Positions 1 to 64,000 of a stretch of 64,000 bases of DNA are shown one piece after another. Source of the DNA: an uncultured Tenacibaculum sp. (lineage in GTDB: Bacteria > Bacteroidota > Bacteroidia > Flavobacteriales > Flavobacteriaceae); NCBI RefSeq assembly GCF_947499065.1, contig NZ_CANMMT010000005.1, positions 1 through 64,000 on the forward strand, in the 5' to 3' direction. Under the pieces are notes generated by a model that was not told the DNA's origin, ran no database searches, and saw only the letters and a list, made by a program, of their open reading frames with translations. Each line of letters starts with the position of its first letter. Within the stretch, counting starts at the first letter, position 1. A program made the translations under genes and the position numbers.

Positions 1-2316
1 GTAACGGTACGTTATACGATGGCAGCTAATGGAAGTTGTGCAGCAACAACAGCGGATGTTACTTTTACAGTAAATTCGAATTTTGATGTGCCAGCAATCA
101 CAGTAACAGCTGAGAGTTGTGCAGCAGCAGCGAGCAATACAGTAACGAACTATGATGGTAGTTTAACCTATAGTTCAACACCAGCAGGCTTAACAGTCGG
201 AGCAGGTGGAGTTATCACAGGCGGATTAACTGGAACGAGTTATACTATTACTGCACATAATGCAGCTACTTGTACAGCAACTTCATCAAGCTTTACTTAT
301 GATGGAGATGCACAATTAGATGCATCATTATGTCAAGACACTGACGGTGATGGTATACCAGATATCACTGATGTAGATGATGATAATGATGGAATTCCAG
401 ATACTGAAGAAGGAACAGGAGATACAGATGGAGACGGAATCATTGATAGTTTAGATTTAGACAGTGATAATGATGGTATCTTAGATGTAGATGAAGGTGG
501 TAATGGTTCATTAGATACAAATGGAGATGGAGTTATTAATTCTGATGATTCAGGGTTCGTTGACGCTAATAATGATGGACAAGCAGATGGATCTGTAGAC
601 GCAAATGAAGAGCCAGATACCGATGGAGATGGAGTACCAGATTATAAAGATTTAGATAGTGATAATGATGGAATTAATGATGTAATAGAAAACGGAAATG
701 GTTCATCTGATACGAATGGAGATGGAGTTATTGATTCTAATGATACAGGAGGTTCAGATACTGATGGAGATGGAATAGCAGATAGTATTGATGGTGATAC
801 ATCTGGATTTGGAGAAGGAAATTCTGGAGAAGGAGATGTTGTTGACACCGATGGAGATGGAGTACCAGATTATCGAGATTTAGATAGCGATGATGATGGT
901 GTAAATGATGTAGTAGAAGGAGGGAATTCAGATACTGATGGAGATGGTCAGATAGATAATCCATTAGATGATGCAGATGGCGATGGTATTCCAGATAATT
1001 CAGATGGATTTAATGGTCATGGTGATGCTAATGACCCTGATATTGATTCAGATTCAACAGATCCAAATAGTGGAGGAAATGGTACTGTAGGAGATAGTGG
1101 TAATGATTCAGATGGAGATGGTATTGCGGATAGTGAAGATGCATTAGATGGATTTGGAGATGCTATTGATACCGATGGTGATGGTATACCAGATATTACT
1201 GATGTAGATGATGATAATGATGGAATTCCAGATACTGAAGAAGGAACAGGAGATACAGATGGAGACGGAATCATTGATAGTTTAGATTTAGACAGTGATA
1301 ATGATGGTATCTTAGATGTAGATGAAGGAGGTAATGGTTCATTAGATACAAATGGAGATGGAGTTATTAATTCTGATGATTCAGGATTTGTTGATGCTAA
1401 TAATGATGGACAAGCAGACGGATCTGTAGATGCAAATGAAGAGCCAGATACCGATGGAGATGGAGTACCAGATTATAAGGATTTAGATAGTGATAATGAT
1501 GGTATTAACGATGTAATAGAAAACGGAAATGGTTCATCTGATACAAATGGAGATGGAGTTATTGATTCTAATGATACAGGAGGTTCAGATACTGATGGAG
1601 ACGGAATAGCAGATAGTATTGATGGTGATACACCTGGATTTGGAGAAGGGAATTCTGGAGAAGGAGATGTTATTGATACAGACGGAGATGGAGTACCAGA
1701 TTATCGAGATTTAGATAGCGATGATGATGGTGTAAATGATGTAGTAGAAGGAGGAAATTCAGATACTGATGGTGATGGCCAGGTAGATAATCCATTAGAT
1801 GATTCAGATGGAGACGGAATAGCTGATAGTGCAGATGGATTTAATGGTCATGGTGATGCTAATGATCCTGATGTTGATTCAGATTCAACAGATCCAAATA
1901 GTGGAGGAAATGGTACTGTAGGAGATAGTGGTACTGATTCAGATGGAGATGGTATTTCTGATAGTGTTGATGGATTAGATGGATTTGGAGATGCCTATAA
2001 TGACGACTGTATTAAAGATGAAAATTATATAATGAGTCCAAATGGTGATAATTTAAATAATTATTTGCATATTGAATGTATCGATAATCCAGAGTATAGA
2101 AATAATACTATCGAGATATTTAATCGTTGGGGTAATATTGTATACAAAGTAAAAGGTTATTCAAATATTGATAGTAGTAAGAGGTTTGAAGGTATTTCAA
2201 ATGGAAGAGCAACTATTAGTGTAGATGATAAATTGCCAGTGGGAACTTATTTCTATAAATTAAATTTAGGTAACGGATCACCAATAAGAAAAGGATGGAT
2301 TTACATAAATCGATAA
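1..2316 (+). CDS. T9SS-sorted thrombospondin type 3 repeat surface protein (5' partial)
   Basis: The reading frame is open through base 1, so the ATG at 19 is internal and the gene starts upstream of the window. The first 100 residues seen look like the end of Ig/SprB-like repeats with paired cysteines. Then come about 550 residues of Asp-rich calcium-binding repeats ([18 protein letters not shown]), i.e. thrombospondin type 3 repeats. The last 100 residues ([46 protein letters not shown]) match the gliding-motility-associated CHU_C domain, a type B sorting signal for the type IX secretion system. It should therefore be a secreted or surface-attached, calcium-stiffened adhesin. The following PorP/SprF-like gene is a common partner of such substrates. 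The central part contains a long tandem duplication, listed separately. Confidence 0.9.
337..1998 (+). repeat. 831-bp in-frame tandem duplication within the type 3 repeat region
   Basis: Two consecutive copies of a 277-codon block start at 337 and 1168, both opening with [16 protein letters not shown] and closing with DGFGDA. The copies are nearly identical at protein level and differ mainly by scattered synonymous changes (for example GTTGACACC against ATTGATACA near 841 and 1672) and a few substitutions such as DTSGFG/DTPGFG. The period is exactly 831 bases, so the frame is kept. Inside each copy, smaller 13-residue calcium-binding repeats are visible. Confidence 0.95.
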
Positions 2317-2366
2317 AAATTAGTATTTTAACAGTAGATAAATTGATGTATAAAAGTTAAAGTTAA

Positions 2367-3272
2367 ATGAAATTAAACTTAATCTTAGTATTTAGTATAT
2401 GTTGTGTATTTATTATAAATGCACAACAAGACCCTCAGTATACGCAATATATGTATAATACTATGAGTGTAAATCCTGCTTATGCTGGATCAAGGGGCCA
2501 TGGAGTAATCACAGCTATTGGAAGAACTCAATGGGTTGGTTTCGACGGAGCTCCAGAAACACAAAACCTAAGTTATGATACTCCTTTAGGGTATTCAGGT
2601 TTGGGGCTAGGTGTAAATTTGGTAAATGATAAAATAGGACCATCACATGAAATTTATTTAGATGCTAATGTATCTTATACTGTAGAAACAAGTGATTTAG
2701 GAAATTTAGCCTTTGGTTTACGTTTAGGAGGTAGATGGTTGAATATAGACTGGACTAAAGGTAAAGTACAAGATGCTGAAACCTTTCCTCCAGTTAATAG
2801 ATTTTTACCAACTATAGGAGCTGGTATTTATTTTCATAAACCAGAATGGTATATTGGTCTATCTGTTCCGAATATCTTAAGAAAAGAACATTACGATGCA
2901 GATACTGCAGTAGGAGAAGTAGCGGTAGAACGAATGCACTTTTTCTTAATAGCAGGTTATGTTTTTGATATAAATGAAGATTTGAAGTTTAAACCAGCAG
3001 CTTTATTAAAAGGAGTGTCTGGAGCTCCATTATCATTAGATGTATCAGCTAATTTATTATTTAATGAAAAATTTAGAGTAGGTCTAGGTTGGAGATGGGG
3101 AGATTCTATAAGTGGACTTTTAGGGTTTCAAGTAACTGATTCAATGTTAATAGGTTATTCTTATGATTTAACAACCTCAAATTATAATGTAACTAATTCA
3201 GGAACACATGAAATAATGTTACGTTATGAATTATTAAGAGAAATAAGATATAGGTCTCCTAGATTCTTTTAA
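2367..3272 (+). CDS. PorP/SprF family type IX secretion membrane protein
   Basis: The 301-residue product begins with a signal peptide ending at NAQ and then the family hallmark QDPQYTQYMYN..NPAYAGSRG. The rest alternates glycine and aromatic residues like an outer membrane beta barrel and ends in an aromatic (RFF). PorP/SprF proteins sit in the outer membrane, anchor or help surface presentation of T9SS type B substrates, and are usually encoded right after a CHU_C-domain protein, as here (51 bases downstream). The next gene, an OmpA-like protein, begins 11 bases later, so the three probably form one operon. Whether this is the core PorP or one of the many substrate-specific paralogues cannot be told from the sequence; the position behind an adhesin favours a paralogue. 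Confidence 0.92.
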   Translation: MKLNLILVFSICCVFIINAQQDPQYTQYMYNTMSVNPAYAGSRGHGVITAIGRTQWVGFDGAPETQNLSYDTPLGYSGLGLGVNLVNDKIGPSHEIYLDANVSYTVETSDLGNLAFGLRLGGRWLNIDWTKGKVQDAETFPPVNRFLPTIGAGIYFHKPEWYIGLSVPNILRKEHYDADTAVGEVAVERMHFFLIAGYVFDINEDLKFKPAALLKGVSGAPLSLDVSANLLFNEKFRVGLGWRWGDSISGLLGFQVTDSMLIGYSYDLTTSNYNVTNSGTHEIMLRYELLREIRYRSPRFF

Positions 3273-3283
3273 AATATCATCTT

Positions 3284-5437
3284 ATGAATTTGAAGAATAC
3301 TTTATTGTCAATATTATTAATGGTGGCTATTGTTAGCTTTGGACAAAGCAAAAAAGTAGCAGACCGCTATTATGATGAGTTTTCTTATGTTCAATCAGCA
3401 AAGTTATATAAGGCATTAATAGAAAAGAAAGGTGATAGCTCTAAACACGTTATAAGTCGTTTAGCAGATTCATATTATAATAATGTTGAAACAGAAAAAG
3501 CTGAAAAGTGGTATCAAAAATTAGTTTCAATTTATAAAGAAAATTTAGAAGATAGATATTTATTTAAATATGCTCAAGTACTTAGAAGTAATGGAAAGTA
3601 TAAAAAGTCTGATTCTATTTTTTTAGCACTAGCTTCATCACAAAGCAATAACAGAAAGAAAGAACTAAAAAAGGAAAATTACTTATTAGATTATTCGTCA
3701 AATAAAAATGTAAGAATTGGAGTTAGAAATTTAGCGATTAATACTCCTTTTTCTGACTTTGGAGGAATGTTATTAAATGGTAAATCATATTTTACTTCAG
3801 CAGTGCCAAAAGGAGGGAAGAGAGAACGAATTTACAAATGGAATAATCAACCGTTTTTAAATATTTATAGTGCTGAAGAAGAAATTCAGACATTAGAAGA
3901 AAATGTAAAAGATACAGTCTTAACATTAGTTAGACCTCGATTAATAGATGTACCTATTAGTTCAGATTATCATGAATCTACACCTATATTTACCAAAGAT
4001 GGTAAAACTATATATTTTACAAGAAACAATGTTAATGGTAAAAAAGTAGGAAGAGATAAAAAAAACACTTCTAACTTAAAAATTTACAAAGCCAATTTTA
4101 TCAATGGTTTTTGGATGAATGTAAGAGAATTGCCGTTTAATGGAGATGAATATTCAGTTGGTCATCCAGCGTTAAGCCCTGATGAAAGAACATTATATTT
4201 TGTATCTAATATGCCTGGAGGTTTTGGAGCAACAGATATTTATAAAGTTGCTATTTTAGATGACGATGAGTATGGTGAACCGGTTAATTTAGGGGAAACA
4301 ATTAATACTTCAGACAAAGAAATGTTTCCTTTTATTGGAGAAGACAATACTTTATATTTTTCTTCAAATGGACACTTAGGTTTAGGATTACTAGATATTT
4401 TTCAATCGAAAATTAAAAGTGACTCTATTTTTTCACCAGTAAAAAATTTAGGATATCCATTTAATAGTAAGAGAGATGATTTTTCGTTTTTTATAAATGA
4501 AACAGGTAAGAAAGGATTCTTTTCATCTAATAGAAAGCAAGGAAAAGGAGATGATGATATATATAGTTTCTTCATATATACAGATCCACCAATTTGCAAG
4601 CAATCTATTAATGGTATAGTAACTGAAACTGTAAATAATACACCTGTAGATGGTGCAACTGTTAAACTTTTTGATTCTCAAGGAAAAGTAATTAAAGAGG
4701 CCATAACGAATTTAAATGGAGAATACGAGTTTACAGAAGTTTTATGCGATAAAAGTTATAGCATTATTGCAAATAAATTAGATCATAAAACTACTGGCAA
4801 AAGAAAGATTCAACTAGGTAAAAAACAACCATCTAAAATTGATTTAAATTTAATTCCTTTAATTGTTGGAAATCAAATAGTAATTAATCCTATTTACTTC
4901 GATTATAATAAAGCAATCATAAGAGAGGATGCGCAATATGAGTTAGAAAATATTGTAACTGTTATGACGAATCATCCTGAGGTGATTATTAAAATTGAGT
5001 CGCATACAGATAGTAGAGGACCAAGTGATTATAATAGAAAATTATCTGATAGAAGAGCTAAATCCACTAGAGATTATATATTATCTAGAGGAATAAAAAA
5101 GAATAGAATTGTTAGTGCTATAGGATATGGAGAAGATCAATTATTAAATGACTGTAATGATGCAAATAAAAGGAAGTGTACTGAAAAGGAGCATCAAAAA
5201 AACAGAAGGTCATATTTCTATATAGTAAAAGGAGTTGAAAAAATCAAGGCTAGGCAAGAAGCAGAAAAAATTGCTGTTCAAAAGAGAATATCTAAAAGAA
5301 ACAATTTCTTAGATTTTTTAAGAAAGAATTTTAAAAAATCTAAAAGTGATAGGGCAGAAGATAATAAATGTTATAGAGATGCTGAAAGGGATTGTGATGA
5401 TAAAAAGAACATTATAATTAAGAATTATAAAAATTAA
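3284..5437 (+). CDS. OmpA family protein with TPR, PD40 and CarboxypepD-reg domains (PorE-like)
   Basis: The 717-residue protein has a signal peptide (to FGQ), a tetratricopeptide-like segment (about residues 25-130), a beta-propeller-like PD40 region (about 150-430; HPALSPDERTLYFVSNMPGG, DNTLYFSSNG), a carboxypeptidase-regulatory-like Ig fold (about 440-510, INGIVTETVNNTPVDGATV), and an OmpA peptidoglycan-binding domain (about 530-640; IYFDYNKAIIREDA, SHTDSRGPSDYNRKLSDRRA). This order is that of PorE-like proteins thought to tie the type IX secretion apparatus to peptidoglycan. A basic tail with two late cysteines follows. It is the third gene of the adhesin-PorP-OmpA set. The role is inferred from architecture and context; other OmpA-PD40 paralogues share the layout. 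Confidence 0.9.
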   Translation: MNLKNTLLSILLMVAIVSFGQSKKVADRYYDEFSYVQSAKLYKALIEKKGDSSKHVISRLADSYYNNVETEKAEKWYQKLVSIYKENLEDRYLFKYAQVLRSNGKYKKSDSIFLALASSQSNNRKKELKKENYLLDYSSNKNVRIGVRNLAINTPFSDFGGMLLNGKSYFTSAVPKGGKRERIYKWNNQPFLNIYSAEEEIQTLEENVKDTVLTLVRPRLIDVPISSDYHESTPIFTKDGKTIYFTRNNVNGKKVGRDKKNTSNLKIYKANFINGFWMNVRELPFNGDEYSVGHPALSPDERTLYFVSNMPGGFGATDIYKVAILDDDEYGEPVNLGETINTSDKEMFPFIGEDNTLYFSSNGHLGLGLLDIFQSKIKSDSIFSPVKNLGYPFNSKRDDFSFFINETGKKGFFSSNRKQGKGDDDIYSFFIYTDPPICKQSINGIVTETVNNTPVDGATVKLFDSQGKVIKEAITNLNGEYEFTEVLCDKSYSIIANKLDHKTTGKRKIQLGKKQPSKIDLNLIPLIVGNQIVINPIYFDYNKAIIREDAQYELENIVTVMTNHPEVIIKIESHTDSRGPSDYNRKLSDRRAKSTRDYILSRGIKKNRIVSAIGYGEDQLLNDCNDANKRKCTEKEHQKNRRSYFYIVKGVEKIKARQEAEKIAVQKRISKRNNFLDFLRKNFKKSKSDRAEDNKCYRDAERDCDDKKNIIIKNYKN

Positions 5438-5940
5438 TTATCCATAAATTATATTTTTTTCTTCAAGTAGTATTAATTTTCTAATGTTTTTATTGAGATA
5501 CACATATTAATAAAGGATGATAATTTGTTGTCAATATTTTTAGTAATAGTATGATAACAAGTATTCAGTGTTCTTTATGTTATACTTATTATTTCAATAA
5601 TAAAATAAATATTTTGATTTTTGAAAACATATCAAGCTTTATTTTCTATTGATTTAAACTACTTTTTCTTTTCTGTGTATTAAGATGACAATAGACATCT
5701 ACTAAATCCAAATGTTTATTAATACAAGTAATAATTCACTTTAAAAAAGTTATTAATAAATACAATACTACTTGATTTTATAATTAATCCTGCAAATTGA
5801 TAGGTTAAAGCTTAAAAGAATTACTTTCCTTTTTAATTTAGTAATTACTGTTTTAAAAAACTTATTAATTAATATCTATAGTAGAAGGTAAATCTCCCTT
5901 CTTAGGCAAATTGCAAATTACTGTAAATTTTAATATTTCC

Positions 5941-5959
5941 TAAAATGATATTCATTATC
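5941..5959 (-). promoter_or_regulatory. Fur-box-like sequence (weak)
   Basis: On the minus strand this reads GATAATGAATATCATTTTA, matching 15 of 19 positions of the classical Fur box. It is not upstream of a visible gene. In a genome this AT-rich such matches occur by chance, so this is only a candidate. Confidence 0.25.
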
Positions 5960-6032
5960 AAAATTAAGCTTGTTTTCTATGGATAACTTAAAACTGATAC
6001 AACTAGATTTTATTTTAGAAAAGGTGAAAATT

Positions 6033-6068
6033 GAAAAAGGAGAAAACTATGTAGTTTTCTCCTTTTTC
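6033..6068 (-). terminator. Rho-independent terminator after the TonB-domain gene
   Basis: A perfect 17-bp inverted repeat (GAAAAAGGAGAAAACTA / TAGTTTTCTCCTTTTTC) lies 25 bases beyond the stop of the minus-strand gene ending at 6093. The T-rich flank suits termination on the minus strand, though the symmetric stem could work in both directions. Confidence 0.75.
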
Positions 6069-6092
6069 AAATAATTTAATATTTAAATATTA

Positions 6093-7220
6093 TTAGTTCA
6101 ATGTGAAATTGATAGGTATATAATATTCAACATTTGCTTCCTTGTTATTATGCTTTCCTGGAATAAACTTAGGCAGTTTTGAAACCATTCTTTTAGCTTC
6201 TTGCTCTAGTAAATATCCATTTTCAGGTCCTTTCATTCTTATATTGCTTACTTTTCCATCTTTACCTATAATAAAACGAACCCATACTTTTCCTTCTATA
6301 TTTCTAGCAGCTGCACCAGCTGGATAGTTAAAGTTTCTTTGGATATGACTAACCATTCTCTCATTAAAGCAGTTTATTCTTTGCATTTCAGATACTTTTA
6401 AACAAGCCTTAAATTGAGGTATACTTTGTACTTGAGAAAACTTGATAAAGTCAGTAATTAATGCCTCTTTAGTTATATTAGCTCTTTTTACTGGAGCTTT
6501 TTTAACTACTTTCTTAGCTATTGCTGTGTTAGTTCCTTCTGCAGTTTTTGGACCTCTAAAGGTAATAGGTACCCCATACTTAACTTTTACAGCTTTTCCA
6601 TTGTGCTTTCCAGGAATAAACTTTGGTAATTTACTAATAATTCTACTAGCCTCTTCTTCTAAAGATACTCCTCCTTTAGGTCCTCTCATTTGAATAGATT
6701 CAACACTACCTAACTCATTAATTGTAAATTGAACTAAAACCCTTCCTTGAATTCCTTTTTTAAATGCATCCTGAGGATATTTAAAATTTTTCATAATGTG
6801 TTTAGCCATTTGTGTTTCAAAACATTTAGCTTGTTTGATTAATGGTACATTATTACATTTTGTGAATAAAGGAATTTCCTCAACTAAATTGAAAGGTATT
6901 CTTTCAATAGTAGAAGAATTATCATCTAATTCAAGCTTTCCTATTAATAAGGAATTCTTTTTTATATCTGCAACTTTTTGAGAAGAGTTCATAGATCCTA
7001 CAGCAGAAACAGCTTCTTTGTTCTTACGAACAACACGTCTTCTTGTAGAAACACTAATCGATAATTGCTTTTTATTTCCATCTTTGGTATCTTCAATAGC
7101 ACACTTAGTTATACTGTTTGGGTCTGCTATCGAATCATCAGGAGTATCACATTTTTCTTGTTGAGAAACAGCCATTGTAGAAACTAGCATAGCTGCCACT
7201 AGTAAAGGGAATTTCTTCAT
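6093..7220 (-). CDS. Exported protein with two TonB C-terminal-like domains
   Basis: The 375-residue product has a cleavable signal peptide (to AVSQQ), a Cys-containing N-terminal segment (KCDTPDDSIADPNSITKC), a basic stretch (STRRRVVRKNK), then two copies of a TonB-C-like domain at about 115-235 and 270-375. Each copy carries the motifs KCF/NCF, NFKYP/NFNYP, G.V.VQFTI, RGPKGG, EA.R.ISKLPKFIPGKHN and ends in a PI.F strand. Flavobacterial annotation calls such proteins energy transducer TonB, but the N terminus is a signal peptide rather than the inner-membrane anchor plus proline-rich linker of true TonB, so I read it as a periplasmic relative. It is the largest of three paralogues in a row on this strand; the 153-base gap before it may hold its own promoter. 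Confidence 0.8.
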   Translation of the reverse strand: MKKFPLLVAAMLVSTMAVSQQEKCDTPDDSIADPNSITKCAIEDTKDGNKKQLSISVSTRRRVVRKNKEAVSAVGSMNSSQKVADIKKNSLLIGKLELDDNSSTIERIPFNLVEEIPLFTKCNNVPLIKQAKCFETQMAKHIMKNFKYPQDAFKKGIQGRVLVQFTINELGSVESIQMRGPKGGVSLEEEASRIISKLPKFIPGKHNGKAVKVKYGVPITFRGPKTAEGTNTAIAKKVVKKAPVKRANITKEALITDFIKFSQVQSIPQFKACLKVSEMQRINCFNERMVSHIQRNFNYPAGAAARNIEGKVWVRFIIGKDGKVSNIRMKGPENGYLLEQEAKRMVSKLPKFIPGKHNNKEANVEYYIPINFTLN

Positions 7221-7373
7221 AATAGTACTCTATTTAAGGGGTTAACAAGGAGGTTAACGTATTATTAGGTTGTAAATGTATGAAAAAATCACACACAAGC
7301 AAACTTATTTAAACTTTTTTTTAAATAAGTTAATTTGTTGTTTTTTAGGTGTTTATTTTATTTTTGAGGATTT

Positions 7374-8051
7374 TTATCCCTTTTTAGGAGATTTAAAGAT
7401 AATTGGTAATGCATATTTTACATTAACATTATTACCATTATGCTTACCAGGGATAAATTTTGGAAGTTTAGCTATTAGTCTAGTAGCTTCGGTTTCTAAA
7501 AGCTCTCCTCCTTTAGGTCCTCTTTTTTTGATATCAATTACGTTACCATCTGTATCAATAGTAAATTGAACCATTACTTTTCCTTCAATTCCTTGATTCA
7601 TAGCTTCTTTAGGGTAGTTGAAGTTATTTACAACGTGTTTCAACATTTGTTTTTCAAAGCATTTAGTTTGTCCTAAAAGTGGAGTGTTTTTACACTTTTT
7701 AAATAATGGGATTTGTTCAACCAAATGAAAAGGTATTTTCTTTAGAGAAGAAACAATATCATTTTTAATATTTAATTTTTGTAGCTCTAATGTGTTGTTT
7801 TTTACGTTTTTTACTTCTTTTGAAGCGTTTAAAGAAACATTAGATTGTCTTATTTTTCTATGTCTTTTTCGTGTAGATAATTTTTTATTATCAGAATCCT
7901 CTAGAGCTTTCTTTACATCATCAATAGAACATTTGGTTACACTAATACTGTTAGGGTCATTTACAGTTTCATTTGGTGTCTCGCATTTTTCCTGAGCTAT
8001 AGCAATTGTAGAGATAAATAAAGCTATAACTATTGAAAGGGGAAATCTCAT
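7374..8051 (-). CDS. Exported protein with one TonB C-terminal-like domain
   Basis: The 225-residue protein is a single-domain paralogue of the neighbouring 375-residue one. It has a signal peptide (to AIAQ), the same N-terminal signature (KCETPNETVNDPNSISVTKC), a basic linker (STRKRHRKIRQ), and one TonB-C-like domain from about residue 120 (CFEKQMLKHVVNNFNYP, GKVMVQFTID, RGPKGGELLE, KLPKFIPGKHNG). No transmembrane anchor remains after signal cleavage. The function is unknown beyond the domain name. Its domain is closer by eye to the first domain of the downstream gene than to the third paralogue, which suggests local duplication. Confidence 0.8.
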   Translation of the reverse strand: MRFPLSIVIALFISTIAIAQEKCETPNETVNDPNSISVTKCSIDDVKKALEDSDNKKLSTRKRHRKIRQSNVSLNASKEVKNVKNNTLELQKLNIKNDIVSSLKKIPFHLVEQIPLFKKCKNTPLLGQTKCFEKQMLKHVVNNFNYPKEAMNQGIEGKVMVQFTIDTDGNVIDIKKRGPKGGELLETEATRLIAKLPKFIPGKHNGNNVNVKYALPIIFKSPKKG

Positions 8052-8126
8052 AGTTAGTTTTTTAAAGGGTTATTTTTGGGAATGTGAAAATAATATAACG
8101 ATATGATATATTGTATGTTTGGTATA

Positions 8127-8789
8127 TTAATTTAACGTTAAGTTAAGTGGAAATGAATAAGTAACTATAACTGGAAGTCCTTGCATTTTTCCTGGAGTAA
8201 AGTTTGGAAGTTTATCAAGTATTCTTAGTAACTCTTTGTTAAGTAGTTTGTTATGTTTTTTACTTTTTATTTTCGGATTTATAACCTTACCATAAATATC
8301 AATACTAAATTGAATAAAAATTTTATCGTTAATTGATTCATCGATAAAGTCATAAGTAGAAAAGTTTTTTGAAAAATGAGTGTTTATTTGTTTCTTAAAA
8401 CATTTAATATTCTCCTCTTTTGTCTCATTTTGACAAGAATTAAACATTGGAATTTCTTCTACAAGATTAAAAAGAACCTCTTTTGTAGCATTAGGTAGAT
8501 TTAAAACAGTTTTATTACTTTGCAGTTCTAAATTAATATTGTTTCCTTCAATTTTTAGTTGACTTAATTGTTCTTTATTAGCAATTCTCCTGAGAGGCCT
8601 TTTTCTTATTATTCTTGTTCGTGTTATTTTTTTAGAATAATCTTCTTTTTCTTCAATTTCACACTTTTTAACGGATATTGCATTTGGGTCAATATCATTT
8701 TCTTTTAGAGTTTCACATACATTAACTTGACTATATATGTATAGTATATTAAATAGATAGAATAGGGGAATTAGTACAGCCTTTTTCAT
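8127..8789 (-). CDS. Divergent exported TonB-C-domain-like protein
   Basis: This 220-residue protein is the most diverged of the three paralogues but keeps the plan: signal peptide (to YSQ), VCETLKENDIDPNAISVKKC, a basic segment (RTRIIRKRPLRR), then the domain with EEIPMFNSC, IKCFKKQI, DKIFIQFSID and LDKLPNFTPGKMQG. The GPKGG loop of the siblings is replaced by KSKKHNK. It lies first in the minus-strand row, 75 bases ahead of the next. A role in the periplasm is inferred from the signal peptide only. Confidence 0.75.
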   Translation of the reverse strand: MKKAVLIPLFYLFNILYIYSQVNVCETLKENDIDPNAISVKKCEIEEKEDYSKKITRTRIIRKRPLRRIANKEQLSQLKIEGNNINLELQSNKTVLNLPNATKEVLFNLVEEIPMFNSCQNETKEENIKCFKKQINTHFSKNFSTYDFIDESINDKIFIQFSIDIYGKVINPKIKSKKHNKLLNKELLRILDKLPNFTPGKMQGLPVIVTYSFPLNLTLN

Positions 8790-8918
8790 TTTAAATTGTC
8801 TTAGTTGTCTTGTACTGTAAAGATGAAAAAGCTTTTTATTGTTTTGTTTAAGAGAATATAATATATGCTTTAATTAATGTTTGATTAAAGGTTAAGAAAG
8901 TTAATTTATGGTAAATAA

Positions 8919-8948
8919 AAAAACTCCCTACTTAAGTAGAGAGTTTTT
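8919..8948 (-). terminator. Terminator of the cyclophilin-FKBP gene
   Basis: Inverted repeat AAAAACTC / GAGTTTTT around an inner palindrome CTACTTAAGTAG, 25 bases past the stop at 8973 on the minus strand, with T-rich sequence following on that strand. Confidence 0.8.
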
Positions 8949-8972
8949 GAATTATGTTTTATTGAAAGCTAT

Positions 8973-9902
8973 TTATTTAACATTCATTAATTCAACATCA
9001 AAAATTAATGTTGCATTAGGAGGAATTACTCCACCTGCACCAGCTTCACCATACGCTAAGTTAGAAGGAATAACTAAACGAGCTTTATCACCAACTTTTA
9101 ATAATTGAATTCCTTCATCCCAACCAGCAATAACTTGTCCTACACCAATAGCAAAGTCGATTGGTTGTTTACGTTTGTATGAAGAATCAAATACAGTTCC
9201 GTCTAATAATTGACCTTTATAGTGTACAGAAACCATAGCTCCTTTAGTAGCTTGTTTACCTTCACCATTTTGTAAGATTTTATAACGTAATCCAGAAGGA
9301 GTTTCGTCATAACCAGCAGCAACAGAATCTAATAATTCTTTTTGTTTAGCTAAAGCTTCTGCTTCACGTTTTTCACGAGCACCTTCAAAAGTTCTAAAAG
9401 CTTCAACAGCGTTAAAATTTTCAGCAGTTTCACCTACACGAATAATTTCAACATCCATACTATCACCTTGTTCAACAGCATCTACAACGTCTTGTCCTTC
9501 AACTACGCTTCCAAAAACAGTATGCTTACCATCTAACCAAGGAGTAGCTGTATGAGTAATGAAAAATTGAGAACCATTTGTTCCTGGTCCAGCATTTGCC
9601 ATAGATAATTTTCCAGGGGCATCATGTTTTAAATCAGCATGAATTTCATCGTCAAATTTATAACCAGGGTTTCCAGTTCCTGTACCTTGAGGGCAACCAC
9701 CTTGAATCATAAAATCAGCGATAACACGGTGAAATTTTAATCCGTTATAATAAGGAGTACCTTGAGGTTTAGCTGAGTTTTCTAAGTTACCTTCTGCTAA
9801 AGCAACAAAGTTACCAACAGTTCCAGGTGTTTTTTCATATTCTAAATTCACTAAAATATCACCTTTAGGTGTTGTGAACTTTGCGTAAATTCCGTTATCC
9901 AT
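8973..9902 (-). CDS. Cyclophilin-FKBP fusion peptidyl-prolyl isomerase
   Basis: The 309-residue protein joins two unrelated prolyl isomerases. Residues 1-155 are a cyclophilin ([44 protein letters not shown]). A charged helical linker (about 165-190, [17 protein letters not shown]) leads to an FKBP domain at about 200-309 ([62 protein letters not shown]). Catalytic residues of both halves are present. No signal peptide is seen, so it should act in the cytoplasm as a folding helper. Dual-family immunophilins of this order (CFBP) have been described in Flavobacterium. It forms its own unit with a terminator downstream and a 56-base gap to the gene before it. Confidence 0.95.
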
Positions 9903-9958
9903 TTTTATTTAATTATCTTATTTATATTGAATAATGTTTTTTCCTAAAAAAAACAAAA

Positions 9959-11518
9959 TTAGTTTTTTAATGATAAAGTTGAAAGGTTAAAATTTAAACC
10001 TATGTTAATATTGTTTGAGTTTACATTTCCAAATGGAGAATAGTAACGTCCACCAGAAATTAAAATAGAAGCCCTGTTAGTTACATCATAAGTTAATCCA
10101 GCAGTAGGACGAATAATAATCCCTTCGTCAGTATCTACACCAGCACCACCTCCAGCACCAGCCATAAACTCGATAAAACCACGAAATTTATTATTTATAA
10201 AGCGAGGTGAATATATTCCTCCGCCAACTAATCCGTGTGCATAACCACCTGAACGCCCTTCATAAGCAAAGCTAGCTTCTCCAGCAATGTATAACCATTT
10301 ATTAAGGTCGTAACTTACTTTTATAGCTATCGATTGCAAATCAATACTTTTAGCACCAAAAGTATCATCAGTTTTGGCAACATCAAAATACGTTTGATTT
10401 TCAATTCCAATTCTTATTCCTTGTGCATAATAACTATTATTCTCGTATTTATCCGTTTTAGTACCTCCATTTAAACCAAAATATTTTAAACCAAAACCAA
10501 CAGTGTATGCTTCCAAATCACCATCAATAGCTCTATAATATCCTCCATGTCCACTTAAGGCTAGTTTGTTAGATAATTTTAAGTCAATACCAGCAGAAGG
10601 ATAAATCATTAAACCTCCTTCGGGAGCTACACGACCTCCAGCTGCACCAATTCCCAGTTTACCAAATATATTAATGTATTTAGATTGGTAAGGATGATAT
10701 CCTGCTCCAAAAAATAAATCCATAAAACCAGCTCGTAGCCCCTTATAAATAGCATCGGTGTGAGCAAATAGAAAAGTGTTATCGTTTAAATATTTTTGAT
10801 ATTCAAATCCAATAACATATAATGTTTCTGTTAAAGGATCACCATTATCTTTTTTAGAGTTTCCAAATGGCCTGAAAAAATCAAAGCGAACTTGCTGAGC
10901 ATTTTTAACAGTTGGTTTACTCCAAAAGCTATCAGGGTCGATATTGTTAGCTACAAAGTTTTGATGTGCTTTTTTATAATCAGTAAAACGTAAAATACTC
11001 GGTATTTCAATAAAGAAAGAAACAGAATTACTTTTTATTTCACCAGAGTAAAAGTTAATATGACTATATTGGATACCAAAAGAGTAATCATTCTTTTTGT
11101 ATTGCAATCCTATATTAGGATTAATGAAACCACCATCATTAACTAAATAGCGATATCCGCCACCGCCACCAAAATGGAAGTTAGCATCAAAGTATAGATT
11201 ATTATATATTTTTTTATTAATTCCTAATTCAGCCCCAAGGGTAAATAATCCTCCTTGATCTCCTGTAACAGCAAAGTGAAATGCGGCTCCACCGTATAAC
11301 CAATCGTTTAAAGGGACTTGGTAATGTAAACCAGCTAATCCCATAGTTGATTTTAAACTAGGGAATTGATTGGATGGTATTTCAACAGGAATAAAATTCA
11401 AACGAACTTTATTATGTAATTCAGTACCTTTTAAATTAGATAAATTTTCCTGAGCTTTAGAGAAGACAGAAAAAAGAATTAGATACAGAGTTACTATGTA
11501 ATGTTTATTCAAATTCAC
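9959..11518 (-). CDS. Large outer membrane beta-barrel protein of unknown function
   Basis: The 519-residue product has a signal peptide (to SKAQ) and then many amphipathic strands rich in Gly, Tyr and Phe with short turns, as in an outer membrane barrel. Two halves look alike: GLAGLHYQVPLNDWLYGGAAFHF near residue 60 and IKVSYDLNKWLYIAGEASFAYEG near 395, each followed by glycine-rich strands and an INPNIGLQY / IRPTAGLTY strand, suggesting an internal duplication. I do not recognise a named family. The start codon lies 14 bases inside the 3' end of prfC, so the two genes are translationally linked on one mRNA although no functional link is obvious. Confidence 0.75.
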   Translation of the reverse strand: MNLNKHYIVTLYLILFSVFSKAQENLSNLKGTELHNKVRLNFIPVEIPSNQFPSLKSTMGLAGLHYQVPLNDWLYGGAAFHFAVTGDQGGLFTLGAELGINKKIYNNLYFDANFHFGGGGGYRYLVNDGGFINPNIGLQYKKNDYSFGIQYSHINFYSGEIKSNSVSFFIEIPSILRFTDYKKAHQNFVANNIDPDSFWSKPTVKNAQQVRFDFFRPFGNSKKDNGDPLTETLYVIGFEYQKYLNDNTFLFAHTDAIYKGLRAGFMDLFFGAGYHPYQSKYINIFGKLGIGAAGGRVAPEGGLMIYPSAGIDLKLSNKLALSGHGGYYRAIDGDLEAYTVGFGLKYFGLNGGTKTDKYENNSYYAQGIRIGIENQTYFDVAKTDDTFGAKSIDLQSIAIKVSYDLNKWLYIAGEASFAYEGRSGGYAHGLVGGGIYSPRFINNKFRGFIEFMAGAGGGAGVDTDEGIIIRPTAGLTYDVTNRASILISGGRYYSPFGNVNSNNINIGLNFNLSTLSLKN

Positions 11519-13094
11519 TTGTGAAATGTAATTTTACACTAGGGTATTTGCTTTGTGTCATTTGAATGGTAAAAGCAGAATCAGCTAAAAAGACTAATTT
11601 ACCTTGTTTGTCTTTTGCTAAATAACGTTGTTTTACACGTTTAAACTCTAAAAACTCTTCACTTTTAGGGTCTTCAGGTTGTACCCAACAAGCTTTATGA
11701 ACTGCAATGTTTTCATAAGTACATTTAGCTCCATATTCGTGTTCTAAACGATATTGAATTACTTCATATTGAAGAGCACCTACAGTACCAACAATCCTAC
11801 GACCATTCATCTCTAAAGTAAATAATTGTGCAACTCCTTCATCCATTAATTGATCTAAACCTTTATACAACTGTTTAGATTTCATTGGGTCAGCATTATT
11901 TACATAACGGAAGTGTTCAGGTGAAAAACTAGGGATTCCTTTAAAATTCAATTTTTCTCCTTCTGTTAAAGTATCACCAATTTTGAAGTTTCCAGTATCG
12001 TGTAAACCAACAATATCACCAGGGAATGACTCATCTACGATTTGTTTTTTTTCAGCAAAAAATGCATTTGGACTTGAAAACTTTACTTTTTTGTTATTAC
12101 GAACGTGGAGGTAAGGAGCATTTCTTTTAAAAGTACCAGACACGATTTTAATAAATGCTAATCTATCACGGTGTTTAGGATCCATATTAGCATGGATTTT
12201 AAATACAAATCCAGTTAGTTTTTCCTCTTTTGAATCTACTAAACGCTCTTCAGCGTTTTTAGGCTGTGGTTGTGGAGCTATTTCGATAAAAGCATCTAAT
12301 AATTCTTTAACTCCAAAGTTATTTAAAGCAGAACCAAAGAATACAGGTTGTAAATCACCATTTAAATATTCTTGTTGATCAAACTCAGGATATACCTCAT
12401 ATACTAATTCAGTTTCATCACGTAAAGTTTGAGCAGCAGATTCTCCAATAATCTTGTCTAGTTCAGGATTTGAAAGATCGTCAAATTGAACCCCTTCAGA
12501 GATAGTAGTTTTATTTTCACCAGAAAAAAGATTTAACTTTTTTTCCCAGATATTATAGATTCCTTTAAAATCATACCCCATTCCAATAGGGAAACTCATA
12601 GGAGTAACTTTTAAGCCTAACTTTTGCTCAACTTCATCTAATAAATCAAAAGCGTCTTTACCTTCACGGTCTAACTTATTAATAAAAACAAGCATTGGTA
12701 TTTTACGCATACGGCAAACTTCTACCAATTTCTCTGTTTGAGGCTCCACACCTTTAGCTACATCAATTACAACAATAACACTATCTACAGCTGTTAAAGT
12801 CCTAAATGTATCTTCAGCAAAATCTTTATGCCCAGGAGTATCTAGAATATTTATTTTTTTATCCTTATAAATGAAAGCTAATACAGAAGTAGCAACAGAA
12901 ATTCCACGTTGACGCTCAATTTCCATAAAATCGGAAGTAGCTCCTTTTTTTATTTTATTATTCTTTACTGCACCAGCTTCTTGAATAGCTCCTCCAAATA
13001 ATAATAATTTTTCTGTTAAAGTAGTCTTACCAGCATCTGGATGTGATATAATTCCAAATGTTCTTCTTTTCTGTATTTCTTCTAAAAAACCCAT
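11505..13094 (-). CDS. prfC: Peptide chain release factor 3
   Basis: The 529-residue protein is full length for RF3. G-domain motifs are in order: P-loop SHPDAGKTTLTEKLL (residues 17-31), switch RQRGISVATSV, DTPGHKDFAEDT, and NKLDREGKD, followed by domain II (VFKIHANMDPKHRDRLAFIKIVSG) and the C-terminal domain (VGALQYEVIQYRLEHEYGAKCTYE). RF3 is the GTPase that removes RF1/RF2 from the ribosome after peptide release. The gene is preceded by a terminator at 13155-13182, so its promoter must lie in the 13095-13155 gap. The distal gene overlaps its 3' end. Confidence 0.97.
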   Translation of the reverse strand: MGFLEEIQKRRTFGIISHPDAGKTTLTEKLLLFGGAIQEAGAVKNNKIKKGATSDFMEIERQRGISVATSVLAFIYKDKKINILDTPGHKDFAEDTFRTLTAVDSVIVVIDVAKGVEPQTEKLVEVCRMRKIPMLVFINKLDREGKDAFDLLDEVEQKLGLKVTPMSFPIGMGYDFKGIYNIWEKKLNLFSGENKTTISEGVQFDDLSNPELDKIIGESAAQTLRDETELVYEVYPEFDQQEYLNGDLQPVFFGSALNNFGVKELLDAFIEIAPQPQPKNAEERLVDSKEEKLTGFVFKIHANMDPKHRDRLAFIKIVSGTFKRNAPYLHVRNNKKVKFSSPNAFFAEKKQIVDESFPGDIVGLHDTGNFKIGDTLTEGEKLNFKGIPSFSPEHFRYVNNADPMKSKQLYKGLDQLMDEGVAQLFTLEMNGRRIVGTVGALQYEVIQYRLEHEYGAKCTYENIAVHKACWVQPEDPKSEEFLEFKRVKQRYLAKDKQGKLVFLADSAFTIQMTQSKYPSVKLHFTSEFE

Positions 13095-13154
13095 TTATAA
13101 ATTTTAAGGGGCAAAGATAGTTTTTTAGATAGAAATGCAATATGTAAAAAAATA

Positions 13155-13182
13155 AAAAACTACCTTTTTTTTAGGTAGTTTT
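13155..13182 (-). terminator. Terminator of the small lipoprotein gene
   Basis: AAAACTACCT and AGGTAGTTTT flank a seven-T loop, 24 bases beyond the stop at 13206, with an A-rich flank that reads as a U tract on the minus strand. Confidence 0.8.
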
Positions 13183-13205
13183 AGAATTAAATATGTTTTT
13201 GTTAA

Positions 13206-13742
13206 CTATTGTTTTTTTAGTGAAATGTATTGTTCTCCAGTAACTTTAATGTTTAGTAAGCTACCTAATGATTGAGAAGCTTTAAGAGCTTGCTTTAATA
13301 CCAAAGAATTATTCTCAAACTTAACAATAGTTAATTCTCCAGTTTCCTGAGTTCCTTTAACCGTTAAAATGTTATTTTTTAAAGACCATTCACCTGTTGT
13401 GTTTGGAATTTCACCACTAGATTCCTCTTGTGTTTGAGTTTGTCCTGCTATTGTAACTGTAGCTACAATAGTAATGCTACCACTTGTAGAAACTTTTTTA
13501 GGAGAATCTGTAAAAGACATATTAATATTGTAATCTTTTCCAGTTGCTGAATAATCACCACTCACAGTTGTACCATTAGCATTAAGTGAAACTTTACCGT
13601 TTTCAGTATAAACATTTGTAATTTTCCAGTCTCCAATTAAGTCACTTTCTGTTATATTTACATCAGGAGTATTATCATTGATACTACACGATGTTATAAA
13701 TAAAGAGATAAACAATGTAAGGTAAATTGCTGCTTTTTTCAT
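13206..13742 (-). CDS. Lipocalin-like lipoprotein
   Basis: I start at the ATG at 13742 (MKKAAIYLTLF), not at the ORF-track start 84 bases upstream, because only this start gives a clean lipoprotein signal (FISLFITSC). The mature part, about 160 residues, opens with DLIGDWKITNVYTENGK and ends VTGEQYISLKKQ, the pattern of lipocalin-like (DUF4923/5004-type) domains in Bacteroidota. It has repeated beta strands with Thr/Ser-rich loops and no catalytic motif. Ligand and role are unknown. It is a monocistronic gene, divergent from idi. Confidence 0.75.
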   Translation of the reverse strand: MKKAAIYLTLFISLFITSCSINDNTPDVNITESDLIGDWKITNVYTENGKVSLNANGTTVSGDYSATGKDYNINMSFTDSPKKVSTSGSITIVATVTIAGQTQTQEESSGEIPNTTGEWSLKNNILTVKGTQETGELTIVKFENNSLVLKQALKASQSLGSLLNIKVTGEQYISLKKQ

Positions 13743-13811
13743 GTTGTTTTTTGTTATTTTTTTATTAATAACAATATTATAAAAAAAAAAGAAGTTAATA
13801 ATATAATTAAG

Positions 13812-13819
13812 TATTTTTG
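13812..13819 (+). promoter_or_regulatory. -7 promoter element of idi
   Basis: TATTTTTG fits the Bacteroidota -7 consensus TAnnTTTG. It ends only 9 bases before the idi ATG, so transcription would begin at or within a few bases of the start codon. No good TTG -33 box is seen. Confidence 0.5.
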
Positions 13820-13828
13820 CTGCCAATT

Positions 13829-14353
13829 ATGGGTTTAGAACAAGTAATATTAGTAGATGAGCAAGACAATCCTATAGGATTGATGGAAAAAATAGAAGCG
13901 CATGAAAAGGCGTTATTACATAGAGCGTTTTCTGTTTTTGTTTTTAATTCAAAAGGAGAGTTGATGCTTCAGCAAAGAGCTGCAGAAAAATATCATTCAC
14001 CATTGTTATGGACAAATACTTGTTGTTCTCATCAAAGAGATGGAGAAACATCACTTGAAGCTGGGAAGCGTAGATTGCAAGAAGAAATGGGGTTTGTATG
14101 TGAACTAGAAGAAGTGTTTTGGTTTATTTATAAAGCACCTTTTGATAATGGTTTAACAGAGCATGAATTAGACCACGTAATGGTAGGGAAGTTCGAAGGT
14201 GAACCTAAAATAAATAAAGAAGAGGTAGAAGCATACAAGTGGATGCCTCTAGAAGATGTTAAAAATGATATAGAAAAGCAACCAGAAATCTATACTGAAT
14301 GGTTCAAAATAATATTTAAAGAATCCTACGAGAAAATATCAAAATTTATATAA
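13829..14353 (+). CDS. idi: Isopentenyl-diphosphate delta-isomerase, type I
   Basis: The product (174 residues from MGLEQVILVDEQDNP; the TTG start of the ORF track is unnecessary) is a Nudix-fold type I IPP isomerase. Visible hallmarks are HRAFSVFVFNSKGELMLQQRA, the catalytic Cys in TNTCCSHQRDGE, the Nudix-like RLQEEMG, and the metal-binding HELDHVMVG. It interconverts IPP and DMAPP for menaquinone side chain, undecaprenyl phosphate and carotenoid synthesis. The start is ATG 13829; the stop is followed after one base by the queD-like gene, so idi, queD-like and manA form one operon. Confidence 0.95.
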   Translation: MGLEQVILVDEQDNPIGLMEKIEAHEKALLHRAFSVFVFNSKGELMLQQRAAEKYHSPLLWTNTCCSHQRDGETSLEAGKRRLQEEMGFVCELEEVFWFIYKAPFDNGLTEHELDHVMVGKFEGEPKINKEEVEAYKWMPLEDVKNDIEKQPEIYTEWFKIIFKESYEKISKFI

Positions 14354-14354
14354 T

Positions 14355-14768
14355 ATGCCAAGGGTAACTGTACATAGAAAAGCTCATTTTAATGCTGCTC
14401 ACAGATTGTTTAATCTTAAATGGTCAGATGAGAAGAACTATGAAGTTTTTGGAAAATGTAGTAATCCTAATTATCATGGGCATAATTATGAATTAATAGT
14501 TTCTTTAACAGGTGAAGTAGATAAAGAAACAGGCTATGTTTATGATTTAGGAAAGTTAAAAGAGTTAATAAAATCTGAAGTAGAAGAAGCTTTTGATCAT
14601 AAGAACTTAAATATTGAAGTAGAGGTTTTTAAAGAACTCAATCCAACAGTAGAAAATATATCAATTGTAATTTATAATAAATTACGTGTAAGTATTCCTA
14701 AGAATTTAGACTTAGAAATAACGTTATATGAAACCCCTAGAAATTACGTAACTTACAGAGGAGAATAA
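14355..14768 (+). CDS. queD: 6-carboxytetrahydropterin synthase / 6-pyruvoyl-tetrahydropterin synthase family
   Basis: The 137-residue protein shows the family's zinc site and active site: FNAAHRLF, the catalytic Cys in FGKCSNPNYHGHNYEL with the two zinc His residues of HGH, GYVYDLGKLKELI, DHKNLN and the C-terminal VYETPRN-type motif (LYETPRNYV). QueD converts dihydroneopterin triphosphate to 6-carboxytetrahydropterin, the first committed step toward queuosine. Other pterin-forming members cannot be excluded by sequence alone, and no other queuosine gene lies in the window. It sits between idi and manA with gaps of 1 and 3 bases. Confidence 0.85.
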   Translation: MPRVTVHRKAHFNAAHRLFNLKWSDEKNYEVFGKCSNPNYHGHNYELIVSLTGEVDKETGYVYDLGKLKELIKSEVEEAFDHKNLNIEVEVFKELNPTVENISIVIYNKLRVSIPKNLDLEITLYETPRNYVTYRGE

Positions 14769-14771
14769 TAT

Positions 14772-15743
14772 ATGATAAACCAGTTATTAAGATTTACCCC
14801 AATTTTAAAAGAAAAAATCTGGGGAGGAAATAAACTACAAACAATACTTAACAAAGAAACAGATAAGAGTAATATTGGAGAAAGTTGGGAGATTTCCGAC
14901 GTTGAAGGAGATGTTTCTATAGTAACCAATGGCGATTTAAAAGGGCAAAGTTTAAATGCTCTTATAAAAGACCACAAACAAGACATTGTAGGAGAAAAGG
15001 TTTATCAAATTTTTCAAGATAAATTTCCATTACTTATTAAATTTATTGATGCTAAGAAGAAATTAAGTTTGCAAGTGCATCCTAATGATATATTAGCACA
15101 AAAGAGACATAATTCTCTTGGAAAAACCGAAATGTGGTATATAGTTAATGCTGATAAAAAAGCTAAAATTATCATAGGATTTTCTGAAGAAACAAATAAA
15201 GAATCTTTTCTTCAAACTATTGAATCTGAAAATGAATTAGAGTTACTGAATGTTGATTATGTAAAAAAGGGAGATACTTTTTTAGTACCAGCAGGAAGAA
15301 TACATGCAATAGGAAAAGGTGTTTTATTAGCAGAAATTCAAGAAACTTCTGATATAACTTATAGAATTTCTGATTGGAATAGAAGAGATGCTGAAGGAAA
15401 TAAAAGAGAATTACATTTAGATTTAGCAGTTGATGCAATTGATTATTCGGCAAAATCCAATTATAAGGCTGAGTATATTAAGAAAAAAAATGCACCATCT
15501 AATATTGTAGATTGTAAGTATTTTACCACAAACTTTTTACACTTAACAAAAGATTTACCGGTAGATCATTTCGATAAAGATAGTTTTGTAATTTATATGT
15601 GTGTGGAAGGTTCAGCTACATTTGTGTACAATGATAAACAAGAAACATTAGAAATGGGAGAGACTATTTTAATGCCAGCCTGTTTAAAGAAAATGAACAT
15701 TGTAACTGATAATGTAAAGCTTTTAGAAGTTTATATAAAGTAA
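14772..15743 (+). CDS. manA: Mannose-6-phosphate isomerase, class I
   Basis: The 323-residue protein matches short bacterial type I phosphomannose isomerases: RFTPILKEKIWGGNKL at the start, ISDVEGDVS, the cupin zinc site KKKLSLQVHPND, KTEMWYIV, and GRIHAIGKGVLLAEIQETSDITYRI, then a smaller second cupin. It interconverts fructose-6-phosphate and mannose-6-phosphate and feeds GDP-mannose for surface polysaccharide. It is last in the idi operon. The hairpin right behind it has its T run on the other strand, so termination of this operon is unclear. Confidence 0.93.
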   Translation: MINQLLRFTPILKEKIWGGNKLQTILNKETDKSNIGESWEISDVEGDVSIVTNGDLKGQSLNALIKDHKQDIVGEKVYQIFQDKFPLLIKFIDAKKKLSLQVHPNDILAQKRHNSLGKTEMWYIVNADKKAKIIIGFSEETNKESFLQTIESENELELLNVDYVKKGDTFLVPAGRIHAIGKGVLLAEIQETSDITYRISDWNRRDAEGNKRELHLDLAVDAIDYSAKSNYKAEYIKKKNAPSNIVDCKYFTTNFLHLTKDLPVDHFDKDSFVIYMCVEGSATFVYNDKQETLEMGETILMPACLKKMNIVTDNVKLLEVYIK

Positions 15744-15750
15744 AAAAAAA

Positions 15751-15777
15751 CAGACTCAAGGTAAAACCAAGAGTCTG
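15751..15777 (-). terminator. Terminator of the minus-strand 116-residue gene
   Basis: CAGACTC / GAGTCTG stem with a GG/CC inner pair. The flanking run of nine A residues becomes a T run on the minus strand, so it serves the gene ending at 15804; it begins 8 bases after the manA stop. Confidence 0.8.
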
Positions 15778-15803
15778 CAAACAAACTAAATCAACTTAAC
15801 GAG

Positions 15804-16154
15804 TTAAGAAGCTTTTAAAAGACTGTAACCAAATACAGCTTTACATATAATATTTTGTTGTTTTTCTTCTTTCTTTGATACGGTTATGTTTAAAACAATT
15901 TCAGTATCACTCAATTTTTTGACATTATTTTTTATGATAAGTTTATCATGTAAATAAGCATTTTTAAGAATGTCGAATTCAATGCTTTTAAAATTTAAAC
16001 GAGAAGTGTTTTTATAAAAACTAAGGGAAGAGTGTAAGCTCGACTCAATTTTATTATATAAAATAGAAGTCTTTAATGTTTTGTTTTTACCAACTTGTTT
16101 TTTGCTAACAACAAATTGTGAAGCGTTTTTTTGAGGTGCTATATGTGTGTGCAT
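15804..16154 (-). CDS. Conserved-looking hypothetical protein, possible hot-dog fold
   Basis: This 116-residue cytoplasmic protein has no signal peptide and no motif I can name with confidence. It carries a strand-rich second half (LIIKNNVKKLSDTEIVLNITVSKK) and a final AVFGYSL, a pattern that resembles small hot-dog thioesterase-like domains, but no catalytic residue is evident. It lies 4 bases downstream of a 35-codon ORF and is followed by a strong terminator, so it is a real transcription unit. It is a hypothetical gene with a weak fold suggestion only. Confidence 0.6.
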   Translation of the reverse strand: MHTHIAPQKNASQFVVSKKQVGKNKTLKTSILYNKIESSLHSSLSFYKNTSRLNFKSIEFDILKNAYLHDKLIIKNNVKKLSDTEIVLNITVSKKEEKQQNIICKAVFGYSLLKAS

Positions 16155-16158
16155 TGTA

Positions 16159-16266
16159 TTATGGGTTTAAGGGTGGAAACTTAGGTTCTCTGAAAAAATG
16201 ATTTTGCGTTGAGTTAATTGTTGAATAATACATGCCAATTCGTTTTGTGTTTTTTACTGTGTTCAT
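16159..16266 (-). CDS. Small ORF, 35 residues
   Basis: Below the ORF-track limit. ATG at 16266, stop at 16159, 4 bases before the start of the 116-residue gene. The peptide begins MNTVKNTKRIGMYYSTINST and is rich in Asn, Thr and basic residues without a membrane segment. It could be a translated leader coupled to the next gene or simply its untranslated leader; composition alone does not decide. Confidence 0.35.
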   Translation of the reverse strand: MNTVKNTKRIGMYYSTINSTQNHFFREPKFPPLNP

Positions 16267-16298
16267 AATGGTTAAAATTTAAAATGTTACTAAATAAA

Positions 16299-16329
16299 AA
16301 AAGGTGCTTTTTGTAAAAAAGCACCTTTT
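16299..16329 (-). terminator. Terminator of the 44-residue small ORF
   Basis: AAAAGGTGCTTTTT / AAAAAGCACCTTTT, a near-perfect 14-bp stem with a 3-base loop. It is followed by TTTTTTATTT on the minus strand, 25 bases past the stop of the small ORF at 16354. Confidence 0.8.
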
Positions 16330-16353
16330 GTAGTTTATATGATTTATCGATTT

Positions 16354-16488
16354 TTAAAATCGTTTATTATATCTGTTTTGAGAAGTGCTTTTTTTAATAT
16401 ATACATATTGTTTACGCATACAGTTATTATACGTAATCATGCCGATTGCGTTTAAAATGATCGTATATGTATAAGTAAATAACTTCAT
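16354..16488 (-). CDS. Small ORF, 44 residues, with its own promoter and terminator
   Basis: Not in the ORF track. ATG at 16488, stop at 16354. The peptide starts MKLFTYTYTIILNAIGMITY, a short hydrophobic stretch, and continues with a basic tail (CMRKQYVYIKKS, ending NKRF). A well-spaced Bacteroidota promoter lies 8 bases upstream and a strong terminator lies behind it, which is the main reason to believe it. It may be a small membrane-associated peptide or the leader of the downstream minus-strand genes. The IGM..Y motif recurs in the 35-residue ORF next to it. Confidence 0.5.
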   Translation of the reverse strand: MKLFTYTYTIILNAIGMITYNNCMRKQYVYIKKSTSQNRYNKRF

Positions 16489-16496
16489 AAGAGTAC

Positions 16497-16526
16497 CAAA
16501 TGTAGTAAAAGTTTTCTGAAAACAAA
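16497..16526 (-). promoter_or_regulatory. Promoter of the 44-residue small ORF
   Basis: On the minus strand: TTTG, 18 bases, TACATTTG. Both boxes and the spacing fit the Bacteroidota consensus, and the predicted start of transcription is very close to the ATG at 16488. Confidence 0.65.
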
Positions 16527-16601
16527 GAAAATCTAAAAATATTAGTGTTAAAGTTTTATTAGAGCATGTTTTTTTAATTCTTTTTAAGAAGCATAAAATT
16601 G

Positions 16602-16609
16602 TATCTTTG
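16602..16609 (+). promoter_or_regulatory. -7 element of kdsB
   Basis: TATCTTTG, an exact TAnnTTTG match, 23 bases before the kdsB start codon. No clear TTG box at the usual distance. Confidence 0.5.
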
Positions 16610-16632
16610 ATGTATATTATAGAAAAGAATTT

Positions 16633-17367
16633 ATGAAGATTATTGCAATGATACCTGCTCGTTATAGCGCGTCTCGTTTTCCGGGGAAATTAATGAAAGA
16701 TTTAGGAGGTAAACCGGTAATTGTAAGAACCTATGAAGCAGCAGTAGAAGCAAAATTATTTGATGAAGTTTATGTGGTAACTGATTCTGATGTTATTTAT
16801 AAAACTATAGAAGAAGCAGGAGGAAAAGCAATAATGAGTTTAAAAGAGCACGAATGTGGTTCTGATAGAATTGCAGAAGCTGTAGAAAACTTAGATGTAG
16901 ATATAGTAGTAAATGTCCAAGGAGATGAACCTTTTATTGATACAATCTCACTGTCTAAGTTAATTCAAGCTTTTGAAGAAGATACTAATGAGGAAATAGA
17001 TTTAGCATCGTTAAAAGTTGCAATGACCGATATGGAAGCTGTTCAAAACCCAAACAATGTAAAGGTGATTACAGATGTCAATAATTTTGCAATTTATTTT
17101 TCAAGAAGTGTTATCCCATATCACAGAGATAAAGAGTTAGAAGTAACTTATTTTAAACATAAAGGAGTCTATGCATTTAGAAAAAAAGCATTGATTGATT
17201 TTTATCATACACCAATGACTCCAATAGAAGCAGCAGAGAAAATAGAATGTATACGATATTTGGAAGTAGGGAAGAAGATTAAAATGATAGAAACCTCTGT
17301 TGAAAGTATTGGAATAGACACCCCAGAAGATTTAGAACAAGCCATAAAGCTAATAGGAAATGAATAA
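16633..17367 (+). CDS. kdsB: 3-deoxy-manno-octulosonate cytidylyltransferase
   Basis: The 244-residue protein begins [20 protein letters not shown], the nucleotide-binding motif of CMP-Kdo synthetases, and carries [30 protein letters not shown] and [12 protein letters not shown] at the expected spacing and full length. It activates Kdo with CTP for attachment to lipid A, so the organism makes Kdo-containing lipopolysaccharide. The stop overlaps the start of the HAD gene by 8 bases, indicating a shared operon. Confidence 0.96.
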
Positions 17368-18046
17368 TATTAAAGTAATTGCATTTGATGCAGACGATAC
17401 CCTTTGGGTAAATGAAACTTATTTTCGTGAAGCGGAAAATGAATTTGCAAAAATTCTATCGGACTTTGAGACTGAAAATAAAATTCACCAAGAATTATTT
17501 AAGAAAGAAATAGATAATTTAAGAATTTACGGTTACGGAGTTAAAGGCTTTATGTTATCTATGGTTGAATGTGCTTTGGAATTGTCAAATCATAAAATAA
17601 GTCAGCAAAAAATTACTCAAATACTTGACATAGGTAAAGATATGTTAGAAAAGCCTATAGAGTTATTAGATGGAGTAGAGGAAGTTTTACAGCAGTTACA
17701 TGGAAACTATAAATTGATTGTAGCTACTAAAGGTGATTTGTTAGATCAAGAAAGAAAACTAGAAAAATCTGGAATTCTAAAATATTTTCATCACACTGAA
17801 GTAATGAGTGAAAAGAAAAAATTAGACTATCAAAAGTTGACAAAGAGATTAGATATTAATCCGTCAGAGTTTTTAATGATAGGAAATTCTTTGAAATCAG
17901 ATATTTTACCGTTGATTGAAATAGGAGCTTCTGCAATTCATATTCCATTCCATACTACTTGGGCACATGAAGAAGTATCTGAAGAGCAAAAATCAGATAA
18001 GTATAAAACAGTGTCGAAAATTTCTGATGTTTTAACGTATTTGTAG
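17360..18046 (+). CDS. HAD-superfamily hydrolase
   Basis: The 228-residue protein has the HAD motifs: nucleophile motif AFDADDTLW (residues 9-17), motif II VATKG, a Lys before [10 protein letters not shown] (motif III/IV), and a helical cap between about 20 and 95. It is a cytoplasmic phosphatase or related enzyme of the DDTLW (YjjG/phosphoglycolate-like) branch. The overlap with kdsB suggests co-expression, but it is not the typical KdsC (which lacks a cap), so a Kdo-8-phosphate phosphatase role is not implied. Confidence 0.85.
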
Positions 18047-18047
18047 A

Positions 18048-18677
18048 ATGAAGTATTTAGATATAGAGAACTGGAAAAGAAAACAACACTTTGAACATTT
18101 TAGAACTTTAGCTGACCCAACTTTTGGACTTGTAGCAGATGTAGAAGTTTCTAAAGCTTATCAATTAGCTAAAGAAAAAGGACAGTCTTTTTTTGTAAAG
18201 TATTTACATGCTTGCTTAATTGCTTTAAATGCAGTTGAAAGTTTTAAATATAGAATAGAAGAAGAAGGAAGAGTGGCTATTTATGATGTTATAAATGCCT
18301 CAGCAACTATTGCAAGACCAGATAATACTTTTGGTTTTTCTTATATAGAATTTTCAGAAAATATAGAGGAATTTAATCGTAATTTTTTAGAAGAGAAAGA
18401 AAGAATTATGAATTCAAATAATTTATTTCCGCCAAAATACTCACCAGGATGTATTCATTGTTCAGCGTTGCCTTGGGTAAGTTTTTCGAGCCATAAAGAA
18501 CCTTTTTCAGGAAATAAAAATGATAGTGTTCCGCAGTTAGCTTTTGGAAAAATTAAAAAAGAACATGGTAAAATGTTAATGCCAATTGCAGTAAATGTAA
18601 ATCATGCATTGATTGATGGATATGATGTAGGACAGTTTTTTGAAAAATTTCAAGCTGAATTAGATAAAATCAACTAA
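18048..18677 (+). CDS. Chloramphenicol acetyltransferase-like protein
   Basis: The 209-residue product matches the CAT fold: YLDIENWKRKQHFEHFR at the start, the strand FFVKYLHACLIALN, PPKYSPGCIHCSALPWVSFSS, and the active-site region VNVNHALIDGYDVGQFFEKFQ with catalytic His and the DG pair. It starts one base after the HAD gene stop. Members of this family acetylate chloramphenicol, but chromosomal copies in housekeeping operons like this one often have unknown acceptors, so resistance should not be assumed. Length and catalytic residues are intact. Confidence 0.85.
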   Translation: MKYLDIENWKRKQHFEHFRTLADPTFGLVADVEVSKAYQLAKEKGQSFFVKYLHACLIALNAVESFKYRIEEEGRVAIYDVINASATIARPDNTFGFSYIEFSENIEEFNRNFLEEKERIMNSNNLFPPKYSPGCIHCSALPWVSFSSHKEPFSGNKNDSVPQLAFGKIKKEHGKMLMPIAVNVNHALIDGYDVGQFFEKFQAELDKIN

Positions 18678-18682
18678 TTTTG
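18675..18682 (+). promoter_or_regulatory. -7 element overlapping the upstream stop codon
   Basis: TAATTTTG fits TAnnTTTG; its TAA is also the stop codon of the CAT-like gene. It lies 16 bases before the next ATG. No TTG box at the standard distance. Confidence 0.4.
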
Positions 18683-18698
18683 CAGCAAAATAATAATT

Positions 18699-18965
18699 AT
18701 GGCAAGCATAAAAAATTTAAAAAAGGATATAGATTATACATTAGGAGATATTCTTGATATCACTAATTTAGCAGCTCAGTTAAATTCAAATGTAGATTTA
18801 GAAAAGTCTGAAGCTATTAGAAATGAAATTTTTGAGGTGTATGATGATTTAATAGCTAAAGTTAATGCTAAAAATGTAGAGAATAAAAAAGCTCATTTTA
18901 AAGGTATTAGTGCTGAGTTAGAAACTAAAGCAAACGCTTTATTAGACAAGGTAAATAGCTTATAA
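18699..18965 (+). CDS. Small conserved flavobacterial hypothetical protein
   Basis: An 88-residue, probably all-helical, acidic and lysine-rich cytoplasmic protein (MASIKNLKKDIDYTLGDILD, LETKANALLDKVNSL). I recognise the type as a widespread small flavobacterial protein without known function. A terminator follows at 18990, and a -7-like element precedes it, so it may be expressed both with and apart from the kdsB operon. Confidence 0.75.
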   Translation: MASIKNLKKDIDYTLGDILDITNLAAQLNSNVDLEKSEAIRNEIFEVYDDLIAKVNAKNVENKKAHFKGISAELETKANALLDKVNSL

Positions 18966-18989
18966 TTTTATAGTTAATCAAAGTATTTG

Positions 18990-19023
18990 AAAAGCGAGAT
19001 TTTAATAAGTCTCGCTTTTTTTT
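18990..19023 (+). terminator. Rho-independent terminator
   Basis: AAAAGCGAGA / TCTCGCTTTT stem with a 10-base loop followed by a run of T, 25 bases after the stop at 18965. Confidence 0.9.
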
Positions 19024-19100
19024 GTAAATTTTAACATACAAGAAGGAATAAAATATTGTAAATTACGTTCTGTTATAAACAACTATTTTATCCCCTTATT

Positions 19101-19298
19101 ATGGCAAGAGCAATGTACGAATACACAAAAACAGTATTAAAGAAAGTAAGTTTTAATACTGATTTATTTTGTAGAGAACTTGAAAAAGCACTTAATAGAC
19201 TGTTACCTTACGAGATTGAAGAATTGACTATTTGGTTAAAACAGTATACAGCAAATAAACCTGATTTATATGTTTGTTTAGCTTTAGTAAAAAAATAA
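19101..19298 (+). CDS. Small hypothetical protein, 65 residues
   Basis: The ORF MARAMYEYTKTVLKKVSFNT runs to KPDLYVCLALVKK and is flanked by terminators on both sides, so it is an independent unit. The coding pattern (FCRELEKALNRLLPYEIEELTIWLKQ) is that of a small helical protein; such proteins occur widely in flavobacteria without assigned function. No metal site or membrane segment is seen. Confidence 0.7.
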   Translation: MARAMYEYTKTVLKKVSFNTDLFCRELEKALNRLLPYEIEELTIWLKQYTANKPDLYVCLALVKK

Positions 19299-19318
19299 AA
19301 TGTTGAATTTATTAAATA

Positions 19319-19344
19319 AAAAACCGAGCTTACGCTCGGTTTTT
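19319..19344 (+). terminator. Rho-independent terminator
   Basis: AAAAACCGAGC / GCTCGGTTTTT stem with a TTAC loop, 20 bases after the stop at 19298. Confidence 0.92.
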
Positions 19345-19491
19345 CTTTTGATTTACTTTGTTAGAAGTAAAGTAGTTTTAGAATTATTTTGTTAATCGAT
19401 GTGAAAACAAAGACGACTAATCTTTCATCAATTTTTTAATCTATTTTACTACTAACATTATGACACTTCCATAACTGAAAAGTCACAAAAA

Positions 19492-20385
19492 TTATAATTT
19501 ATTTAAGTATAGGCTTTTTATAATACCATCTGACAATCCAATTTTAGGAACATAAATTTTTCGAGCTCCACTCCATTTCATTGCTGAAAGGTATATTTTA
19601 GTAGCAGGAACAATAACGTCGGCTCTATCTGGGTTTAAACTTAATTCAGATATCCTTTCTTTATAACTCATCTTTTTCAAGAATTGGTATTGAGCATTTA
19701 AGTAAATATATGAAATAGGTTTTCCAGCATCTCTACCAGACATTTTAAACAATTTATTAATATTTCCTCCAGAACCTATTAAGGCAATACGTTTATAGTT
19801 TTGAGTATTTTCCTCAATCCATTGTTGTACTTTCTTAAAAAGAAGTTTGTTTTCAGATTTTTTATTGTTAATCAATCGAACAGTACCAATTTTAAATGAT
19901 TTTGAATTGATAATCTTTCCTTTAGAAAATAAAGTAAACTCGGTACTACCACCTCCAACATCTACATATAAATAGGTTGCGTCAGATTCTATTAATTCAT
20001 TTAAATCGGTAGAGAATATAATTGCGGCTTCTTTTTTACCATCAATAATATCAATTTCTACTTCAGTTTTTTCTAAAATGGTTTTGGCTACTTCATCTCC
20101 ATTTTCAGCTTCTCTCATTGCTGAGGTTGCACAAGCCTTGTATCTTTCAACTCCATGCACTTTCATAATTAATTTGAAAGCTTCCATGGCATCAATCATT
20201 CTACTGGTATTTTCTTCTGAAATAGCTCCAGAAACAAAAGAATCCGCTCCTAAACGAATAGGAACACGAACTAAAGAAGATTTTTTAAATAAGGGTTCTT
20301 TATTTTTTTGTTCTATAACATTGGCAACTAAGAGTCTTACTGCATTAGATCCTATATCTATAGCGCCATATTTTTTTATTTTCAA
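19492..20385 (-). CDS. Ppx/GppA family phosphatase
   Basis: The 297-residue protein is the short (N-terminal domain only) form of the Ppx/GppA family. It has the ASKHA phosphate motifs AIDIGSNAVRLLV (residues 8-20), the YLYVDVGGGSTEFTLF motif near 138 and IALIGSGGNINKL near 200. Members hydrolyse polyphosphate or convert pppGpp to ppGpp; the short form lacks the C-terminal HD domain. It is the last gene of a minus-strand set pdxH, sixA-like, ppx, 11 bases after the histidine phosphatase gene, a pairing that suggests a shared link to phosphate turnover. Confidence 0.9.
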   Translation of the reverse strand: MKIKKYGAIDIGSNAVRLLVANVIEQKNKEPLFKKSSLVRVPIRLGADSFVSGAISEENTSRMIDAMEAFKLIMKVHGVERYKACATSAMREAENGDEVAKTILEKTEVEIDIIDGKKEAAIIFSTDLNELIESDATYLYVDVGGGSTEFTLFSKGKIINSKSFKIGTVRLINNKKSENKLLFKKVQQWIEENTQNYKRIALIGSGGNINKLFKMSGRDAGKPISYIYLNAQYQFLKKMSYKERISELSLNPDRADVIVPATKIYLSAMKWSGARKIYVPKIGLSDGIIKSLYLNKL

Positions 20386-20396
20386 AATATATAATT

Positions 20397-20885
20397 TTAT
20401 CTATGATTCTTTGGAAACTCAACTAAGGTAGTAACACCTTTCTTAATGTTTTTCCAATGTTTTTCATTAAATTGAATACCAATAACTCCACAGGTTGCTA
20501 CATGCGCTATTGGTTTGTCACCAAATTTATTAACAAAACTGTTAATACCATGGTCATGACTAAATATTATAGCACTATTAAAACTATCGTCTAGTGCTTT
20601 AACGGTTTTTACTAAATAACCATCACTAAAACTATACAATTGTCGTTTAATTTGCAAGTTTGAAAGTGGGTAGCCGAAGTTTTCGCAAAAGATTACTGCG
20701 GTATGAAGAGCCCTGTTTGCACTACTTGAAACAAAAACATCTGGTTTATTTATTTCTTTAGCAAGATATTTAGATAATAGATGTGCATCATTAATACCAC
20801 GCTCTTTTAGAGGCCTGTCAATGTCTGCTACACTGTCATATTTCCAAGAAGACTTGGCGTGACGAACGATATAAAGTGTTTTCAT
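20397..20885 (-). CDS. SixA-like histidine phosphatase
   Basis: The 162-residue protein starts MKTLYIVRHAKSSWKY, with the phosphohistidine motif RHA in place of RHG as in SixA, then DRPLKERGINDAHLLSKYL, SSSANRALHTAVIF and IIFSHDHGINSF with the second catalytic His. It belongs to the minimal SixA branch of the histidine phosphatase superfamily; E. coli SixA dephosphorylates phosphohistidine proteins, but the substrate here is unknown. It is encoded 31 bases after pdxH and just before ppx. Confidence 0.88.
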   Translation of the reverse strand: MKTLYIVRHAKSSWKYDSVADIDRPLKERGINDAHLLSKYLAKEINKPDVFVSSSANRALHTAVIFCENFGYPLSNLQIKRQLYSFSDGYLVKTVKALDDSFNSAIIFSHDHGINSFVNKFGDKPIAHVATCGVIGIQFNEKHWKNIKKGVTTLVEFPKNHR

Positions 20886-20916
20886 TTAATTTAATAAAAG
20901 CTTTGTAAATATAAAA

Positions 20917-21564
20917 CTATGGGGCTAAACGTTCAAGTTTCCAAGAAAAATCTTTTTGCAAGGTATATCGAATGCGATCGTGCATTCTATTGGGGCGTCC
21001 TTGCCAAAATTCTATAGAAACAGGTTTTACCATGAATCCTCCCCAATGTGGAGGACGTGTAATTTCTTTACCTTTAAACCTTTCTTCGGTTTCTTTTAAT
21101 TTATTATCTAGTTCTTCACGAGAAGCTACTACTTCACTTTGATTTGAAGCCCAAGCTCCTAATTTACTACCATCTGGTCTTGATTCAAAATAACCGTCCG
21201 ATAAGTTCTCTGCTAGTTTTTCTGCTTTTCCTTTTATAATTATTTGCTGCTCTAAGCCTGCCCAGAAAAACGATAAGCATACATTATTGTTTTTTACTAT
21301 TGCCTTTCCTTTCTCTGAATTGTAATTGGTATAGAATACAAAGCCTTCCCAAGTATATTTTTTTAATAATACAACTCTGTTTTTAGGGAAACCGTCCAAT
21401 CCTAATGATGAAATGGTCATAGCATTGGCTTCATCTACCATTTCTGATTCATCGGCTACAAAAAACCAATCTCTAAATAGTTCAATTGGGTTTTCTGGAC
21501 AATGTTCTTTTAATAATTCCTTTTTCTCGTATGATTTTCTATAATTGCTTAAATCGTGTGACAT
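20917..21564 (-). CDS. pdxH: Pyridoxamine 5'-phosphate oxidase
   Basis: The 215-residue product is full length. It carries DANAMTISSLGLDGFPKNRVVLLK with FMN contacts, FYTNYNSEKGKAI, FFWAGLEQQIIIKGKAE, FESRPDGSKLGAWASNQSE, and the C-terminal signature VSIEFWQGRPNRMHDRIRY. It makes pyridoxal phosphate from PNP/PMP. It heads the minus-strand unit that continues with the SixA-like and Ppx/GppA genes; the 236-base gap upstream to the divergent TonB-dependent receptor should hold both promoters. Confidence 0.96.
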   Translation of the reverse strand: MSHDLSNYRKSYEKKELLKEHCPENPIELFRDWFFVADESEMVDEANAMTISSLGLDGFPKNRVVLLKKYTWEGFVFYTNYNSEKGKAIVKNNNVCLSFFWAGLEQQIIIKGKAEKLAENLSDGYFESRPDGSKLGAWASNQSEVVASREELDNKLKETEERFKGKEITRPPHWGGFMVKPVSIEFWQGRPNRMHDRIRYTLQKDFSWKLERLAP

Positions 21565-21800
21565 TATAAGTTTTTATACTGTGTAAAAGTACGATTTTAT
21601 ATAGTGTTAGTGGCTTTTTAGCTTGTGAAATTTAGCAAGATTTGGAAAATAGAAAGCAAGAAATGTCAAGTTTGAAACATAAAGTGTGAGTTAGTTTTGT
21701 GCAAGAAAAACAGTTCGTCAATATAATTATACAGTTGGGTATTGTTTTTTACTTTAAAAATTAAAAAGAGCGCAGTTTTGTCCTATCAAATAACAAAACA

Positions 21801-23957
21801 ATGAAACAACTATTATTTATTTTAGCTTTATTTATTCAGTGCAGCATATTTGCTCAAACTACTATTTCTGGAAATGTAGTAGATGAAAAGGGTGTTCCAA
21901 TTGAAGGAGCAAATGTATACTTAGATGGTACGTATGATGGTACTTCTACTGATGCTGAAGGAAACTTTTCTTTTAGAACTTCTGAAAAAGGCACTCAAGT
22001 TTTAACCATCTCTTTTATTTCTTTTGAAACCTTTATTAAAACTGCAGATGTTACACAACTAAAAAATGTAAAAGTTAAATTAAGAGAAGACGTTAATACT
22101 TTAGATGCTGTTAACATTAATGCGGGAACTTTTGAAGCTGGTGATAACGCTAAGGTTACTGCTTTAAAACCTTTGGATATTGTAACCACAGCTAGTGCTT
22201 TGGGGGATTTTGTAGGTGCTTTACAAACACTTCCTGGTACTTCTGCAAATGAAGAAGATGGGCGTTTATTTGTGCGTGGAGGTGATGCAAATGAAGCTCA
22301 AATTTTTGTTGATGGTATCCGTGTGTTTACTCCATATGCTCCTTCAGCAAGAAACATTCCTACTCGTGGTCGTTTTTCTCCTTTCTTATTTAAAGGTATT
22401 AACTTTTCTACTGGTGGTTACTCTGCTGAATATGGTCAAGCTTTGTCGAGTGTACTATTATTAAATACGAATGATGAGGCTTTAGAAGAAAAAACTGATT
22501 TGTCTTTTATGACTGTAGGTTTGGGTGTTGGAAATACTCAGATTTTCGGAAAGAACTCTTTAAGTGTTAATGCTTCTTATATTAATCTAGCTCCATATCA
22601 AAACTTATTTCCTGACAGAAATAAATGGAACAGACCTGTTCAAGCTTTAAGTGGAGAAGCTGTGTATAGGTTTAAGTTTGAAGATGAGTCGATATTAAAA
22701 TTATATGGTGCTTTTAGTTATACTGATTTTGATATGATTCAGGATGATATTAACTATGTTGATGGTTTTCGTTTTGGTTTAAGAAATAGAAATCTATACT
22801 TTAACTCTTCGTATAAAAACAGTTTTGGGAATGGATGGAAAATTAGAACTGGTTTCAGTTTTACTAATGATTATTCTGATATCAATGTTTTAGATGATAA
22901 AGTTATTGATGAAGAAAATTCTGCTCATATGAAAGTTGCTTTGCAAAAACGTTTTTCTAACAGATTTAAATTAAACTTTGGTGCTGAGTATTTTATTACA
23001 GACTTTGCTGAAGATTTTAGAGGAGCTAGTAGCGGAAACTTTAACTATGGTTTTGATAATAATATTGTTGCTACTTATGCTGAAGCTGATATTTTCTTTT
23101 CTAAAAAGTTAGGTTCTAAGATTGGGGTTCGTGGTGAGTATTCTGAGTTATTTAATGAGTTTACAGTTTCTCCAAGAGTATCGTTAGCCTATAAATCTGG
23201 TGAAAGTTCTCAGTTCTCTTTAGCATATGGTCGTTTCTATCAGAATCCTAAGAATGATTATTTAAAGTTTAATACCAATTTTAAAGCTGAAAACACGTCT
23301 CATTTTATTGCGAACTTTCAATATGTGAAAAACAAACAGATTTTTAGAATTGATGGTTATTACAAAAAGTATAATGATTTAGTGAAGTACGATACGAATT
23401 TTGCCTTGCCTACATCTAATTATTCTAACTTGGGTGAAGGTTATGCTAAGGGGATTGATGTGTTTTGGAGAGATAATAAAAATATTAAGAATACCGACTA
23501 TTGGGTTTCGTACTCATTTTTAGATACTGAAAGAGATTATAAGAATTATCCTACCAAGGCAACTCCTAATTTCGCTTCTTCGCATAATGTTTCTGTGGTT
23601 GCTAAACATTGGATTGCCGATTGGAAAAGTCAAGTTGGATTTAGTTACAACTTTGCTTCTGGTAGAACTTATACGAACCCTAATGAACCTGGTTTCTTAA
23701 ATAATAAAACAAAGAACTATAATTCGGTAAGTGTAAACTGGGCATATTTATTGAGTCAACAAAAAATTCTGTATTTTTCTGTAAACAATGTTTTAGGTAC
23801 TCAAAATGTTTTTGGATATAATTATAAAAATACGCCTAATGTTAATGGAACTTTTGATAGACAAGCTATTACTCCAAATGCTGATACCTTTTTCTTTGTT
23901 GGATTTTTCTGGACAATAAGTGATAATAAAAAAGATAATCAATTAAATAATTTATAA
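21801..23957 (+). CDS. TonB-dependent receptor with carboxypeptidase-regulatory-like N domain
   Basis: The 718-residue protein has a signal peptide (to FAQ), a CarboxypepD-reg-like Ig domain (TISGNVVDEKGVPIEGANVYLDG, about 20-95), a plug domain (TLPGTSANEEDGRLFVRGGDANEAQIFVDG, about 120-225), and a C-terminal beta barrel ending in a Phe-rich strand (FFFVGFFWTI). It is on the short side for a TonB-dependent transporter but appears complete. It would move an unknown large or scarce substrate across the outer membrane. No SusD partner is encoded; downstream come an exported alpha/beta hydrolase, a DUF2141 protein and a TPR protein that look like one functional group. Confidence 0.9.
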   Translation: MKQLLFILALFIQCSIFAQTTISGNVVDEKGVPIEGANVYLDGTYDGTSTDAEGNFSFRTSEKGTQVLTISFISFETFIKTADVTQLKNVKVKLREDVNTLDAVNINAGTFEAGDNAKVTALKPLDIVTTASALGDFVGALQTLPGTSANEEDGRLFVRGGDANEAQIFVDGIRVFTPYAPSARNIPTRGRFSPFLFKGINFSTGGYSAEYGQALSSVLLLNTNDEALEEKTDLSFMTVGLGVGNTQIFGKNSLSVNASYINLAPYQNLFPDRNKWNRPVQALSGEAVYRFKFEDESILKLYGAFSYTDFDMIQDDINYVDGFRFGLRNRNLYFNSSYKNSFGNGWKIRTGFSFTNDYSDINVLDDKVIDEENSAHMKVALQKRFSNRFKLNFGAEYFITDFAEDFRGASSGNFNYGFDNNIVATYAEADIFFSKKLGSKIGVRGEYSELFNEFTVSPRVSLAYKSGESSQFSLAYGRFYQNPKNDYLKFNTNFKAENTSHFIANFQYVKNKQIFRIDGYYKKYNDLVKYDTNFALPTSNYSNLGEGYAKGIDVFWRDNKNIKNTDYWVSYSFLDTERDYKNYPTKATPNFASSHNVSVVAKHWIADWKSQVGFSYNFASGRTYTNPNEPGFLNNKTKNYNSVSVNWAYLLSQQKILYFSVNNVLGTQNVFGYNYKNTPNVNGTFDRQAITPNADTFFFVGFFWTISDNKKDNQLNNL

Positions 23958-24060
23958 GTTTTACAGTTCAGTATTAAAAAAGTACAATTCAGACAAAGTC
24001 TTTTTTATTGCCTCTATATAATCATCAAATTTGAAGAGTCAATTAATTAAAACTCTAAAA

Positions 24061-24867
24061 ATGAAAAAAGTAAAAATAAGTATCATCATATTTCTTACAG
24101 CTGTTTGTCAGTTTGCCAATGCTCAGTTTGAAGATAAATTTTATTTTCCTAAAAAAGATTGGATAGAAGTTTCAGTACCATATTCAGAAGAATTTATTCC
24201 TGTAAATACTGATACAATTCATACAGCTTTCTTTAAATCAACAGCAAAGCCTAAGGCAACTATTATGTTTTTTCATGGGGCAGGAGGTAATATTTCAACT
24301 TATATGTATATGATTGAACCTTTACTTGAAAACGGATACCAAGTGTATGCTGTAGATTTTAGAGGTTATGGAAAATCGACTGGAAAATCAACTCATATAA
24401 ACATTAAAGAAGATGTAAGGGTAGTATATTCAAAAATGAAAATGCAAGAGAAGATAAGTGGGACAAAATTGATAGTGATGGGAGCTTCTCTAGGATGTCA
24501 AATTGCTACTTACATAGCCAATGATAAACAAGATGAGGTTGCTGCATTAATTTTGGATGGAGGTTTTGCATCATTTGCCGATGTAGCTAAGTTATATGCT
24601 CCAAAAGAAGCACATTCTTATATTGATATGGCTTTAGGTAAAATGTACCCTTCTAAAGAAGTGATTAAAGAAATTGAAAATATGCCAAAGCTAATTATAC
24701 ATGGGGAAAATGATAAGTCTATTCCTATGAGTCAGTCAGAAATTGTATTTAAAAACGCTAAAGAACCAAAAGCGTTTTTTATTTCAGAAAATGATCATTT
24801 AGATGCGTTAAAATTAGAAACAAAAAAAGTAATTAAGGAAATAGATAAACTAATAACAGTTCAGTAA
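24061..24867 (+). CDS. Exported alpha/beta hydrolase
   Basis: I use the ATG at 24061 because MKKVKISIIIFLTAV begins a signal peptide ending at ANAQ; the ORF-track start adds 10 residues before it. The 268-residue protein has oxyanion motif FFHGAGGN, the lid-like FRGYGKSTG, the nucleophile elbow GASLGCQIA (Ser), HGENDKSIP with the acid residue and ENDHLDAL with the His. It resembles BAAT/acyl-CoA-thioester hydrolase or S9-type esterases acting in the periplasm. It follows the TonB-dependent receptor by about 100 bases. Confidence 0.85.
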   Translation: MKKVKISIIIFLTAVCQFANAQFEDKFYFPKKDWIEVSVPYSEEFIPVNTDTIHTAFFKSTAKPKATIMFFHGAGGNISTYMYMIEPLLENGYQVYAVDFRGYGKSTGKSTHINIKEDVRVVYSKMKMQEKISGTKLIVMGASLGCQIATYIANDKQDEVAALILDGGFASFADVAKLYAPKEAHSYIDMALGKMYPSKEVIKEIENMPKLIIHGENDKSIPMSQSEIVFKNAKEPKAFFISENDHLDALKLETKKVIKEIDKLITVQ

Positions 24868-24950
24868 TATAATTTAACAACTCAGAATAATTTATTGTTT
24901 CATATTAAAGAAGTTATTGATATTTGAAAACACAATTAAAAACCAACACT

Positions 24951-25370
24951 ATGCAAAGAATCATTTTACTAACCGTGCTAATTTTTGGAGGAATGTTAAG
25001 TACTCTAGCACAAAATAATCACACGATAACTATTGATTTCACAGGAATGAAATCTGATAAAGGAAGCTTATTTGTAGCCTTATACAATTCTAAAGATTCT
25101 TTTTTAAAGAATGGTTATAAAGGGGAAATTGTTAAGATTAACGAAAAGAAAGCCACTGTACAATTTAAAGATGTTCCTTCTGGTACTTACGCTGTTTCTT
25201 CTTTTCACGATGAAAATGATAATAAAAAAATGGACACCAACTTTTTTGGTATTCCAAAAGAACCTATAGGGATTTCTAACGATGCCAAAGGGTTTATGGG
25301 CCCTCCAAAATACAAGGATGCAAAATTTGAAGTAAACAAAGACACAACACTATCAATTAACGTAAAATAA
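24951..25370 (+). CDS. DUF2141 domain protein, exported
   Basis: The start is the ATG at 24951 (MQRIILLTVLIFGGMLSTLAQ, signal peptide), not the upstream TTG. The 119-residue mature part is a DUF2141 domain: GSLFVALYNSKDSFL, VQFKDVPSGTYAVSSFHDENDNKKMDTN, GIPKEPIGISNDAKG, GPPKYKDAKFEV. This beta-sandwich family is widespread in Bacteroidota next to TonB-dependent receptors, with no known activity. It ends 6 bases before the next gene, so the two are co-transcribed. Confidence 0.88.
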   Translation: MQRIILLTVLIFGGMLSTLAQNNHTITIDFTGMKSDKGSLFVALYNSKDSFLKNGYKGEIVKINEKKATVQFKDVPSGTYAVSSFHDENDNKKMDTNFFGIPKEPIGISNDAKGFMGPPKYKDAKFEVNKDTTLSINVK

Positions 25371-25376
25371 TTAAAC

Positions 25377-26003
25377 ATGAAAAAAGTAATCACAATAATC
25401 ATATTGGTTTTCGCTACTAATATGTTCGCACAAAGTCAATATGAAAAAGGAATGGCCAAAGCTTTTGATCTTTGGGAAAATAAAAAGAACGCTGAAGCTT
25501 CTCAATTATTTGAAAGAATTGCAAAAGCTGAAAAAGACAATTGGTTGCCTCCATACTATGCAGCTACCATTGAAATTTTAGGAAGTTTTCAAATAAAAGA
25601 AGAAGCTAAGTTAATAGCTAAGCTTACGAAAGCTCAAGAGTTTTTAGATATGGCGAAAGCTGTTTCTCCAAACAATCCTGAGATTTTAATTACTCAAGCC
25701 TTTTTAAATGTTGGATACATGGCTTTTGATGGAAAAAAATATGGAATGACTAAGTCTATGGCAAATGCTAGTTTATATGCTAAGGCTTTTGAATTAGCAC
25801 CTAATAATCCAAGAGTTGTTTTAAGTAAGGCAGAATCTGATATGGGAGCGGCTCGTTTCTTTGGACAGTCTACAGAACCATTTTGTAAAGATGTTAAAAG
25901 AGCTATTGAACTTGCTAAGAAAGAAAAAATTAGTCAGAAATTTTACCCAAGGTTTATGATGAAAAGGGCTGAGGGTGTGTTGAAACAATGTGAGAAAAAA
26001 TAA
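25377..26003 (+). CDS. Exported tetratricopeptide-like protein
   Basis: The 208-residue protein has a signal peptide (to FAQ) and then helical repeats of TPR type (YEKGMAKAFDLWENKKNAEA, AKAVSPNNPEILITQAFLN, AYAKAFELAPNNPRVVLSKA variants). It should be a periplasmic or outer-membrane-associated scaffold. It is the last of the four-gene set behind the TonB-dependent receptor. No catalytic motif is seen. Confidence 0.8.
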   Translation: MKKVITIIILVFATNMFAQSQYEKGMAKAFDLWENKKNAEASQLFERIAKAEKDNWLPPYYAATIEILGSFQIKEEAKLIAKLTKAQEFLDMAKAVSPNNPEILITQAFLNVGYMAFDGKKYGMTKSMANASLYAKAFELAPNNPRVVLSKAESDMGAARFFGQSTEPFCKDVKRAIELAKKEKISQKFYPRFMMKRAEGVLKQCEKK

Positions 26004-26059
26004 CATAAAGTTCATAATCAAATAGCTATTTTTACAATCCACAACACAAACTAAAATTA

Positions 26060-26722
26060 ATGGCTTTAAAAGCAGTATTATTTGATATGGACGGTGTTAT
26101 TGTAGACACTGAGCCTTTACACAAACAAGCATATTTTTTAATGTTCGAAAAAGTAGGGATTGATGTTTCTCAGGAATTATACAATTCTTATACCGGACAA
26201 TCTACTATTGAAATATGTAAGGATTTAGTTAATAAATTTAACTTATCGTTAGCAGCTACCGAATTGGTGGCTTATAAAAGAGCCTTTTTTAAAGAGCTCT
26301 TTTTTTCTGATGATAACGATTTACAATTATTAGATGGCGTTTTCGATTTAATTAAAGATTATTACGATAACAATGTTACTTTGGTTTTAGCTTCTTCGGC
26401 TTCTATGGTTACTATCAATAATGTTTTTGATAAATTTGGATTGAACCCATACTTTAAAGGTAAAATTAGTGGTGCCGATTTAAAGGCTTCGAAGCCGCAT
26501 CCTGAAATTTTTATAAAAGCTGCTGAAATTGCTGGTTTTGCTAAGGAGGAGTGTATAGTTATAGAAGATTCTACCAATGGTATTAGAGCTGCTTACGATG
26601 GAGGAATTTTCTGTGTTGCTTATAAAAGCACTCATTCTAAAGGACAAGATTATAGTTTAGCTCAGAAAATAGTTACTAGTTTTTCTGAAATCAAATATGA
26701 TTTGAGTAAAGAACTTGTTTAG
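26060..26722 (+). CDS. HAD-superfamily hydrolase, beta-phosphoglucomutase-like
   Basis: The 220-residue protein has all HAD motifs of the beta-PGM/phosphatase branch: LFDMDGVIVDTEPLHKQAY (residues 7-25), LVLASSAS, KPHPEIFIKAAE and CIVIEDSTNGIRAAYDGG. A small helical cap lies between motifs I and II. Substrates in this branch are sugar phosphates or similar; the exact one is not deducible. Its stop overlaps by 4 bases the stop of the convergent SGNH gene. Confidence 0.9.
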   Translation: MALKAVLFDMDGVIVDTEPLHKQAYFLMFEKVGIDVSQELYNSYTGQSTIEICKDLVNKFNLSLAATELVAYKRAFFKELFFSDDNDLQLLDGVFDLIKDYYDNNVTLVLASSASMVTINNVFDKFGLNPYFKGKISGADLKASKPHPEIFIKAAEIAGFAKEECIVIEDSTNGIRAAYDGGIFCVAYKSTHSKGQDYSLAQKIVTSFSEIKYDLSKELV

Positions 26723-27438
26723 TTTGCTTCTTTTATAATGTATTCTATCATTTTATGAAATGATGTAGAATCGCTAATCCATTGTGAATAGTCTTTATAG
26801 TTTAATTCTTTTAGGCTTTTCTCTGGATGTAACTTATGATATATTGTCAAAGCTGCTAGGAAACTTCCAGCTTTTGACGGATGAAAATTGTCAAGGCTAT
26901 ATAGTTTTGACAATTTTTTATTTGTATTGTAGGCTTTCCATACTTTTCCTACTGGAAATAGTAAGGCGTTATTTTTCTTTGCTGCAGTTTCATGGTTTTG
27001 GATTACTTTATCAAATGTATAGTAATATTGTACCGATGGCCATACCATAAAATATCCTAACTGTGCTTGGTGTTTACTTACTAAGGTTTTCATTTTTGCT
27101 CCATCTTCTTCTAACATTCTTTTACCTGCTGCTTGCGATGATGGTCCTTGTTGTATTAGTATATAATCGTATTGTTTCTTGTTAAGTTGTTTTTGCACGT
27201 TTCCATCGTGTAAATGATCTATAATTGCATAGTTTGGTAAACATATACTTGTGGTACTTATAGTTGTTCCATTTTGTTTACCTATGTATTCTAATATTTG
27301 CGGCATGTTATTAGAATAAGTTAAACTATTACCAACAAACATTATTCTTTGTGCGTTTACTGATACTTGTATTAATATAATGATGAGTAGGATTATTCTT
27401 TTCAAGACTAACTTTTTTCTAAATTGAACTTGTAACAA
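26719..27438 (-). CDS. Exported SGNH/GDSL hydrolase-like protein
   Basis: The 239-residue product has an N-terminal hydrophobic segment ending NAQ and then IMFVGNSLTYSNNMPQIL, with the block I Ser of GNSLT, a Gly/Asn block (CLPNYAIIDHLHDG, QQGPSS) and a C-terminal DNFHPSKAG, the block V Asp-x-x-His. It is therefore a probable serine esterase or deacylase acting outside the cytoplasm. The start may be downstream of the annotated ATG (the signal peptide proper starts near LKRIILLII). Its 3' end overlaps the convergent HAD gene by 4 bases. Confidence 0.78.
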   Translation of the reverse strand: MLQVQFRKKLVLKRIILLIIILIQVSVNAQRIMFVGNSLTYSNNMPQILEYIGKQNGTTISTTSICLPNYAIIDHLHDGNVQKQLNKKQYDYILIQQGPSSQAAGKRMLEEDGAKMKTLVSKHQAQLGYFMVWPSVQYYYTFDKVIQNHETAAKKNNALLFPVGKVWKAYNTNKKLSKLYSLDNFHPSKAGSFLAALTIYHKLHPEKSLKELNYKDYSQWISDSTSFHKMIEYIIKEAN

Positions 27439-27446
27439 AGATAACT

Positions 27447-27479
27447 GAAAAGAGGTGAATGTGTTTTTCTCCTCTTTTC
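27447..27479 (-). terminator. Terminator of the nitroreductase gene
   Basis: GAAAAGAGG / CCTCTTTTC stem with a T-rich loop, 22 bases beyond the minus-strand stop at 27502 and just upstream of the SGNH gene start. Confidence 0.7.
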
Positions 27480-27501
27480 TGCTTTCTTTTAATCGAATTT
27501 A

Positions 27502-28164
27502 TTATTTCCAAGTTACTATGTTTTCTAGTGTTCTTCTTGACTTTTCTCTTGGTTCATCTTTTCTATATCCAAATGCTACCATGTATGAAAGTCCATATTT
27601 TTCTGTATCTATTCCAAACTTTTCTTTTAATACTTCTTCTGTTTTTTCTTGATGGAATCCTTCTATGGGGCAGCTATCTATTCCTATTAATGCTGCTGAG
27701 GTCATCATGTTTGCTAGTGGAATATAGGTTTGTTTTGATGCCCAATCGAATAAATGTCTGTCAGTATCTAAGTTAAAGTCTCTTTCTTGGAACTCTCTGT
27801 AAAGCTTTGTGTAGGTTTCCATTACATCTTCTGGAAACTGTTTTACATCTTTCATCATATGTGTTATGTATTCGCTGTTCCATTTGGTCATTGGCGATTT
27901 CATGGTTAATCCTAATACATAATGACTTGCTGTATCTAATTTTAAAGGTGCTCCCCAAGCTACTGGTTTTAGTAATTCTCTTAATTCTTTGTCTTGCACT
28001 ACTACAAAATGCCATGGTTCAAACCCAAATGAGCTTGGTGATAGCTGTGCTGTTTTTAAGATGAAATTAAAATCTTCTTCTGTTATTTTTTTTGTGCTAT
28101 CGAATTCTTTACATGCATGTCTGTTATTAAACGCATTGATAATGTTTTCTTTAGTGATATTCAT
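27502..28164 (-). CDS. Nitroreductase family NAD(P)H-dependent oxidoreductase
   Basis: The 220-residue protein matches the FMN nitroreductase fold: NRHACKEFDSTKKITEEDFNFIL (FMN-phosphate Arg region), TAQLSPSSFGFEPWHFVVVQD, LMTSAALIGIDSCPIEGF and YGLSYMVAFGYRKDEPREKSRR. Such enzymes reduce quinones, nitro compounds or flavins. It is divergent from the HxlR regulator at 28265 with a palindrome covering the predicted transcription start, the arrangement of DUF24/HxlR-controlled nitroreductases in Bacillus. Substrate unknown. Confidence 0.92.
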   Translation of the reverse strand: MNITKENIINAFNNRHACKEFDSTKKITEEDFNFILKTAQLSPSSFGFEPWHFVVVQDKELRELLKPVAWGAPLKLDTASHYVLGLTMKSPMTKWNSEYITHMMKDVKQFPEDVMETYTKLYREFQERDFNLDTDRHLFDWASKQTYIPLANMMTSAALIGIDSCPIEGFHQEKTEEVLKEKFGIDTEKYGLSYMVAFGYRKDEPREKSRRTLENIVTWK

Positions 28165-28178
28165 TTGTGTATTTTTTA

Positions 28179-28197
28179 TACTATAATTATTATAGTA
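28179..28197. promoter_or_regulatory. Candidate HxlR operator
   Basis: TACTATAA-TTA-TTATAGTA is a perfect 8-bp inverted repeat with a 3-base centre. It sits immediately downstream of the nitroreductase -7 box, so a bound protein would block transcription. TACT...AGTA-type palindromes are known for DUF24/HxlR regulators such as YodB. Confidence 0.65.
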
Positions 28198-28198
28198 G

Positions 28199-28229
28199 CA
28201 AAATTAAGTATAGTTGTTTATCTTTGCAA
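28199..28229 (-). promoter_or_regulatory. Promoter of the nitroreductase gene
   Basis: On the minus strand TTG, 20 bases, TAATTTTG: both boxes and spacing fit the Bacteroidota consensus. The +1 position would fall inside the adjacent palindrome. Confidence 0.6.
28219..28226 (+). promoter_or_regulatory. -7 element of the HxlR gene
   Basis: TATCTTTG on the plus strand, 38 bases before the ATG at 28265. It abuts the -33 box of the divergent nitroreductase promoter, so the two promoters overlap. Confidence 0.5.
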
Positions 28230-28264
28230 TAACGGTCAAAAAGGATAGTTTAAATTTTTTGTTT

Positions 28265-28600
28265 ATGCATACGTTTAATGGTACTAAATACCCATGCTGT
28301 ACTAGCTTAACCATGGGATTGATAGGAGGGAAGTGGAAAACGGTAATTTTATATTACTTAAAAGATAAAACCCTACGTTATAATGAGCTTCGTAAAGAAA
28401 TGCCTACGGTTACCGAGCGTACTTTGAGTTTGCAATTAAAGAAATTGGAAGAGGATGGTATTATTAAAAGAAAAGTATATGTTTCTAAGCCTCCTTTAAA
28501 AGTTGAGTATTCTTTGACTGATTTTGGTAAAACCTTGATTCCTGTAATTGAAGCCATTGCCGATTGGGGTGACTATGTGGTGAATTCTTACCAAAAGTAA
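28265..28600 (+). CDS. HxlR family transcriptional regulator
   Basis: I start at the ATG at 28265 (MHTFNGTKYPCCTSL); the ORF-track start adds 17 residues that do not fit the family. The 111-residue protein shows the HxlR/DUF24 pattern: KYPCCTSLTMGLIGGKWKTVILYYL with the conserved Cys, LRYNELRKEMPTVTERTLSLQLKKLEEDGIIKRKVY, and YSLTDFGKTLIPVIEAIADWGDY. The N-terminal Cys is the redox or quinone sensor in studied members. It is divergent from a nitroreductase, its probable target. Confidence 0.93.
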   Translation: MHTFNGTKYPCCTSLTMGLIGGKWKTVILYYLKDKTLRYNELRKEMPTVTERTLSLQLKKLEEDGIIKRKVYVSKPPLKVEYSLTDFGKTLIPVIEAIADWGDYVVNSYQK

Positions 28601-28626
28601 ATTCTTTCCCTAAAAGATGATGAAAT

Positions 28627-28650
28627 AAAAAAACGAACCGAAGTTCGTTT
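28627..28650 (-). terminator. Terminator of the bacteriocin-like peptide gene
   Basis: AAACGAAC / GTTCGTTT stem with the A run at the left giving a T run on the minus strand, 10 bases beyond the stop at 28661. Confidence 0.75.
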
Positions 28651-28660
28651 GTGTGATTCA

Positions 28661-28840
28661 TTATAATATTTGACAATAACCTAACCAACAGCTAAATCCT
28701 TCATAGGCAAATATTGGATGGTTAGCCCATCTTCTTTTGCAATCTAAAGCAGTGTTACAAGTTCCCCATCTTCCTCCATGGACTTGTTTTTGTTCTTTTT
28801 TACTTAATTCTGTTCCTAAGTTAGAAATGTTTTTTAACAT
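28661..28840 (-). CDS. Double-glycine bacteriocin-like peptide precursor
   Basis: The 59-residue product (ATG at 28840; the ORF-track start adds 17 residues) has a leader MLKNISNLGTELSKKEQKQV ending in HGG, the double-glycine cleavage motif recognised by C39-peptidase ABC exporters. The remaining 36-residue core is rich in aromatic and basic residues and has four Cys (TCNTALDC, FSCWLGYC), suiting two disulfides or thioether modification. It ends in its own terminator. No C39 exporter, modification enzyme or immunity gene lies next to it, so processing would rely on genes elsewhere. Similar orphan precursors are common in flavobacteria; activity is unknown. Confidence 0.72.
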   Translation of the reverse strand: MLKNISNLGTELSKKEQKQVHGGRWGTCNTALDCKRRWANHPIFAYEGFSCWLGYCQIL

Positions 28841-28992
28841 GATGTAGTTTTTTAAGTTTCTCAAAACTAGTGCTTTTGGTTTTTGAATCATGATAAAAAA
28901 CCTTACTTATAGTAAGGTAAATCCTTACTTTTTAAAGTTTTATATGTTTTGGAGAATTATATTATTGATGTGTGGGAGAAGTCTATTATCAG

Positions 28993-29085
28993 TTATATAG
29001 TATGCATAGATGTCTTATCTGAATATTCTTCTTTCCAGTAATGTAAATCATTTAAAGGACTTTGCTTTTTATTACAAATGAAATG
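28993..29085 (-). pseudogene. Truncated remnant of a paralogue of the 98-residue gene at 31239
   Basis: An open stretch on the minus strand without a start codon reads NDLHYWKEEYSDKTSMHTI and then a stop, matching APHYWKEEYSNETSMQTI of the intact protein encoded at 31239-31535. The DNA also matches closely (GAATATTCTTCTTTCCA in both). Upstream the frame is closed by a stop after 30 codons, so about two thirds of the gene is missing. Confidence 0.75.
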
Positions 29086-29171
29086 TTAATTACTTGAAAA
29101 TACCTAATCATAGGGAGTGTATAAAATCTAGTAAATAAGATATTTAACAAAGTTTAACTAACAACTATAAA

Positions 29172-30014
29172 ATGAATAAAAAACTAAAAAAAATCGGTAT
29201 TGTTTTATTGTTAGCATTAGTTTCAATAAGCTGTGTTAATTTAAAACATGTAAATGAATTTTCATCTTCTTCGGCAAAAAGTCTTAAGTCTATAGAGAAA
29301 CTAGATTATAGTTTTGAAAAAGGATGTCTGATTAATTGTAGAGATGAAAAAATTAATAACTTAAAAGTTAATGGAAAAAAATGTGATTGTGAAAATGAGA
29401 AAGCTGCTGATAGTATAACGTTAAAAATTTATAATTCTCTCTATGGGTATTTTAATGGTTTAGCAAAACTTTCTAATGACGAAATAACAGCATATAAAAC
29501 AGAGGAATTAGAAACAGCTTTAATTGAAGGAGATTTTGGTCCAATGACTATTGAAGAAAAACATGTAAAATCTTATTCTAAAATATCAAAAGTTTTAATT
29601 GAAGCATTTACTAATAATTATAGAAGAAAAAAGATTAGAGAATATATAAAACAAGCGAATAGCTCAATAAAAGAATTGATTTCTTTGTTAGAATTAAATA
29701 TATCAATTAATCTGAAAGGTACACTAAATAATAAAAAGCAAAATATTTTACGTGAGACACAAGAATTATTAAATGACAATTCTCTTTCAACAAATGAGAA
29801 AAGAAAAATAACGAGAGACTATTATTTAGAAATTTCAAATATAGAAAATCAACAAAAAAAACTTGATACTTATGGTAAAGCTTTAATGAAAATATCTGAG
29901 GGGCATGATAAACTTCATAAAAGTGTAGGTACTTTGAAAGCAAAAGAATTAAAACTACTTCTTTTTCAATATGCAAGTGAAATAAAAATGATAATTAATG
30001 AATTAAAAAAATAA
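29172..30014 (+). CDS. Putative lipoprotein of unknown function
   Basis: The 280-residue protein begins with a basic n-region and a hydrophobic stretch ending LVSISC, a lipoprotein signal with the lipidated Cys near residue 21. After it comes a Cys-containing segment (KGCLINCRDEKINN, KKCDCENEK) and then long helical, Lys/Glu-rich stretches with coiled-coil character (about 150-280). I recognise no family. It is followed after 6 bases by a 130-residue gene, so the two are a pair. Confidence 0.6.
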   Translation: MNKKLKKIGIVLLLALVSISCVNLKHVNEFSSSSAKSLKSIEKLDYSFEKGCLINCRDEKINNLKVNGKKCDCENEKAADSITLKIYNSLYGYFNGLAKLSNDEITAYKTEELETALIEGDFGPMTIEEKHVKSYSKISKVLIEAFTNNYRRKKIREYIKQANSSIKELISLLELNISINLKGTLNNKKQNILRETQELLNDNSLSTNEKRKITRDYYLEISNIENQQKKLDTYGKALMKISEGHDKLHKSVGTLKAKELKLLLFQYASEIKMIINELKK

Positions 30015-30020
30015 AAAAGA

Positions 30021-30413
30021 ATGTCAAAATTAACATCAAAACAAGTAAGTGCCTTAGCTCATGATTTTTTATCATTTACTCAATCGATAGGGAATTATAT
30101 TATAGAGAATACCGAAAGCTTAAGTAAGAGTCAGCAAAAGAAACTTTGGGAATTACATAAAAGAACTAATGCTATTTCGTATGATTTGTATATAAAATCT
30201 GCAAAAATAGTAATGGAAGATGCAAGTGAATCTTTAGAAGAAATAAGACAAATAACAAGAAAAATAGAAGAATCATATGAGTCATTAGAAAATGTTCAAA
30301 AAGTAATAAATATAGCAACAGGAGTTGTTGTTTTAGGGGCATCAATTTTTAGTTTAAGTCCGCAAGCAATTATAGATTCTATAGCAAATTTAAAAGAAGC
30401 GATAGAAGAATAA
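30021..30413 (+). CDS. Hypothetical protein with coiled coil and C-terminal hydrophobic segment
   Basis: The 130-residue product has no signal peptide. Residues 10-95 are predicted helical with coiled-coil heptads (ESLEEIRQITRKIEESYESLENVQKV), followed by a hydrophobic segment (INIATGVVVLGASIFSL, about 97-113) that could cross a membrane. It lies 6 bases behind the lipoprotein gene and in front of a strong terminator. Function unknown. Confidence 0.6.
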   Translation: MSKLTSKQVSALAHDFLSFTQSIGNYIIENTESLSKSQQKKLWELHKRTNAISYDLYIKSAKIVMEDASESLEEIRQITRKIEESYESLENVQKVINIATGVVVLGASIFSLSPQAIIDSIANLKEAIEE

Positions 30414-30435
30414 AATAGGTTAATAATGCTTGTGA

Positions 30436-30485
30436 AATCTAACGAAAAGAAAGTGATTGTAAATTTTCTTTTTGTTAGATTTTTA
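30436..30485 (+). terminator. Terminator of the lipoprotein pair
   Basis: AAATCTAACGAAAAGAAA pairs with TTTCTTTTTGTTAGATTT around a 12-base loop, followed by T residues, 22 bases past the stop at 30413. Confidence 0.8.
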
Positions 30486-30688
30486 ATTTAAAGAAAAACG
30501 ATTTTATTTAGAGGTACTTATAAAACTCTTTACTTCTTAAAAGATAAGAATACCACTATTCTTTTTATATTTACCAAAAAAGCTATGAAATATCTAAACT
30601 CTTACTAATCCTGATAATAATTTTTACAGCACAAGTAATGTGTTTTTATATTTATGTTAGTTAAAATTCACTTTAAATTATTAATTAA

Positions 30689-31234
30689 ATGAGTATTGTA
30701 AAGTTGACAAAGTATATTGTAATAATGATTATAGCTGCTTTTTTAACCTTCTTTTTTCATGAGATGAGTCACTGGATATCTTATGAATTACTTGGTTATA
30801 AAGCTGGTTTTACTCTTAATGGAGCTTCTCTTAAAGATTCATCTATTAAATTAACTAAAATGAATCGAATAATTACTAGTGGGGCAGGGCCCTTATTTAC
30901 CATTGTTCAGGGAGTTGTATTTTATTATATCTTAAAAAAGTATAAGAATATAATGTTATATCCTTTCCTCTTTTTACCATTTGTGATGAGGCTTGGTGCT
31001 ACTTGGGCTAATCAATTTCAACCAAACGATGAAGGAAGAATTAGTCTTGATTTAGGACTTAATTTATATGCTATTTCTATTATTGTTGTAGGTTTTCTTT
31101 TCTTTTTAGTAGTAAGAATTTCTAAGAAAAATAAGTTTTCCATAGTAGTAAATATTATTACATTTTTGGTGTCAATAATATTACTATTTGCTATAGCTTT
31201 TTTAGATTCTAAATATAAGTTTAGATTTATTTAG
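30689..31234 (+). CDS. M50-like membrane metallopeptidase
   Basis: The 181-residue protein is hydrophobic, with about five membrane spans. The first contains FFFHEMSHWIS, the zinc motif HExxH as in site-2 proteases; a SGAGPLFTI segment in the next span and NQFQPNDEGRISLDL further on are plausible partners (the GxGP loop and a zinc-binding Asp). It is shorter than typical M50 proteases and lacks PDZ domains. Substrate unknown. It stands alone on the plus strand and is convergent with the 98-residue gene 4 bases away. Confidence 0.72.
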   Translation: MSIVKLTKYIVIMIIAAFLTFFFHEMSHWISYELLGYKAGFTLNGASLKDSSIKLTKMNRIITSGAGPLFTIVQGVVFYYILKKYKNIMLYPFLFLPFVMRLGATWANQFQPNDEGRISLDLGLNLYAISIIVVGFLFFLVVRISKKNKFSIVVNIITFLVSIILLFAIAFLDSKYKFRFI

Positions 31235-31238
31235 AAAG

Positions 31239-31535
31239 TTAAAATCTACAAGCTATCGTTTGCATAGATGTTTCATTTGAATATTCTTCTTTCCAATAGT
31301 GTGGGGCATTTACATGCCTATATTTTAAACCGTTTATGGTATATTTTTTTATAAAAGGTTTTTTCATAATGATTAAAACTGAATTCTGTTTTGGCCAGCC
31401 TTTACTAATTTCTGCAACTTCATTACCAGTTTTAATTTCTGCTTTTAATAGTGTTACTATGGAAGGACTTATTTCATATTTTAAGATAGTTTCCATAGAA
31501 GGGGTTTGATTTGTTTCAAAGTCTCTATTTTTCAT
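31239..31535 (-). CDS. Hypothetical protein, 98 residues, with a truncated paralogue nearby
   Basis: The protein starts MKNRDFETNQTPSMETILKY and ends HYWKEEYSNETSMQTIACRF. It has mixed alpha/beta composition and no signal peptide. A degraded copy of its 3' third lies at 28993-29085, so the gene belongs to a family that is duplicated locally. It follows the carboxypeptidase-regulatory-like gene by 21 bases on the same strand. Function unknown. Confidence 0.6.
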   Translation of the reverse strand: MKNRDFETNQTPSMETILKYEISPSIVTLLKAEIKTGNEVAEISKGWPKQNSVLIIMKKPFIKKYTINGLKYRHVNAPHYWKEEYSNETSMQTIACRF

Positions 31536-31556
31536 AATAGTTTTTTGGTAAGCTAT

Positions 31557-32447
31557 TTAATTGGTTAAAGTTAATTCTATTGCTAATAAATTGTATTTAT
31601 TATTATACCTTTTACTTGAAGATTTATTTTTCCATACTTTTTTCCATTGCCCTCGTGAAAATCGCCAACTGTTTTCTGCTGTTTCTGAAGGCACTGTTCC
31701 TATATTTGGTGAATAGGAAATTGCTATGTGTTTTTTATTTGAACCTTTACGTTTATATTTATATTCATATTTATTTGTATCTATAATTAGCCATTCAATG
31801 GCAACAAAGAATCCTTTTTCTGGAAATTGAATGTTTAAATCAGAAATATCTACTTCGGTAATTCTTTTTCCTTTTTTTGCTACACCTATAATATTGCTAT
31901 CATGTATATATCCTTCTGGTTCTCCCTTTTCATTGACTCCGTAAAGTCTAATGTTAAATTTAGCATTTTTTACTTCGCTATTGGTTAGTATTCTAATTTT
32001 ATCTAAAAATGCTGTATCGTTATAGTTTTCTTTATAAGGGAAATATCGTGCTGAAACCCAAGGTGTTTTGCCACATGAGAAATAAAAATTAATTTTTGAT
32101 TTTCTAAATTTCCCTATGATTTGTTTCTTGTTTTTCTTTTTGGTAGTAATAGCAATTTCATCTAATTGTATTAGTTGAGGTATAAGTGTTATACTTTTTT
32201 TAATCGTATTTGAATGGATTTTTTTTGTTTCATATCCTATAGCTGATATGACAATTGTTTTTGGTGAATTGATGTTTAGCTCAAATTCCCCTTTTTCATT
32301 AGATGATGTTCCTATGTTTTCGTTTTCTATCCAGATATTTACAAAGGGAATTCCTTCTTTGGTTTCACTATCTATTATAGTTGATTTTAATTGACTAAAG
32401 CTTATACTAGAAATAAATAAGAGTATGGTGCTTGTTAGTTTTTTCAT
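31557..32447 (-). CDS. Carboxypeptidase-regulatory-like domain protein, exported
   Basis: The 296-residue protein has a signal peptide (to SFSQ), then a CarboxypepD-reg-like domain (STIIDSETKEGIPFVNIWIENENIGTSSNEKGEFEL, about 20-95) and a 190-residue C-terminal beta-rich region with Trp and Tyr (NFYFSCGKTPWVSARYFPYK, ENSWRFSRGQWKKVW) that I cannot place. There is no TonB receptor plug. Such proteins are common in flavobacteria with unknown roles. It is followed by the 98-residue gene. Confidence 0.75.
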   Translation of the reverse strand: MKKLTSTILLFISSISFSQLKSTIIDSETKEGIPFVNIWIENENIGTSSNEKGEFELNINSPKTIVISAIGYETKKIHSNTIKKSITLIPQLIQLDEIAITTKKKNKKQIIGKFRKSKINFYFSCGKTPWVSARYFPYKENYNDTAFLDKIRILTNSEVKNAKFNIRLYGVNEKGEPEGYIHDSNIIGVAKKGKRITEVDISDLNIQFPEKGFFVAIEWLIIDTNKYEYKYKRKGSNKKHIAISYSPNIGTVPSETAENSWRFSRGQWKKVWKNKSSSKRYNNKYNLLAIELTLTN

Positions 32448-32938
32448 AGTGTGATTTTTTGTGTGAGAAAGTTAAAAAGAATTTATGTTAATGATATTTT
32501 AGTAGAAGTTAAACTCTGTTAAAGTTACTAGTATCAAATATTTATTAGATGTTTGTCTCTCTTGTTGCTTTTAGAGAGTTTCATTTATTATTCTATAACT
32601 AACTATTTATTTGAAATGAAACTAGGTGTTTTTATGTGTGGCAATTTTCTAAAGCAGATTGCTAGAATTCTACTTTAGGACGGTAGTTTTCTAAATTGGA
32701 TTGCTAGTTTTGTTAAAAAGGTTGTTAAAATACTCGAACCGATTGTTAAAATATATAATGTGATTAGCAGTTTTCTACTTTAGGACGCTAGTTTTATAAA
32801 TTAGGGTGGTAGAATATATAATGTGATTGGCAGTTTTATACTTTAGGATGCTAGTTTTATAAAAAGATTGTTAAATATATAATTAGGATTAGTAGTTTTA
32901 TGAACTAAAAATACAAAGGGAAATTTTTAATTGATTAG
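32448..32938. other. 491-bp AT-rich gap carrying degenerate repeats
   Basis: No ORF is supported. The first 190 bases show nothing recognisable. From about 32640 the sequence turns into a degenerate tandem repeat, listed separately, which runs almost to the start of the next gene. Confidence 0.6.
32640..32900. repeat. Degenerate tandem repeat of about 61-63 bases
   Basis: AATATATAATGTGATT begins copies at 32750 and 32813, and a related AATATATAATTAGGATT begins at 32874, a period of 63 and 61 bases. Each unit carries TACTTTAGGA (32776, 32839; an extra one at 32671) followed by GCTAGTTTT or GGTAGTTTT. The copies differ at many positions. Confidence 0.75.
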
Positions 32939-33388
32939 ATGGAAAATATTGTTGTACATGGAAGAGACACTTCTTTAAACTTAATTTTTGTAGACGCATT
33001 TCATCCATCAGAATTAAATATTAAAGCTGATCATTGGTATTATAGATATAAGCTTGCTTTATTAGATAGTTCTTATGAATTTGATGGTTGGTTTACTGGA
33101 AAATTTTGGCATCTAGAAAAAGAAGAAATAATTGTTTTTGAAGAGTATATAAATGAAAACTTTAATGCTGAAATTATTAAAGAGGATAAAGATGTTGAGT
33201 TAAGACTATTTCTAGTTGATTTAAAAAGAAATGCTGTGGCAAAATTTTCTCGATTAAGTGAAGGAAGATTTGAAGTAATAGAATTGACAGAAAATAAATT
33301 AATAATTTATCTTAAGAAGAAGTATGATAGAATTGGGGAGTTTGAAGTTAGTCTAGACTCTTTAAAGTTTGTAGAAATAAATAATTAA
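32939..33388 (+). CDS. Hypothetical protein, 149 residues
   Basis: A soluble, acidic, aromatic-rich protein (ELNIKADHWYYRYKLALLDSSYEFDGWFTGKFWHLEKEE) without signal peptide. The layout, a strand-rich N-terminal half with Trp/Tyr and a later strand pair, is reminiscent of small immunity-like proteins such as the WapI family, but the match is only impressionistic. It stands alone between the repeat region and a membrane-anchored hypothetical. Function unknown. Confidence 0.55.
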   Translation: MENIVVHGRDTSLNLIFVDAFHPSELNIKADHWYYRYKLALLDSSYEFDGWFTGKFWHLEKEEIIVFEEYINENFNAEIIKEDKDVELRLFLVDLKRNAVAKFSRLSEGRFEVIELTENKLIIYLKKKYDRIGEFEVSLDSLKFVEINN

Positions 33389-33477
33389 ATAACAATATCC
33401 TTTTTATATTTACCATACTAAAACCTTAAGTTTATAATATTACTTCCTATTATATCTGAGTTAATTAATTGCAACGC

Positions 33478-33906
33478 ATGAAAAAAATAGTATCAATTGT
33501 ATTGATTGTATTGATTGCTTTCTATATTTATAAATTAGAAGAATCAAATACAGAGCTTTTAAAGATGAATAGAGATTTAACTTTTGAAAAACTTCAAAAT
33601 GTTATTGATTCATCTCATAAATTTATTTATAAGAATGGAAATCAGAAGATTGAAATGAAAATAAAAAATGGAAAAGATTTTTTGATTTATGATACTCCTA
33701 CAAAAGTAGAGTTTATAACTACAAATGTAGCTCCTAGAGATGTTATGATTTATGGAACAGGAATAAGAATAATTAAAATTGATGATAATACGTTTGAAAC
33801 GGAAGTAAATGTTCCTAAAAAATATGTAGAATCTGATGTTTTAAATGTAACAATTACCATAGATAAAAATAATAAGTTTCAGTTTAAGGTTCCTGTAAAA
33901 AATTAA
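33478..33906 (+). CDS. Membrane-anchored hypothetical protein
   Basis: The ATG at 33478 (MKKIVSIVLIVLIAFYIYK) is a better start than the upstream TTG. One N-terminal membrane helix is followed by a short coiled coil (EESNTELLKMNRDLTFEKL) and a beta-sandwich-like domain of about 90 residues (IEMKIKNGKDFLIYDTPTKVEF, NTFETEVNVPKKY). The domain would face the periplasm. I cannot name the family. It precedes the Crp/Fnr gene by 49 bases on the same strand. Confidence 0.55.
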   Translation: MKKIVSIVLIVLIAFYIYKLEESNTELLKMNRDLTFEKLQNVIDSSHKFIYKNGNQKIEMKIKNGKDFLIYDTPTKVEFITTNVAPRDVMIYGTGIRIIKIDDNTFETEVNVPKKYVESDVLNVTITIDKNNKFQFKVPVKN

Positions 33907-33955
33907 TTATAATCCTTTTATTATTTTTACATTTAAGACTTCAAGGTATTAAAGA

Positions 33956-34510
33956 ATGAATGTTCATAGTAACACTGATAATGAAATAAAACTGATAAAA
34001 GAATTGTTTTCTTCTTATCCTTTACAATCATTTTCTAAAAATGAAATTATTATTGAGACTTACTCAATATATAAGTCTGTTTTACTAATAGAAAAAGGTG
34101 CTATTCGGACTTTTTATTACGATTCTAAGGGTGATGATATAGCGCATTGGTTTTCATTTGAAAACGATATTGTAACAGTTCTTTCTAGTGCGTTAAATCA
34201 ATCTGTAAGTCCATATGGTTTACAAGCTTTAGAAGATGCTACTAGTGTTAGAGTAATTCAGTTTGATGATTTTATTAAACTTAAAGAAGCTTCTAGTGAA
34301 GTAACAGTAATTATAGAAAAATTGATTATTTCTACCCTTATTAAAGTCGCAAATCGTTTGGTGGATATTCAAACTAAAACTGCTAAAGAACGGTATGAGA
34401 ATCTCCTAAATGAACACCCAGCTATTTTTCAGCGTGTTAATTTGAATCACATTGCTACTTATCTTGGAATGAAAAGACAAAGCCTTAGCCGAATTAGAGC
34501 AGCTAAATAA
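33956..34510 (+). CDS. Crp/Fnr family transcriptional regulator
   Basis: The 184-residue protein has a cyclic-nucleotide-binding-like beta barrel (residues 20-110; SVLLIEKGAIRTFYYDSKGDDIAHWFSFENDIV) and a C-terminal winged helix (RVNLNHIATYLGMKRQSLSRIRAAK). It lacks the Arg/Ser phosphate-binding cassette of true CRP, so the ligand is unknown; the family is abundant in Bacteroidota. The GST operon begins 87 bases downstream, with a dyad and a -7 box between, so this regulator probably controls it. Confidence 0.88.
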   Translation: MNVHSNTDNEIKLIKELFSSYPLQSFSKNEIIIETYSIYKSVLLIEKGAIRTFYYDSKGDDIAHWFSFENDIVTVLSSALNQSVSPYGLQALEDATSVRVIQFDDFIKLKEASSEVTVIIEKLIISTLIKVANRLVDIQTKTAKERYENLLNEHPAIFQRVNLNHIATYLGMKRQSLSRIRAAK

Positions 34511-34522
34511 TTTTTTTCATTA

Positions 34523-34539
34523 TATGTGATTGTCACATA
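34523..34539. promoter_or_regulatory. Candidate Crp/Fnr-type operator upstream of the GST operon
   Basis: TATGTGA-TTG-TCACATA is a perfect 7-bp dyad. Half sites TGTGA/TCACA resemble CRP sites but the spacing is 3 instead of 6. Its centre lies about 50 bases upstream of the transcription start predicted from the TAGTTTTG box, a typical activator position. Confidence 0.6.
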
Positions 34540-34567
34540 GGTTAACTTTTTCAAAAAGAGTTTGCTC

Positions 34568-34575
34568 TAGTTTTG
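34568..34575 (+). promoter_or_regulatory. -7 element of the GST operon
   Basis: TAGTTTTG matches TAnnTTTG. No TTG box at the usual distance, which suits an activator-dependent promoter. Confidence 0.5.
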
Positions 34576-34596
34576 CACTATTCAAACAGTTTAATA

Positions 34597-35391
34597 ATGG
34601 CATTCGATATTTTGAAAAATAAAAAGATGGAAGAAATTAAAGGATTACATTTATTTCATCATCCTGCTTCAAATAATGCTTTAAGAGTAAGACTTTTATT
34701 AGAAGAAAAACAGATTCCTTGGCAAAGTCATATTGTTCACTTAAATAAATTTGAACAATTTTCTCCTGAGTTTTTAAGGTTAAATCCTCAAGGAAGTGTG
34801 CCTACTTTATTACATAATGGAACTCCCATTAATGGGAGTGAAAATATATTGAAATATTTAGAAGCCGTATTTTCTAAAAATAGTTTTACTCCTTTTCCTA
34901 CTAAAGAAACTGAAATGTGGGAATGGGTACAAGCATCAACACGAACTCATATTAGTTCTATTGTATATTATTTATATGCTCAAGGGTTTGGAAGACCTGC
35001 TAGAAAAGATAAACTTCATTTTTATAAAGAGTGTAATTATGAAAAGTATCGATTTTTAGTTGATAAAGGATATCATATGAGTCTTGAAGAAAAAGAAGAA
35101 GCTTTAATTATAAATGAATTACAGATGCAACGACTTGAAGACTCTTTAGAAGGACAAGATTATATTTTAGGAGATAAAATATCTGTAGCAGATATTGCTT
35201 GGGCACCCAATGTAATGTTTTTGCAATATCTAAACTTTGATTTTTCTAAATACCCTAAGGTTGTTAATTGGGTAGAAAAGATTAGACGGAGACCTTCATA
35301 TAATACTAAAAGTGATATGCCTAAATATATGACACCAATAGTAAAGTTTTACTTTAAGATGTTATTAATGAAAAAATCATATTTAAAATAA
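34597..35391 (+). CDS. Glutathione S-transferase family protein
   Basis: I start at the ATG at 34597 (MAFDILKNKK), since the predicted promoter leaves the ORF-track start untranscribed; the ATG at 34627 (MEEIKGLHLF) is also possible. The N-terminal thioredoxin fold (GLHLFHHPASNNALRVRLLLEE, LNPQGSVPTLLHNGTPINGSENILKYLE with cis-Pro and the SE pair that binds the glutathione glutamyl moiety) is followed by a helical C domain (EDSLEGQDYILGDKISVADIAWAP, about 170-225). Substrate unknown. It is first of a tight three-gene operon with gaps of 6 and 8 bases. Confidence 0.88.
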   Translation: MAFDILKNKKMEEIKGLHLFHHPASNNALRVRLLLEEKQIPWQSHIVHLNKFEQFSPEFLRLNPQGSVPTLLHNGTPINGSENILKYLEAVFSKNSFTPFPTKETEMWEWVQASTRTHISSIVYYLYAQGFGRPARKDKLHFYKECNYEKYRFLVDKGYHMSLEEKEEALIINELQMQRLEDSLEGQDYILGDKISVADIAWAPNVMFLQYLNFDFSKYPKVVNWVEKIRRRPSYNTKSDMPKYMTPIVKFYFKMLLMKKSYLK

Positions 35392-35397
35392 TTACGT

Positions 35398-35652
35398 ATG
35401 AAAAGAATATATAAAGTTTTGTCGAAAAACAATCCAAAACAAACTTTAGGAATTGGTTTGTTAGAAGATGAAACTACAACTAATTATTTACTTAAAAAGA
35501 ATGGGGAAATTCAACAGTATCTAAAGTCTGAAGTAGAACTTGAAGATATTTATGAAAAGGGGAGTGGTGAATATGAACTGGATATAGTAAATGAACAAAA
35601 CCAACCTATAAAATTGAAATTATCAAAACATTGTTTTGGTGGTTGTGGTTAA
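35398..35652 (+). CDS. Small protein ending in C-x-G-x-C-G (84 residues)
   Basis: The protein begins MKRIYKVLSKNNPKQTLGIG and ends IKLKLSKHCFGGCG. It is a soluble alpha/beta protein without signal peptide; its only two Cys are in the last five residues, in the order C-F-G-G-C-G at the very C terminus. The GST-like protein encoded 8 bases downstream ends in NCHGACG, the same C-x-G-x-C-G pattern after a similar beta strand (VHIHVPL). I recognise no family. The pairing of Cys and exposed terminal Gly suggests metal binding, a redox disulfide or a modification site, all unproved. Confidence 0.8.
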   Translation: MKRIYKVLSKNNPKQTLGIGLLEDETTTNYLLKKNGEIQQYLKSEVELEDIYEKGSGEYELDIVNEQNQPIKLKLSKHCFGGCG

Positions 35653-35660
35653 ATTAACAA

Positions 35661-36605
35661 ATGGAAAAAATAATTTTACATAGAAACTATGGCTCTCCTT
35701 ATTGCCAGAAAATAATAGCCATGCTTGGTTATTGTAAATTAGATTGGTTTTCTGAACTTACTAGTAAAGGTATGCCAAGACCTACTCAAGAGATATTGGC
35801 GGGAAATTATTCAAGAAGAGTTCCTATTTTGCAAATTGGCTCTGATATTTATTGTGATACTAAAGAGATTTGTCATCAAATAGCTGAAATTTCTGGAAAT
35901 AAAGTATTGAGTTATTATCATTTAACAGAAGAGCAACAAGTGTTTTCTGATCAATTAGAGTTTGAGTTTGGAAAAGCTGTTATGGGTTTGCTAAATCCTA
36001 TTGAAATAATTACTAGTTACTTTAAGCACATTCCTATAAAGGACGCTTACGAGTTTATTGTAGATAGACTTCAAGTTAAAAAAAGAACTAAGGGTAAAAA
36101 TCCATTAGAAGAGAAATCGAAAGATGAGTGGAAAAGTATTTTAATTTATTACTTGAAAATGATTGATGGGATTCTTGAAAATCATCAGTTCTTATCTGAA
36201 AACTCAGTTCCTAGTTATGTTGACCTTACTGCATATACTCATGTTTGGTATTCCTATAGATTGAATCACCTAAAGTATGCTAAAGGTCTACCTAATATTA
36301 AAAAGTGGTTAAAAAGAATGGACAGTTTTGATATTGGTAACTATAAGGAGTTAGCTAAAAATGAAGTTATTAATATTGCTTTAGCTTCTGAACCTAAATT
36401 AATAGACTCTTCCTTTTTAAACGCTACTAAATTAAATGAAGAAACTTCTGTTGTAGTTAATGATGAATTAGCTTTTATAATGAATCCTGTTAATGGAGTT
36501 TTAGTTGGTAAAGATTCTAAAAAAACAATTCTTGAAAGAAGACATTCAAAAATTGGTAAAGTTCACATTCATGTTCCTTTGAATTGCCACGGTGCTTGTG
36601 GATAA
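35661..36605 (+). CDS. GST-like protein with C-terminal extension ending in C-x-G-x-C-G
   Basis: Residues 1-80 are a thioredoxin/GST-N domain (IILHRNYGSPYCQKIIAMLGY, RRVPILQIGSDIYCDTKEICHQI) with a Cys at the catalytic helix start. Residues 90-245 are a helical GST-C-like domain (LENHQFLSENSVPSYVDLTAYTHVW). The remaining 70 residues are an extension not usual in GSTs, strand-rich (ELAFIMNPVNGVLVGKDSKK, GKVHIHVPLNCHGACG), ending like the 84-residue protein. The enzyme may act on, or together with, that partner. Third gene of the operon; 70 bases separate it from the AraC gene. Confidence 0.82.
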   Translation: MEKIILHRNYGSPYCQKIIAMLGYCKLDWFSELTSKGMPRPTQEILAGNYSRRVPILQIGSDIYCDTKEICHQIAEISGNKVLSYYHLTEEQQVFSDQLEFEFGKAVMGLLNPIEIITSYFKHIPIKDAYEFIVDRLQVKKRTKGKNPLEEKSKDEWKSILIYYLKMIDGILENHQFLSENSVPSYVDLTAYTHVWYSYRLNHLKYAKGLPNIKKWLKRMDSFDIGNYKELAKNEVINIALASEPKLIDSSFLNATKLNEETSVVVNDELAFIMNPVNGVLVGKDSKKTILERRHSKIGKVHIHVPLNCHGACG

Positions 36606-36675
36606 GAAATTATTATTAAATAATATTCATATTTTTAAATCTTGTTATATTTATATATCGACATTAGAAAGATAA

Positions 36676-37056
36676 ATGAGTTTTTATAAAAAAGAGATAT
36701 TACGAATTAAAGCTGATTGTTATGCGAATCAATGGCAAATTGATACTGTTATTGGTTTGAGGAATTATATAAATAACAACTTTAAAGAAAATTTAAATCT
36801 TGATCTCTTTTCTCGTATTCGATTTGTTTCTAAATATCACCTTTTGCGTTTGTTTAAAAGATACTATGGACAAACTCCTAATCAATATTTGATTGATAGG
36901 AGGATTGAAATGTCTAAAGAATACATAAACAACGGTTTGTCGGTGTCTGATACTTGTTTTGAAGTTGGATTTGAAAGTCTAAGTTCTTTTAGTAATTTAT
37001 TTAAAAGAAAAACGGGGTTTTCTCCTAGTGCCTATCGAAAGCGCAATTTTCGATAA
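36676..37056 (+). CDS. AraC family regulator, DNA-binding domain only
   Basis: The 126-residue protein consists of little more than the two helix-turn-helix units: LDLFSRIRFVSKYHLLRLFKRYYGQTPNQYLIDRRIEMSKEYI and SVSDTCFEVGFESLSSFSNLFKRKTGFSPSAYRK. There is no sensor domain; the first 25 residues are short. Stand-alone AraC proteins of this type often lie next to VOC-family genes, as here. It probably regulates the neighbouring VOC genes. Confidence 0.9.
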   Translation: MSFYKKEILRIKADCYANQWQIDTVIGLRNYINNNFKENLNLDLFSRIRFVSKYHLLRLFKRYYGQTPNQYLIDRRIEMSKEYINNGLSVSDTCFEVGFESLSSFSNLFKRKTGFSPSAYRKRNFR

Positions 37057-37115
37057 ATTTCTTTGGCTTATAATTCGAAACTTTGCAGTATCAAATCATT
37101 TTAAAATTATAGAAG

Positions 37116-37511
37116 ATGAAAATTAGAATTGTAAGTGTGCCTGTTCATGACCAAGAGAAAGCTCTTGTGTTTTATACTGAAAAACTAAATTTTGTTAAGA
37201 AAATTGATGTTCCAGTTGGTGGTGGTAATCGATGGTTAACATTAGTTTCTGGTGAGGAGCAAGATGGTCCTGAGTTGTTATTGGAGCCTGCTCCTAAAGA
37301 TTTTGAACCTGCTAAAGTTTATCAGAAAGCTCTTTTTGATGCTGGTATTCCTTATACGCAGTTTAATGTTGAGGATGTTGAAAAAGAATACAAGAGATTG
37401 GTTGATCTTGGTGTGGTTTTTAGTGTAAAGCCTACTGAAATGGGAACTGCGAAACTAGCTGTTTTTAATGATACCTGTGGTAATCATATTCAGATTGTTG
37501 AAATCTTATAA
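37116..37511 (+). CDS. VOC family (glyoxalase/dioxygenase-like) protein
   Basis: The 131-residue protein is a single VOC fold of two beta-alpha-beta-beta-beta units: KIRIVSVPVHDQEKALVFYTEKLNFVKK with the first metal His (VPVHDQ), RWLTLV, PELLLEPAP, then KLAVFNDTCGNHIQIVEI. It resembles uncharacterised glyoxalase-like proteins, commonly linked to resistance or detoxification. It lies 59 bases behind the AraC gene and 15 bases before the second VOC gene. Confidence 0.88.
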   Translation: MKIRIVSVPVHDQEKALVFYTEKLNFVKKIDVPVGGGNRWLTLVSGEEQDGPELLLEPAPKDFEPAKVYQKALFDAGIPYTQFNVEDVEKEYKRLVDLGVVFSVKPTEMGTAKLAVFNDTCGNHIQIVEIL

Positions 37512-37526
37512 GTTGTATTATTAGGT

Positions 37527-38075
37527 ATGAGAAAACTTATTGTATTTGTAATTCTTGGAGTTATTACTGTTTGCTGTAAAAACTTCAAGGCAGAAGGAAA
37601 CTTAAACAAAGAATTAAATCATTTAAAACAAGAAAGGGATAGTATGTTAGCTTTATTAAATCAAAACAAATCGAATGCTGAAAATGGAATTGCAAGTTTT
37701 TTGACTTTTCAAGATGGTAATGCAGAAGAAGCTATGAATTTTTATGTAGACTTATTTGAAAACTCAAAAATTGTTGATATTCAACATAATCAAAAAAATG
37801 AACCTGGTGCAGGTAAGGTAAAAGTAGGTCGATTTATATTGAACGGAAGCCTTTTCATGTGTAGTGATAGTTATATTAAACACGATTGGACTTTTACTCC
37901 GGGTGTTTCGTTATTTGTAGATCTTAAGTCTGAAGAAAGTATTGCTAGTACTTTTGAAAAACTCTCTGAAGGTGGCAAGGTTATGATGCCTTTAGATAAC
38001 TATGGATTTAGTAAAAAGTTTGCTTTTGTTGAAGATCGCTTTGGTGTTTCTTGGCAATTGAACCTAGCTGAATAA
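37527..38075 (+). CDS. Lipoprotein with PhnB-like VOC domain
   Basis: The 182-residue protein has a lipoprotein-type signal (MRKLIVFVILGVITVCC) with two adjacent Cys, a short coiled coil (LNKELNHLKQERDSMLALLNQN), and a PhnB/3-dmu-9-3-mt VOC domain from about residue 55 (IASFLTFQDGNAEEAMNFYVDLFENSKI, RFGVSWQLNLAE). PhnB-like proteins are normally cytoplasmic; an exported lipid-anchored version is unusual. It shares an operon with the preceding VOC gene. Confidence 0.82.
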   Translation: MRKLIVFVILGVITVCCKNFKAEGNLNKELNHLKQERDSMLALLNQNKSNAENGIASFLTFQDGNAEEAMNFYVDLFENSKIVDIQHNQKNEPGAGKVKVGRFILNGSLFMCSDSYIKHDWTFTPGVSLFVDLKSEESIASTFEKLSEGGKVMMPLDNYGFSKKFAFVEDRFGVSWQLNLAE

Positions 38076-38102
38076 GTTTGTTTTATTTTTATAAAAGTAT
38101 CG

Positions 38103-38149
38103 ACATCCTATATCTGCCAAAAATAAAAGGTAACGTAGGGTGTTTTTTG
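38103..38149 (+). terminator. Possible terminator with long loop
   Basis: ACATCCTA can pair with TAGGGTGT (one G-U) across a 25-base loop, followed by TTTTTTG, 27 bases after the stop at 38075. Confidence 0.45.
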
Positions 38150-38235
38150 TTTATAAGAGAATAATTATATGTTTATTTTTACGGTCAACGTTTTACGTTG
38201 TTATATGTAAATAATTTATATAAAGATAAAATTGA

Positions 38236-38913
38236 ATGAAAAAGAATATTGCATTAATCTTGATTCTGGCTATGATTTCCAGTTGTAAATCTCAAGAAGA
38301 TTTAAAGAATTTTTATTATCCATTTTCTAGTCAACATGAAACTAAGGTATATAAATATGTTGATAAAAATGATTCTACAAAAATTGAGTATTGGAAAGTA
38401 ACGTCCATTCCTGAAACTAAGGAATTAAAAACAGTTTCTTATGATTCTAATTTCAATATCTATAATAAATTTAATGAAGTTATAACTGAAAAAGGAGCAG
38501 AGTTGACTTCTTATATCGATTTTGAAATGGATAGAGATGGGAATAGAAAAGAAATTAAAGCTAAAATAATTGATAAAGATGTTTATAAATGGAATGGAGA
38601 GAAAGTGTATACTTATTCAGTTAAGTATGTAAATAAATATGGTCGTTTTGAATTTGAAAAGAAAAGAGCAGAAATAGGAATTGAGACTATTACTGTAAGA
38701 GGAAAAGAATATAAAGCTGTTAAATTTAGAGATGATTATATAATTAAAGCACTTGATCATAAGGTTGAGCAAATATTTTATCAATATGCATACTATGTGA
38801 AAAATATTGGAATGATAAAGTATAAAAGAAAAATACCTATTCAACACGAAGTAATTGAATTAGAATTGGTAGAGATTATGACTGAAAAGGAGTTTGAAAA
38901 GTTAAAAGCTTAA
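38236..38913 (+). CDS. Putative lipoprotein, 225 residues
   Basis: The N terminus MKKNIALILILAMISSC is a lipoprotein signal. The mature part is beta-rich with many charged and Tyr residues (FYYPFSSQHETKVYKYVDKND, YQYAYYVKNIGMIKYKRKIPIQHEVIELELVE), possibly a lipocalin-like or sandwich fold. I do not recognise a family. It is separated by 17 bases from the next gene. Confidence 0.65.
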   Translation: MKKNIALILILAMISSCKSQEDLKNFYYPFSSQHETKVYKYVDKNDSTKIEYWKVTSIPETKELKTVSYDSNFNIYNKFNEVITEKGAELTSYIDFEMDRDGNRKEIKAKIIDKDVYKWNGEKVYTYSVKYVNKYGRFEFEKKRAEIGIETITVRGKEYKAVKFRDDYIIKALDHKVEQIFYQYAYYVKNIGMIKYKRKIPIQHEVIELELVEIMTEKEFEKLKA

Positions 38914-38930
38914 TATAGATTTTAAACAGC

Positions 38931-39662
38931 ATGGGAATATTTAATTTTTTAAAGTCTAAAAAGAAAGAAGAACCAATAGATATAAATTCCTATTTACTTC
39001 TTAAACTGAAAGAAAGAATTGAAGTGGGAGGACATACTGTAGTGTTTTCAACTGAATATGCAGGCTTAATTGTCAACTCGGAAATAGAGATTGCTACGGC
39101 TGTTATACCTGGCGATTTCCATTCTTCAATTTTACCTTTGTTAACTGTTACTATTCATAAGGATTATTTTCCTGAAGGGATTCAATCTAGTTTAATGGGG
39201 GCTGGTATTACTGCTGAAGAAAAAGTAGAATCTGCTATAGATAATTATATTAGTACAACTTATTCAACGATTATTGATAGTTTTAATGATACGCATTCTG
39301 AGGAGTTTGATTTTACATCAATTCTTAATCATCGAGAAGTTTTATGGCACCCCAAAATGAGTAACGAATTTTTTCAAGGGAATTGGAATGAAACTGAAGA
39401 CCAAACAAGTTTATATTCTATTATAGAAAATGAGGTTAAGAATAATCTTTTGGATAATAAGTTTAATTGGTTGAAATTGTATATATCAAGACAACCTAAT
39501 GGAGAAATCTCAGGAGAATGTCTTTTAAATAATGATGTTTGGGAAAAAGGTTATTATTTGCTTGAAGCTTATGCAAAGACTTGGAAAAATGATTGTGAGT
39601 TCTTAGGTCAGAAGCAATTTATAATGTTTAGAAGATGTGATTTATATGATAAAAATATTTAA
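38931..39662 (+). CDS. Hypothetical protein, DUF6348-like
   Basis: The 243-residue cytoplasmic protein starts MGIFNFLKSKKKEEPIDINS and has an alpha/beta body (YAGLIVNSEIEIATAVIPGDFHSSILPLLTVTIHKD, NDVWEKGYYLLEAYAKTWKN). The general look matches DUF6348 proteins, which occur scattered in Bacteroidota and Firmicutes, but I am not certain. It abuts the next gene with no gap at all. It opens a series of orphan genes of immunity-like type. Confidence 0.55.
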   Translation: MGIFNFLKSKKKEEPIDINSYLLLKLKERIEVGGHTVVFSTEYAGLIVNSEIEIATAVIPGDFHSSILPLLTVTIHKDYFPEGIQSSLMGAGITAEEKVESAIDNYISTTYSTIIDSFNDTHSEEFDFTSILNHREVLWHPKMSNEFFQGNWNETEDQTSLYSIIENEVKNNLLDNKFNWLKLYISRQPNGEISGECLLNNDVWEKGYYLLEAYAKTWKNDCEFLGQKQFIMFRRCDLYDKNI

Positions 39663-40040
39663 ATGGAAAGAGTTAAAAAATTAGCAGAAGACACAAGACA
39701 ACAGTTAAAACTTAAATATGATTCTAAATCAATTAAATTTTTAGAAGGTTTTATTGAAAGAGTAAAAAAGAATTTTGGAAAAGAAGAAAGAGAAGGACTA
39801 ATCACATCATGTGGAGCTTTTCTTGGAGAAACTATAATTAAAAATTATGGAGGAGAATGGGGAAAGGATTCTAACGGAGTAACATGTGTAAAGTTTGATA
39901 ATAAAAATGTAGCTTATCCTTTTGCTAAAGTTGAAAAACAATTTGAAAACGGATTAGAAGATTCTGTTTATTCCTTTTTTTCTGTAATTCCATCCGTTTT
40001 TGAAATTAAAAAAAAGAAATGGTGGCGATTTAGTTGGTAA
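39663..40040 (+). CDS. Hypothetical protein, DUF3806-like
   Basis: The 125-residue protein has SIKFLEGFIERVKKN, then SCGAFLGETIIKNYGGEW and GVTCVKFDNKNVAYPFAKVEKQFE, the order of motifs seen in DUF3806-like and related immunity-type families (GAFLGE, GGEW). It starts on the base after the previous stop. It ends with a basic-aromatic tail (KKKKWWRFSW). Function unknown; an immunity role is a guess. Confidence 0.55.
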   Translation: MERVKKLAEDTRQQLKLKYDSKSIKFLEGFIERVKKNFGKEEREGLITSCGAFLGETIIKNYGGEWGKDSNGVTCVKFDNKNVAYPFAKVEKQFENGLEDSVYSFFSVIPSVFEIKKKKWWRFSW

Positions 40041-40051
40041 TAAATCTTTAT

Positions 40052-40639
40052 TTAAAATAATATTTTTAATTCTTTATCTAGCCAAGCTTCGTACCAATCT
40101 AGGAATTGAATTCGTTCATTGTTATCAGAATAGGTTTCAGGAAAAATTCCTTGATCGTTACATCTATCATCAACCCATAAATTTCCATGTTCTGCTCCGT
40201 TAACGACTAAATTTATAGAAACACCACAACCAAAATTTGAGATTCGTAAAAGTCCGTTTATCCATTTATTTTCAAAATATTCTTCTTCGTTTTCCGCTGT
40301 TATTTCGATGAAATTCCAAGGGGTAGTATGTAGAAAAGGTTGGGCAAGGTCGATTAAGTCATCTTTTCTTTTATATTCTAAGTCAGAAAATCTTCCATTT
40401 TCTAAAGGTTCAAGTCCATAGTAAGGTCCTGCACCACCATTTCCAATATTTTTTAAGAAGCTTCTATATTCTTTTGGTAGTGTTATTGAATATTCTTTTT
40501 CATAAGCAATTAACTCTTGCTCTGTTTTTCTTTTATTGAGTTTGTATTTATGATTTTCAGAACCAAAAACTTTGTAGTTCTTATCTAATTTCTTTAGTAA
40601 GCTAAGTTTTTCTTTTATTCTTTCAATTTTTTCAATCAT
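40052..40639 (-). CDS. SMI1/KNR4 (SUKH) family protein
   Basis: The 195-residue protein carries the SUKH pattern: TEQELIAYEKEYSITLPKEYRSFLKNIGNGGAGPYYGLEPL (residues 40-80), LLRISNFGCGVSINLVVNGAEHGNLWVDDR and FLDWYEAWLDKEL. SUKH proteins are frequently immunity proteins of polymorphic toxins, but also occur as orphan genes. No toxin lies in the window. It is convergent with the DUF3806-like gene, 11 bases between stops. Confidence 0.88.
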   Translation of the reverse strand: MIEKIERIKEKLSLLKKLDKNYKVFGSENHKYKLNKRKTEQELIAYEKEYSITLPKEYRSFLKNIGNGGAGPYYGLEPLENGRFSDLEYKRKDDLIDLAQPFLHTTPWNFIEITAENEEEYFENKWINGLLRISNFGCGVSINLVVNGAEHGNLWVDDRCNDQGIFPETYSDNNERIQFLDWYEAWLDKELKILF

Positions 40640-40704
40640 TTAGAAGTGTACTTGTACTTAGTGAAAGTGTTATTTTAAAATGTATATAAAATATTCTTTG
40701 TTAT

Positions 40705-41481
40705 TCAATTAAACTGTTCTGGGTTTACAGAACCTTTAAACGGTTTTGAATATATTATTTTATTATTAGTTTTGATTTTGAGCCTGATTTCTGTTTTGAA
40801 AGAGCCTTGATAATGCGCTTTTTTTATAACAAGTATATCATTTTTTCCTAAATGATAGTCTCCATAACTATTACCACAAAAAGAGTAAAGCCACTTTTCT
40901 ATTGGTTTCCAATTTCCTTGTTTGTTTTTTGCTTCTTGTATTAAAATTATTGCACCATCTTGATGCTCAATTTTAATTGTGTCTTTAGACTTATTTCTTA
41001 TGAAGATAGGGTATGCTTTAACATATTTTCTAGGTCTATTTTTCCATACATCCAATATTGAATCACTTTTGTGTTTATCGATTTCAGAATCATTTTTATT
41101 AAGAAAAACAAGAGAAGGGGGAAAAGAAAATTGTTCTATGTCAATACTCAAATTTTGTGTTATGTCTGGTATGATTTCAATTTCTGTATGTTTGTTATTA
41201 GCCTTTTTAAGGCTTCTAAATTCATAGCTAGGGTTTATGTTTTTTTTAGCAATACGGATTGAATCTTCTTTTGTGCCAATAAATATTAATCGGTTATAAG
41301 GAAGAGAGGTGTTTTTACTATCAAAATACTTTTTAGCAATAGGTAATGAATCAATAATGATTGGGTTTTTCCATTTTTTTGATATTTGTTTCTTTTTCTT
41401 ATTACACGATAGTAAAGTAGCTGAAAGTACTATTAATAAAGATGTCTTTATTAAATACTTATTATAAGGATATAATTTCAT
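40705..41481 (-). CDS. Putative lipoprotein, 258 residues
   Basis: The product begins with a signal ending LSATLLSC, then basic residues. The mature 235 residues contain LPIAKKYFDSKNTSLPYNRLIFIGTKEDSIRIAKKNINP-type mixed segments, IRNKSKDTIKIEHQDGAIILIQEAKN and LYSFCGNSYGDYHLGKNDILVIKKAHYQGSFKTEIRLKI, a beta-sandwich style C-terminal domain. I do not recognise a family. Transcription should start within a few bases of the ATG at the promoter described at 41489-41520. Confidence 0.62.
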   Translation of the reverse strand: MKLYPYNKYLIKTSLLIVLSATLLSCNKKKKQISKKWKNPIIIDSLPIAKKYFDSKNTSLPYNRLIFIGTKEDSIRIAKKNINPSYEFRSLKKANNKHTEIEIIPDITQNLSIDIEQFSFPPSLVFLNKNDSEIDKHKSDSILDVWKNRPRKYVKAYPIFIRNKSKDTIKIEHQDGAIILIQEAKNKQGNWKPIEKWLYSFCGNSYGDYHLGKNDILVIKKAHYQGSFKTEIRLKIKTNNKIIYSKPFKGSVNPEQFN

Positions 41482-41488
41482 AGTTATC

Positions 41489-41520
41489 GAAAGGTACTAG
41501 AAATATGGTAAAGTATCAAA
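41489..41520 (-). promoter_or_regulatory. Promoter, copy 1 of a duplicated element
   Basis: On the minus strand TTTG, 20 bases, TACCTTTC, then 7 bases to the ATG at 41481. The whole 32-base block recurs at 42771-42802 with only 2 differences. Confidence 0.6.
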
Positions 41521-41591
41521 TAAAGTTATTTGTCAACTAGGTTTAGATTCAGTAACCGTAACGTTATAAAAGTTTTATACTGAAGATGTTT

Positions 41592-42185
41592 TTAACCTAT
41601 CCAATGATCTATAACTTTTTTTTGAACCCATTTTTTATCTTTTAATTCATAAAGTTTAATTAGACCACCACCGCAAAGGGGACCACAAATTTGTTCAAAA
41701 TGGATAATAGCCAAGTTATAAGTTTCGTTAAATATAGGCTTAGAAATAGAGGAGAAGCCTCTTTTACAATTGTTTTTCTCAAGCCAATCTAAATAAGCAA
41801 ACTCATTAATTTCAAATGATTTATTAAATTCAATATAATCATTGTTTGTAATGATGTTTTTTTGAGGTGCTATTTCTTTGGTTATTTTGAAGTTATTCAA
41901 TAAGTCAATTTGAAAATTAAGAAAAGTTGTGTCTTTAATTTTTAGATGCTCTTGTAGATATGTTTTGTATTCATTATCAATTAAGTCCAAGCTCCATGTA
42001 GATTGTTCCATTAATGAATTTACTGAAAGAAAACTTTTATCTTTTAATGAACTTTCCTTTTGAAGTAATTGAGTTATAAACTCTAGTGACATTTTTTTAT
42101 CAAAATTTTTGTTTTTTACACTAGTAGAGCATGACAAAAAAAGAGTCGAAAAAAGAAGTAATATGTATTTAGTGTATTTTTTCAA
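41592..42185 (-). CDS. Putative lipoprotein, 197 residues
   Basis: A lipoprotein signal (MKKYTKYILLLFSTLFLSC) is followed by 175 residues of mixed fold. The C-terminal motif HFEQICGPLCGGGLIKLYELKDKKWVQKKVIDHWIG, with a paired Cys in CGPLCGGG, is a recurring ending in small exported flavobacterial proteins. It could form one disulfide in the periplasm. No function known. The next gene upstream on this strand (42220) is 34 bases away. Confidence 0.65.
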   Translation of the reverse strand: MKKYTKYILLLFSTLFLSCSTSVKNKNFDKKMSLEFITQLLQKESSLKDKSFLSVNSLMEQSTWSLDLIDNEYKTYLQEHLKIKDTTFLNFQIDLLNNFKITKEIAPQKNIITNNDYIEFNKSFEINEFAYLDWLEKNNCKRGFSSISKPIFNETYNLAIIHFEQICGPLCGGGLIKLYELKDKKWVQKKVIDHWIG

Positions 42186-42219
42186 ATTATAATAAGAACG
42201 TTAAGAATAAGATTTTGTT

Positions 42220-42744
42220 TTATTTAAATGTTAGTTTGTTTTTTAAATTCAAACTCTTAAAAAAACTTTCTTGTCTTTCATAAGTATAACCGTTTGCAAT
42301 CATATTCAGTTTATATTGTGTGGTTTCTATTTCGAGTTTCAAATGATTTATTTGATATTCATGTAATCGATAGATTCGAAAATATCGAGCATATGCCATT
42401 GGAATCCCTAGTTTTAATAATATCCACATTGGAGAAAATCGAATTGGTTTTATGATTTCTTTTCCACGAATAAGGTTAATTTTTAGCAATTCTTTTTCAT
42501 GAATTGGTATTGCGTTTAGTTTATTAGAAAAATTTAAATAAACTAATATTCCTTTTTCAAAAGCAGCTATATTACATCTAGAATCAATTTTTATCGAAGA
42601 ATTTACGGATGTTTTGTTTTCGATTTTTTTAAGAATTAATGAACCAGAACCAATAGGTGTAAGTTTTTTTAGACTTATCTTTTTAGGGCTTCCAATTAAT
42701 CGATTAAGTTTAGATGGACTTATTTCATTCTCTTCTAGAATCAC
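42220..42744 (-). CDS. Hypothetical protein, 174 residues, GTG start
   Basis: The frame starts at a GTG (42744); no ATG is available upstream before a stop. It is a basic protein (SPKKISLKKLTPIGSGSLILKKIEN, LKLEIETTQYKLNMIANGYTYERQ) without signal peptide, with a central strand region (SRCNIAAFEKGILVYLNFSNKLNAIPIHEKELLKINL) that resembles a PH-like or two-layer fold. It lies directly downstream of the second copy of the duplicated promoter. Function unknown. Confidence 0.55.
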   Translation of the reverse strand: MILEENEISPSKLNRLIGSPKKISLKKLTPIGSGSLILKKIENKTSVNSSIKIDSRCNIAAFEKGILVYLNFSNKLNAIPIHEKELLKINLIRGKEIIKPIRFSPMWILLKLGIPMAYARYFRIYRLHEYQINHLKLEIETTQYKLNMIANGYTYERQESFFKSLNLKNKLTFK

Positions 42745-42770
42745 TATGAAAATATGATTTTGTTATAAGC

Positions 42771-42802
42771 GAAAAGTACTAGAAATATAGTAAAGTATCA
42801 AA
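42771..42802 (-). promoter_or_regulatory. Promoter, copy 2 of a duplicated element
   Basis: TTTG, 20 bases, TACTTTTC on the minus strand, followed by the gene ending at 42220. It matches the copy at 41489-41520 over 30 of 32 bases. Confidence 0.6.
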
Positions 42803-42808
42803 ATAAAA

Positions 42809-42834
42809 AAGGCTTAAGAAAACTCTTAAACCTT
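42809..42834 (-). terminator. Terminator of the SDR gene
   Basis: AAGG-C-TTAAGA / TCTTAA-A-CCTT stem with an AAAC loop; an A run to the left becomes a T run on the minus strand, 7 bases from the stop at 42842. Confidence 0.7.
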
Positions 42835-42841
42835 AACTGTT

Positions 42842-43738
42842 TTAAAATTCATAATTAACACCTGTTGTTTCTACACTATATTCCCATAGTTTTTTTGCTA
42901 AGGTTTCATCAAATACTATTTCTTTTAATTTTATTGGCTTTGGATTTCCTCTAATAAACCATCTAGGGCCAAAATAAGTTTGTCCTTTGGTGTTTTCATC
43001 TGTTGCACCCATTAAGGCAGGTAAAGCTCCCATTTTAACCGATTGTGCCATGGTTTTATGAAAGAGTCCTTTTGCTCTTCCTTTTTGTCCTTTGGTTGCT
43101 GAAAGTCCTGGATGTGCACCTACCGAAATTGCTGAATAATTATGTGTTTTGAATAATTTATCGAGACTTACCATAAAAAGTAAATTGGCTAATTTACTTA
43201 CTCCATAACATTTAGTTCTTTCATATGTTCGCTTTTCGTAGTTGATGTCATCAAAATCGAGATTTGCAAAAAGATATGCTCCACTAGACATTGTTACAAC
43301 TCGTGCATTTGGTGTTTTCTTAATTTGTGGTAATAACAATCCAACCAAGGCAAAATGTCCTAAGTGATTTGTGGCCATATGCATTTCAACACCATCTTTA
43401 GTAAGTTGATGTTTTTCTAGACTTACGACTCCTGCATTATTAATCAGTATGTCTAAACGATTGTGTTTTTTAGTAAATTCTTTGGTGAACTCCTTTACCG
43501 AATTAATATCGGTTAAATCCAAACGAATAACATCTGCATCAATTTTTTTGTTCAGTGTTTTTTCTATTTGGTTTATTGCTGTAAATCCTTTGTCAATAGT
43601 TCTACAAGCTATTATAATTGTTGCGTTTTTTCGTGCTAACTCTAAGCTTATTTGATACCCTAACCCTGTATTACCTCCAGTTATAATCGCTACTTTATTA
43701 CTAAGGTTTGGTATGTTGTTTTCGTCCCATTTTGCCAT
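42842..43738 (-). CDS. SDR family oxidoreductase
   Basis: The 298-residue protein has the Rossmann motif AIITGGNTGLGYQISLELARK (residues 18-38), ILINNAGVVS, MSSGAYLF near the catalytic Ser, and the YGVSKLANL active-site Tyr-x-x-x-Lys. It belongs to the retinol-dehydrogenase/WW-oxidoreductase-like branch; no membrane segment is obvious. The substrate is unknown. A perfect palindrome lies between its promoter region and start codon, and a Crp/Fnr gene follows on the same strand upstream. Confidence 0.9.
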   Translation of the reverse strand: MAKWDENNIPNLSNKVAIITGGNTGLGYQISLELARKNATIIIACRTIDKGFTAINQIEKTLNKKIDADVIRLDLTDINSVKEFTKEFTKKHNRLDILINNAGVVSLEKHQLTKDGVEMHMATNHLGHFALVGLLLPQIKKTPNARVVTMSSGAYLFANLDFDDINYEKRTYERTKCYGVSKLANLLFMVSLDKLFKTHNYSAISVGAHPGLSATKGQKGRAKGLFHKTMAQSVKMGALPALMGATDENTKGQTYFGPRWFIRGNPKPIKLKEIVFDETLAKKLWEYSVETTGVNYEF

Positions 43739-43747
43739 AATTTCTTT

Positions 43748-43762
43748 TTTACGTTCCGTAAA
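43748..43762. promoter_or_regulatory. Palindromic operator candidate upstream of the SDR gene
   Basis: TTTACG-TTC-CGTAAA, a perfect 6-bp dyad with a 3-base centre, 10 bases before the SDR start codon. A -7-like CAATTTTG lies just upstream on the minus strand. The neighbouring Crp/Fnr gene is a natural candidate to bind it. Confidence 0.5.
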
Positions 43763-43817
43763 TTCAATGCAAAATTGTGACTAATAAGTTTTTCAAATCT
43801 GAAATTAATTTCAGAAA

Positions 43818-44363
43818 TTAAAGTTTGTGTTTTAGTTTGCTAAGCCATTGTGGTGTAATTCCGAGGAAATTTGCAATGTATTTTGAGGGTACTTGTTGTA
43901 CAACTTGTGGCAAGTTTTGATGTAGGTGTTTTAGCATTTCTTCACTAGTCAAACTAATTAACATGGCTCTTAATTCGTTTTTATCTAATAAACTCATGAT
44001 TCCATAGTTTTGAAAAACTTCTGCTAATTCTGAGCTAGCTCTAAATTCCGTAATTGTTTCTTTTGTAAGCTCTATTAATTCGGTGTTGGTAAAAGTAGCA
44101 AGTCGGTATTTAGAAGGTGTATTATAAGTAAATGATTGAGCTACTGTTGCTATAGGATGATAGTTGGGGATGAAAAAATTGATAGCTCTTTCTTCTCCTG
44201 TTGTTGGATGTACATGGTACAATACTGCACCTCCTTTTTTAACTAAAAATAACTTTTGTGCTATTTCATTAAATTCTATTAATGTTTTATGGCTTTGTAA
44301 TTTAATTGGTGTTCCAATTTTTTCAAGCTCTAGAAATAGTGTATTGATTGTATTATTGTCCAT
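43818..44363 (-). CDS. Crp/Fnr family transcriptional regulator
   Basis: The 181-residue protein has the cNMP-binding-like barrel (SHKTLIEFNEIAQKLFLVKKGGAVLYHVHPTTGEERAINFFIPNYHPI) and a C-terminal winged helix (VPSKYIANFLGITPQWLSKLKHKL). It lacks the cAMP-binding Arg. It resembles the regulator at 33956 in layout but is clearly diverged. It lies upstream of the SDR gene by 79 bases on the same strand. It may regulate that gene through the dyad there. Confidence 0.87.
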   Translation of the reverse strand: MDNNTINTLFLELEKIGTPIKLQSHKTLIEFNEIAQKLFLVKKGGAVLYHVHPTTGEERAINFFIPNYHPIATVAQSFTYNTPSKYRLATFTNTELIELTKETITEFRASSELAEVFQNYGIMSLLDKNELRAMLISLTSEEMLKHLHQNLPQVVQQVPSKYIANFLGITPQWLSKLKHKL

Positions 44364-44383
44364 GCTTTTGAAAGATAGTGGAA

Positions 44384-45112
44384 TTATTGCGAGGAATAAA
44401 ATAGTTTTTCCTGCTCTATCATTTGAATTACAATTGAGATCTTTTCAGAGTATTTCTTGTTAATTTCATCAATTCTGAAGAATTCTTTTTCTAGATATTC
44501 AATCAATCCTTTTTGATTAACTATGAACTCACTAAATTCTTTGTGATAGATTTTATCTCCAACTTTTAACCCTTTATTCATTAAATCTGTTCCATTTCTG
44601 TAAAAGAAATAAATAAAGTTCTTTAAAGTGTTTTCGTTTTTTGCTATTTCCCATTGGTTTAACAAATACTGAGGTGTAAAGAAGAATGAATAACATTCTA
44701 AGTCAGAACTACTAATTTCAGAATAGGGTGCATTTACAAAACTGTTCCAGTCGGCTAAAATGAAATTATTAATAGCATCAATTTCATTTTGTTCCCAAGT
44801 TTCCCATTCTATGCTCTCTAGTTTAATGGTAATTTCACACAAATCAATTAAACCTTTACCTTTTTTTTGATTATGAACTTCAAGAACTCTTGGTAAAAAA
44901 TGTTTGTAATGTTCTACACTTCCCCAAGTATAAGTGGCTTTTCCGTGATAATATGAGAAATCATCTTCTTCTAGGTCTCTTAATTTTTTAGAAGCTAGTT
45001 TTTTAACATGAACTTCTTTAATACAACCACAATCACAATAATACATATCAGAAGTGGTATATTTTGAAAATACCTTATATAGATTTTCTATGGCTTCTTT
45101 TATATCGATCAT
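44384..45112 (-). CDS. Hypothetical protein with N-terminal CDCGC motif
   Basis: The 242-residue cytoplasmic protein contains SDMYYCDCGCIKEVHVKKL near residue 20, three Cys in five residues that may bind metal, then DFSYYHGKATYTWGSVEHYKHFLPRVLEV and a long helical second half. I have seen similar cytoplasmic proteins in Bacteroidota and Proteobacteria but know no function. It is preceded on its strand by xdhC with a 26-base gap, and may be part of the same transcript. Confidence 0.6.
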   Translation of the reverse strand: MIDIKEAIENLYKVFSKYTTSDMYYCDCGCIKEVHVKKLASKKLRDLEEDDFSYYHGKATYTWGSVEHYKHFLPRVLEVHNQKKGKGLIDLCEITIKLESIEWETWEQNEIDAINNFILADWNSFVNAPYSEISSSDLECYSFFFTPQYLLNQWEIAKNENTLKNFIYFFYRNGTDLMNKGLKVGDKIYHKEFSEFIVNQKGLIEYLEKEFFRIDEINKKYSEKISIVIQMIEQEKLFYSSQ

Positions 45113-45138
45113 TTGAATAGGGGAGTATTACTAGAATC

Positions 45139-46089
45139 TTACTTTCCTAAATTTTTAACTTGTATAATTTGTGCCGCAATACTTACAGCAATTTCTTCAG
45201 GTGTTTCACTTTTGATTGAAATACCAATAGGAGCGTGGACAGTATTTAGTTCTTCTTGTGTAAATCCTTCCTGTAATAACACATCCCACATTGTTTTTAG
45301 TTTGGCTTTACTTCCTAAAACTCCCATAAACTTATAGTTGTTTTTTAAAAGTTTACTCAATACTAATTTATCATCTGTGTATTTATTCGTCATAATAGCT
45401 ACGTAGCTAGAATTACCTTTAATAATGTAATCACTAACATTGTTGTAGTCTATTATTAGTTTTTGATGTGCAAATTTGTTGTTTTCTAAAGTGTTGAGGT
45501 TTTCTCTGTTGTCAAATATAACAACATGGAAGCCTAGTTTTATAAATAGTTCTGAAACGGCTACTCCTACATGACCTCCTCCTACAATATATAAGGTTTC
45601 TTTAAAACCTATGTGTTCTTTAAAATACCAATCGTTATTAGTGTTGATTTGATATTCGAATTGATTCTCAATGGTTTCTTTTGTAAATGTGAAAGAGTTA
45701 GGCGTTAATTGCAAACTTCCTTTTTCTCCATTTTGTAAACAAATAAGTAGTTCTTGAATTGTAGTTATGTGCTCATTATGTAAACAGTGAAATGCAACTG
45801 TTTGCTCTCCTGAACAAATCATTCCAGATCCATCTTTGATGTTTCCTTTATGTATTTGTTTTTTTATAAAAGTAGGGGAGTGTTCTTTTTGAAGTAACTC
45901 CTGAGCTTCTTCTACCAAAGAGAATTCCATAACACCTCCACCTACTGAACCATAGATGAATTTGTTTTGGGTAACTAGCATTTTAAACCCTTTTCTACCT
46001 GGTGAACTCCCAAAATTTTCTATGACTGTTAAGACATATAGCTTTTGATTGTTTTGTAGTTGTTCTAATACGTGTTTCCAGAATTCCAC
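45139..46089 (-). CDS. xdhC: XdhC family protein, molybdenum cofactor insertion/sulfuration
   Basis: The 316-residue protein shows the XdhC_CoxI N domain (FGSSPGRKGFKMLVTQNKFIYGSVGGGVMEF, CSGEQTVAFHC) and the C-terminal Rossmann domain (LYIVGGGHVGVAVSELFIKLGFHVVIFDNREN, VLGSKAKLKTMWDVLLQEG). XdhC binds the sulfurated molybdopterin cofactor and inserts it into xanthine dehydrogenase. It is the last member of the minus-strand set that starts with xdhA; three unrelated genes separate it from xdhB. Confidence 0.9.
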   Translation of the reverse strand: MEFWKHVLEQLQNNQKLYVLTVIENFGSSPGRKGFKMLVTQNKFIYGSVGGGVMEFSLVEEAQELLQKEHSPTFIKKQIHKGNIKDGSGMICSGEQTVAFHCLHNEHITTIQELLICLQNGEKGSLQLTPNSFTFTKETIENQFEYQINTNNDWYFKEHIGFKETLYIVGGGHVGVAVSELFIKLGFHVVIFDNRENLNTLENNKFAHQKLIIDYNNVSDYIIKGNSSYVAIMTNKYTDDKLVLSKLLKNNYKFMGVLGSKAKLKTMWDVLLQEGFTQEELNTVHAPIGISIKSETPEEIAVSIAAQIIQVKNLGK

Positions 46090-46105
46090 TTTGTATATTG
46101 ATAGT

Positions 46106-46600
46106 TTAATTAAAAATGGTTTCGCTTAAGGCATAGTATATTGCCATTAATGCCGAAAATATAGCACTTGCCATAAATCGCCAATCTAAACGAATTTTGT
46201 TTTGAATCAAATAATTAGCAATAAAAGATATTGGTATGTTTGCTAAAAACGACCAACATGCTATGATTAGCAATTGACTATTTACCAAATCATAATTTCC
46301 TGTAAATAATTTAATAAAAGCTAAATGTCTGAAAATCCATAATGGATTAAAATAAGCTATTGCTAAACCTGTTTTTGCTAATGTTTTTTTTATTCCTGAA
46401 TATGCCGCTGTTTTTTTATCTATCCAAGCAAAATAATTAGGGATTTCAAACGCATAAATAGTGGCTCCTACTAAAACTATTCCGAGTAATCTGTATATAG
46501 AAAACTCGTTTAATAATAAAGCTGCAATGGTATCTCCTGCACTATAAATAATAGCGCCTCTTATGATATTATGTTTGGTATATTGTAATTTGATAGCGAT
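46106..46600 (-). CDS. Membrane protein, possibly Mpv17-like, with no canonical start codon
   Basis: The ORF track shows only the last 60 codons, beginning at an internal TTG. The frame is actually open through 164 codons and reads IAIKLQYTKHNIIRGAIIYS, with GDTIAALLL and NEFSIYRLLGIVLVGATIYA, FNPLWIFRHLAFIKLF and a final hydrophobic helix, i.e. about four membrane spans. The spacing of RGAIIYSAGD..A....R..G is like Mpv17/PMP22 proteins, a weak match. No ATG, GTG or TTG exists before the stop upstream, so the only start with a normal position is ATC at 46600, overlapping the peptidase stop as TAATC. Either the start is non-canonical or the gene has lost it. Confidence 0.55.
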   Translation of the reverse strand: MAIKLQYTKHNIIRGAIIYSAGDTIAALLLNEFSIYRLLGIVLVGATIYAFEIPNYFAWIDKKTAAYSGIKKTLAKTGLAIAYFNPLWIFRHLAFIKLFTGNYDLVNSQLLIIACWSFLANIPISFIANYLIQNKIRLDWRFMASAIFSALMAIYYALSETIFN

Positions 46601-47559
46601 TAGTTTGAAATGATGTCTCCTTTTACTGGAGAATAGTTAGACTTTTCGTTTCCGTTAACGTTTACTTTGTCAAAGAAACATTTTACTCCATCGGCTCCAT
46701 TGATATCCTCGATATTTTGTACATGAAAATGTAATTGTGGATAATAGGAAGCTCCTGAATTTCCTATTTGTGCTAAGGTTTGTCCTTTAGTAACCTTATC
46801 ACCGACTTTTACTTTGATCGATTGGTTCTTTAGGTGCCCAAAAAATAGAAACTCATTATTTTTTGTTTTTAAGATAACCGTATTTCCTGAATAATAATAA
46901 CGATTGATATGTCCTGGAATGTTATCTTTTACTCCATTGATAACCGATACTATTTCTCCTTCAACTGGAGCAATAACTTCTTTACCAAATGAAAAGTGGT
47001 TTTCGTTTTGACGTCTATTACCTGTGTATCGTTTACTGTCTTTATTTAATAAAACAAAGTCGAAAGCATTTTTTTGGTAGTTTATGGTCTGGTGATTATT
47101 TTGCTTTTTAGTATCACCTCCTTGCATAACCCACCATTTTCCTTCTTTAAAAGGCAGTGTTATTTTTGAAATGTTTTTTTCTAAAACTGGATTGTCTCTG
47201 TATAAAAAAGCATCTAGTTTATTTAAAATTTGTTCACTTGGATAAATTTTAAATCGTTGATTTCCTTTTTCAAATTTTACATTAAAGCGTACTGCTGCTT
47301 GTGAAACTTCAATAAAGTTAAAATACTTAATCTTACCATATTTGGTTTGAAACTCTGATAAGATTGAGTTCCATTTTTCTTTTGAAACTTTTTTTTGAAA
47401 AGGAGCTGTAAATCGGTTATAAATTTTACCGTATAATTCTTTGTTGTAGTTTTCTTCAAAGTAAAACATAAACTGACCTGCGATGGCTTTTTTACTTTGT
47501 GAATAGGTGTGTAAACTAAAAACTAAAAGGGTTAGTAGTAAGGTTAGTTTGTTTTTCAT
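46600..47559 (-). CDS. M23 family metallopeptidase with DUF3887-like domain
   Basis: The 319-residue protein has a signal peptide (to TYSQ), an N-terminal domain of about 100 residues (AGQFMFYFEENYNKELYGKIYNRF) like DUF3887, and a LytM/M23 barrel (VIAPVEGEIVSVINGVKDN, FLFFGHLKNQSIKVKVGDKVTKGQTLAQIGNSGASYYPQLHFHVQ). The HxH zinc motif LHFHV is intact; the usual HxxxD is not obvious and may be supplied by HQTINYQKNAFDF, as in related subfamilies. It should act in the periplasm on peptidoglycan or a peptide. It interrupts the xdh set. Confidence 0.82.
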   Translation of the reverse strand: MKNKLTLLLTLLVFSLHTYSQSKKAIAGQFMFYFEENYNKELYGKIYNRFTAPFQKKVSKEKWNSILSEFQTKYGKIKYFNFIEVSQAAVRFNVKFEKGNQRFKIYPSEQILNKLDAFLYRDNPVLEKNISKITLPFKEGKWWVMQGGDTKKQNNHQTINYQKNAFDFVLLNKDSKRYTGNRRQNENHFSFGKEVIAPVEGEIVSVINGVKDNIPGHINRYYYSGNTVILKTKNNEFLFFGHLKNQSIKVKVGDKVTKGQTLAQIGNSGASYYPQLHFHVQNIEDINGADGVKCFFDKVNVNGNEKSNYSPVKGDIISN

Positions 47560-47602
47560 GACAATTGATTTTTGAGTGTTCTTATTTAATAGCTTTTTTG
47601 GA

Positions 47603-48181
47603 CTACAAATCTGTTTTTAATAGCGAGTATATTTCGCTATCTAAAAACTTTCCATTGTAGTAATAGTTTTCTCTAAAATAGGCTTCTTTTTTAAAGTTAA
47701 ATTTTAAAAGTGCTCTTTTTGAGTTTTCATTTTCTGGATTTACATTGGCTTCTAGGCTATGTAAGTTCAAGGTGTTGAAAGCAAAATTAATTAGTGTAAC
47801 CATGCTTTCTTTCATATAGCCTTTTCCCCAATAATCTGGACTTAAGACATAACCTATTTCACCTCTAAAGTTTTGTCTGTCCAATTTCCAAATCCCAAAA
47901 TCACCAATAAGAGTATTGGTGTTTTTATCGATAATTGTCCAAGTAATTCCTTTTTTTTCTGAGAATGCCTGTTGAATACCTTCAATTCTTTTCTCAGTAT
48001 CTTCTACTGTTTTAGGAATTTCAGAATCCATGTATTTGGAAACTTTTGGATGCGATCGAATATAAAGTGAGCTAGCAGCATCTTCTTTTTGATATTCTTT
48101 AAAAAGAAGACGCTCGCTTTCTAGCTCTGGAAACTTTTCGAAAATTGTTTCGTTTATGATATGTTCTGTATTATTTTTCAT
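47603..48181 (-). CDS. GNAT family N-acetyltransferase, RimJ/RimL-like
   Basis: The 192-residue protein has FPELESERLLFKEYQKEDAASLY-type start, GDFGIWKLDRQNFRGEIGYVLSPDYWGKGYMKESM (acetyl-CoA pyrophosphate loop GKGYMKE), and LHSLEANVNPENENSKRALLKFNFKKE. This is the RimJ/RimL subgroup. It overlaps the 3' end of xdhB by 11 bases, so it is translationally coupled to it. The substrate is unknown; a link to purine oxidation is not obvious. Confidence 0.9.
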   Translation of the reverse strand: MKNNTEHIINETIFEKFPELESERLLFKEYQKEDAASSLYIRSHPKVSKYMDSEIPKTVEDTEKRIEGIQQAFSEKKGITWTIIDKNTNTLIGDFGIWKLDRQNFRGEIGYVLSPDYWGKGYMKESMVTLINFAFNTLNLHSLEANVNPENENSKRALLKFNFKKEAYFRENYYYNGKFLDSEIYSLLKTDL

Positions 48182-50432
48182 ACAATCCCATTAACACTTT
48201 TTCTGGTGTGAATGGTGAGTGGAATTTTAATTTGTAATTTGGATTGAACTCCTTAACGGCTTGTTGTATGGCAAAATAAACTCCAATTCCGTACATTAAA
48301 GGTGGTTCACCTACAGCTTTTGATTTTTGAATTGCCATATCATTACCTGCTGTTTCTACTGGAATAGTTTCTACTGTTTTTGCTGCCGAAAAGATATCTG
48401 GTACTTTGTATGTTGATAAAGCATTTGATAACAAACGTCCGTCTTTGTTATAAGCGATTTCTTCCATTGTCATCCAGCCAATTCCTTGTGCAAGTGCTCC
48501 TTCTATCTGACCTAAATCAATTCCTATGTTCATTGACTTTCCAAAGTCGTGTACAATTTTTACAGAATCAATTTCATAAGTACCTCTAATACAATCTACC
48601 GTTGTAGTTGTAATTGCTGTACCGTATACGTGGTATGCAAATGGATGTCCTTTTTCTTTTGTTTTATCAAAGTGAATCACTGGCGTTGCATAATGAGCAT
48701 TTTCTGATAATGCTACACGTTGTAACATTGCTTCTGCAACTAATGCTTCCCAAGTAAGTGTTGACTTTTCTCCATTTACTAAAACCGTATCTTCTTTAAA
48801 AGAAATGTTTTTTTCTTCGGTTGAAAGCATTTTAGAAGCTACCGATGTCAATCTTTCGATTAGTGAATTACAAGCCATTTCTACTGCCTTTCCATTTAAA
48901 TCGGCTGTTGAACTTGCTGCAGTAGGCGAGGTGTTTGCAACACGTGTAGTGTTGGTTGTTTCTAACTTTAATTTCGATGCTGAAATACCAAAAACTGATT
49001 GAGCTACTTGTAACATTTTTGTGTTTACACTTTGTCCCATTTCTACAGCTCCTGTTGATACTCCCACACTTCCATCTTGGTAAATGTGTACCAATGCTCG
49101 TGCATGATTCATTGGTGTGTTGGTAAATGAAATTCCGAAGGTTATTGGCATTAACGAAATTCCTTTTTTATACAGCTTATTTTCGTTGTTGAAGTTAGTT
49201 ACTTCTTCTTCTAACTTTTCTAACTCAAATTTATCTTTGGCTGTAAACCAAGTGTTTTTAGCTTCTACTTGCTTGGCTATTTGCCCATATGAAAACTCAT
49301 CGTTTTCATCAATTAAGTTCGCTTCTTGTATGCGTCTTCTATTAACTCCTATTTGATCAGCTGCATCTGCAATTGCACTTTCTATTACAAACATTCCTTG
49401 CGGTCCTCCAAAACCACGGAAAGCCGTGTTTGGTGGTAAGTTTGTTTTACAACTATATACGGTTGTGCTAACGTTTGGAATAAAATAACTGTTGGTTGCG
49501 TGAAATAATGTTCTTTCAGCAATGGCAGGTGATAAATCGGCAGCTGCTCCTGAATTTTGTAAGAACTCTACTTCAAACGCTTTTATTTTTAAATCTTTTG
49601 TTAATCCAATTTTATAAAAAGAAGAGTAGGGGTGTCGCTTACCTGTCATACGTAAATCGTCATGACGATTTAACATATACTTTACCGGACGGTTTAAGTG
49701 TTGTACCGCTACTGCAGCCATAACTGCCCATGGTGTTGCTTGATCCTCTTTTCCTCCAAATCCACCTCCTAAACGGATAACATCTACCTCTATTTTATGC
49801 ATTGGAATTCCCAATACTTTGGCAGCTGTTTTTTGTACAGCAGTTGGACCTTGTGTAGATGATACTAATTTAATGTTTCCATTTTCCTGTGGAATCGCAT
49901 AACATCCTTGTGTTTCTAGGTATAAATGTTCTTGCCCATTTGAAAAAGTTTCTCCTTCAAATACATAATCACAATTGGCAAATGTATTTTCTGAATCTCC
50001 TAATTTAAAAGAACGTGGTGCATTGATAAAACTCTTTTTCTCTTTAGCCTCTTTTGCTGTGGTAATTACTGGTAGCTCTTCAATATCTATAGTAATTAAG
50101 GCTCTTGCTTTTTTAGCTATGGCTTCACTTTTTGCTACGATAAATGCTATAGGTTGTCCCCAAAAGTGTACTTCATCTTCAGCCCAAAGAGGTTCATCTG
50201 GAATAATTCCTCCAATTTGATTTTCTCCTATTACATCTTTGTAGGTAAATATTTTTACAACACCATCTAGTGCTTCTGCTTTTGAATAGTCTACCGATTT
50301 TATTTTTCCATGTGCTTTTGGCGAATCGAAACACAATCCGAATAAAGCATCTTGTCGTAACATTAAATCGTCAACAAATAACGATTCTCCTCGAACGTGT
50401 GTAAAACTGTCAATATTTTTCATCGTCTTCAT
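48171..50432 (-). CDS. xdhB: Xanthine dehydrogenase, molybdopterin-binding subunit
   Basis: The 753-residue protein has the aldehyde oxidase/xanthine dehydrogenase a/b hammerhead (VRGESLFVDDLMLRQDALFG, residues 10-110) and the Moco-binding domain. Visible cofactor and active-site motifs are RLGGGFGGKEDQATPWAV, the RGFGGPQGMFVIE loop, VEMGQSVNTKMLQVA, and the catalytic Glu in SKAVGEPPLMYG. It oxidises hypoxanthine/xanthine to urate at the molybdenum centre, with electrons passed to the partner subunit. Start overlaps the xdhA stop as TAATG. Confidence 0.93.
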   Translation of the reverse strand: MKTMKNIDSFTHVRGESLFVDDLMLRQDALFGLCFDSPKAHGKIKSVDYSKAEALDGVVKIFTYKDVIGENQIGGIIPDEPLWAEDEVHFWGQPIAFIVAKSEAIAKKARALITIDIEELPVITTAKEAKEKKSFINAPRSFKLGDSENTFANCDYVFEGETFSNGQEHLYLETQGCYAIPQENGNIKLVSSTQGPTAVQKTAAKVLGIPMHKIEVDVIRLGGGFGGKEDQATPWAVMAAVAVQHLNRPVKYMLNRHDDLRMTGKRHPYSSFYKIGLTKDLKIKAFEVEFLQNSGAAADLSPAIAERTLFHATNSYFIPNVSTTVYSCKTNLPPNTAFRGFGGPQGMFVIESAIADAADQIGVNRRRIQEANLIDENDEFSYGQIAKQVEAKNTWFTAKDKFELEKLEEEVTNFNNENKLYKKGISLMPITFGISFTNTPMNHARALVHIYQDGSVGVSTGAVEMGQSVNTKMLQVAQSVFGISASKLKLETTNTTRVANTSPTAASSTADLNGKAVEMACNSLIERLTSVASKMLSTEEKNISFKEDTVLVNGEKSTLTWEALVAEAMLQRVALSENAHYATPVIHFDKTKEKGHPFAYHVYGTAITTTTVDCIRGTYEIDSVKIVHDFGKSMNIGIDLGQIEGALAQGIGWMTMEEIAYNKDGRLLSNALSTYKVPDIFSAAKTVETIPVETAGNDMAIQKSKAVGEPPLMYGIGVYFAIQQAVKEFNPNYKLKFHSPFTPEKVLMGLYEK

Positions 50433-51832
50433 TAGGCAATCAGTTTTTTTAGTTCAACTTCATTAGGAAATAACTCTATAAAATGTGCAAAGAATAATTG
50501 TTTTGCTAACAAACGTTTGTATTCTGAAGCTCCTCTAACATCACTAATAGGTGAAATCTCAGACTGTAAAATTGCTTCCGCTTCTTTTACTGTTTCTGAA
50601 TTGATTGTTTTTCCAATTAGAAAAGCATTAGTTTTTTCTAAGTATTTTGGAGTTGCTGCTGCACCTCCCACTGAAAAGTGTGCACTTGTAATAATATTGT
50701 TTTCTGCAGTAATTCTTCCTGCGGCATTTACACTTGCAATATCTAAATGTGTACGTTTACTTACTTTTTCAAAGTTGAAATAATCATTTGATTGTGGAAC
50801 TTTAAAAGAGATACTCTTTAAAATTTCTCCTTCTTGTAAATCGTATTTTTTATAATCTTGATGAAAGTCTTGGAAAGGGATTTGCCTTTCTGAAGCATCG
50901 TCTTCTTTCTGAATTGTTAAAGTTGAATTTAACGCCAAAAAGAAAATAGACATATCTCCAATCGGTGAAGCATTTACAAAGTTCCCTCCAATAGTTCCCA
51001 TATTTCTAATTTGTTCTGAAGAAACTAATTTTAAAAACTGTTTAAGTTTTGGGAATAAGGTTTGAAGTTTTTTGTTTTCTGCTATTTCAGTAACCGTAGT
51101 ATTCGCACCAAGGGTACAAATTCCTTCTGTAAATGAAATTCCTTTTAAAGCATTTTGATCTGTTAATAAATGTACATCTTCTTCTGCCATTTTATCTGCA
51201 TGACGTACATAAACATCGGTACCGTTGGCTACTTTTACTCCTGTTTTTTCAAAAACTTTTGGTTGTAATTGTGCTAACTTTTCTGGAATGGTTTTAAAAT
51301 AATTCGGAATAAAACCTTCGTTTATTAACCATTCTATTTGGTGATTTTTATCTTTTTGTTCAAGCTTTTCTTCTATTTCTAAACCAGCTTTTTCTATTGA
51401 TTTATATCCTGTACATCTACAAATGTTACCACTAATAGCATCGTTGCAAGTGTTTGATTTACTATCGTCTAAAGCATACCCGGTCATAGAAACAACAAAA
51501 CCTGGTGTACAAAAACCACATTGTGTAGCATAATTGTTGGTCATTGCTTTTTGAACGGTGTTTAATTCCTTTGGTAAGTTGGTTCCTTCTACGGTAACTA
51601 TATGTTTTCCATTTGCATTTCCTAATGGTGAAATACAAGAGGTAATACTTTGATAAGCAACATTGTTATTATTTAATTCTCCAACTAAAACAGTACAGGC
51701 TCCACAGTCTCCTTCTCGACATCCTATTTTTGTACCTTTTAACTGTTGTTGTTCTCGAATAAAATCGAGTAAAGTAACACCCGATTTTTCGGATGTTTTG
51801 ATAATCTGATTGTTAAGTATAAATTGTATCAT
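50432..51832 (-). CDS. xdhA: Xanthine dehydrogenase, FAD and iron-sulfur subunit
   Basis: The 466-residue protein has two 2Fe-2S domains: a plant ferredoxin type (CREGDCGACTVLVG) and the helical type (CGFCTPGFVVSMTGYA, GNICRCTGYKSIEKAG), then an FAD domain (GTDVYVRHADKM, RNMGTIGGNFVNASPIGDMSI) and the CO-dehydrogenase flavoprotein C domain. It passes electrons from the molybdenum subunit to NAD or another acceptor. It heads the minus-strand set xdhA, xdhB, GNAT, M23, membrane protein, xdhC. Confidence 0.94.
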   Translation of the reverse strand: MIQFILNNQIIKTSEKSGVTLLDFIREQQQLKGTKIGCREGDCGACTVLVGELNNNNVAYQSITSCISPLGNANGKHIVTVEGTNLPKELNTVQKAMTNNYATQCGFCTPGFVVSMTGYALDDSKSNTCNDAISGNICRCTGYKSIEKAGLEIEEKLEQKDKNHQIEWLINEGFIPNYFKTIPEKLAQLQPKVFEKTGVKVANGTDVYVRHADKMAEEDVHLLTDQNALKGISFTEGICTLGANTTVTEIAENKKLQTLFPKLKQFLKLVSSEQIRNMGTIGGNFVNASPIGDMSIFFLALNSTLTIQKEDDASERQIPFQDFHQDYKKYDLQEGEILKSISFKVPQSNDYFNFEKVSKRTHLDIASVNAAGRITAENNIITSAHFSVGGAAATPKYLEKTNAFLIGKTINSETVKEAEAILQSEISPISDVRGASEYKRLLAKQLFFAHFIELFPNEVELKKLIA

Positions 51833-51884
51833 AATGCAGAGGGCAAGATACGAATTTGTGTCGAAGTGTATAAGAGTTTGTTTT

Positions 51885-52382
51885 TTATACTAGTTTTTTC
51901 TCCATTTTATAATCGTTTACAGAGTGCCCGTTTGGAAAAGAGTTTGTTATTGAATCAATTATTTTAAATCCATTTTTTTGATAAATCTCTACAGTGTTTT
52001 GGTTTTGTTGATTAACAATCAATTCAATGTTTTTGATATGGTTTTCTGTAGCATACTGGTGAACATAATTTAAAGCACTCTTTCCTATTTTTAAACCACG
52101 AAATGCTTTTAAGATATACAGTTTGCTTAAAATTAGTTTTTTATCAAGTTTTTGAATGCCCAAATATCCTATATTATCGTTTTTATATTGTAAAAGGTAA
52201 TACTGATAGTTTTCTTTTTTTACTTGATTTTCAATTGCTTTTTCTGATTGGAATTTTTCTAAAAAATAACGAGTGTGTTCAGCAGGAATTATTGGGTCAT
52301 AAACTTCATGTAAAATTATGCTTGCTAATTTTTCAATTACTTTAAATTCAGTATTTGTAAGAGCTTTTCTTATTTTTATCAT
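51885..52382 (-). CDS. GNAT family N-acetyltransferase
   Basis: The 165-residue protein carries the GNAT pattern LSKLYILKAFRGLKIGKSALNYVHQYATENHIKNIELIVNQQNQNTVEIYQKNGFKIIDS, with the acetyl-CoA loop RGLKIGKSA and the C-terminal NxxxIxxYxKxGF motif. It is a solitary gene 52 bases before xdhA on the same strand; the substrate is unknown. It differs clearly from the GNAT encoded after xdhB. Confidence 0.88.
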   Translation of the reverse strand: MIKIRKALTNTEFKVIEKLASIILHEVYDPIIPAEHTRYFLEKFQSEKAIENQVKKENYQYYLLQYKNDNIGYLGIQKLDKKLILSKLYILKAFRGLKIGKSALNYVHQYATENHIKNIELIVNQQNQNTVEIYQKNGFKIIDSITNSFPNGHSVNDYKMEKKLV

Positions 52383-52454
52383 TTATGAAAAAGTAATTAT
52401 TTTGTCTTTTAGAGTGAATAAGATTTAATCTTTTTGTATTAAATAATATACATT

Positions 52455-53051
52455 TTAAAAGTTAGCGAAGAAGATGTACATCAATTTATCATCTTTAAAA
52501 GTATATTCAACTAATAAGCGTACATTTTTATTACTTTTTGTTTTTCGTAGCAAAATAAAATGCTTTAATCCTTTAATTTTTTCTTGTGTTGCCATTTGAA
52601 AAAAGGATTGAGGCATTTTAGGAGTATTCAAAAAAGATTTTGGGTATTGATTTTTAAAATTACTTATAGAGTACTCTTTATTGTAAGTTAAATCGTTATT
52701 AGTTATGTTTTTATTTAATTTTCTAAAATCTATTTTAGTAGGTATAGACTCCATATCATTGAAACACCAAAATTCTAATCCTGAAAAATTAGCAACAGTG
52801 AAATTGGAAGAAGATTTAATTATAGATTCAATATCTTCATTAGAATTAAACTCTTTTGATTTATTTTGTTGAACTAATTGTTTTGGCATTCCTAGTTCAA
52901 CTATTTGATCATTGATATTTCCAAAAAGAAGGGTTTTACCAATCTTAAGGTTATAAACATCAATTAAATCTAGTTTGATATCTGTTTTTTCATTTTGTGA
53001 ATAACACAAAGTGAAAAAACAGATACTAAATATTGTTATTATCTTTTTCAT
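52455..53051 (-). CDS. Exported hypothetical protein, 198 residues
   Basis: A signal peptide (MKKIITIFSICFFTLCYSQ) precedes a domain of about 175 residues with strands and no motif I can name (LKIGKTLLFGNINDQIVELGMPKQL, LEFWCFNDMESIPTKIDFRKLN, LLVEYTFKDDKLMYIFFANF). It lies 8 bases downstream of the PLP enzyme gene on the same strand, so both are co-transcribed, although one is periplasmic and the other cytoplasmic. Function unknown. Confidence 0.65.
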   Translation of the reverse strand: MKKIITIFSICFFTLCYSQNEKTDIKLDLIDVYNLKIGKTLLFGNINDQIVELGMPKQLVQQNKSKEFNSNEDIESIIKSSSNFTVANFSGLEFWCFNDMESIPTKIDFRKLNKNITNNDLTYNKEYSISNFKNQYPKSFLNTPKMPQSFFQMATQEKIKGLKHFILLRKTKSNKNVRLLVEYTFKDDKLMYIFFANF

Positions 53052-53059
53052 AAAAACAA

Positions 53060-54904
53060 TTATATACTTTTAACGAAATCTAAAAATACTTTTTTGTGTA
53101 ATTCTAAATCCATGTCTGGCGAAAGTGCTACACGAGCAATATAATCTTTGTCTCCTTCTTTAGTAGTTCCTTGTGTTGAAGTTGCCGGAATAGTCCAATA
53201 GCATCCTTTTAACTGTCCGTAACTTACACAGTATTTACTTTCGTTTGGAATTTCTGTAATCATTAAGTTGATTAACTTATGATTCAATGCTCTTTTATAA
53301 GTTTCCTTTTCTTCTGCGGTAGCTCCTTTTGTAGGAAGGTCTAGTGAAAAAACTGATGGTGTAAATCCTTGTTCTGCTAATTCTTCCGATACAAAGTTGA
53401 TTTTAGCTCCAGGTAATGTTTCTTCAATAAAGCTAACAAACTCACGAGTGTTTTTATAAGCTCCTGCAATTCTTTGTACCATTGAAGGCATTTGTTCTGC
53501 TAGTATTTCATATTGAAGATGTGTAGCTTCATTGTCGCAAAGATTTAAATGTGCTTCTACTTTATCTAGTAAAGCGTCAGTCATTTTATTTCCTATACAG
53601 TAACCCGCTGTACATTTTCCTCCGCTTGGGAATTTTGATCCACTAGCAAAAGAGATAGTTTTTACCGTTGAAAGTATTTCTCCTTCTCCTAAAAAGTGTA
53701 CGTTTGGACAAAATGTTTGATCTAATATAAATACTGGATCAATAGCTGTTTCTCCTGATGGTGTTGTACGCTTTTTACTAAGTGTTTCTTGTAATTTTAT
53801 AAGATTTGGAACTTCTACTCTTGGGTTTGTAGGAATCTCAGCAATGATATATGGAACGGCATCTTCACTAGCAATTTTATTTAAAACTACTTCTATACTT
53901 TGTACCATGTCGTTACCGCTATCTACAGGTAAGTCCATGATTTCTACATTGTCTAAACAAGCAGCAACACGTCTTGCTTGGTCGTTAGTTCCTCCATAAC
54001 AATTTGGAGGTACTACAAACTTGATTGCTTTCCCTTTGTGGTTTTCTTGTGCGTAATCTACAAGTCCCATTAAAATGGCATATTGTATAGATAATCCGCT
54101 TGAACCTACCAACGCTTTGGTGTTTGAACCTGTAATAGTTGCTATTGAATTTAAAACTGATTGTTTGTTGTTAGCCGTATTGTTGTCGGTATGTGTGTAG
54201 GTAGTATTTTCTACTAACATTTTTAATGCCTCCAAGCAATTTGCTGGCGTCATAGCTACAGTTTCTCTTCTTCGTACATGCTGTATTTCTGAAATGTACG
54301 ATTCGTTTTGAGCTCCGTTAACTAATAAGATACTTCCTAAATGTGAATAAAGACTAATGTAAAAATCAATATTTGAATTTAGCTCAAGTGCCTCAACTTT
54401 TTCTTCTTCTGAAATGAAAACGGTACTACCATCAAATTCTGTAACTTCATTTGAATTTTCAACTTGTTTTAAGTCGAATTGGTACCCATATACATTTCGA
54501 ATGATTTCTGCATCAAACGAACTAGGTAGGTTTCCTGTGTAAAGGATTTGAGTTTGCTTATTTTCTAATAAGTTTTTTCTTAAAACAGCTAAAATAGGAA
54601 CAACCTGTGATGAGAAACTGATGACATTTTCTGAGTTTAGGTTGTTAATACTCGCTACTCCCCATTCTAATACACATGATAATGGATGTCCTAGTCTTAT
54701 ATAATCATAAGCTGTAGGTAATTCATTTAGAGTTGCTGTGTCTGAATTGTTGTTTTCACATAAAGCTTCAAACTGCTCTATGAATTGAGTTTTTGCTAAT
54801 TCTTCGTTGTATATATCTAGTCGATGTGTGGTTATGCTCAACCATCCTGTTGGCATATTTTTTATCACATCTTTTATGTAGTTTAACCTTTTGTTTTCTT
54901 GCAT
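53060..54904 (-). CDS. Long Cys/Met-metabolism PLP-dependent enzyme
   Basis: Residues about 230-610 match the cystathionine gamma-synthase family: AMTPANCLEALKMLV, TGSNTKALVGSSGLSIQYAILMGL, AEIPTNPRVEVPNLIKLQ, ILDQTFCPNVHFLGEG and the PLP Lys in FASGSKFPSGGKCTAGYC, with SYGQLKGCYWTIPAT near the end. The first 220 residues are an extension absent from the usual 380-400-residue enzymes. It should act on a sulfur amino acid by trans-sulfuration or lyase chemistry; the exact reaction is not deducible. The long form is a known Bacteroidota type. Confidence 0.85.
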   Translation of the reverse strand: MQENKRLNYIKDVIKNMPTGWLSITTHRLDIYNEELAKTQFIEQFEALCENNNSDTATLNELPTAYDYIRLGHPLSCVLEWGVASINNLNSENVISFSSQVVPILAVLRKNLLENKQTQILYTGNLPSSFDAEIIRNVYGYQFDLKQVENSNEVTEFDGSTVFISEEEKVEALELNSNIDFYISLYSHLGSILLVNGAQNESYISEIQHVRRRETVAMTPANCLEALKMLVENTTYTHTDNNTANNKQSVLNSIATITGSNTKALVGSSGLSIQYAILMGLVDYAQENHKGKAIKFVVPPNCYGGTNDQARRVAACLDNVEIMDLPVDSGNDMVQSIEVVLNKIASEDAVPYIIAEIPTNPRVEVPNLIKLQETLSKKRTTPSGETAIDPVFILDQTFCPNVHFLGEGEILSTVKTISFASGSKFPSGGKCTAGYCIGNKMTDALLDKVEAHLNLCDNEATHLQYEILAEQMPSMVQRIAGAYKNTREFVSFIEETLPGAKINFVSEELAEQGFTPSVFSLDLPTKGATAEEKETYKRALNHKLINLMITEIPNESKYCVSYGQLKGCYWTIPATSTQGTTKEGDKDYIARVALSPDMDLELHKKVFLDFVKSI

Positions 54905-54980
54905 AATTAGTGCCTTTTAATGGGGTGGCAATATACGCCAAATAGATTTTTTTATAAAGTGTTATGAGATGTTTTAGTCC

Positions 54981-55664
54981 TTACCAAAACTTCCAAAATG
55001 GCTTTTTAGAGTGGTTTTTGGTTTGAGTGTTATTTATTTTATAATGTTTTTCCATTAAATCAAATACTTGGTTGTAATTGTAGTCAATATTATCAACTGT
55101 TTTTTTCCAGTTAATTTTAGAAATTTCAATTCTAGTATCCAAAGAGTTGTTCCATTTGATAGTAAAACCATTCTTTTTTAAAACATCAACTATTTTTTTA
55201 GCAACTTCCATAGCAAGTTCATCATTTTGATTATGACTATCGTATCCAATAAATAATGTTTTTTCTTGACCAATAGCTCTTTCTAAATCTTGTGTATGAT
55301 AATAACAGTATCCTTTAGCTAATATTCCAATATTTTTTAATTCATCAATAATTTCTAAACAATCGCCTTCTGCATCTTGTCTGGTGTATCCTGTTTTGTG
55401 AAGAGAAACAATTCCTTCTTTATTTAACTCGTTGAAAGATTTAGCTAATCTTTCAAAGTCAGTTGGTTTTTCCCATTTAAGACTTTCAGTTTGATGTGTT
55501 TTTAACCTTAAATCAATTTCTTTTTTTAACCAGTTTGTATCAAGCTCTTCATAATCATAAAACATATCATTTATACTTTCAAATAATTCTTTTTCATTTT
55601 CAAACCCAAAAAGAATATCTTTTTTTAACTGTTCTAGTATTTCTTCTTTTATCTCTTGGTTCAT
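54981..55664 (-). CDS. Hypothetical protein, DUF6891-like
   Basis: The 227-residue protein has FNELNKEGIVSLHKTGYTRQDAEGDCLEII (residues about 72-102), AKGYCYYHTQDLERAIGQEKTLFIGYDS and VLKKNGFTIKWNNSLDTRIEISKINWKK, the order of motifs I associate with DUF6891 (a conserved GYT...D, YYHTQD). It lies 48 bases behind the FRG-domain gene on the same strand. No function known. Confidence 0.65.
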   Translation of the reverse strand: MNQEIKEEILEQLKKDILFGFENEKELFESINDMFYDYEELDTNWLKKEIDLRLKTHQTESLKWEKPTDFERLAKSFNELNKEGIVSLHKTGYTRQDAEGDCLEIIDELKNIGILAKGYCYYHTQDLERAIGQEKTLFIGYDSHNQNDELAMEVAKKIVDVLKKNGFTIKWNNSLDTRIEISKINWKKTVDNIDYNYNQVFDLMEKHYKINNTQTKNHSKKPFWKFW

Positions 55665-55712
55665 TATTGTATGTTTATTTTGTGATAAATGTGTTTTATT
55701 TTGATAGAATGT

Positions 55713-56381
55713 CTAATAAATACTAGTCTCCAACCATTTTAAATCTTTAGCAATTCCTTCTAAACCTGGATAAATCATTCGTTGGTTTATTCCGTACTTG
55801 AATAGTGTCCTTTTAATATCTCTTTTTACTTCTTTTGGAATGATTACTTTTTTCATTTTTTCATGTGTAAACACTTCCTCTGGATTATTATGTACAGTAA
55901 ATAATCCTGATTGATTTTGTATTCTTGAAGAGATATAAGGAGGTCTGTATTTTTTGACCTTGTTTAGACTCTCTATTTTAAAAGTATCTGGATTTTGAAT
56001 TGTACTACATCCCGATAGTAAAAACAAGGCTCCATCTGTATCTGGATTGTCTTCAACAGCAAAATATGTTGCTACGAGTGGATTGTATGACCAGTCTAAA
56101 AGACGAGTTGGGAGTCCAAAATGCTGGGCTACAGCTAGCCATTCTAATTCTGAACTTGGTCTATGTTCCAAGTAGGGGAGGGAAGATTCTTTAAATAATT
56201 TTAATAATCGTTTTTCTAGTTGTTGTGTTGTTCTTCCATAGAATGAATCACATCTTCCTAAGGATGTTTTTAATTCGTATTCGGAATTTGAGTGGCCTCT
56301 GAAAACAAAATTCTGATTCTCTTTTTCGCGTTCAAATTCTTTTAAAAGCTCCTCAAATTTTGCAATTTTTACTTCAGTCAT
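55713..56381 (-). CDS. FRG domain protein
   Basis: The 222-residue product shows the FRG signature FVFRGHSNSEYELKTSLGR (residues 25-43), WLAVAQHFGLPTRLLDWSYNPLVATYFAVEDN (about 84-115) and a C-terminal basic segment (IPKEVKRDIKRTLFKYGIN). FRG domains are named after the F-R-G motif; they are common in accessory regions and some are parts of defence or toxin modules. Here the domain is the whole protein. The DUF6891-like gene follows. Confidence 0.88.
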   Translation of the reverse strand: MTEVKIAKFEELLKEFEREKENQNFVFRGHSNSEYELKTSLGRCDSFYGRTTQQLEKRLLKLFKESSLPYLEHRPSSELEWLAVAQHFGLPTRLLDWSYNPLVATYFAVEDNPDTDGALFLLSGCSTIQNPDTFKIESLNKVKKYRPPYISSRIQNQSGLFTVHNNPEEVFTHEKMKKVIIPKEVKRDIKRTLFKYGINQRMIYPGLEGIAKDLKWLETSIY

Positions 56382-56406
56382 TTTTGTTACGGGGGATTGA
56401 TTGTGA

Positions 56407-58059
56407 TTAATTTACTTTTTTGGTTTTTATATAAAAATTAATATCAACTTCTATATCGTTTGATTTGATTGTTTTTGTTTGCCAATTTTCTGTTGGTTTT
56501 AACACTAGTGTATTATTATTTACTTTAATATTCAAAGGCATATTAAAGTCTTTAACTACGTTAGTCCAACGATACGACAGTTTGTTGTTTTTAATTTTGT
56601 ATTCGAAAACAGGTATTTTAACAGTGCGTAAATATTGATCGAAAATCTTCGTTAAATCTAAACCAGATTTTTCAATCATATAGTTTTCTATTTCTTTAGT
56701 AGTTACTGTTTTATGATAGAAAGTTTTATTTAATCCACGAAGAATGTTTCTCCATTTTTTATCATTATTAATCAATTGTCTAATAGTGTGTAACATATTA
56801 GCTCCTTTATAATACATGTCTCCTGAACCTTCATTGTTAACATCGTATTGCCCAATAATAGGAATGTCATTTTGAATAGCTCTTCGCGTTCCTATCACAT
56901 AGGCTGCTGCAGCTTCCTTTCCATAGTAATAATCTAAAAACAAGTTTTCAGAATAGGCTGTAAAGCTTTCATGAATCCACATGTCAGCTATATCTTTATA
57001 GGTAATGTTGTTTGCAAACCATTCGTGTCCTGATTCGTGAATAATGATGAAATCGAATTTTAATCCCCATCCTGTTCCGGATAAATCACGACCTAAATAT
57101 CCGTTTAAATATTGGTTTCCGTAAGTAACAGAACTTTGGTGCTCCATTCCCAAATAAGGAACTTCTACTAGTTTGAATCCGTCTTCGTAAAAAGGATATT
57201 TTCCAAACCAATGCTCAAAAGCTTTCATCATTTTTGGAGCATCCTTAAACTGTTTTTTTGCCTTTTCTAAATTGTAGTGTAAAACATAATAATTCATGTC
57301 TAATTCACCATCTTCACCATTATATTTTTCTGAAAAATGAATATAATCACCAATATTAATGTTTACTCCGTAGTTATTAATTGGGTTGTTTACAAACCAA
57401 TGATAGGTAGTTGTATTGTCTTTATGATGTTCTGTTTTACGTAAGCGTCCGTTAGAAATATTCATTAATCCTTTTGGTACTCTAACATTGATAGCCATAC
57501 TGTCTACTTCATCATACATGTGGTCTTTATTTGGCCACCATATACTAGCCCCTAATCCTTGACAGGATGTTGCTACAAAATGTTTTCCGTTTTTATCTTT
57601 TTTCCATGAAAAGCCACCATCCCAAGGAGCGCGTTTTGCTTCTCTTGGTTTTCCTTTATAGTATATATCTACTGAGTTAATACTTCCGGTTTTTTGCTTT
57701 TCTTTTAACTGAATAAAATGAGCATTACCTTCAGAGATTATATCTAATTCTTTTCCGTTTTGTATTGCCTTTGTTATTTTTAAGGGAGCTTGCAAGTCTA
57801 TTTGTAAAACATTGTGAGGCTTTAATACTTTGTATTGTACTGTGTTTTTTCCTTGAATGAATTTTTTATCAGGATCTACTTGTACATTTAAATCATAGTA
57901 AGTTAAATCCCACCAAGCACGTTCCTTAGTAATACTTCCTCTTAAAGAATCTTGACGTGTAAAGTTTTTTGAGTGCTCAAAAAGAGAAGTTTGTGAAAAA
58001 GACAAATAAGAACTTAATAAAGTTAAGGTAAGAAGGAGGTGTTTTTTGAACATAATCAC
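56407..58059 (-). CDS. M1 family metallopeptidase (aminopeptidase)
   Basis: The 550-residue protein has a signal peptide (to SFSQ) and the M1 fold: an N-terminal beta domain (YYDLNVQVDPDKKFIQGKNTVQYKV), the substrate motif YLGMEHQSSVTYGNQY in place of GAMEN, and the zinc motif HESGHEWFANN followed after 18 residues by the Glu of HESF. The C-terminal region is short and lacks the ERAP-like helical domain. It should act outside the cytoplasm on peptides. The gene is a solitary unit, divergent from the SDR gene at 58138. Confidence 0.92.
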   Translation of the reverse strand: MIMFKKHLLLTLTLLSSYLSFSQTSLFEHSKNFTRQDSLRGSITKERAWWDLTYYDLNVQVDPDKKFIQGKNTVQYKVLKPHNVLQIDLQAPLKITKAIQNGKELDIISEGNAHFIQLKEKQKTGSINSVDIYYKGKPREAKRAPWDGGFSWKKDKNGKHFVATSCQGLGASIWWPNKDHMYDEVDSMAINVRVPKGLMNISNGRLRKTEHHKDNTTTYHWFVNNPINNYGVNINIGDYIHFSEKYNGEDGELDMNYYVLHYNLEKAKKQFKDAPKMMKAFEHWFGKYPFYEDGFKLVEVPYLGMEHQSSVTYGNQYLNGYLGRDLSGTGWGLKFDFIIIHESGHEWFANNITYKDIADMWIHESFTAYSENLFLDYYYGKEAAAAYVIGTRRAIQNDIPIIGQYDVNNEGSGDMYYKGANMLHTIRQLINNDKKWRNILRGLNKTFYHKTVTTKEIENYMIEKSGLDLTKIFDQYLRTVKIPVFEYKIKNNKLSYRWTNVVKDFNMPLNIKVNNNTLVLKPTENWQTKTIKSNDIEVDINFYIKTKKVN

Positions 58060-58137
58060 TAATTAAAGCGCTAATATAAGTGTTTAAAGTTTTTTTTATT
58101 GAAGGTATCTTTTAGATATTTGCTTAAAATTATATCA

Positions 58138-58938
58138 ATGTCTAAAGTTATATTTATAACAGGAGCTTCTTCTGGAATAGGAAAATCAATTGCCACTTAT
58201 TTACATACAAAAGGATATACTGTTTATGGTACTAGTAGGGATCCTGATAAGTTAACACTATCATTTAAAATGGTTGCTTTAGACGTTACTGATGAAGTTT
58301 CGATACAAAGCGCAATAGCTAAAGTAGTTGCTGAAGAAGGTAAGATTGATGTATTGATTAATAATGCAGGGAAAGGAATTACGGGACCTATTGAAGATAC
58401 ACCAACTAGTGAAATGCGTTCTAATTTTGAAACTAACTTTTTTGGTGCTATTGAAGTAATGAAAGCTGTTTTGCCAACTATGAGGAAGCAGAAAAACGGA
58501 TTAATTATCAATACTACTTCTATTGCTGGATATATGGGATTACCATTTAGAGGAATTTACTCAGCAAGTAAAGGAGCTTTAGAATTGGTTACAGAAGCCT
58601 TGAGTATGGAGGTAAAACAATTTGGTATTCGAGTAGTGAATGCTGCACCTGGTGATTTTGCTACCAATATAGCAGCAGGAAGATATCATACACCAGTATT
58701 TGAAGAGTCTGCTTACAAGAAAAAATATGCCGAAAACTTAGCGTTAATGGATGAACATGTAGACTCTGGTGCTGATCCATTAATTATGGCAAAGGCAATT
58801 CATCAAATTATAGAGAATAAAAATCCAAGAATACATTATAAAATTGGAGGCTTTATGGAGAAGTTTTCTATTGTGTTGAAACGAATTCTACCTGATAAAG
58901 TATATGAAAAATTGTTAATGAACCATTATAAGTTATGA
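58138..58938 (+). CDS. SDR family oxidoreductase
   Basis: I use the ATG at 58138 (MSKVIFITGASSGIG); the ORF-track start adds 13 residues ahead of the Rossmann motif. The 266-residue protein has TGASSGIGKSIATYLHTKGY, LINNAGKGITGP, NTTSIAGYMGLPFRGIYSASKGALELV with catalytic Ser, Tyr and Lys, and a Pro-Gly region (NAAPGDFATNI). Classical SDR; substrate unknown. The stop overlaps the start of the next gene as ATGA. Confidence 0.9.
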   Translation: MSKVIFITGASSGIGKSIATYLHTKGYTVYGTSRDPDKLTLSFKMVALDVTDEVSIQSAIAKVVAEEGKIDVLINNAGKGITGPIEDTPTSEMRSNFETNFFGAIEVMKAVLPTMRKQKNGLIINTTSIAGYMGLPFRGIYSASKGALELVTEALSMEVKQFGIRVVNAAPGDFATNIAAGRYHTPVFEESAYKKKYAENLALMDEHVDSGADPLIMAKAIHQIIENKNPRIHYKIGGFMEKFSIVLKRILPDKVYEKLLMNHYKL

Positions 58939-59600
58939 GAATAGTTATTACAGTAGTATTATTTTGGTGTTCTTTAACGACTTCTGCACAAGATATAGAA
59001 GGAAAGTGGTTAATGAAGCTTGGAAATAGTCTTGATGTAAATTCAGATCCAAGTGTTAGTATTATAGAGTTTAAGAAAGGAACTGTAAAATTTTATGGTT
59101 TTGATAGTTCGTTATCAATAATAGATCAAAGACGTTATTCGACTGTCAAGGATAGCATAAAAATTTATTATGATAAACAAACTGTAGAGAGGCCTTATCG
59201 ATTTATTAAAGAAAATATGCTTGAGGTAGATTATGAGATTGATAATAATGGAAAAAAGTCTGTTTTTTCCATACGCTATGTGAAAATAATTCCTACGATT
59301 ACCAAATTAACAAAAGAAGAAATAGAGAATAATGTATATGGAACTAGTTTAGGTGTTGTTAAGTTTGATAAAGACCTTGAGAAATATAGAGAAGAAATAA
59401 AAAAAGAAAACTTAGACTTTTTTAACGAAAGATTTTTTGTTCAAAAAATAGATGAAACTTTTGTGATTTCTGAATATAGTGCAGGGAGAATAAATGGTGT
59501 AACATTAATTAAGAAGGTAGATTCTAAAGAAATGATTTTGTGTGGAGTTCATTCAGATTCTGGTGAAATGGTTTTGAAAAATATGAATAGTAAAAATTAA
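58935..59600 (+). CDS. Exported hypothetical protein, lipocalin-like
   Basis: The 221-residue product starts with a signal peptide (to TSAQ) followed by DIEGKWLMKLGNSLDV, the GxW-type entry of lipocalin-like beta barrels, then many short strands (VSIIEFKKGTVKFYGF, RRYSTVKDSIKIYYDK). The second part (after about 125) is helical and charged and ends in strands (FFVQKIDETFVISEYSAGRINGVTLI). It overlaps the SDR gene by 4 bases, so it is co-translated. Function unknown. Confidence 0.68.
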   Translation: MRIVITVVLFWCSLTTSAQDIEGKWLMKLGNSLDVNSDPSVSIIEFKKGTVKFYGFDSSLSIIDQRRYSTVKDSIKIYYDKQTVERPYRFIKENMLEVDYEIDNNGKKSVFSIRYVKIIPTITKLTKEEIENNVYGTSLGVVKFDKDLEKYREEIKKENLDFFNERFFVQKIDETFVISEYSAGRINGVTLIKKVDSKEMILCGVHSDSGEMVLKNMNSKN

Positions 59601-59636
59601 ATATTTACGAGTAGTAATAAATTACATTAAGGTAAG

Positions 59637-59644
59637 TATCTTTG
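59637..59644 (+). promoter_or_regulatory. -7 element of the transaldolase-family gene
   Basis: TATCTTTG, a full TAnnTTTG match, 48 bases before the ATG at 59693. Confidence 0.45.
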
Positions 59645-59692
59645 TCCTTTAAATAGTTTTATAATAGAACACAACTTTTTAAATTTATATAA

Positions 59693-60346
59693 ATGAAATT
59701 TTTTATTGATACAGCTAATTTAGATCAAATTAGAGAGGCACAAGCTTTAGGAATTTTAGATGGAGTAACTACAAACCCATCTTTAATGGCTAAAGAAGGA
59801 ATTACTGGAGAGGAAAACATAATCAATCACTACAAAGCTATTTGTGATATTGTTGATGGTGATGTTTCTGCTGAGGTTATTTCTACTGATTTTGAAGGAA
59901 TGGTAAAGGAAGGTGAAGCATTAGCTGCTTTAAATCCACAGATTGTGGTAAAGTTACCAATGATTAAAGATGGTGTAAAAGCTTGTAAATATTTTTCTGA
60001 TAAAGGAATTAAAACGAATGTAACATTAGTGTTTTCTGCAGGTCAAGCATTATTAGCTGCTAAAGCAGGTGCTACTTATGTTTCTCCATTTATTGGTCGT
60101 TTAGATGATATTTCTACAGATGGATTAAACTTAATCGAAGAAATCCGCATGATTTATGATAACTACATGTTTGATACTGAGATTTTAGCTGCATCTGTAC
60201 GTCATACAATGCATATTATCGATTGTGCTAAAGTAGGATCTGATGTAATGACAGGACCTTTAAGTGCAATTGAAGGATTGTTAAAGCACCCTTTAACTGA
60301 TATCGGTTTAGCTAAGTTTTTAGCAGATTATAAAAAAGGAAATTAA
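59693..60346 (+). CDS. fsa: Fructose-6-phosphate aldolase / small transaldolase
   Basis: The 217-residue protein is full length for the FSA/TalC subgroup: MKFFIDTANLDQIREAQALGILDGVTTNPSLMAKEG, the Schiff-base Lys region NPQIVVKLPMIKDG (Lys near residue 85), TNVTLVFSAGQALLAAKAGATYVSPFIGRLDDI and AASVRHTMHI. It cleaves or forms fructose-6-phosphate from dihydroxyacetone and glyceraldehyde-3-phosphate, or acts as a transaldolase. It is monocistronic with a terminator downstream. Confidence 0.93.
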   Translation: MKFFIDTANLDQIREAQALGILDGVTTNPSLMAKEGITGEENIINHYKAICDIVDGDVSAEVISTDFEGMVKEGEALAALNPQIVVKLPMIKDGVKACKYFSDKGIKTNVTLVFSAGQALLAAKAGATYVSPFIGRLDDISTDGLNLIEEIRMIYDNYMFDTEILAASVRHTMHIIDCAKVGSDVMTGPLSAIEGLLKHPLTDIGLAKFLADYKKGN

Positions 60347-60368
60347 TCAACATTGTTGATTTTATTAT

Positions 60369-60409
60369 AAAATGTCATTTTAAAGTTTTTGCTTTAGAAT
60401 GACATTTTT
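60369..60409 (+). terminator. Rho-independent terminator
   Basis: AAAATGTCATT / AATGACATTTT stem around a loop with an inner AAAG/CTTT pair, followed by T residues, 22 bases after the stop at 60346 and just before menD. Confidence 0.85.
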
Positions 60410-60420
60410 AAACTAAAAGA

Positions 60421-62088
60421 ATGTTCCCAAAAAAAGAACTCGCACAATTAGTAGTTACAGCTTGTAATCAATTTGAAATTGATACAGTTGTTATATCGCC
60501 AGGATCAAGAAATGCTCCGTTAACTATTGGGTTTTCAAATCACCCTAACATAGAAGCATTAAGTGTTGTTGATGAGCGGTGTGCTGCTTTTTTTGCTATG
60601 GGAATCGCCCAGCAAAAACAAAAGCCTGTTGTAATTGTTTGTTCATCAGGTTCGGCATTGCTAAATTATTATCCAGCCATTGCTGAAGCGTTTTACAGTA
60701 ACATTCCTTTAGTTGTAATTTCTGCTGATAGACCTAAACATTTAATTGATATAGGAGATGGTCAAACCATTCGTCAAGAAAATGTTTTTGACAATCATAT
60801 TTTATATTCTGCAAACTTGATTGACGAAGAGCATCAGCTAGAAAATAATACAACGTTATTAATTAATGCTTTAGAAACTGCTGTTTCTAAAAAAGGCCCT
60901 GTACATATTAATGTGCCATTTGATGAGCCTTTATATGAAACGGTTGAAATATTAAAGTCCTTTGATTTTCCTGATAACACTTTAAATACAGTTACAGAGT
61001 TAAAAAGTGATTATCAACAATTAATAACGACCTGGGAAACTACTGCTAAAAAAATGATTTTAGTAGGTAGTAATTTTCCAGATACAGATTTACAGAATGT
61101 TTTAGATGAGTTGATTGAAGATGAAACTGTTGTAGTTTTAACAGAAACAACTTCAAACTTATACAATCCGAAGTTTATCAATTCTATAGATAAACTTATT
61201 TTTCCTTTAGATGCTACTGCGTTTTTAGATTTGCAGCCTGAAGTCTTAGTAACTTTAGGTGGAATGGTTATTTCTAAAAAAATCAAGCAGCTTTTAAGGA
61301 AGCATCAACCTGCAGCGCATTGGCATATTGATGAATTGAGAGCAATGAATACTTATCATTGTTTGTCAGAACACATAAAAGAAAAACCAGTTTCTTTTTT
61401 AAGAAAATTATTAGCAACTGAAAAAGGCTTATCTCGAAATGAAGAGGTATCTTATCAAAATAAATGGTTGACTAAAAATCAAGATCGTTCAATAAAGCAT
61501 AAAGAGTATTTAGCGAATACTGAATATTCAGACTTAAAAGTTTTTGAGGCTGTTTTAAAAGCGATACCAGATAACTCGCAACTTCAAATAAGTAATAGTT
61601 CTACTATTAGATATTCGCAGTTGTTTAATTTAAATCCGACTTTACAAGTATTTTGTAATAGAGGAACGAGTGGTATTGATGGAAGTACAAGTACTGCTAT
61701 TGGAGCTGCTTATGCCCATAAGAATCAAACTACTTTTATAACAGGAGATTTGAGTTTTTTTTATGATAGTAATGCCTTATGGAATACTTGTATACCAAAT
61801 GATTTTAGAATTATTATTTTAAATAATGCAGGTGGTGGAATATTCCGATTTATACCAGGACCATTGACCACCAATGCAACTGAATATTTTGAAACTCCTC
61901 ACAATTTGACAGCAGAGCATTTAGCAAAGATGTTTAATTTTGAATATGTTTCAATAAAGGATTTGGAGGAGTTACATAATAACTTGCCTGCTTTTTATGC
62001 AGTATCAAATCAACCAAAAATAATGGAGGTTTTTACTCCTAAAGAAATTAATGATGTAGTTTTAAAGAACTATTTTAAAAACTTATAA
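60421..62088 (+). CDS. menD: 2-succinyl-5-enolpyruvyl-6-hydroxy-3-cyclohexene-1-carboxylate synthase
   Basis: The 555-residue protein is full length. It has the N-terminal domain IDTVVISPGSRNAPLTIGF with the catalytic Glu region (ALSVVDERCAAFFAMGIAQ), and the ThDP-binding motif TFITGDLSFFYDSNALWN with the downstream Asn pair (IILNNAGGGIFRF). MenD joins isochorismate and 2-oxoglutarate in menaquinone synthesis. The S1-domain gene follows after 1 base, so they share an mRNA. menB lies 1.8 kb away. Confidence 0.96.
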   Translation: MFPKKELAQLVVTACNQFEIDTVVISPGSRNAPLTIGFSNHPNIEALSVVDERCAAFFAMGIAQQKQKPVVIVCSSGSALLNYYPAIAEAFYSNIPLVVISADRPKHLIDIGDGQTIRQENVFDNHILYSANLIDEEHQLENNTTLLINALETAVSKKGPVHINVPFDEPLYETVEILKSFDFPDNTLNTVTELKSDYQQLITTWETTAKKMILVGSNFPDTDLQNVLDELIEDETVVVLTETTSNLYNPKFINSIDKLIFPLDATAFLDLQPEVLVTLGGMVISKKIKQLLRKHQPAAHWHIDELRAMNTYHCLSEHIKEKPVSFLRKLLATEKGLSRNEEVSYQNKWLTKNQDRSIKHKEYLANTEYSDLKVFEAVLKAIPDNSQLQISNSSTIRYSQLFNLNPTLQVFCNRGTSGIDGSTSTAIGAAYAHKNQTTFITGDLSFFYDSNALWNTCIPNDFRIIILNNAGGGIFRFIPGPLTTNATEYFETPHNLTAEHLAKMFNFEYVSIKDLEELHNNLPAFYAVSNQPKIMEVFTPKEINDVVLKNYFKNL

Positions 62089-62089
62089 A

Positions 62090-62506
62090 ATGGAATTACA
62101 AGAAGGTGATAAAGTAGACTTAGTAATTGGTCAGCAAACTGCATTAGGATATACTGTTTTAATCGATGAAGAATATGAAGGCTTGTTATATAATAACGAA
62201 GTTTTTAAAGACTTAGAAGAAGGAATGAAAACAGTAGGTTATATTAAAAAGATTAGAGAAGACGAAAAAATAGATGTTTCTCTAAGACCTCAAGGTTTTA
62301 GAAATGTAATTGATTCGGATGCAGAAGTAGTTCTTCAGAAATTAGAAGAGAAAGGTTATTTAATGTTAACCGATAAAAGCTCACCAGAATCAATAAAATT
62401 CCGATTACAAATGAGTAAGAAAGCGTTTAAAAGAGCGGTAGGGAATTTATATAAAAGTAAAAAGATAGTTTTAAAAGAAGACAGAATAGAGTTGGTGAAG
62501 AAATAA
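62090..62506 (+). CDS. S1-like RNA-binding protein, half-length CvfB type
   Basis: The 138-residue protein has an S1-like OB-fold (EGDKVDLVIGQQTALGYTVLIDEEYEGLLYNNEVFKDLEEGMKTVGYIKKIREDEKIDVSLR, residues 5-68) and a C-terminal winged helix (LEEKGYLMLTDKSSPESIKFRLQMSKKAFKRAVGNLYKSKKIVL). CvfB proteins are usually about 280 residues with several S1 domains; this is one S1 domain plus the winged helix. It may bind RNA. It is co-transcribed with menD and followed by a terminator. Confidence 0.88.
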   Translation: MELQEGDKVDLVIGQQTALGYTVLIDEEYEGLLYNNEVFKDLEEGMKTVGYIKKIREDEKIDVSLRPQGFRNVIDSDAEVVLQKLEEKGYLMLTDKSSPESIKFRLQMSKKAFKRAVGNLYKSKKIVLKEDRIELVKK

Positions 62507-62526
62507 ACCAATTAACATATAAAAAG

Positions 62527-62554
62527 AAAGCACGTCTAATTGACGTGCTTTTTT
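62527..62554 (+). terminator. Rho-independent terminator
   Basis: AAAGCACGTC / GACGTGCTTT stem with a TAATT loop and a following T run, 20 bases after the stop at 62506. Confidence 0.92.
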
Positions 62555-62573
62555 ATTTTGAGTTGAGAAGAGA

Positions 62574-63821
62574 TTATTGTTTATCCTCTTCTTGTTTGTC
62601 TTCATTTTCTTGATCTTCTTCTGGAAGATCTTCAAGCGGTGCTTCTTTTGGTTGACTATCTTTTAAATCGTTTACACGTTTAATGTTTTCGTAAAAAGCA
62701 TTTGCATTTGGGTCAGAAGGATCCATTTTACCGTAAGCAGCTTTATAATAAAAATCTGCTTTTTCGTAGTCTTTACCAAGCTCATAATATTTACCTACGT
62801 AGAAATCACCAATATGAGAGTTTGGATATTTGATCATTACAAAATCACCTAATACTCTAAGGTAATCACCGTCTAATTTGTCTATAACAATTCCTTCAAT
62901 AGCAAAAATATCATCTAAACGAACATTTAAGTTAGTGCCATATAGATATTCAATGTCTAAATATTTTTGTTCTACATATTTGATAGCCTCTAAAGGTCCT
63001 AAATCTTTAATGTTATTATCAAATTCGTCTTTCGTAATTTTAGAATATATAGAAAACATTTTATCAAATGCTCTTGGAATAGTTTCACTAATAACAGATA
63101 AATGATTTGGTGCGTCTTTGAATTCATTAAAAGTAAAATGAAGGTTTTTAGCTTCAAAAGAAGATAGGTAAGTAGCTATCTGATTGTATCTATCGTCTAC
63201 TTCTTTTCTAATATACTTTTTATTGTTACTTGCGTAGAAAAAATATGAATTATCTACAGAAGCTAATCTTCCTAAAGAATAAGAAGCAATAGTATTTGCT
63301 GCTAATTCAGAAAAATTAGGAGTAATACATATATAAGAATTAAAAATAGGTTCTTGTGCTTTTAAGAAATGAGTAATAAAGTTACCTCCAATACCTTGAC
63401 CAACAATGGTCATAAAAGGAGAAGTTCTATAATTACCTTCCATATGAGGGATTAACTCTTTTTGTATAAAGTTGAAAAACTTAGTAGAGTGACTTGTTAA
63501 AGCATTGTTTGAAGGAATAATAGAAACATCTTTATTGTAAGAGTTTTTCATACCTATTCCAACTACAATTTGTTTAGGAGCCTTATCTACATTAGCATAT
63601 AGTTTAGCATTACCCACATATAAGTCGAAAAGATAACCATCACCTAAAACAATTGCCACAGGATAACTCATGGCTTCCTCTTTGTCATAATCTTTAGGAA
63701 TGTAAATTTTTACAATTCTATCTTTATTAAATTCTTTAGAATTAATCTTTTCAGTAATTACTTTTTGAGAAAAAAGCTGTAAACTGAATAATACGGTAAA
63801 TAAGAAAAATAGTTGTTTCAT
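62574..63821 (-). CDS. Exported esterase-fold protein lacking the nucleophile serine
   Basis: The ATG at 63821 (MKQLFFLFTVLFSLQLFSQ, signal peptide) is preferred over the ORF-track start 8 codons upstream. The 415-residue protein resembles the esterase D/enterochelin-esterase fold: VKIYIPKDYDKEEAMSYPVAIVLGDGYLFD and the elbow TIVGQGIGGNFITHF at 138-152, where the Ser of GxSxG is replaced by Gly143 (codon GGT). The His region (KDAPNHLSVIS) is kept. A TPR-like part (FYVGKYYELGKDYEKADFYYKAA) and a very acidic C-terminal tail follow. It is likely non-catalytic and may act as a binding protein. Confidence 0.78.
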   Translation of the reverse strand: MKQLFFLFTVLFSLQLFSQKVITEKINSKEFNKDRIVKIYIPKDYDKEEAMSYPVAIVLGDGYLFDLYVGNAKLYANVDKAPKQIVVGIGMKNSYNKDVSIIPSNNALTSHSTKFFNFIQKELIPHMEGNYRTSPFMTIVGQGIGGNFITHFLKAQEPIFNSYICITPNFSELAANTIASYSLGRLASVDNSYFFYASNNKKYIRKEVDDRYNQIATYLSSFEAKNLHFTFNEFKDAPNHLSVISETIPRAFDKMFSIYSKITKDEFDNNIKDLGPLEAIKYVEQKYLDIEYLYGTNLNVRLDDIFAIEGIVIDKLDGDYLRVLGDFVMIKYPNSHIGDFYVGKYYELGKDYEKADFYYKAAYGKMDPSDPNANAFYENIKRVNDLKDSQPKEAPLEDLPEEDQENEDKQEEDKQ

Positions 63822-63875
63822 AAGGGAATATATTATATCGTTCAAATATAGAAAAGAAAAATAAAGTTATTATGT

Positions 63876-63883
63876 TATTTTTG
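63876..63883 (+). promoter_or_regulatory. -7 element of menB
   Basis: TATTTTTG matches TAnnTTTG, 30 bases before the menB ATG at 63914. Confidence 0.45.
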
Positions 63884-63913
63884 CTTTGTTAATAACGAAA
63901 ATATTATTGAATT

Positions 63914-64000
63914 ATGATACAACCTCAATGGAAAGTTGCCAAAGAGTATGAAGATATTACTTATAAGAAATCGCATAACGTAGCTAGAATAGCGTTTAAC
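63914..64000 (+). CDS. menB: 1,4-dihydroxy-2-naphthoyl-CoA synthase (3' partial)
   Basis: Only the first 29 codons are in the window. MIQPQWKVAKEYEDITYKKS followed by VARIAFN is the start of MenB, the crotonase-fold enzyme that closes the naphthoate ring in menaquinone synthesis. The presence of menD upstream supports the call. The start lies divergent from the pseudo-esterase gene. Confidence 0.85.
   Translation, partial: MIQPQWKVAKEYEDITYKKSHNVARIAFN

Follow-up and report, generated by a model that had tools for sequence, protein, structure and literature searches.

Organization of the locus

The window (the whole stretch of DNA analysed, 64,000 nucleotides long) carries three open reading frames that code for a GST, for a protein of 84 amino acids and for a GST-like protein. 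The first-pass annotation described them as an operon with gaps of 6 and 8 bases, and re-reading of the sequence gave the same frames and the same gaps, so that the operon is a tight one. A gene for a regulator lies directly upstream, and the region between it and the operon contains putative control elements. The features of the locus are the following:

33956 to 34510, plus strand: Crp/Fnr-family regulator gene, adjoining the operon in three of three genomes
34523 to 34539, no strand assigned: perfect palindrome TATGTGA-TTG-TCACATA, candidate operator
34528 to 34545, plus strand: conserved block GATTGTCACATAGGTTAA (GATTTTCACATAGGTTAA in the uncultured Aquimarina), candidate regulator or promoter element
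34568 to 34575, plus strand: TAGTTTTG, which fits the -7 motif TAnnTTTG
34597 to 35391, plus strand: upstream GST, 264 amino acids, lacking the C-terminal tag (Pfam GST_N_2, GST_C)
35398 to 35652, plus strand: predicted small beta-barrel protein, 84 amino acids, ending in CFGGCG
35632 to 35652, plus strand: codons of the CFGGCG tag and stop, residues invariant in the three-species alignment
35661 to 36605, plus strand: GST-like protein, 314 amino acids, 3ic8/4kf9 family, ending in CHGACG
36585 to 36605, plus strand: codons of the CHGACG tag and stop, residues invariant in the three-species alignment

For the upstream GST we prefer the ATG at 34597, which agrees with the start of its counterpart in Aquimarina sp. 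Aq78. The assignment of the regulator comes from a Pfam cNMP_binding match (1.6e-5) that falls slightly short of the curated cut-off, and orthologues occupy the same position in Aquimarina sp. Aq78 (L002:2297-2848, 76% identity) and in an uncultured Aquimarina (L003:327-917, 51%). Position 34523, the left border of the stretch singled out by the first-pass annotation, is also the first base of the palindrome. What the other species conserve of this palindrome is its right half together with the bases that come after it, the left arm not being fully conserved. In all three species the interval from the regulator gene to the operon contains a block with the consensus GATT[GT]TCACATAGGTTAA, followed by TAnnTTTG, which we take to be the Bacteroidota -7 promoter motif. 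The block lies at L002:2863-2880 and L003:928-945 in the relatives, and in the window it overlaps the palindrome. The counterparts of the -7 motif in the other two genomes are TAACTTTG and TATCTTTG. We infer that the conserved block is the operator of the linked Crp/Fnr regulator.

Other genes were recorded around the cassette. Downstream in the window lie an AraC regulator (36676-37056) and two adjacent genes of the VOC superfamily (37116-38075; glyoxalase-like and 3-dmu-9_3-mt-like), none of which appears in the flanks listed for the Aquimarina cassettes. A membrane protein of 181 amino acids, encoded at 30689-31234, has no Pfam match but contains HEMSH, which by eye looks M50-like. In the uncultured Aquimarina an extra gene, also for a membrane protein (209 amino acids, HEWFH, metalloprotease-like by eye, likewise with no Pfam match), is inserted between the promoter and the GST (L003:991-1620). 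The cassette had no match to any anti-phage defence system in the PADLOC models.

A conserved C-terminal tail in two proteins of the cassette

The small protein ends in LSKHCFGGCG and the GST-like protein in PLNCHGACG, and in the small protein the two cysteines of the tail are the only ones, all as first noticed. Frequency relative to chance had been set beforehand as one refuting test for the tag, and the tag came out above it: a search of the genome of 4,013,313 bases (both strands, any frame) for TGYNNNGGNNNNTGYGGNTRR, the pattern of CxGxCG directly before a stop, gives exactly two matches, which are the ends of these two operon genes, while the reversed control pattern has no occurrence in the same genome and the chance of CxGxCG at a random C terminus is about 3e-7 given the amino-acid frequencies of the window. 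A spot check of other Bacteroidota returned about two CxGxCG-stop matches per genome, and among some 50 such loci six ended open frames of at least 40 codons, none of which resembles the cassette genes.

In the three sequences available for each protein (the window and the two Aquimarina), CFGGCG and CHGACG are invariant. The small protein has 25 invariant columns, and random placement of these would fill the last six positions with p of about 4e-4. Because the tails of the uncultured Aquimarina (LPKSCFGGCG in the small protein and IPKNCHGACG in the GST-like protein) match each other beyond CxGxCG, the shared element extends over about ten residues, [LI][SP]K-x-C-x-G-x-C-G, with the lysine replaced by leucine in the GST-like protein of the window. 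Homologues lacking the motif were indeed found, namely distant proteobacterial relatives of the GST-like protein; no member of the cassette lacks it. The view of the tag as a shared element is thus supported, the tag being selected, invariant in both proteins in all three species and borne by two genes that always occur together behind a GST gene. Neither the family databases nor a literature search for the motif yielded a family or a paper with this tag, in line with the first impression that no described family has it. The tail common to two proteins of this mobile GST cassette is therefore real, conserved and apparently undescribed.

Distribution of the cassette

An exact peptide-pattern scan over one genome per bacterial and archaeal species returned two close relatives, both Aquimarina (Aquimarina sp. 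Aq78 and an uncultured Aquimarina), with the gene order of the window: Crp/Fnr regulator, GST, small protein and GST-like protein. The suggestion that the two tagged genes co-occur beside a GST gene is borne out by three of three genomes. Profile and protein searches over 196 relatives, 168 same-genus, 400 family-level, 396 phylum-level and 69 Aquimarina-genus genomes, sets that overlap and in which the profile searches stayed within Bacteroidota, gave no further member of the GST-like or the small protein. In a set of 159 genomes, none of the others matched the upstream GST at 1e-15. Searches of viruses, plasmids and phages recovered neither the small protein nor other cassette members, and the tail is absent from all four of the plasmid-encoded GST-like relatives inspected.

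Between the window and Aq78 the cassette proteins are 71-76% identical and BshA 63%, whereas in the Aquimarina pair BshA reaches 70% and the Crp-like regulator, the GST and the small protein only 36-51%. The GST-like protein, 67-74% identical in all pairs, is on these identities the exception to the pattern and the most constrained part of the cassette. Because the identities of cassette and BshA are incongruent and the distribution is patchy, we consider that this rare cassette was apparently transferred horizontally as a unit.

The small protein and the GST-like protein

The ratios of non-synonymous to synonymous divergence between the window and Aq78 (dN 0.18 and dS 1.39 for the small gene; dN 0.15 and dS 1.37 for the GST-like gene) make both genes look real and constrained. 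For the small protein, identity to the other two species falls to 36-39% in the uncultured Aquimarina. We found no family match for the small protein in Pfam or NCBIfam and no convincing sequence match in the PDB. AlphaFold2 modelled it as a small barrel of seven strands (pLDDT 80, pTM 0.70) whose tail is disordered (pLDDT below 50 for residues 81-84). Its best Foldseek matches, of weak significance (E 0.05, TM about 0.5), were Sm/Hfq-like, and 3ic8 does not occur among the 50 matches listed; the predicted fold is a small beta barrel of the Sm/SH3 type. The first-pass annotation had proposed that the protein may be a free version of the extension of the GST-like protein. This is unsupported, since hhalign finds no relation between the two (probability 0.1 over 3 columns). 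Two sets of weak matches to the small protein were rejected as chance, their recurrence being due to orthology: proteins of about 470 amino acids in many relatives, which are phosphohexomutase-like orthologues (one sequence read), and proteins of about 530 amino acids, which represent a lipoprotein whose repeats are beta-helix-like.

The GST-like protein is a member of the GST superfamily (GST_N_3 8e-9 and GST_C 1.7e-4, both above the Pfam cut-offs) and matches PDB entries 3ic8 and 4kf9 with E 5.4e-22 over residues 1-306. The extension of about 70 residues that had been noticed is present, but it is not peculiar to the cassette: because the homology to 3ic8 and 4kf9, both tagless, spans it, the extension is old and family-wide. 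What is specific to the cassette is a set of cysteines. Cys15, Cys25, Cys71, Cys309 and Cys313 are present in the three cassette members and in none of the four aligned proteobacterial members, and in the PDB alignment, read to its end at residue 306, 3ic8 and 4kf9 lack those that fall within it. Five of the six conserved cysteines, both tail cysteines included, are thus cassette-specific and only Cys65 is family-wide, which argues that the cysteines of the active-site region and those of the tail go together. Cys15 lies within SPYC, at the position of the second cysteine of glutaredoxin CPYC, and by analogy with the canonical GST fold Cys15, Cys65 and Cys71 should be near the glutathione site. 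A structure prediction for the GST-like protein with the three sequences as input reached a pLDDT of 35. Its tail also has three histidines (His302, His304 and His310) conserved in the three species.

The upstream GST and the thiol background

The upstream GST is likewise a member of the GST superfamily (Pfam GST_N_2 6.4e-17, GST_C 2.4e-11). Aligned with delta-class GSTs it covers both domains and retains the catalytic-type serine, but in all three species Gly79-Ser80 stands in place of Glu-Ser, and the acidic residue of the Glu/Asp-Ser glutathione-binding motif is missing.

BshA is encoded in the three species, and for this reason the three hosts of the cassette are likely to make bacillithiol. 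Glutathione synthetase is encoded in the genome of the window and in the uncultured Aquimarina; Aq78 had no match to it, RimK only, so the cassette does not follow glutathione synthetase. In the window's genome the loci recorded for glutathione synthetase and BshA are C2:310866-311411 (L098) and C5:220768-221880 (L095) of G000, and to judge from these genes both low-molecular-weight thiol pathways may be present there.

A putative thiol relay

The reading that we prefer, with a probability of roughly 0.4, is that both tails are equivalent dithiol arms that dock in GST-fold sites. The cassette would then be a regulated, horizontally moving thiol-relay unit, in which the matching tails would make up flexible arms able to switch between dithiol and disulfide. 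On the small protein such an arm would act as a mobile, protein-borne thiol carrier and on the GST-like enzyme it would do the same job in cis, so that electrons (or sulfur or metal) would pass from one protein of the cassette to another. The proposal presumes that the cysteines are redox-active and that the tails dock in the GST domains, and the direction in which electrons would flow is likewise presumed. In its favour are the invariance of the tails in spite of the divergence of the small protein, whose tail cysteines are its only conserved ones, the cassette-specific cysteines of the GST-like protein, the predicted disorder of the tail on a well-predicted barrel, the likely use of bacillithiol together with the missing glutathione synthetase match in Aq78, and the precedents for mobile C-terminal cysteine arms in ribonucleotide reductase, PfTrxR and DsrC. 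Against it, CxxxC tails are equally suited to binding a metal or metalloid, and the conserved cassette has no thioredoxin, reductase or known redox partner.

We regard as rather unlikely a reading in which the tail would instead bind soft metals or metalloids (Cu(I), Zn(II), As(III) or Hg(II)). The small protein would then act as a metallochaperone or buffer, the GST-like protein would be a partner that shares its loading site, and the GSTs would handle thiol-metal adducts. This reading would account for two cysteines three residues apart and for the conserved histidines in the tail of the GST-like protein, and ArsD binds As(III) through three N-terminal cysteines (Cys12, Cys13 and Cys18; PMC4562236). 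However, the tail of the small protein has no conserved histidine (KHC in two of the three species and KSC in the other), genes for metal transporters or metal regulators are not conserved next to the cassette, and the linked regulator is Crp/Fnr-like. The fact that both tails finish in Cys-Gly has led us to consider whether the -Cys-Gly-COOH end mimics the Cys-Gly half of glutathione and offers a thiol substrate that the GSTs would conjugate to or remove from electrophiles, the tail being a glutathione surrogate borne by a protein. The Gly-Ser of the upstream GST fits this idea, as the lost acidic residue is the one that holds the gamma-glutamyl part, and so does the missing synthetase match in Aq78, but the other two genomes do encode glutathione synthetase and the first cysteine and central glycine of the tail would be left unexplained; we hold it to be improbable. 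It is distinctly doubtful, too, that the Cys-Gly tail of the small barrel would serve two dedicated GST-fold enzymes, one with its own fused copy, as their thiol co-substrate, with no small-molecule thiol involved.

The fold of DsrC differs from a small beta barrel, and no sulfurtransferase, DsrE-like or other sulfur gene was recognised in the conserved cassette. Both points weigh against a sulfur or persulfide carrier arm of the DsrC/TusE kind, with sulfane sulfur on the penultimate cysteine, and we give little credence to it even though Cys83 of the 84 residues of the small protein is penultimate and sits on a C-terminal arm that is disordered in the model; in DsrC the penultimate cysteine alone is persulfurated (PMC3397948). 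Least probable in our view is a recognition or modification site (a RiPP-like core or a C-terminal modification) with the small protein as the precursor. A small protein with a matching C-terminal tail does adjoin enzymes, and Cys/Gly-rich ends are common in modified peptides. Nevertheless, this reading is less favoured because no maturation enzyme is conserved beside the tag (no radical SAM, YcaO, MNIO/DUF692, ATP-grasp, protease or exporter was recognised in the conserved cassette or its neighbourhood); besides, the small protein is predicted as a folded barrel rather than a leader peptide, and the same type of tail is also found on an enzyme.

That an enzyme and a separately encoded small protein bear the same tail suggests a common docking site and a common chemistry. 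Should the tail prove to be a thiol arm, the cassette would represent a GST system whose thiol carrier is a protein, and would offer a direct test of whether GST-fold enzymes can use proteins and not low-molecular-weight thiols in probable bacillithiol makers. The cassette also opens a functional approach to the 3ic8/4kf9 GST-like family, which is uncharacterised.

Comparison with known systems

Among Sm/Hfq-like small beta barrels, which gave the best Foldseek matches, the small protein has no relation in sequence and no link to RNA, and we know of no such tail in Hfq. DsrC/TusE is a small protein whose flexible C-terminal arm bears a functional penultimate cysteine (PMC3397948); the cassette's small protein shares the penultimate cysteine but differs in predicted fold and in spacing and has no TusE/DsrC family match in NCBIfam. 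The upstream GST aligns over both domains with delta-class, YfcG (Nu) and LigF-type GSTs and departs from them in having Gly-Ser for Glu-Ser, a longer C terminus and a cassette with a tagged small protein. With the 3ic8/4kf9 family (uncharacterised structural-genomics entries of 310-330 amino acids) the GST-like protein shares Cys65 and the Asp-Thr/Ser at the glutathione site, whereas the proteobacterial members end in VHVHFPRxGF... (PRxG[FY]..., the divergence coming after VHxHFP) with no cysteine and the cassette members in CHGACG. We treat the latter as a variant branch of that family, which the C-terminal end is not shown to define. The closest parallels to the thiol relay are ribonucleotide reductase NrdA, with its mobile C-terminal Cys754/Cys759 arm (PMC11143221), and the Plasmodium thioredoxin reductase PfTrxR, with a Cys535/Cys540 arm (PMC8395237), which resemble the cassette in the pair of cysteines on a mobile C terminus beside an enzyme with active-site cysteines. 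The proteins are unrelated, and the tail of the cassette has three residues with a central glycine between its cysteines and is also borne by a separate small protein; by analogy, the cassette would work like these arms while being a member of neither family.

Follow-up and report, generated by a model that had tools for sequence, protein, structure and literature searches.

A probable exported pseudo-esterase of Flavobacteriaceae, from a family that mostly lacks the catalytic serine

The window, a stretch of 64,000 nucleotides of Tenacibaculum DNA, carries a gene for a protein with an esterase fold in which the GxSxG motif expected around the catalytic serine reads GQGIG (residues 141–145). 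Is this an esterase broken in one isolate, an enzyme with another chemistry, or an old protein that has given up catalysis for binding? The preliminary description of the locus favoured a pseudoenzyme kept by selection. The open reading frame, from an ATG at 63821 to a stop at 62574, encodes 415 amino acids with no internal stops; that description had placed the intact frame exactly, leaving out that it lies on the minus strand (Table 1). The nearest public locus is that of T. aiptasiae, with 99% protein identity.

Table 1. Positions in the window of the pseudo-esterase gene, its parts and the flanking signals.
Feature	Position	Strand	Basis
Pseudo-esterase gene, ATG start, 415 codons	62574..63821	minus	ORF and syntenic orthologues
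Putative Sec-type signal peptide, residues 1–19 (MKQLFFLFTVLFSLQLFSQ)	63765..63821	minus	read from sequence; N-terminus in listed orthologues similarly hydrophobic
Alpha/beta-hydrolase (EstD/IroE-like) domain, residues 20–262	63036..63764	minus	Pfam, fold search, model
C-terminal TPR-like helical domain, residues 263–389, most constrained part	62655..63035	minus	model, conservation, dN/dS, weak TPR matches
Acidic tail, probably disordered, residues 392–415	62577..62648	minus	model and composition; length and presence vary
Residue 143 codon GGT (Gly), nucleophile elbow	63393..63395	minus	sequence, model, census
Residue 204 codon (Ile), acid position; Asp/Glu in 97/103 of sister clade, mostly Glu/Asp in canonical relatives	63210..63212	minus	census
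His240 codon, catalytic-His position; His in only 9/108 clade members	63102..63104	minus	census
TATATTTG, fits the -7 element of Bacteroidetes (TAnnTTTG), some 20 bp upstream of the ATG; possible promoter of the gene itself	63843..63850	minus	pattern match, inferred
Two-way terminator-like hairpin between convergent cvfB and pseudo-esterase gene	62524..62554	not assigned	hairpin search

An AlphaFold2 model of the window protein, built from 41 orthologues, reached a mean pLDDT of 87.3. As far as about residue 255, strands and helices alternate in it as they do in the alpha/beta-hydrolase fold; seven helices (residues 264–389) and a disordered tail follow. The fold is predicted to be intact, and the model together with its fold matches to esterases bears out the retention of fold elements proposed earlier. 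Residues 28–147 match the Pfam family PF00756 'Putative esterase' (3.8e-8, 33.8 bits against a cut-off of 22), and an NCBIfam search of the protein assigned no family. As for the TPR-like part of the preliminary description, the C-terminal part is indeed helical, but its similarity to TPRs is weak: Pfam TPR profiles gave no match in the window protein, and the matches of this part stay below threshold, the best being 0.0058 among orthologues and, more strongly, 3.4e-4 among paralogues. The tail is as acidic as first described (12 Asp or Glu among 24 residues, modelled with low confidence), but it is no conserved feature, being found in Tenacibaculum and some other genera and missing in Polaribacter. 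To judge from the sequence of its N-terminus, the protein is probably exported.

Among solved structures the nearest is 4W9R (Coch_1243 of Capnocytophaga ochracea), which shares the same two domains over residues 20–389 (sequence E 2.7e-25, profile 2.1e-37, fold E 2.1e-25, TM 0.77–0.78 by query length) but differs in sequence, with 24% identity in the fold alignment. In the sequence alignment its elbow reads ASEEAG, with Glu at position 143, and Asn stands at the histidine position, so that 4W9R is likewise without Ser and His. In excerpts of the CASP-CAPRI paper that includes it (PMC5030136), 4W9R figures simply as a putative esterase of two domains, uncharacterised, in the set of homodimer targets, and these excerpts make no mention of a lost triad. 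This paper was the sole informative match of our literature search, in which no paper on a Flavobacteriaceae pseudo-esterase was found.

Fold matches three to five, after 4W9R, are IroE-like and BES esterases. The IroE-like 3GFF of Shewanella oneidensis, named a serine hydrolase, and BES 2QM0 share the alpha/beta-hydrolase domain (E 4e-9 and 2.7e-4), but unlike the window protein they keep GHSFGG and GHSLGG elbows. Feruloyl esterases, PfeE and EstB are also among the fold matches, and a search of a viral structure library returned mostly generic hydrolases. Compared with the PF00756 esterases (EstD, S-formylglutathione hydrolase, feruloyl and siderophore esterases), with which it shares the profile match, the window protein has its Ser replaced, Ile for the acid, and a His position that is not conserved.

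Two paralogues in the genome of the window (L221 and L222) and L293 are further PF00756 relatives, with a GWE(M/A)A elbow that carries Glu for Ser. They keep the His, show stronger TPR signals and make up a second group without Ser. Another paralogue of this genome, L223, has its Ser intact. Elsewhere in the window, at 6093–8789, three exported proteins encoded side by side on the reverse strand contain CET/CDT...DPNSI.KC stretches that resemble one another; they are apparently tandem paralogues.

In the model, residue 143 occupies the turn between strand 133–142 and helix 144–154, that is, the position of the nucleophile elbow, confirming that Gly (codon GGT) stands where Ser is expected. Measured against a serine esterase, the window protein has Gly143 for Ser and Ile204 for the acid, with His240 present in the stretch NHLSV; measured against the Asp-nucleophile enzymes (haloalkane dehalogenases and epoxide hydrolases), Gly143 and Ile204 again do not fit.

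Relatives were gathered from 59 nearby genomes, 80 named loci, about 200 genomes of the family and an order-wide sample, and the census of catalytic positions set 211 distinct family members (108 in the window clade and 103 in its sister, the pan-locus clade) against 28 more distant esterases. Ser was found at position 143 in only 6 of the 211 family members, as against 25 of the 28 distant esterases, 27 of which also have the His. Within the window clade, position 143 is Gly in 85 members, Thr in 8, Arg in 7, Ser in 4 and another residue in 4, so the glycine is largely conserved among orthologues, the outcome by which the preliminary reading had proposed to recognise a pseudoenzyme. Most members have Phe, Ile or some other non-acidic residue at position 204, and position 240, outside the few members with His, is Ser, Lys, Tyr, Asn and others. 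Because position 240 switches between Tyr and His among close Tenacibaculum species, the His240 of the window protein looks unconstrained; the 'retained His region' first reported thus holds for this protein but not for its clade, and the acid partner of the His is gone.

The sister clade presents a different picture. Position 143 is there Asp (51), Gly (41), Asn (4), Glu (3), Ser (2) or another residue (2), with an acid kept at position 204 in 97 and His at position 240 in 96 of the 103 members. Compared with the distant esterases, the pattern in both clades suggests that the Ser was most likely lost early, before or near the origin of the family, and that the window clade lost the rest of the triad too.

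A match at 1e-20 or better was present in 171 of 200 sampled genera of the GTDB family. In the order-wide sample, the top members within the family scored 1e-118 to 1e-153, and the best match outside it, at 7.8e-52, had an intact GHSFGG elbow. In our preferred reading the protein family is specific to Flavobacteriaceae and normally single-copy, and the window clade comprises Tenacibaculum, Polaribacter and about ten other genera. On a quick tree, computed with the elbow and His-loop columns left out, the window and pan-locus clades are sisters (SH-aLRT 98 and 99), with the canonical esterases outside and a Ser-bearing copy, L225, near the base of both clades (support 88, long branch). The tree takes a minimum of 7 changes for the Ser, 8 for the His and 9 for the acid, and at least five for the interchange of Gly and Asp at position 143. 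The L225 copy (L225:830-2104) is an extra one, in a genome of the window's genus group; its GHSFTAT elbow and retained His mark it as possibly an active or less decayed relative.

The two clades also differ in where the gene lies. At all 80 named loci it is reversed and adjoins menB, and in every contig long enough to show them cvfB and menD flank it on the opposite side. Among other genera of the window clade, 7 of 8 loci agree in large part with the menD-cvfB / menB placement, some having no detected cvfB; the exception is the G091 copy (L147), which is placed outside both the men and the pan locus. In the sister clade, which includes Flavobacterium and Capnocytophaga, by contrast, the order across the 11 genera examined is glmS, a DUF4270-like gene, a glgA-like gene, panC, panD, ybhN, the gene and radA (ybhN being labelled by Pfam LPG_synthase_TM and the other neighbours by our reading of the proteins). 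The gene mostly comes right before radA, and ybhN, the gene and radA share one strand, most of their junctions being short or overlapping. The pan loci of the eight window-clade genomes inspected are without the gene, which suggests either that a single orthologue has moved or that two ancient paralogues were lost reciprocally. In three genomes placed in the window's genus (L303, L304 and L305), the gene is absent and the menD-cvfB-menB run is intact, the gap from cvfB to menB measuring just 3 to about 50 bases. The gene can thus be done without.

The cvfB-like gene of the window (62090–62506) encodes only 138 amino acids, the winged-helix end of CvfB, and the matching frames in the sister-clade genomes L306 and L307 have about 276, so CvfB looks shortened beside the pseudo-esterase. 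Second or third tandem copies of the pan-locus form occur in L175, L181, L182, L184, L185, L200, L201 and L215, some truncated or with the elbow further altered (GHxxMGN, GDDNFTD). Upstream of the window gene, the element TATATTTG faces a matching -7 element of menB; the pattern is common in the window, which makes the promoter assignment only suggestive.

Against its nearest orthologues, the window gene has a dN/dS of 0.04–0.18. The overall median is 0.31 over 369 usable pairs, which share sequences and are not independent, and by part, likewise over non-independent pairs, the hydrolase domain has a median of 0.35, the helical domain one of 0.17 and the tail one of 0.61. The helical domain is therefore under roughly twofold stronger purifying selection than the hydrolase domain. 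Nearly invariant positions number 31 of 123 in the helical and 22 of 241 in the hydrolase domain of the window clade, against 8 of 123 and 30 of 237 in the sister clade, indicating that constraint is differently distributed in the clade without a triad.

Taken globally, the family shows triad loss throughout, syntenic conservation and a purifying selection that weighs more on the helical domain. The loss of catalytic residues is common to the orthologues, and the gene is intact and under purifying selection, as is characteristic of a pseudoenzyme; the first reading is upheld in this respect, with a loss much wider and older than could be seen from this one sequence. We consider it likely that the gene encodes an old exported, probably periplasmic, pseudo-esterase turned binding or scaffold protein. 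Judged from the residues at the active site, the window protein most likely has no hydrolytic activity, and the pattern of constraint, kept on the fold and chiefly on the helical domain, makes a binding or scaffold role in the cell envelope most likely. Weighing against this reading are the few members in which Ser reappears and the related genomes that have no such gene; that the hydrolase domain evolves fast would, moreover, be compatible with a slow decay in which this domain has no role.

Mechanistically, the ancestor would have been a serine hydrolase of the EstD/IroE type that carried a TPR-like helical domain and then lost its Ser. In the lineage of Tenacibaculum, Polaribacter and their relatives, the gene sits between menD-cvfB and menB and not at the pan locus, the acid and the His have decayed too, and selection would now hold the fold and, above all, the helical domain. 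Most likely the protein is exported and, by means of the old hydrolase fold and its TPR-like helices, binds a protein or a small ligand within the envelope. The tail, fast-evolving and not conserved outside Tenacibaculum and some genera, is given no part in this mechanism. Neuroligins and thyroglobulin are alpha/beta-hydrolase pseudoenzymes that work in a similar way, keeping the hydrolase fold for binding after triad loss; they differ in belonging to unrelated, eukaryotic subfamilies without a TPR-like helical domain.

Since an acid and a His persist in the sister clade, ancestral members may still be catalytic, and the term pseudoenzyme is firmer for the window clade than for the whole family. 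A possible, though distinctly tentative, extension is that the enzyme died stepwise: a serine esterase would have passed through pan-locus forms with Asp or Gly and an acid-His pair, possibly with an altered Asp- or His-based chemistry, to full triad loss, a shift of constraint to the helical domain, the move to the men locus and a periplasmic binding protein.

Changed chemistry as the explanation of the family itself appears improbable. It would have pan-locus proteins work like haloalkane dehalogenases or epoxide hydrolases, through Asp143, Asp/Glu204 and His240 (a combination seen in 45 of 103 members), or use the His/acid pair as a general base beside Gly143 (Gly143, Asp204 and His240 in 39 of 103). 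Dehalogenases have GHD elbows, which the GHD elbow of this family resembles. Gly and Asp nonetheless interchange repeatedly within the family, some Asp143 members with a GYD elbow have Glu, Asp or Pro in place of the His, and the window clade, including the window protein, is without the acid and usually without the His.

That another residue near the elbow serves as nucleophile is very unlikely. Ser134 is invariant in the window clade, but in the model it opens the strand, nine residues ahead of the elbow, and it is not conserved in the sister clade; we rejected it on both grounds.

The fixed placement between menD-cvfB and menB could hint at a role in menaquinone synthesis, for instance as a degenerate MenH-like alpha/beta hydrolase, an idea to which we give hardly any weight. 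The gene runs opposite to the men genes and has a candidate promoter of its own and a terminator in common with cvfB, the sister clade sits at the pan locus, and the men run persists without the gene in three genomes. MenD and MenB are cytoplasmic, whereas this protein appears to have a signal peptide. MenH itself is a cytoplasmic alpha/beta hydrolase that acts after MenD through a Ser-Asp-His triad. A menaquinone role was rejected on these points, and MenH identity also on the missing Ser and acid and on Pfam, which gives PF00756 only.

Least credible of all is an esterase broken in this isolate, as the Gly in place of the expected Ser might by itself suggest: the orthologue census, with Gly143 prevailing in the clade and Ser in few members only, rules out a strain-specific mutation, and the low dN/dS against close orthologues agrees.

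If the protein is a pseudo-esterase, Pfam 'Esterase' matches would lead annotation and activity screens astray in most genera of a large bacterial family, mainly aquatic. The family offers a natural series of intact, partly decayed and fully decayed active sites, along with the solved structure 4W9R and natural gene losses, which makes the passage from enzyme to binding protein directly testable. In addition, the pan-locus form, adjoining a ybhN-type membrane protein (Pfam LPG_synthase_TM), provides a concrete lead to a partner.
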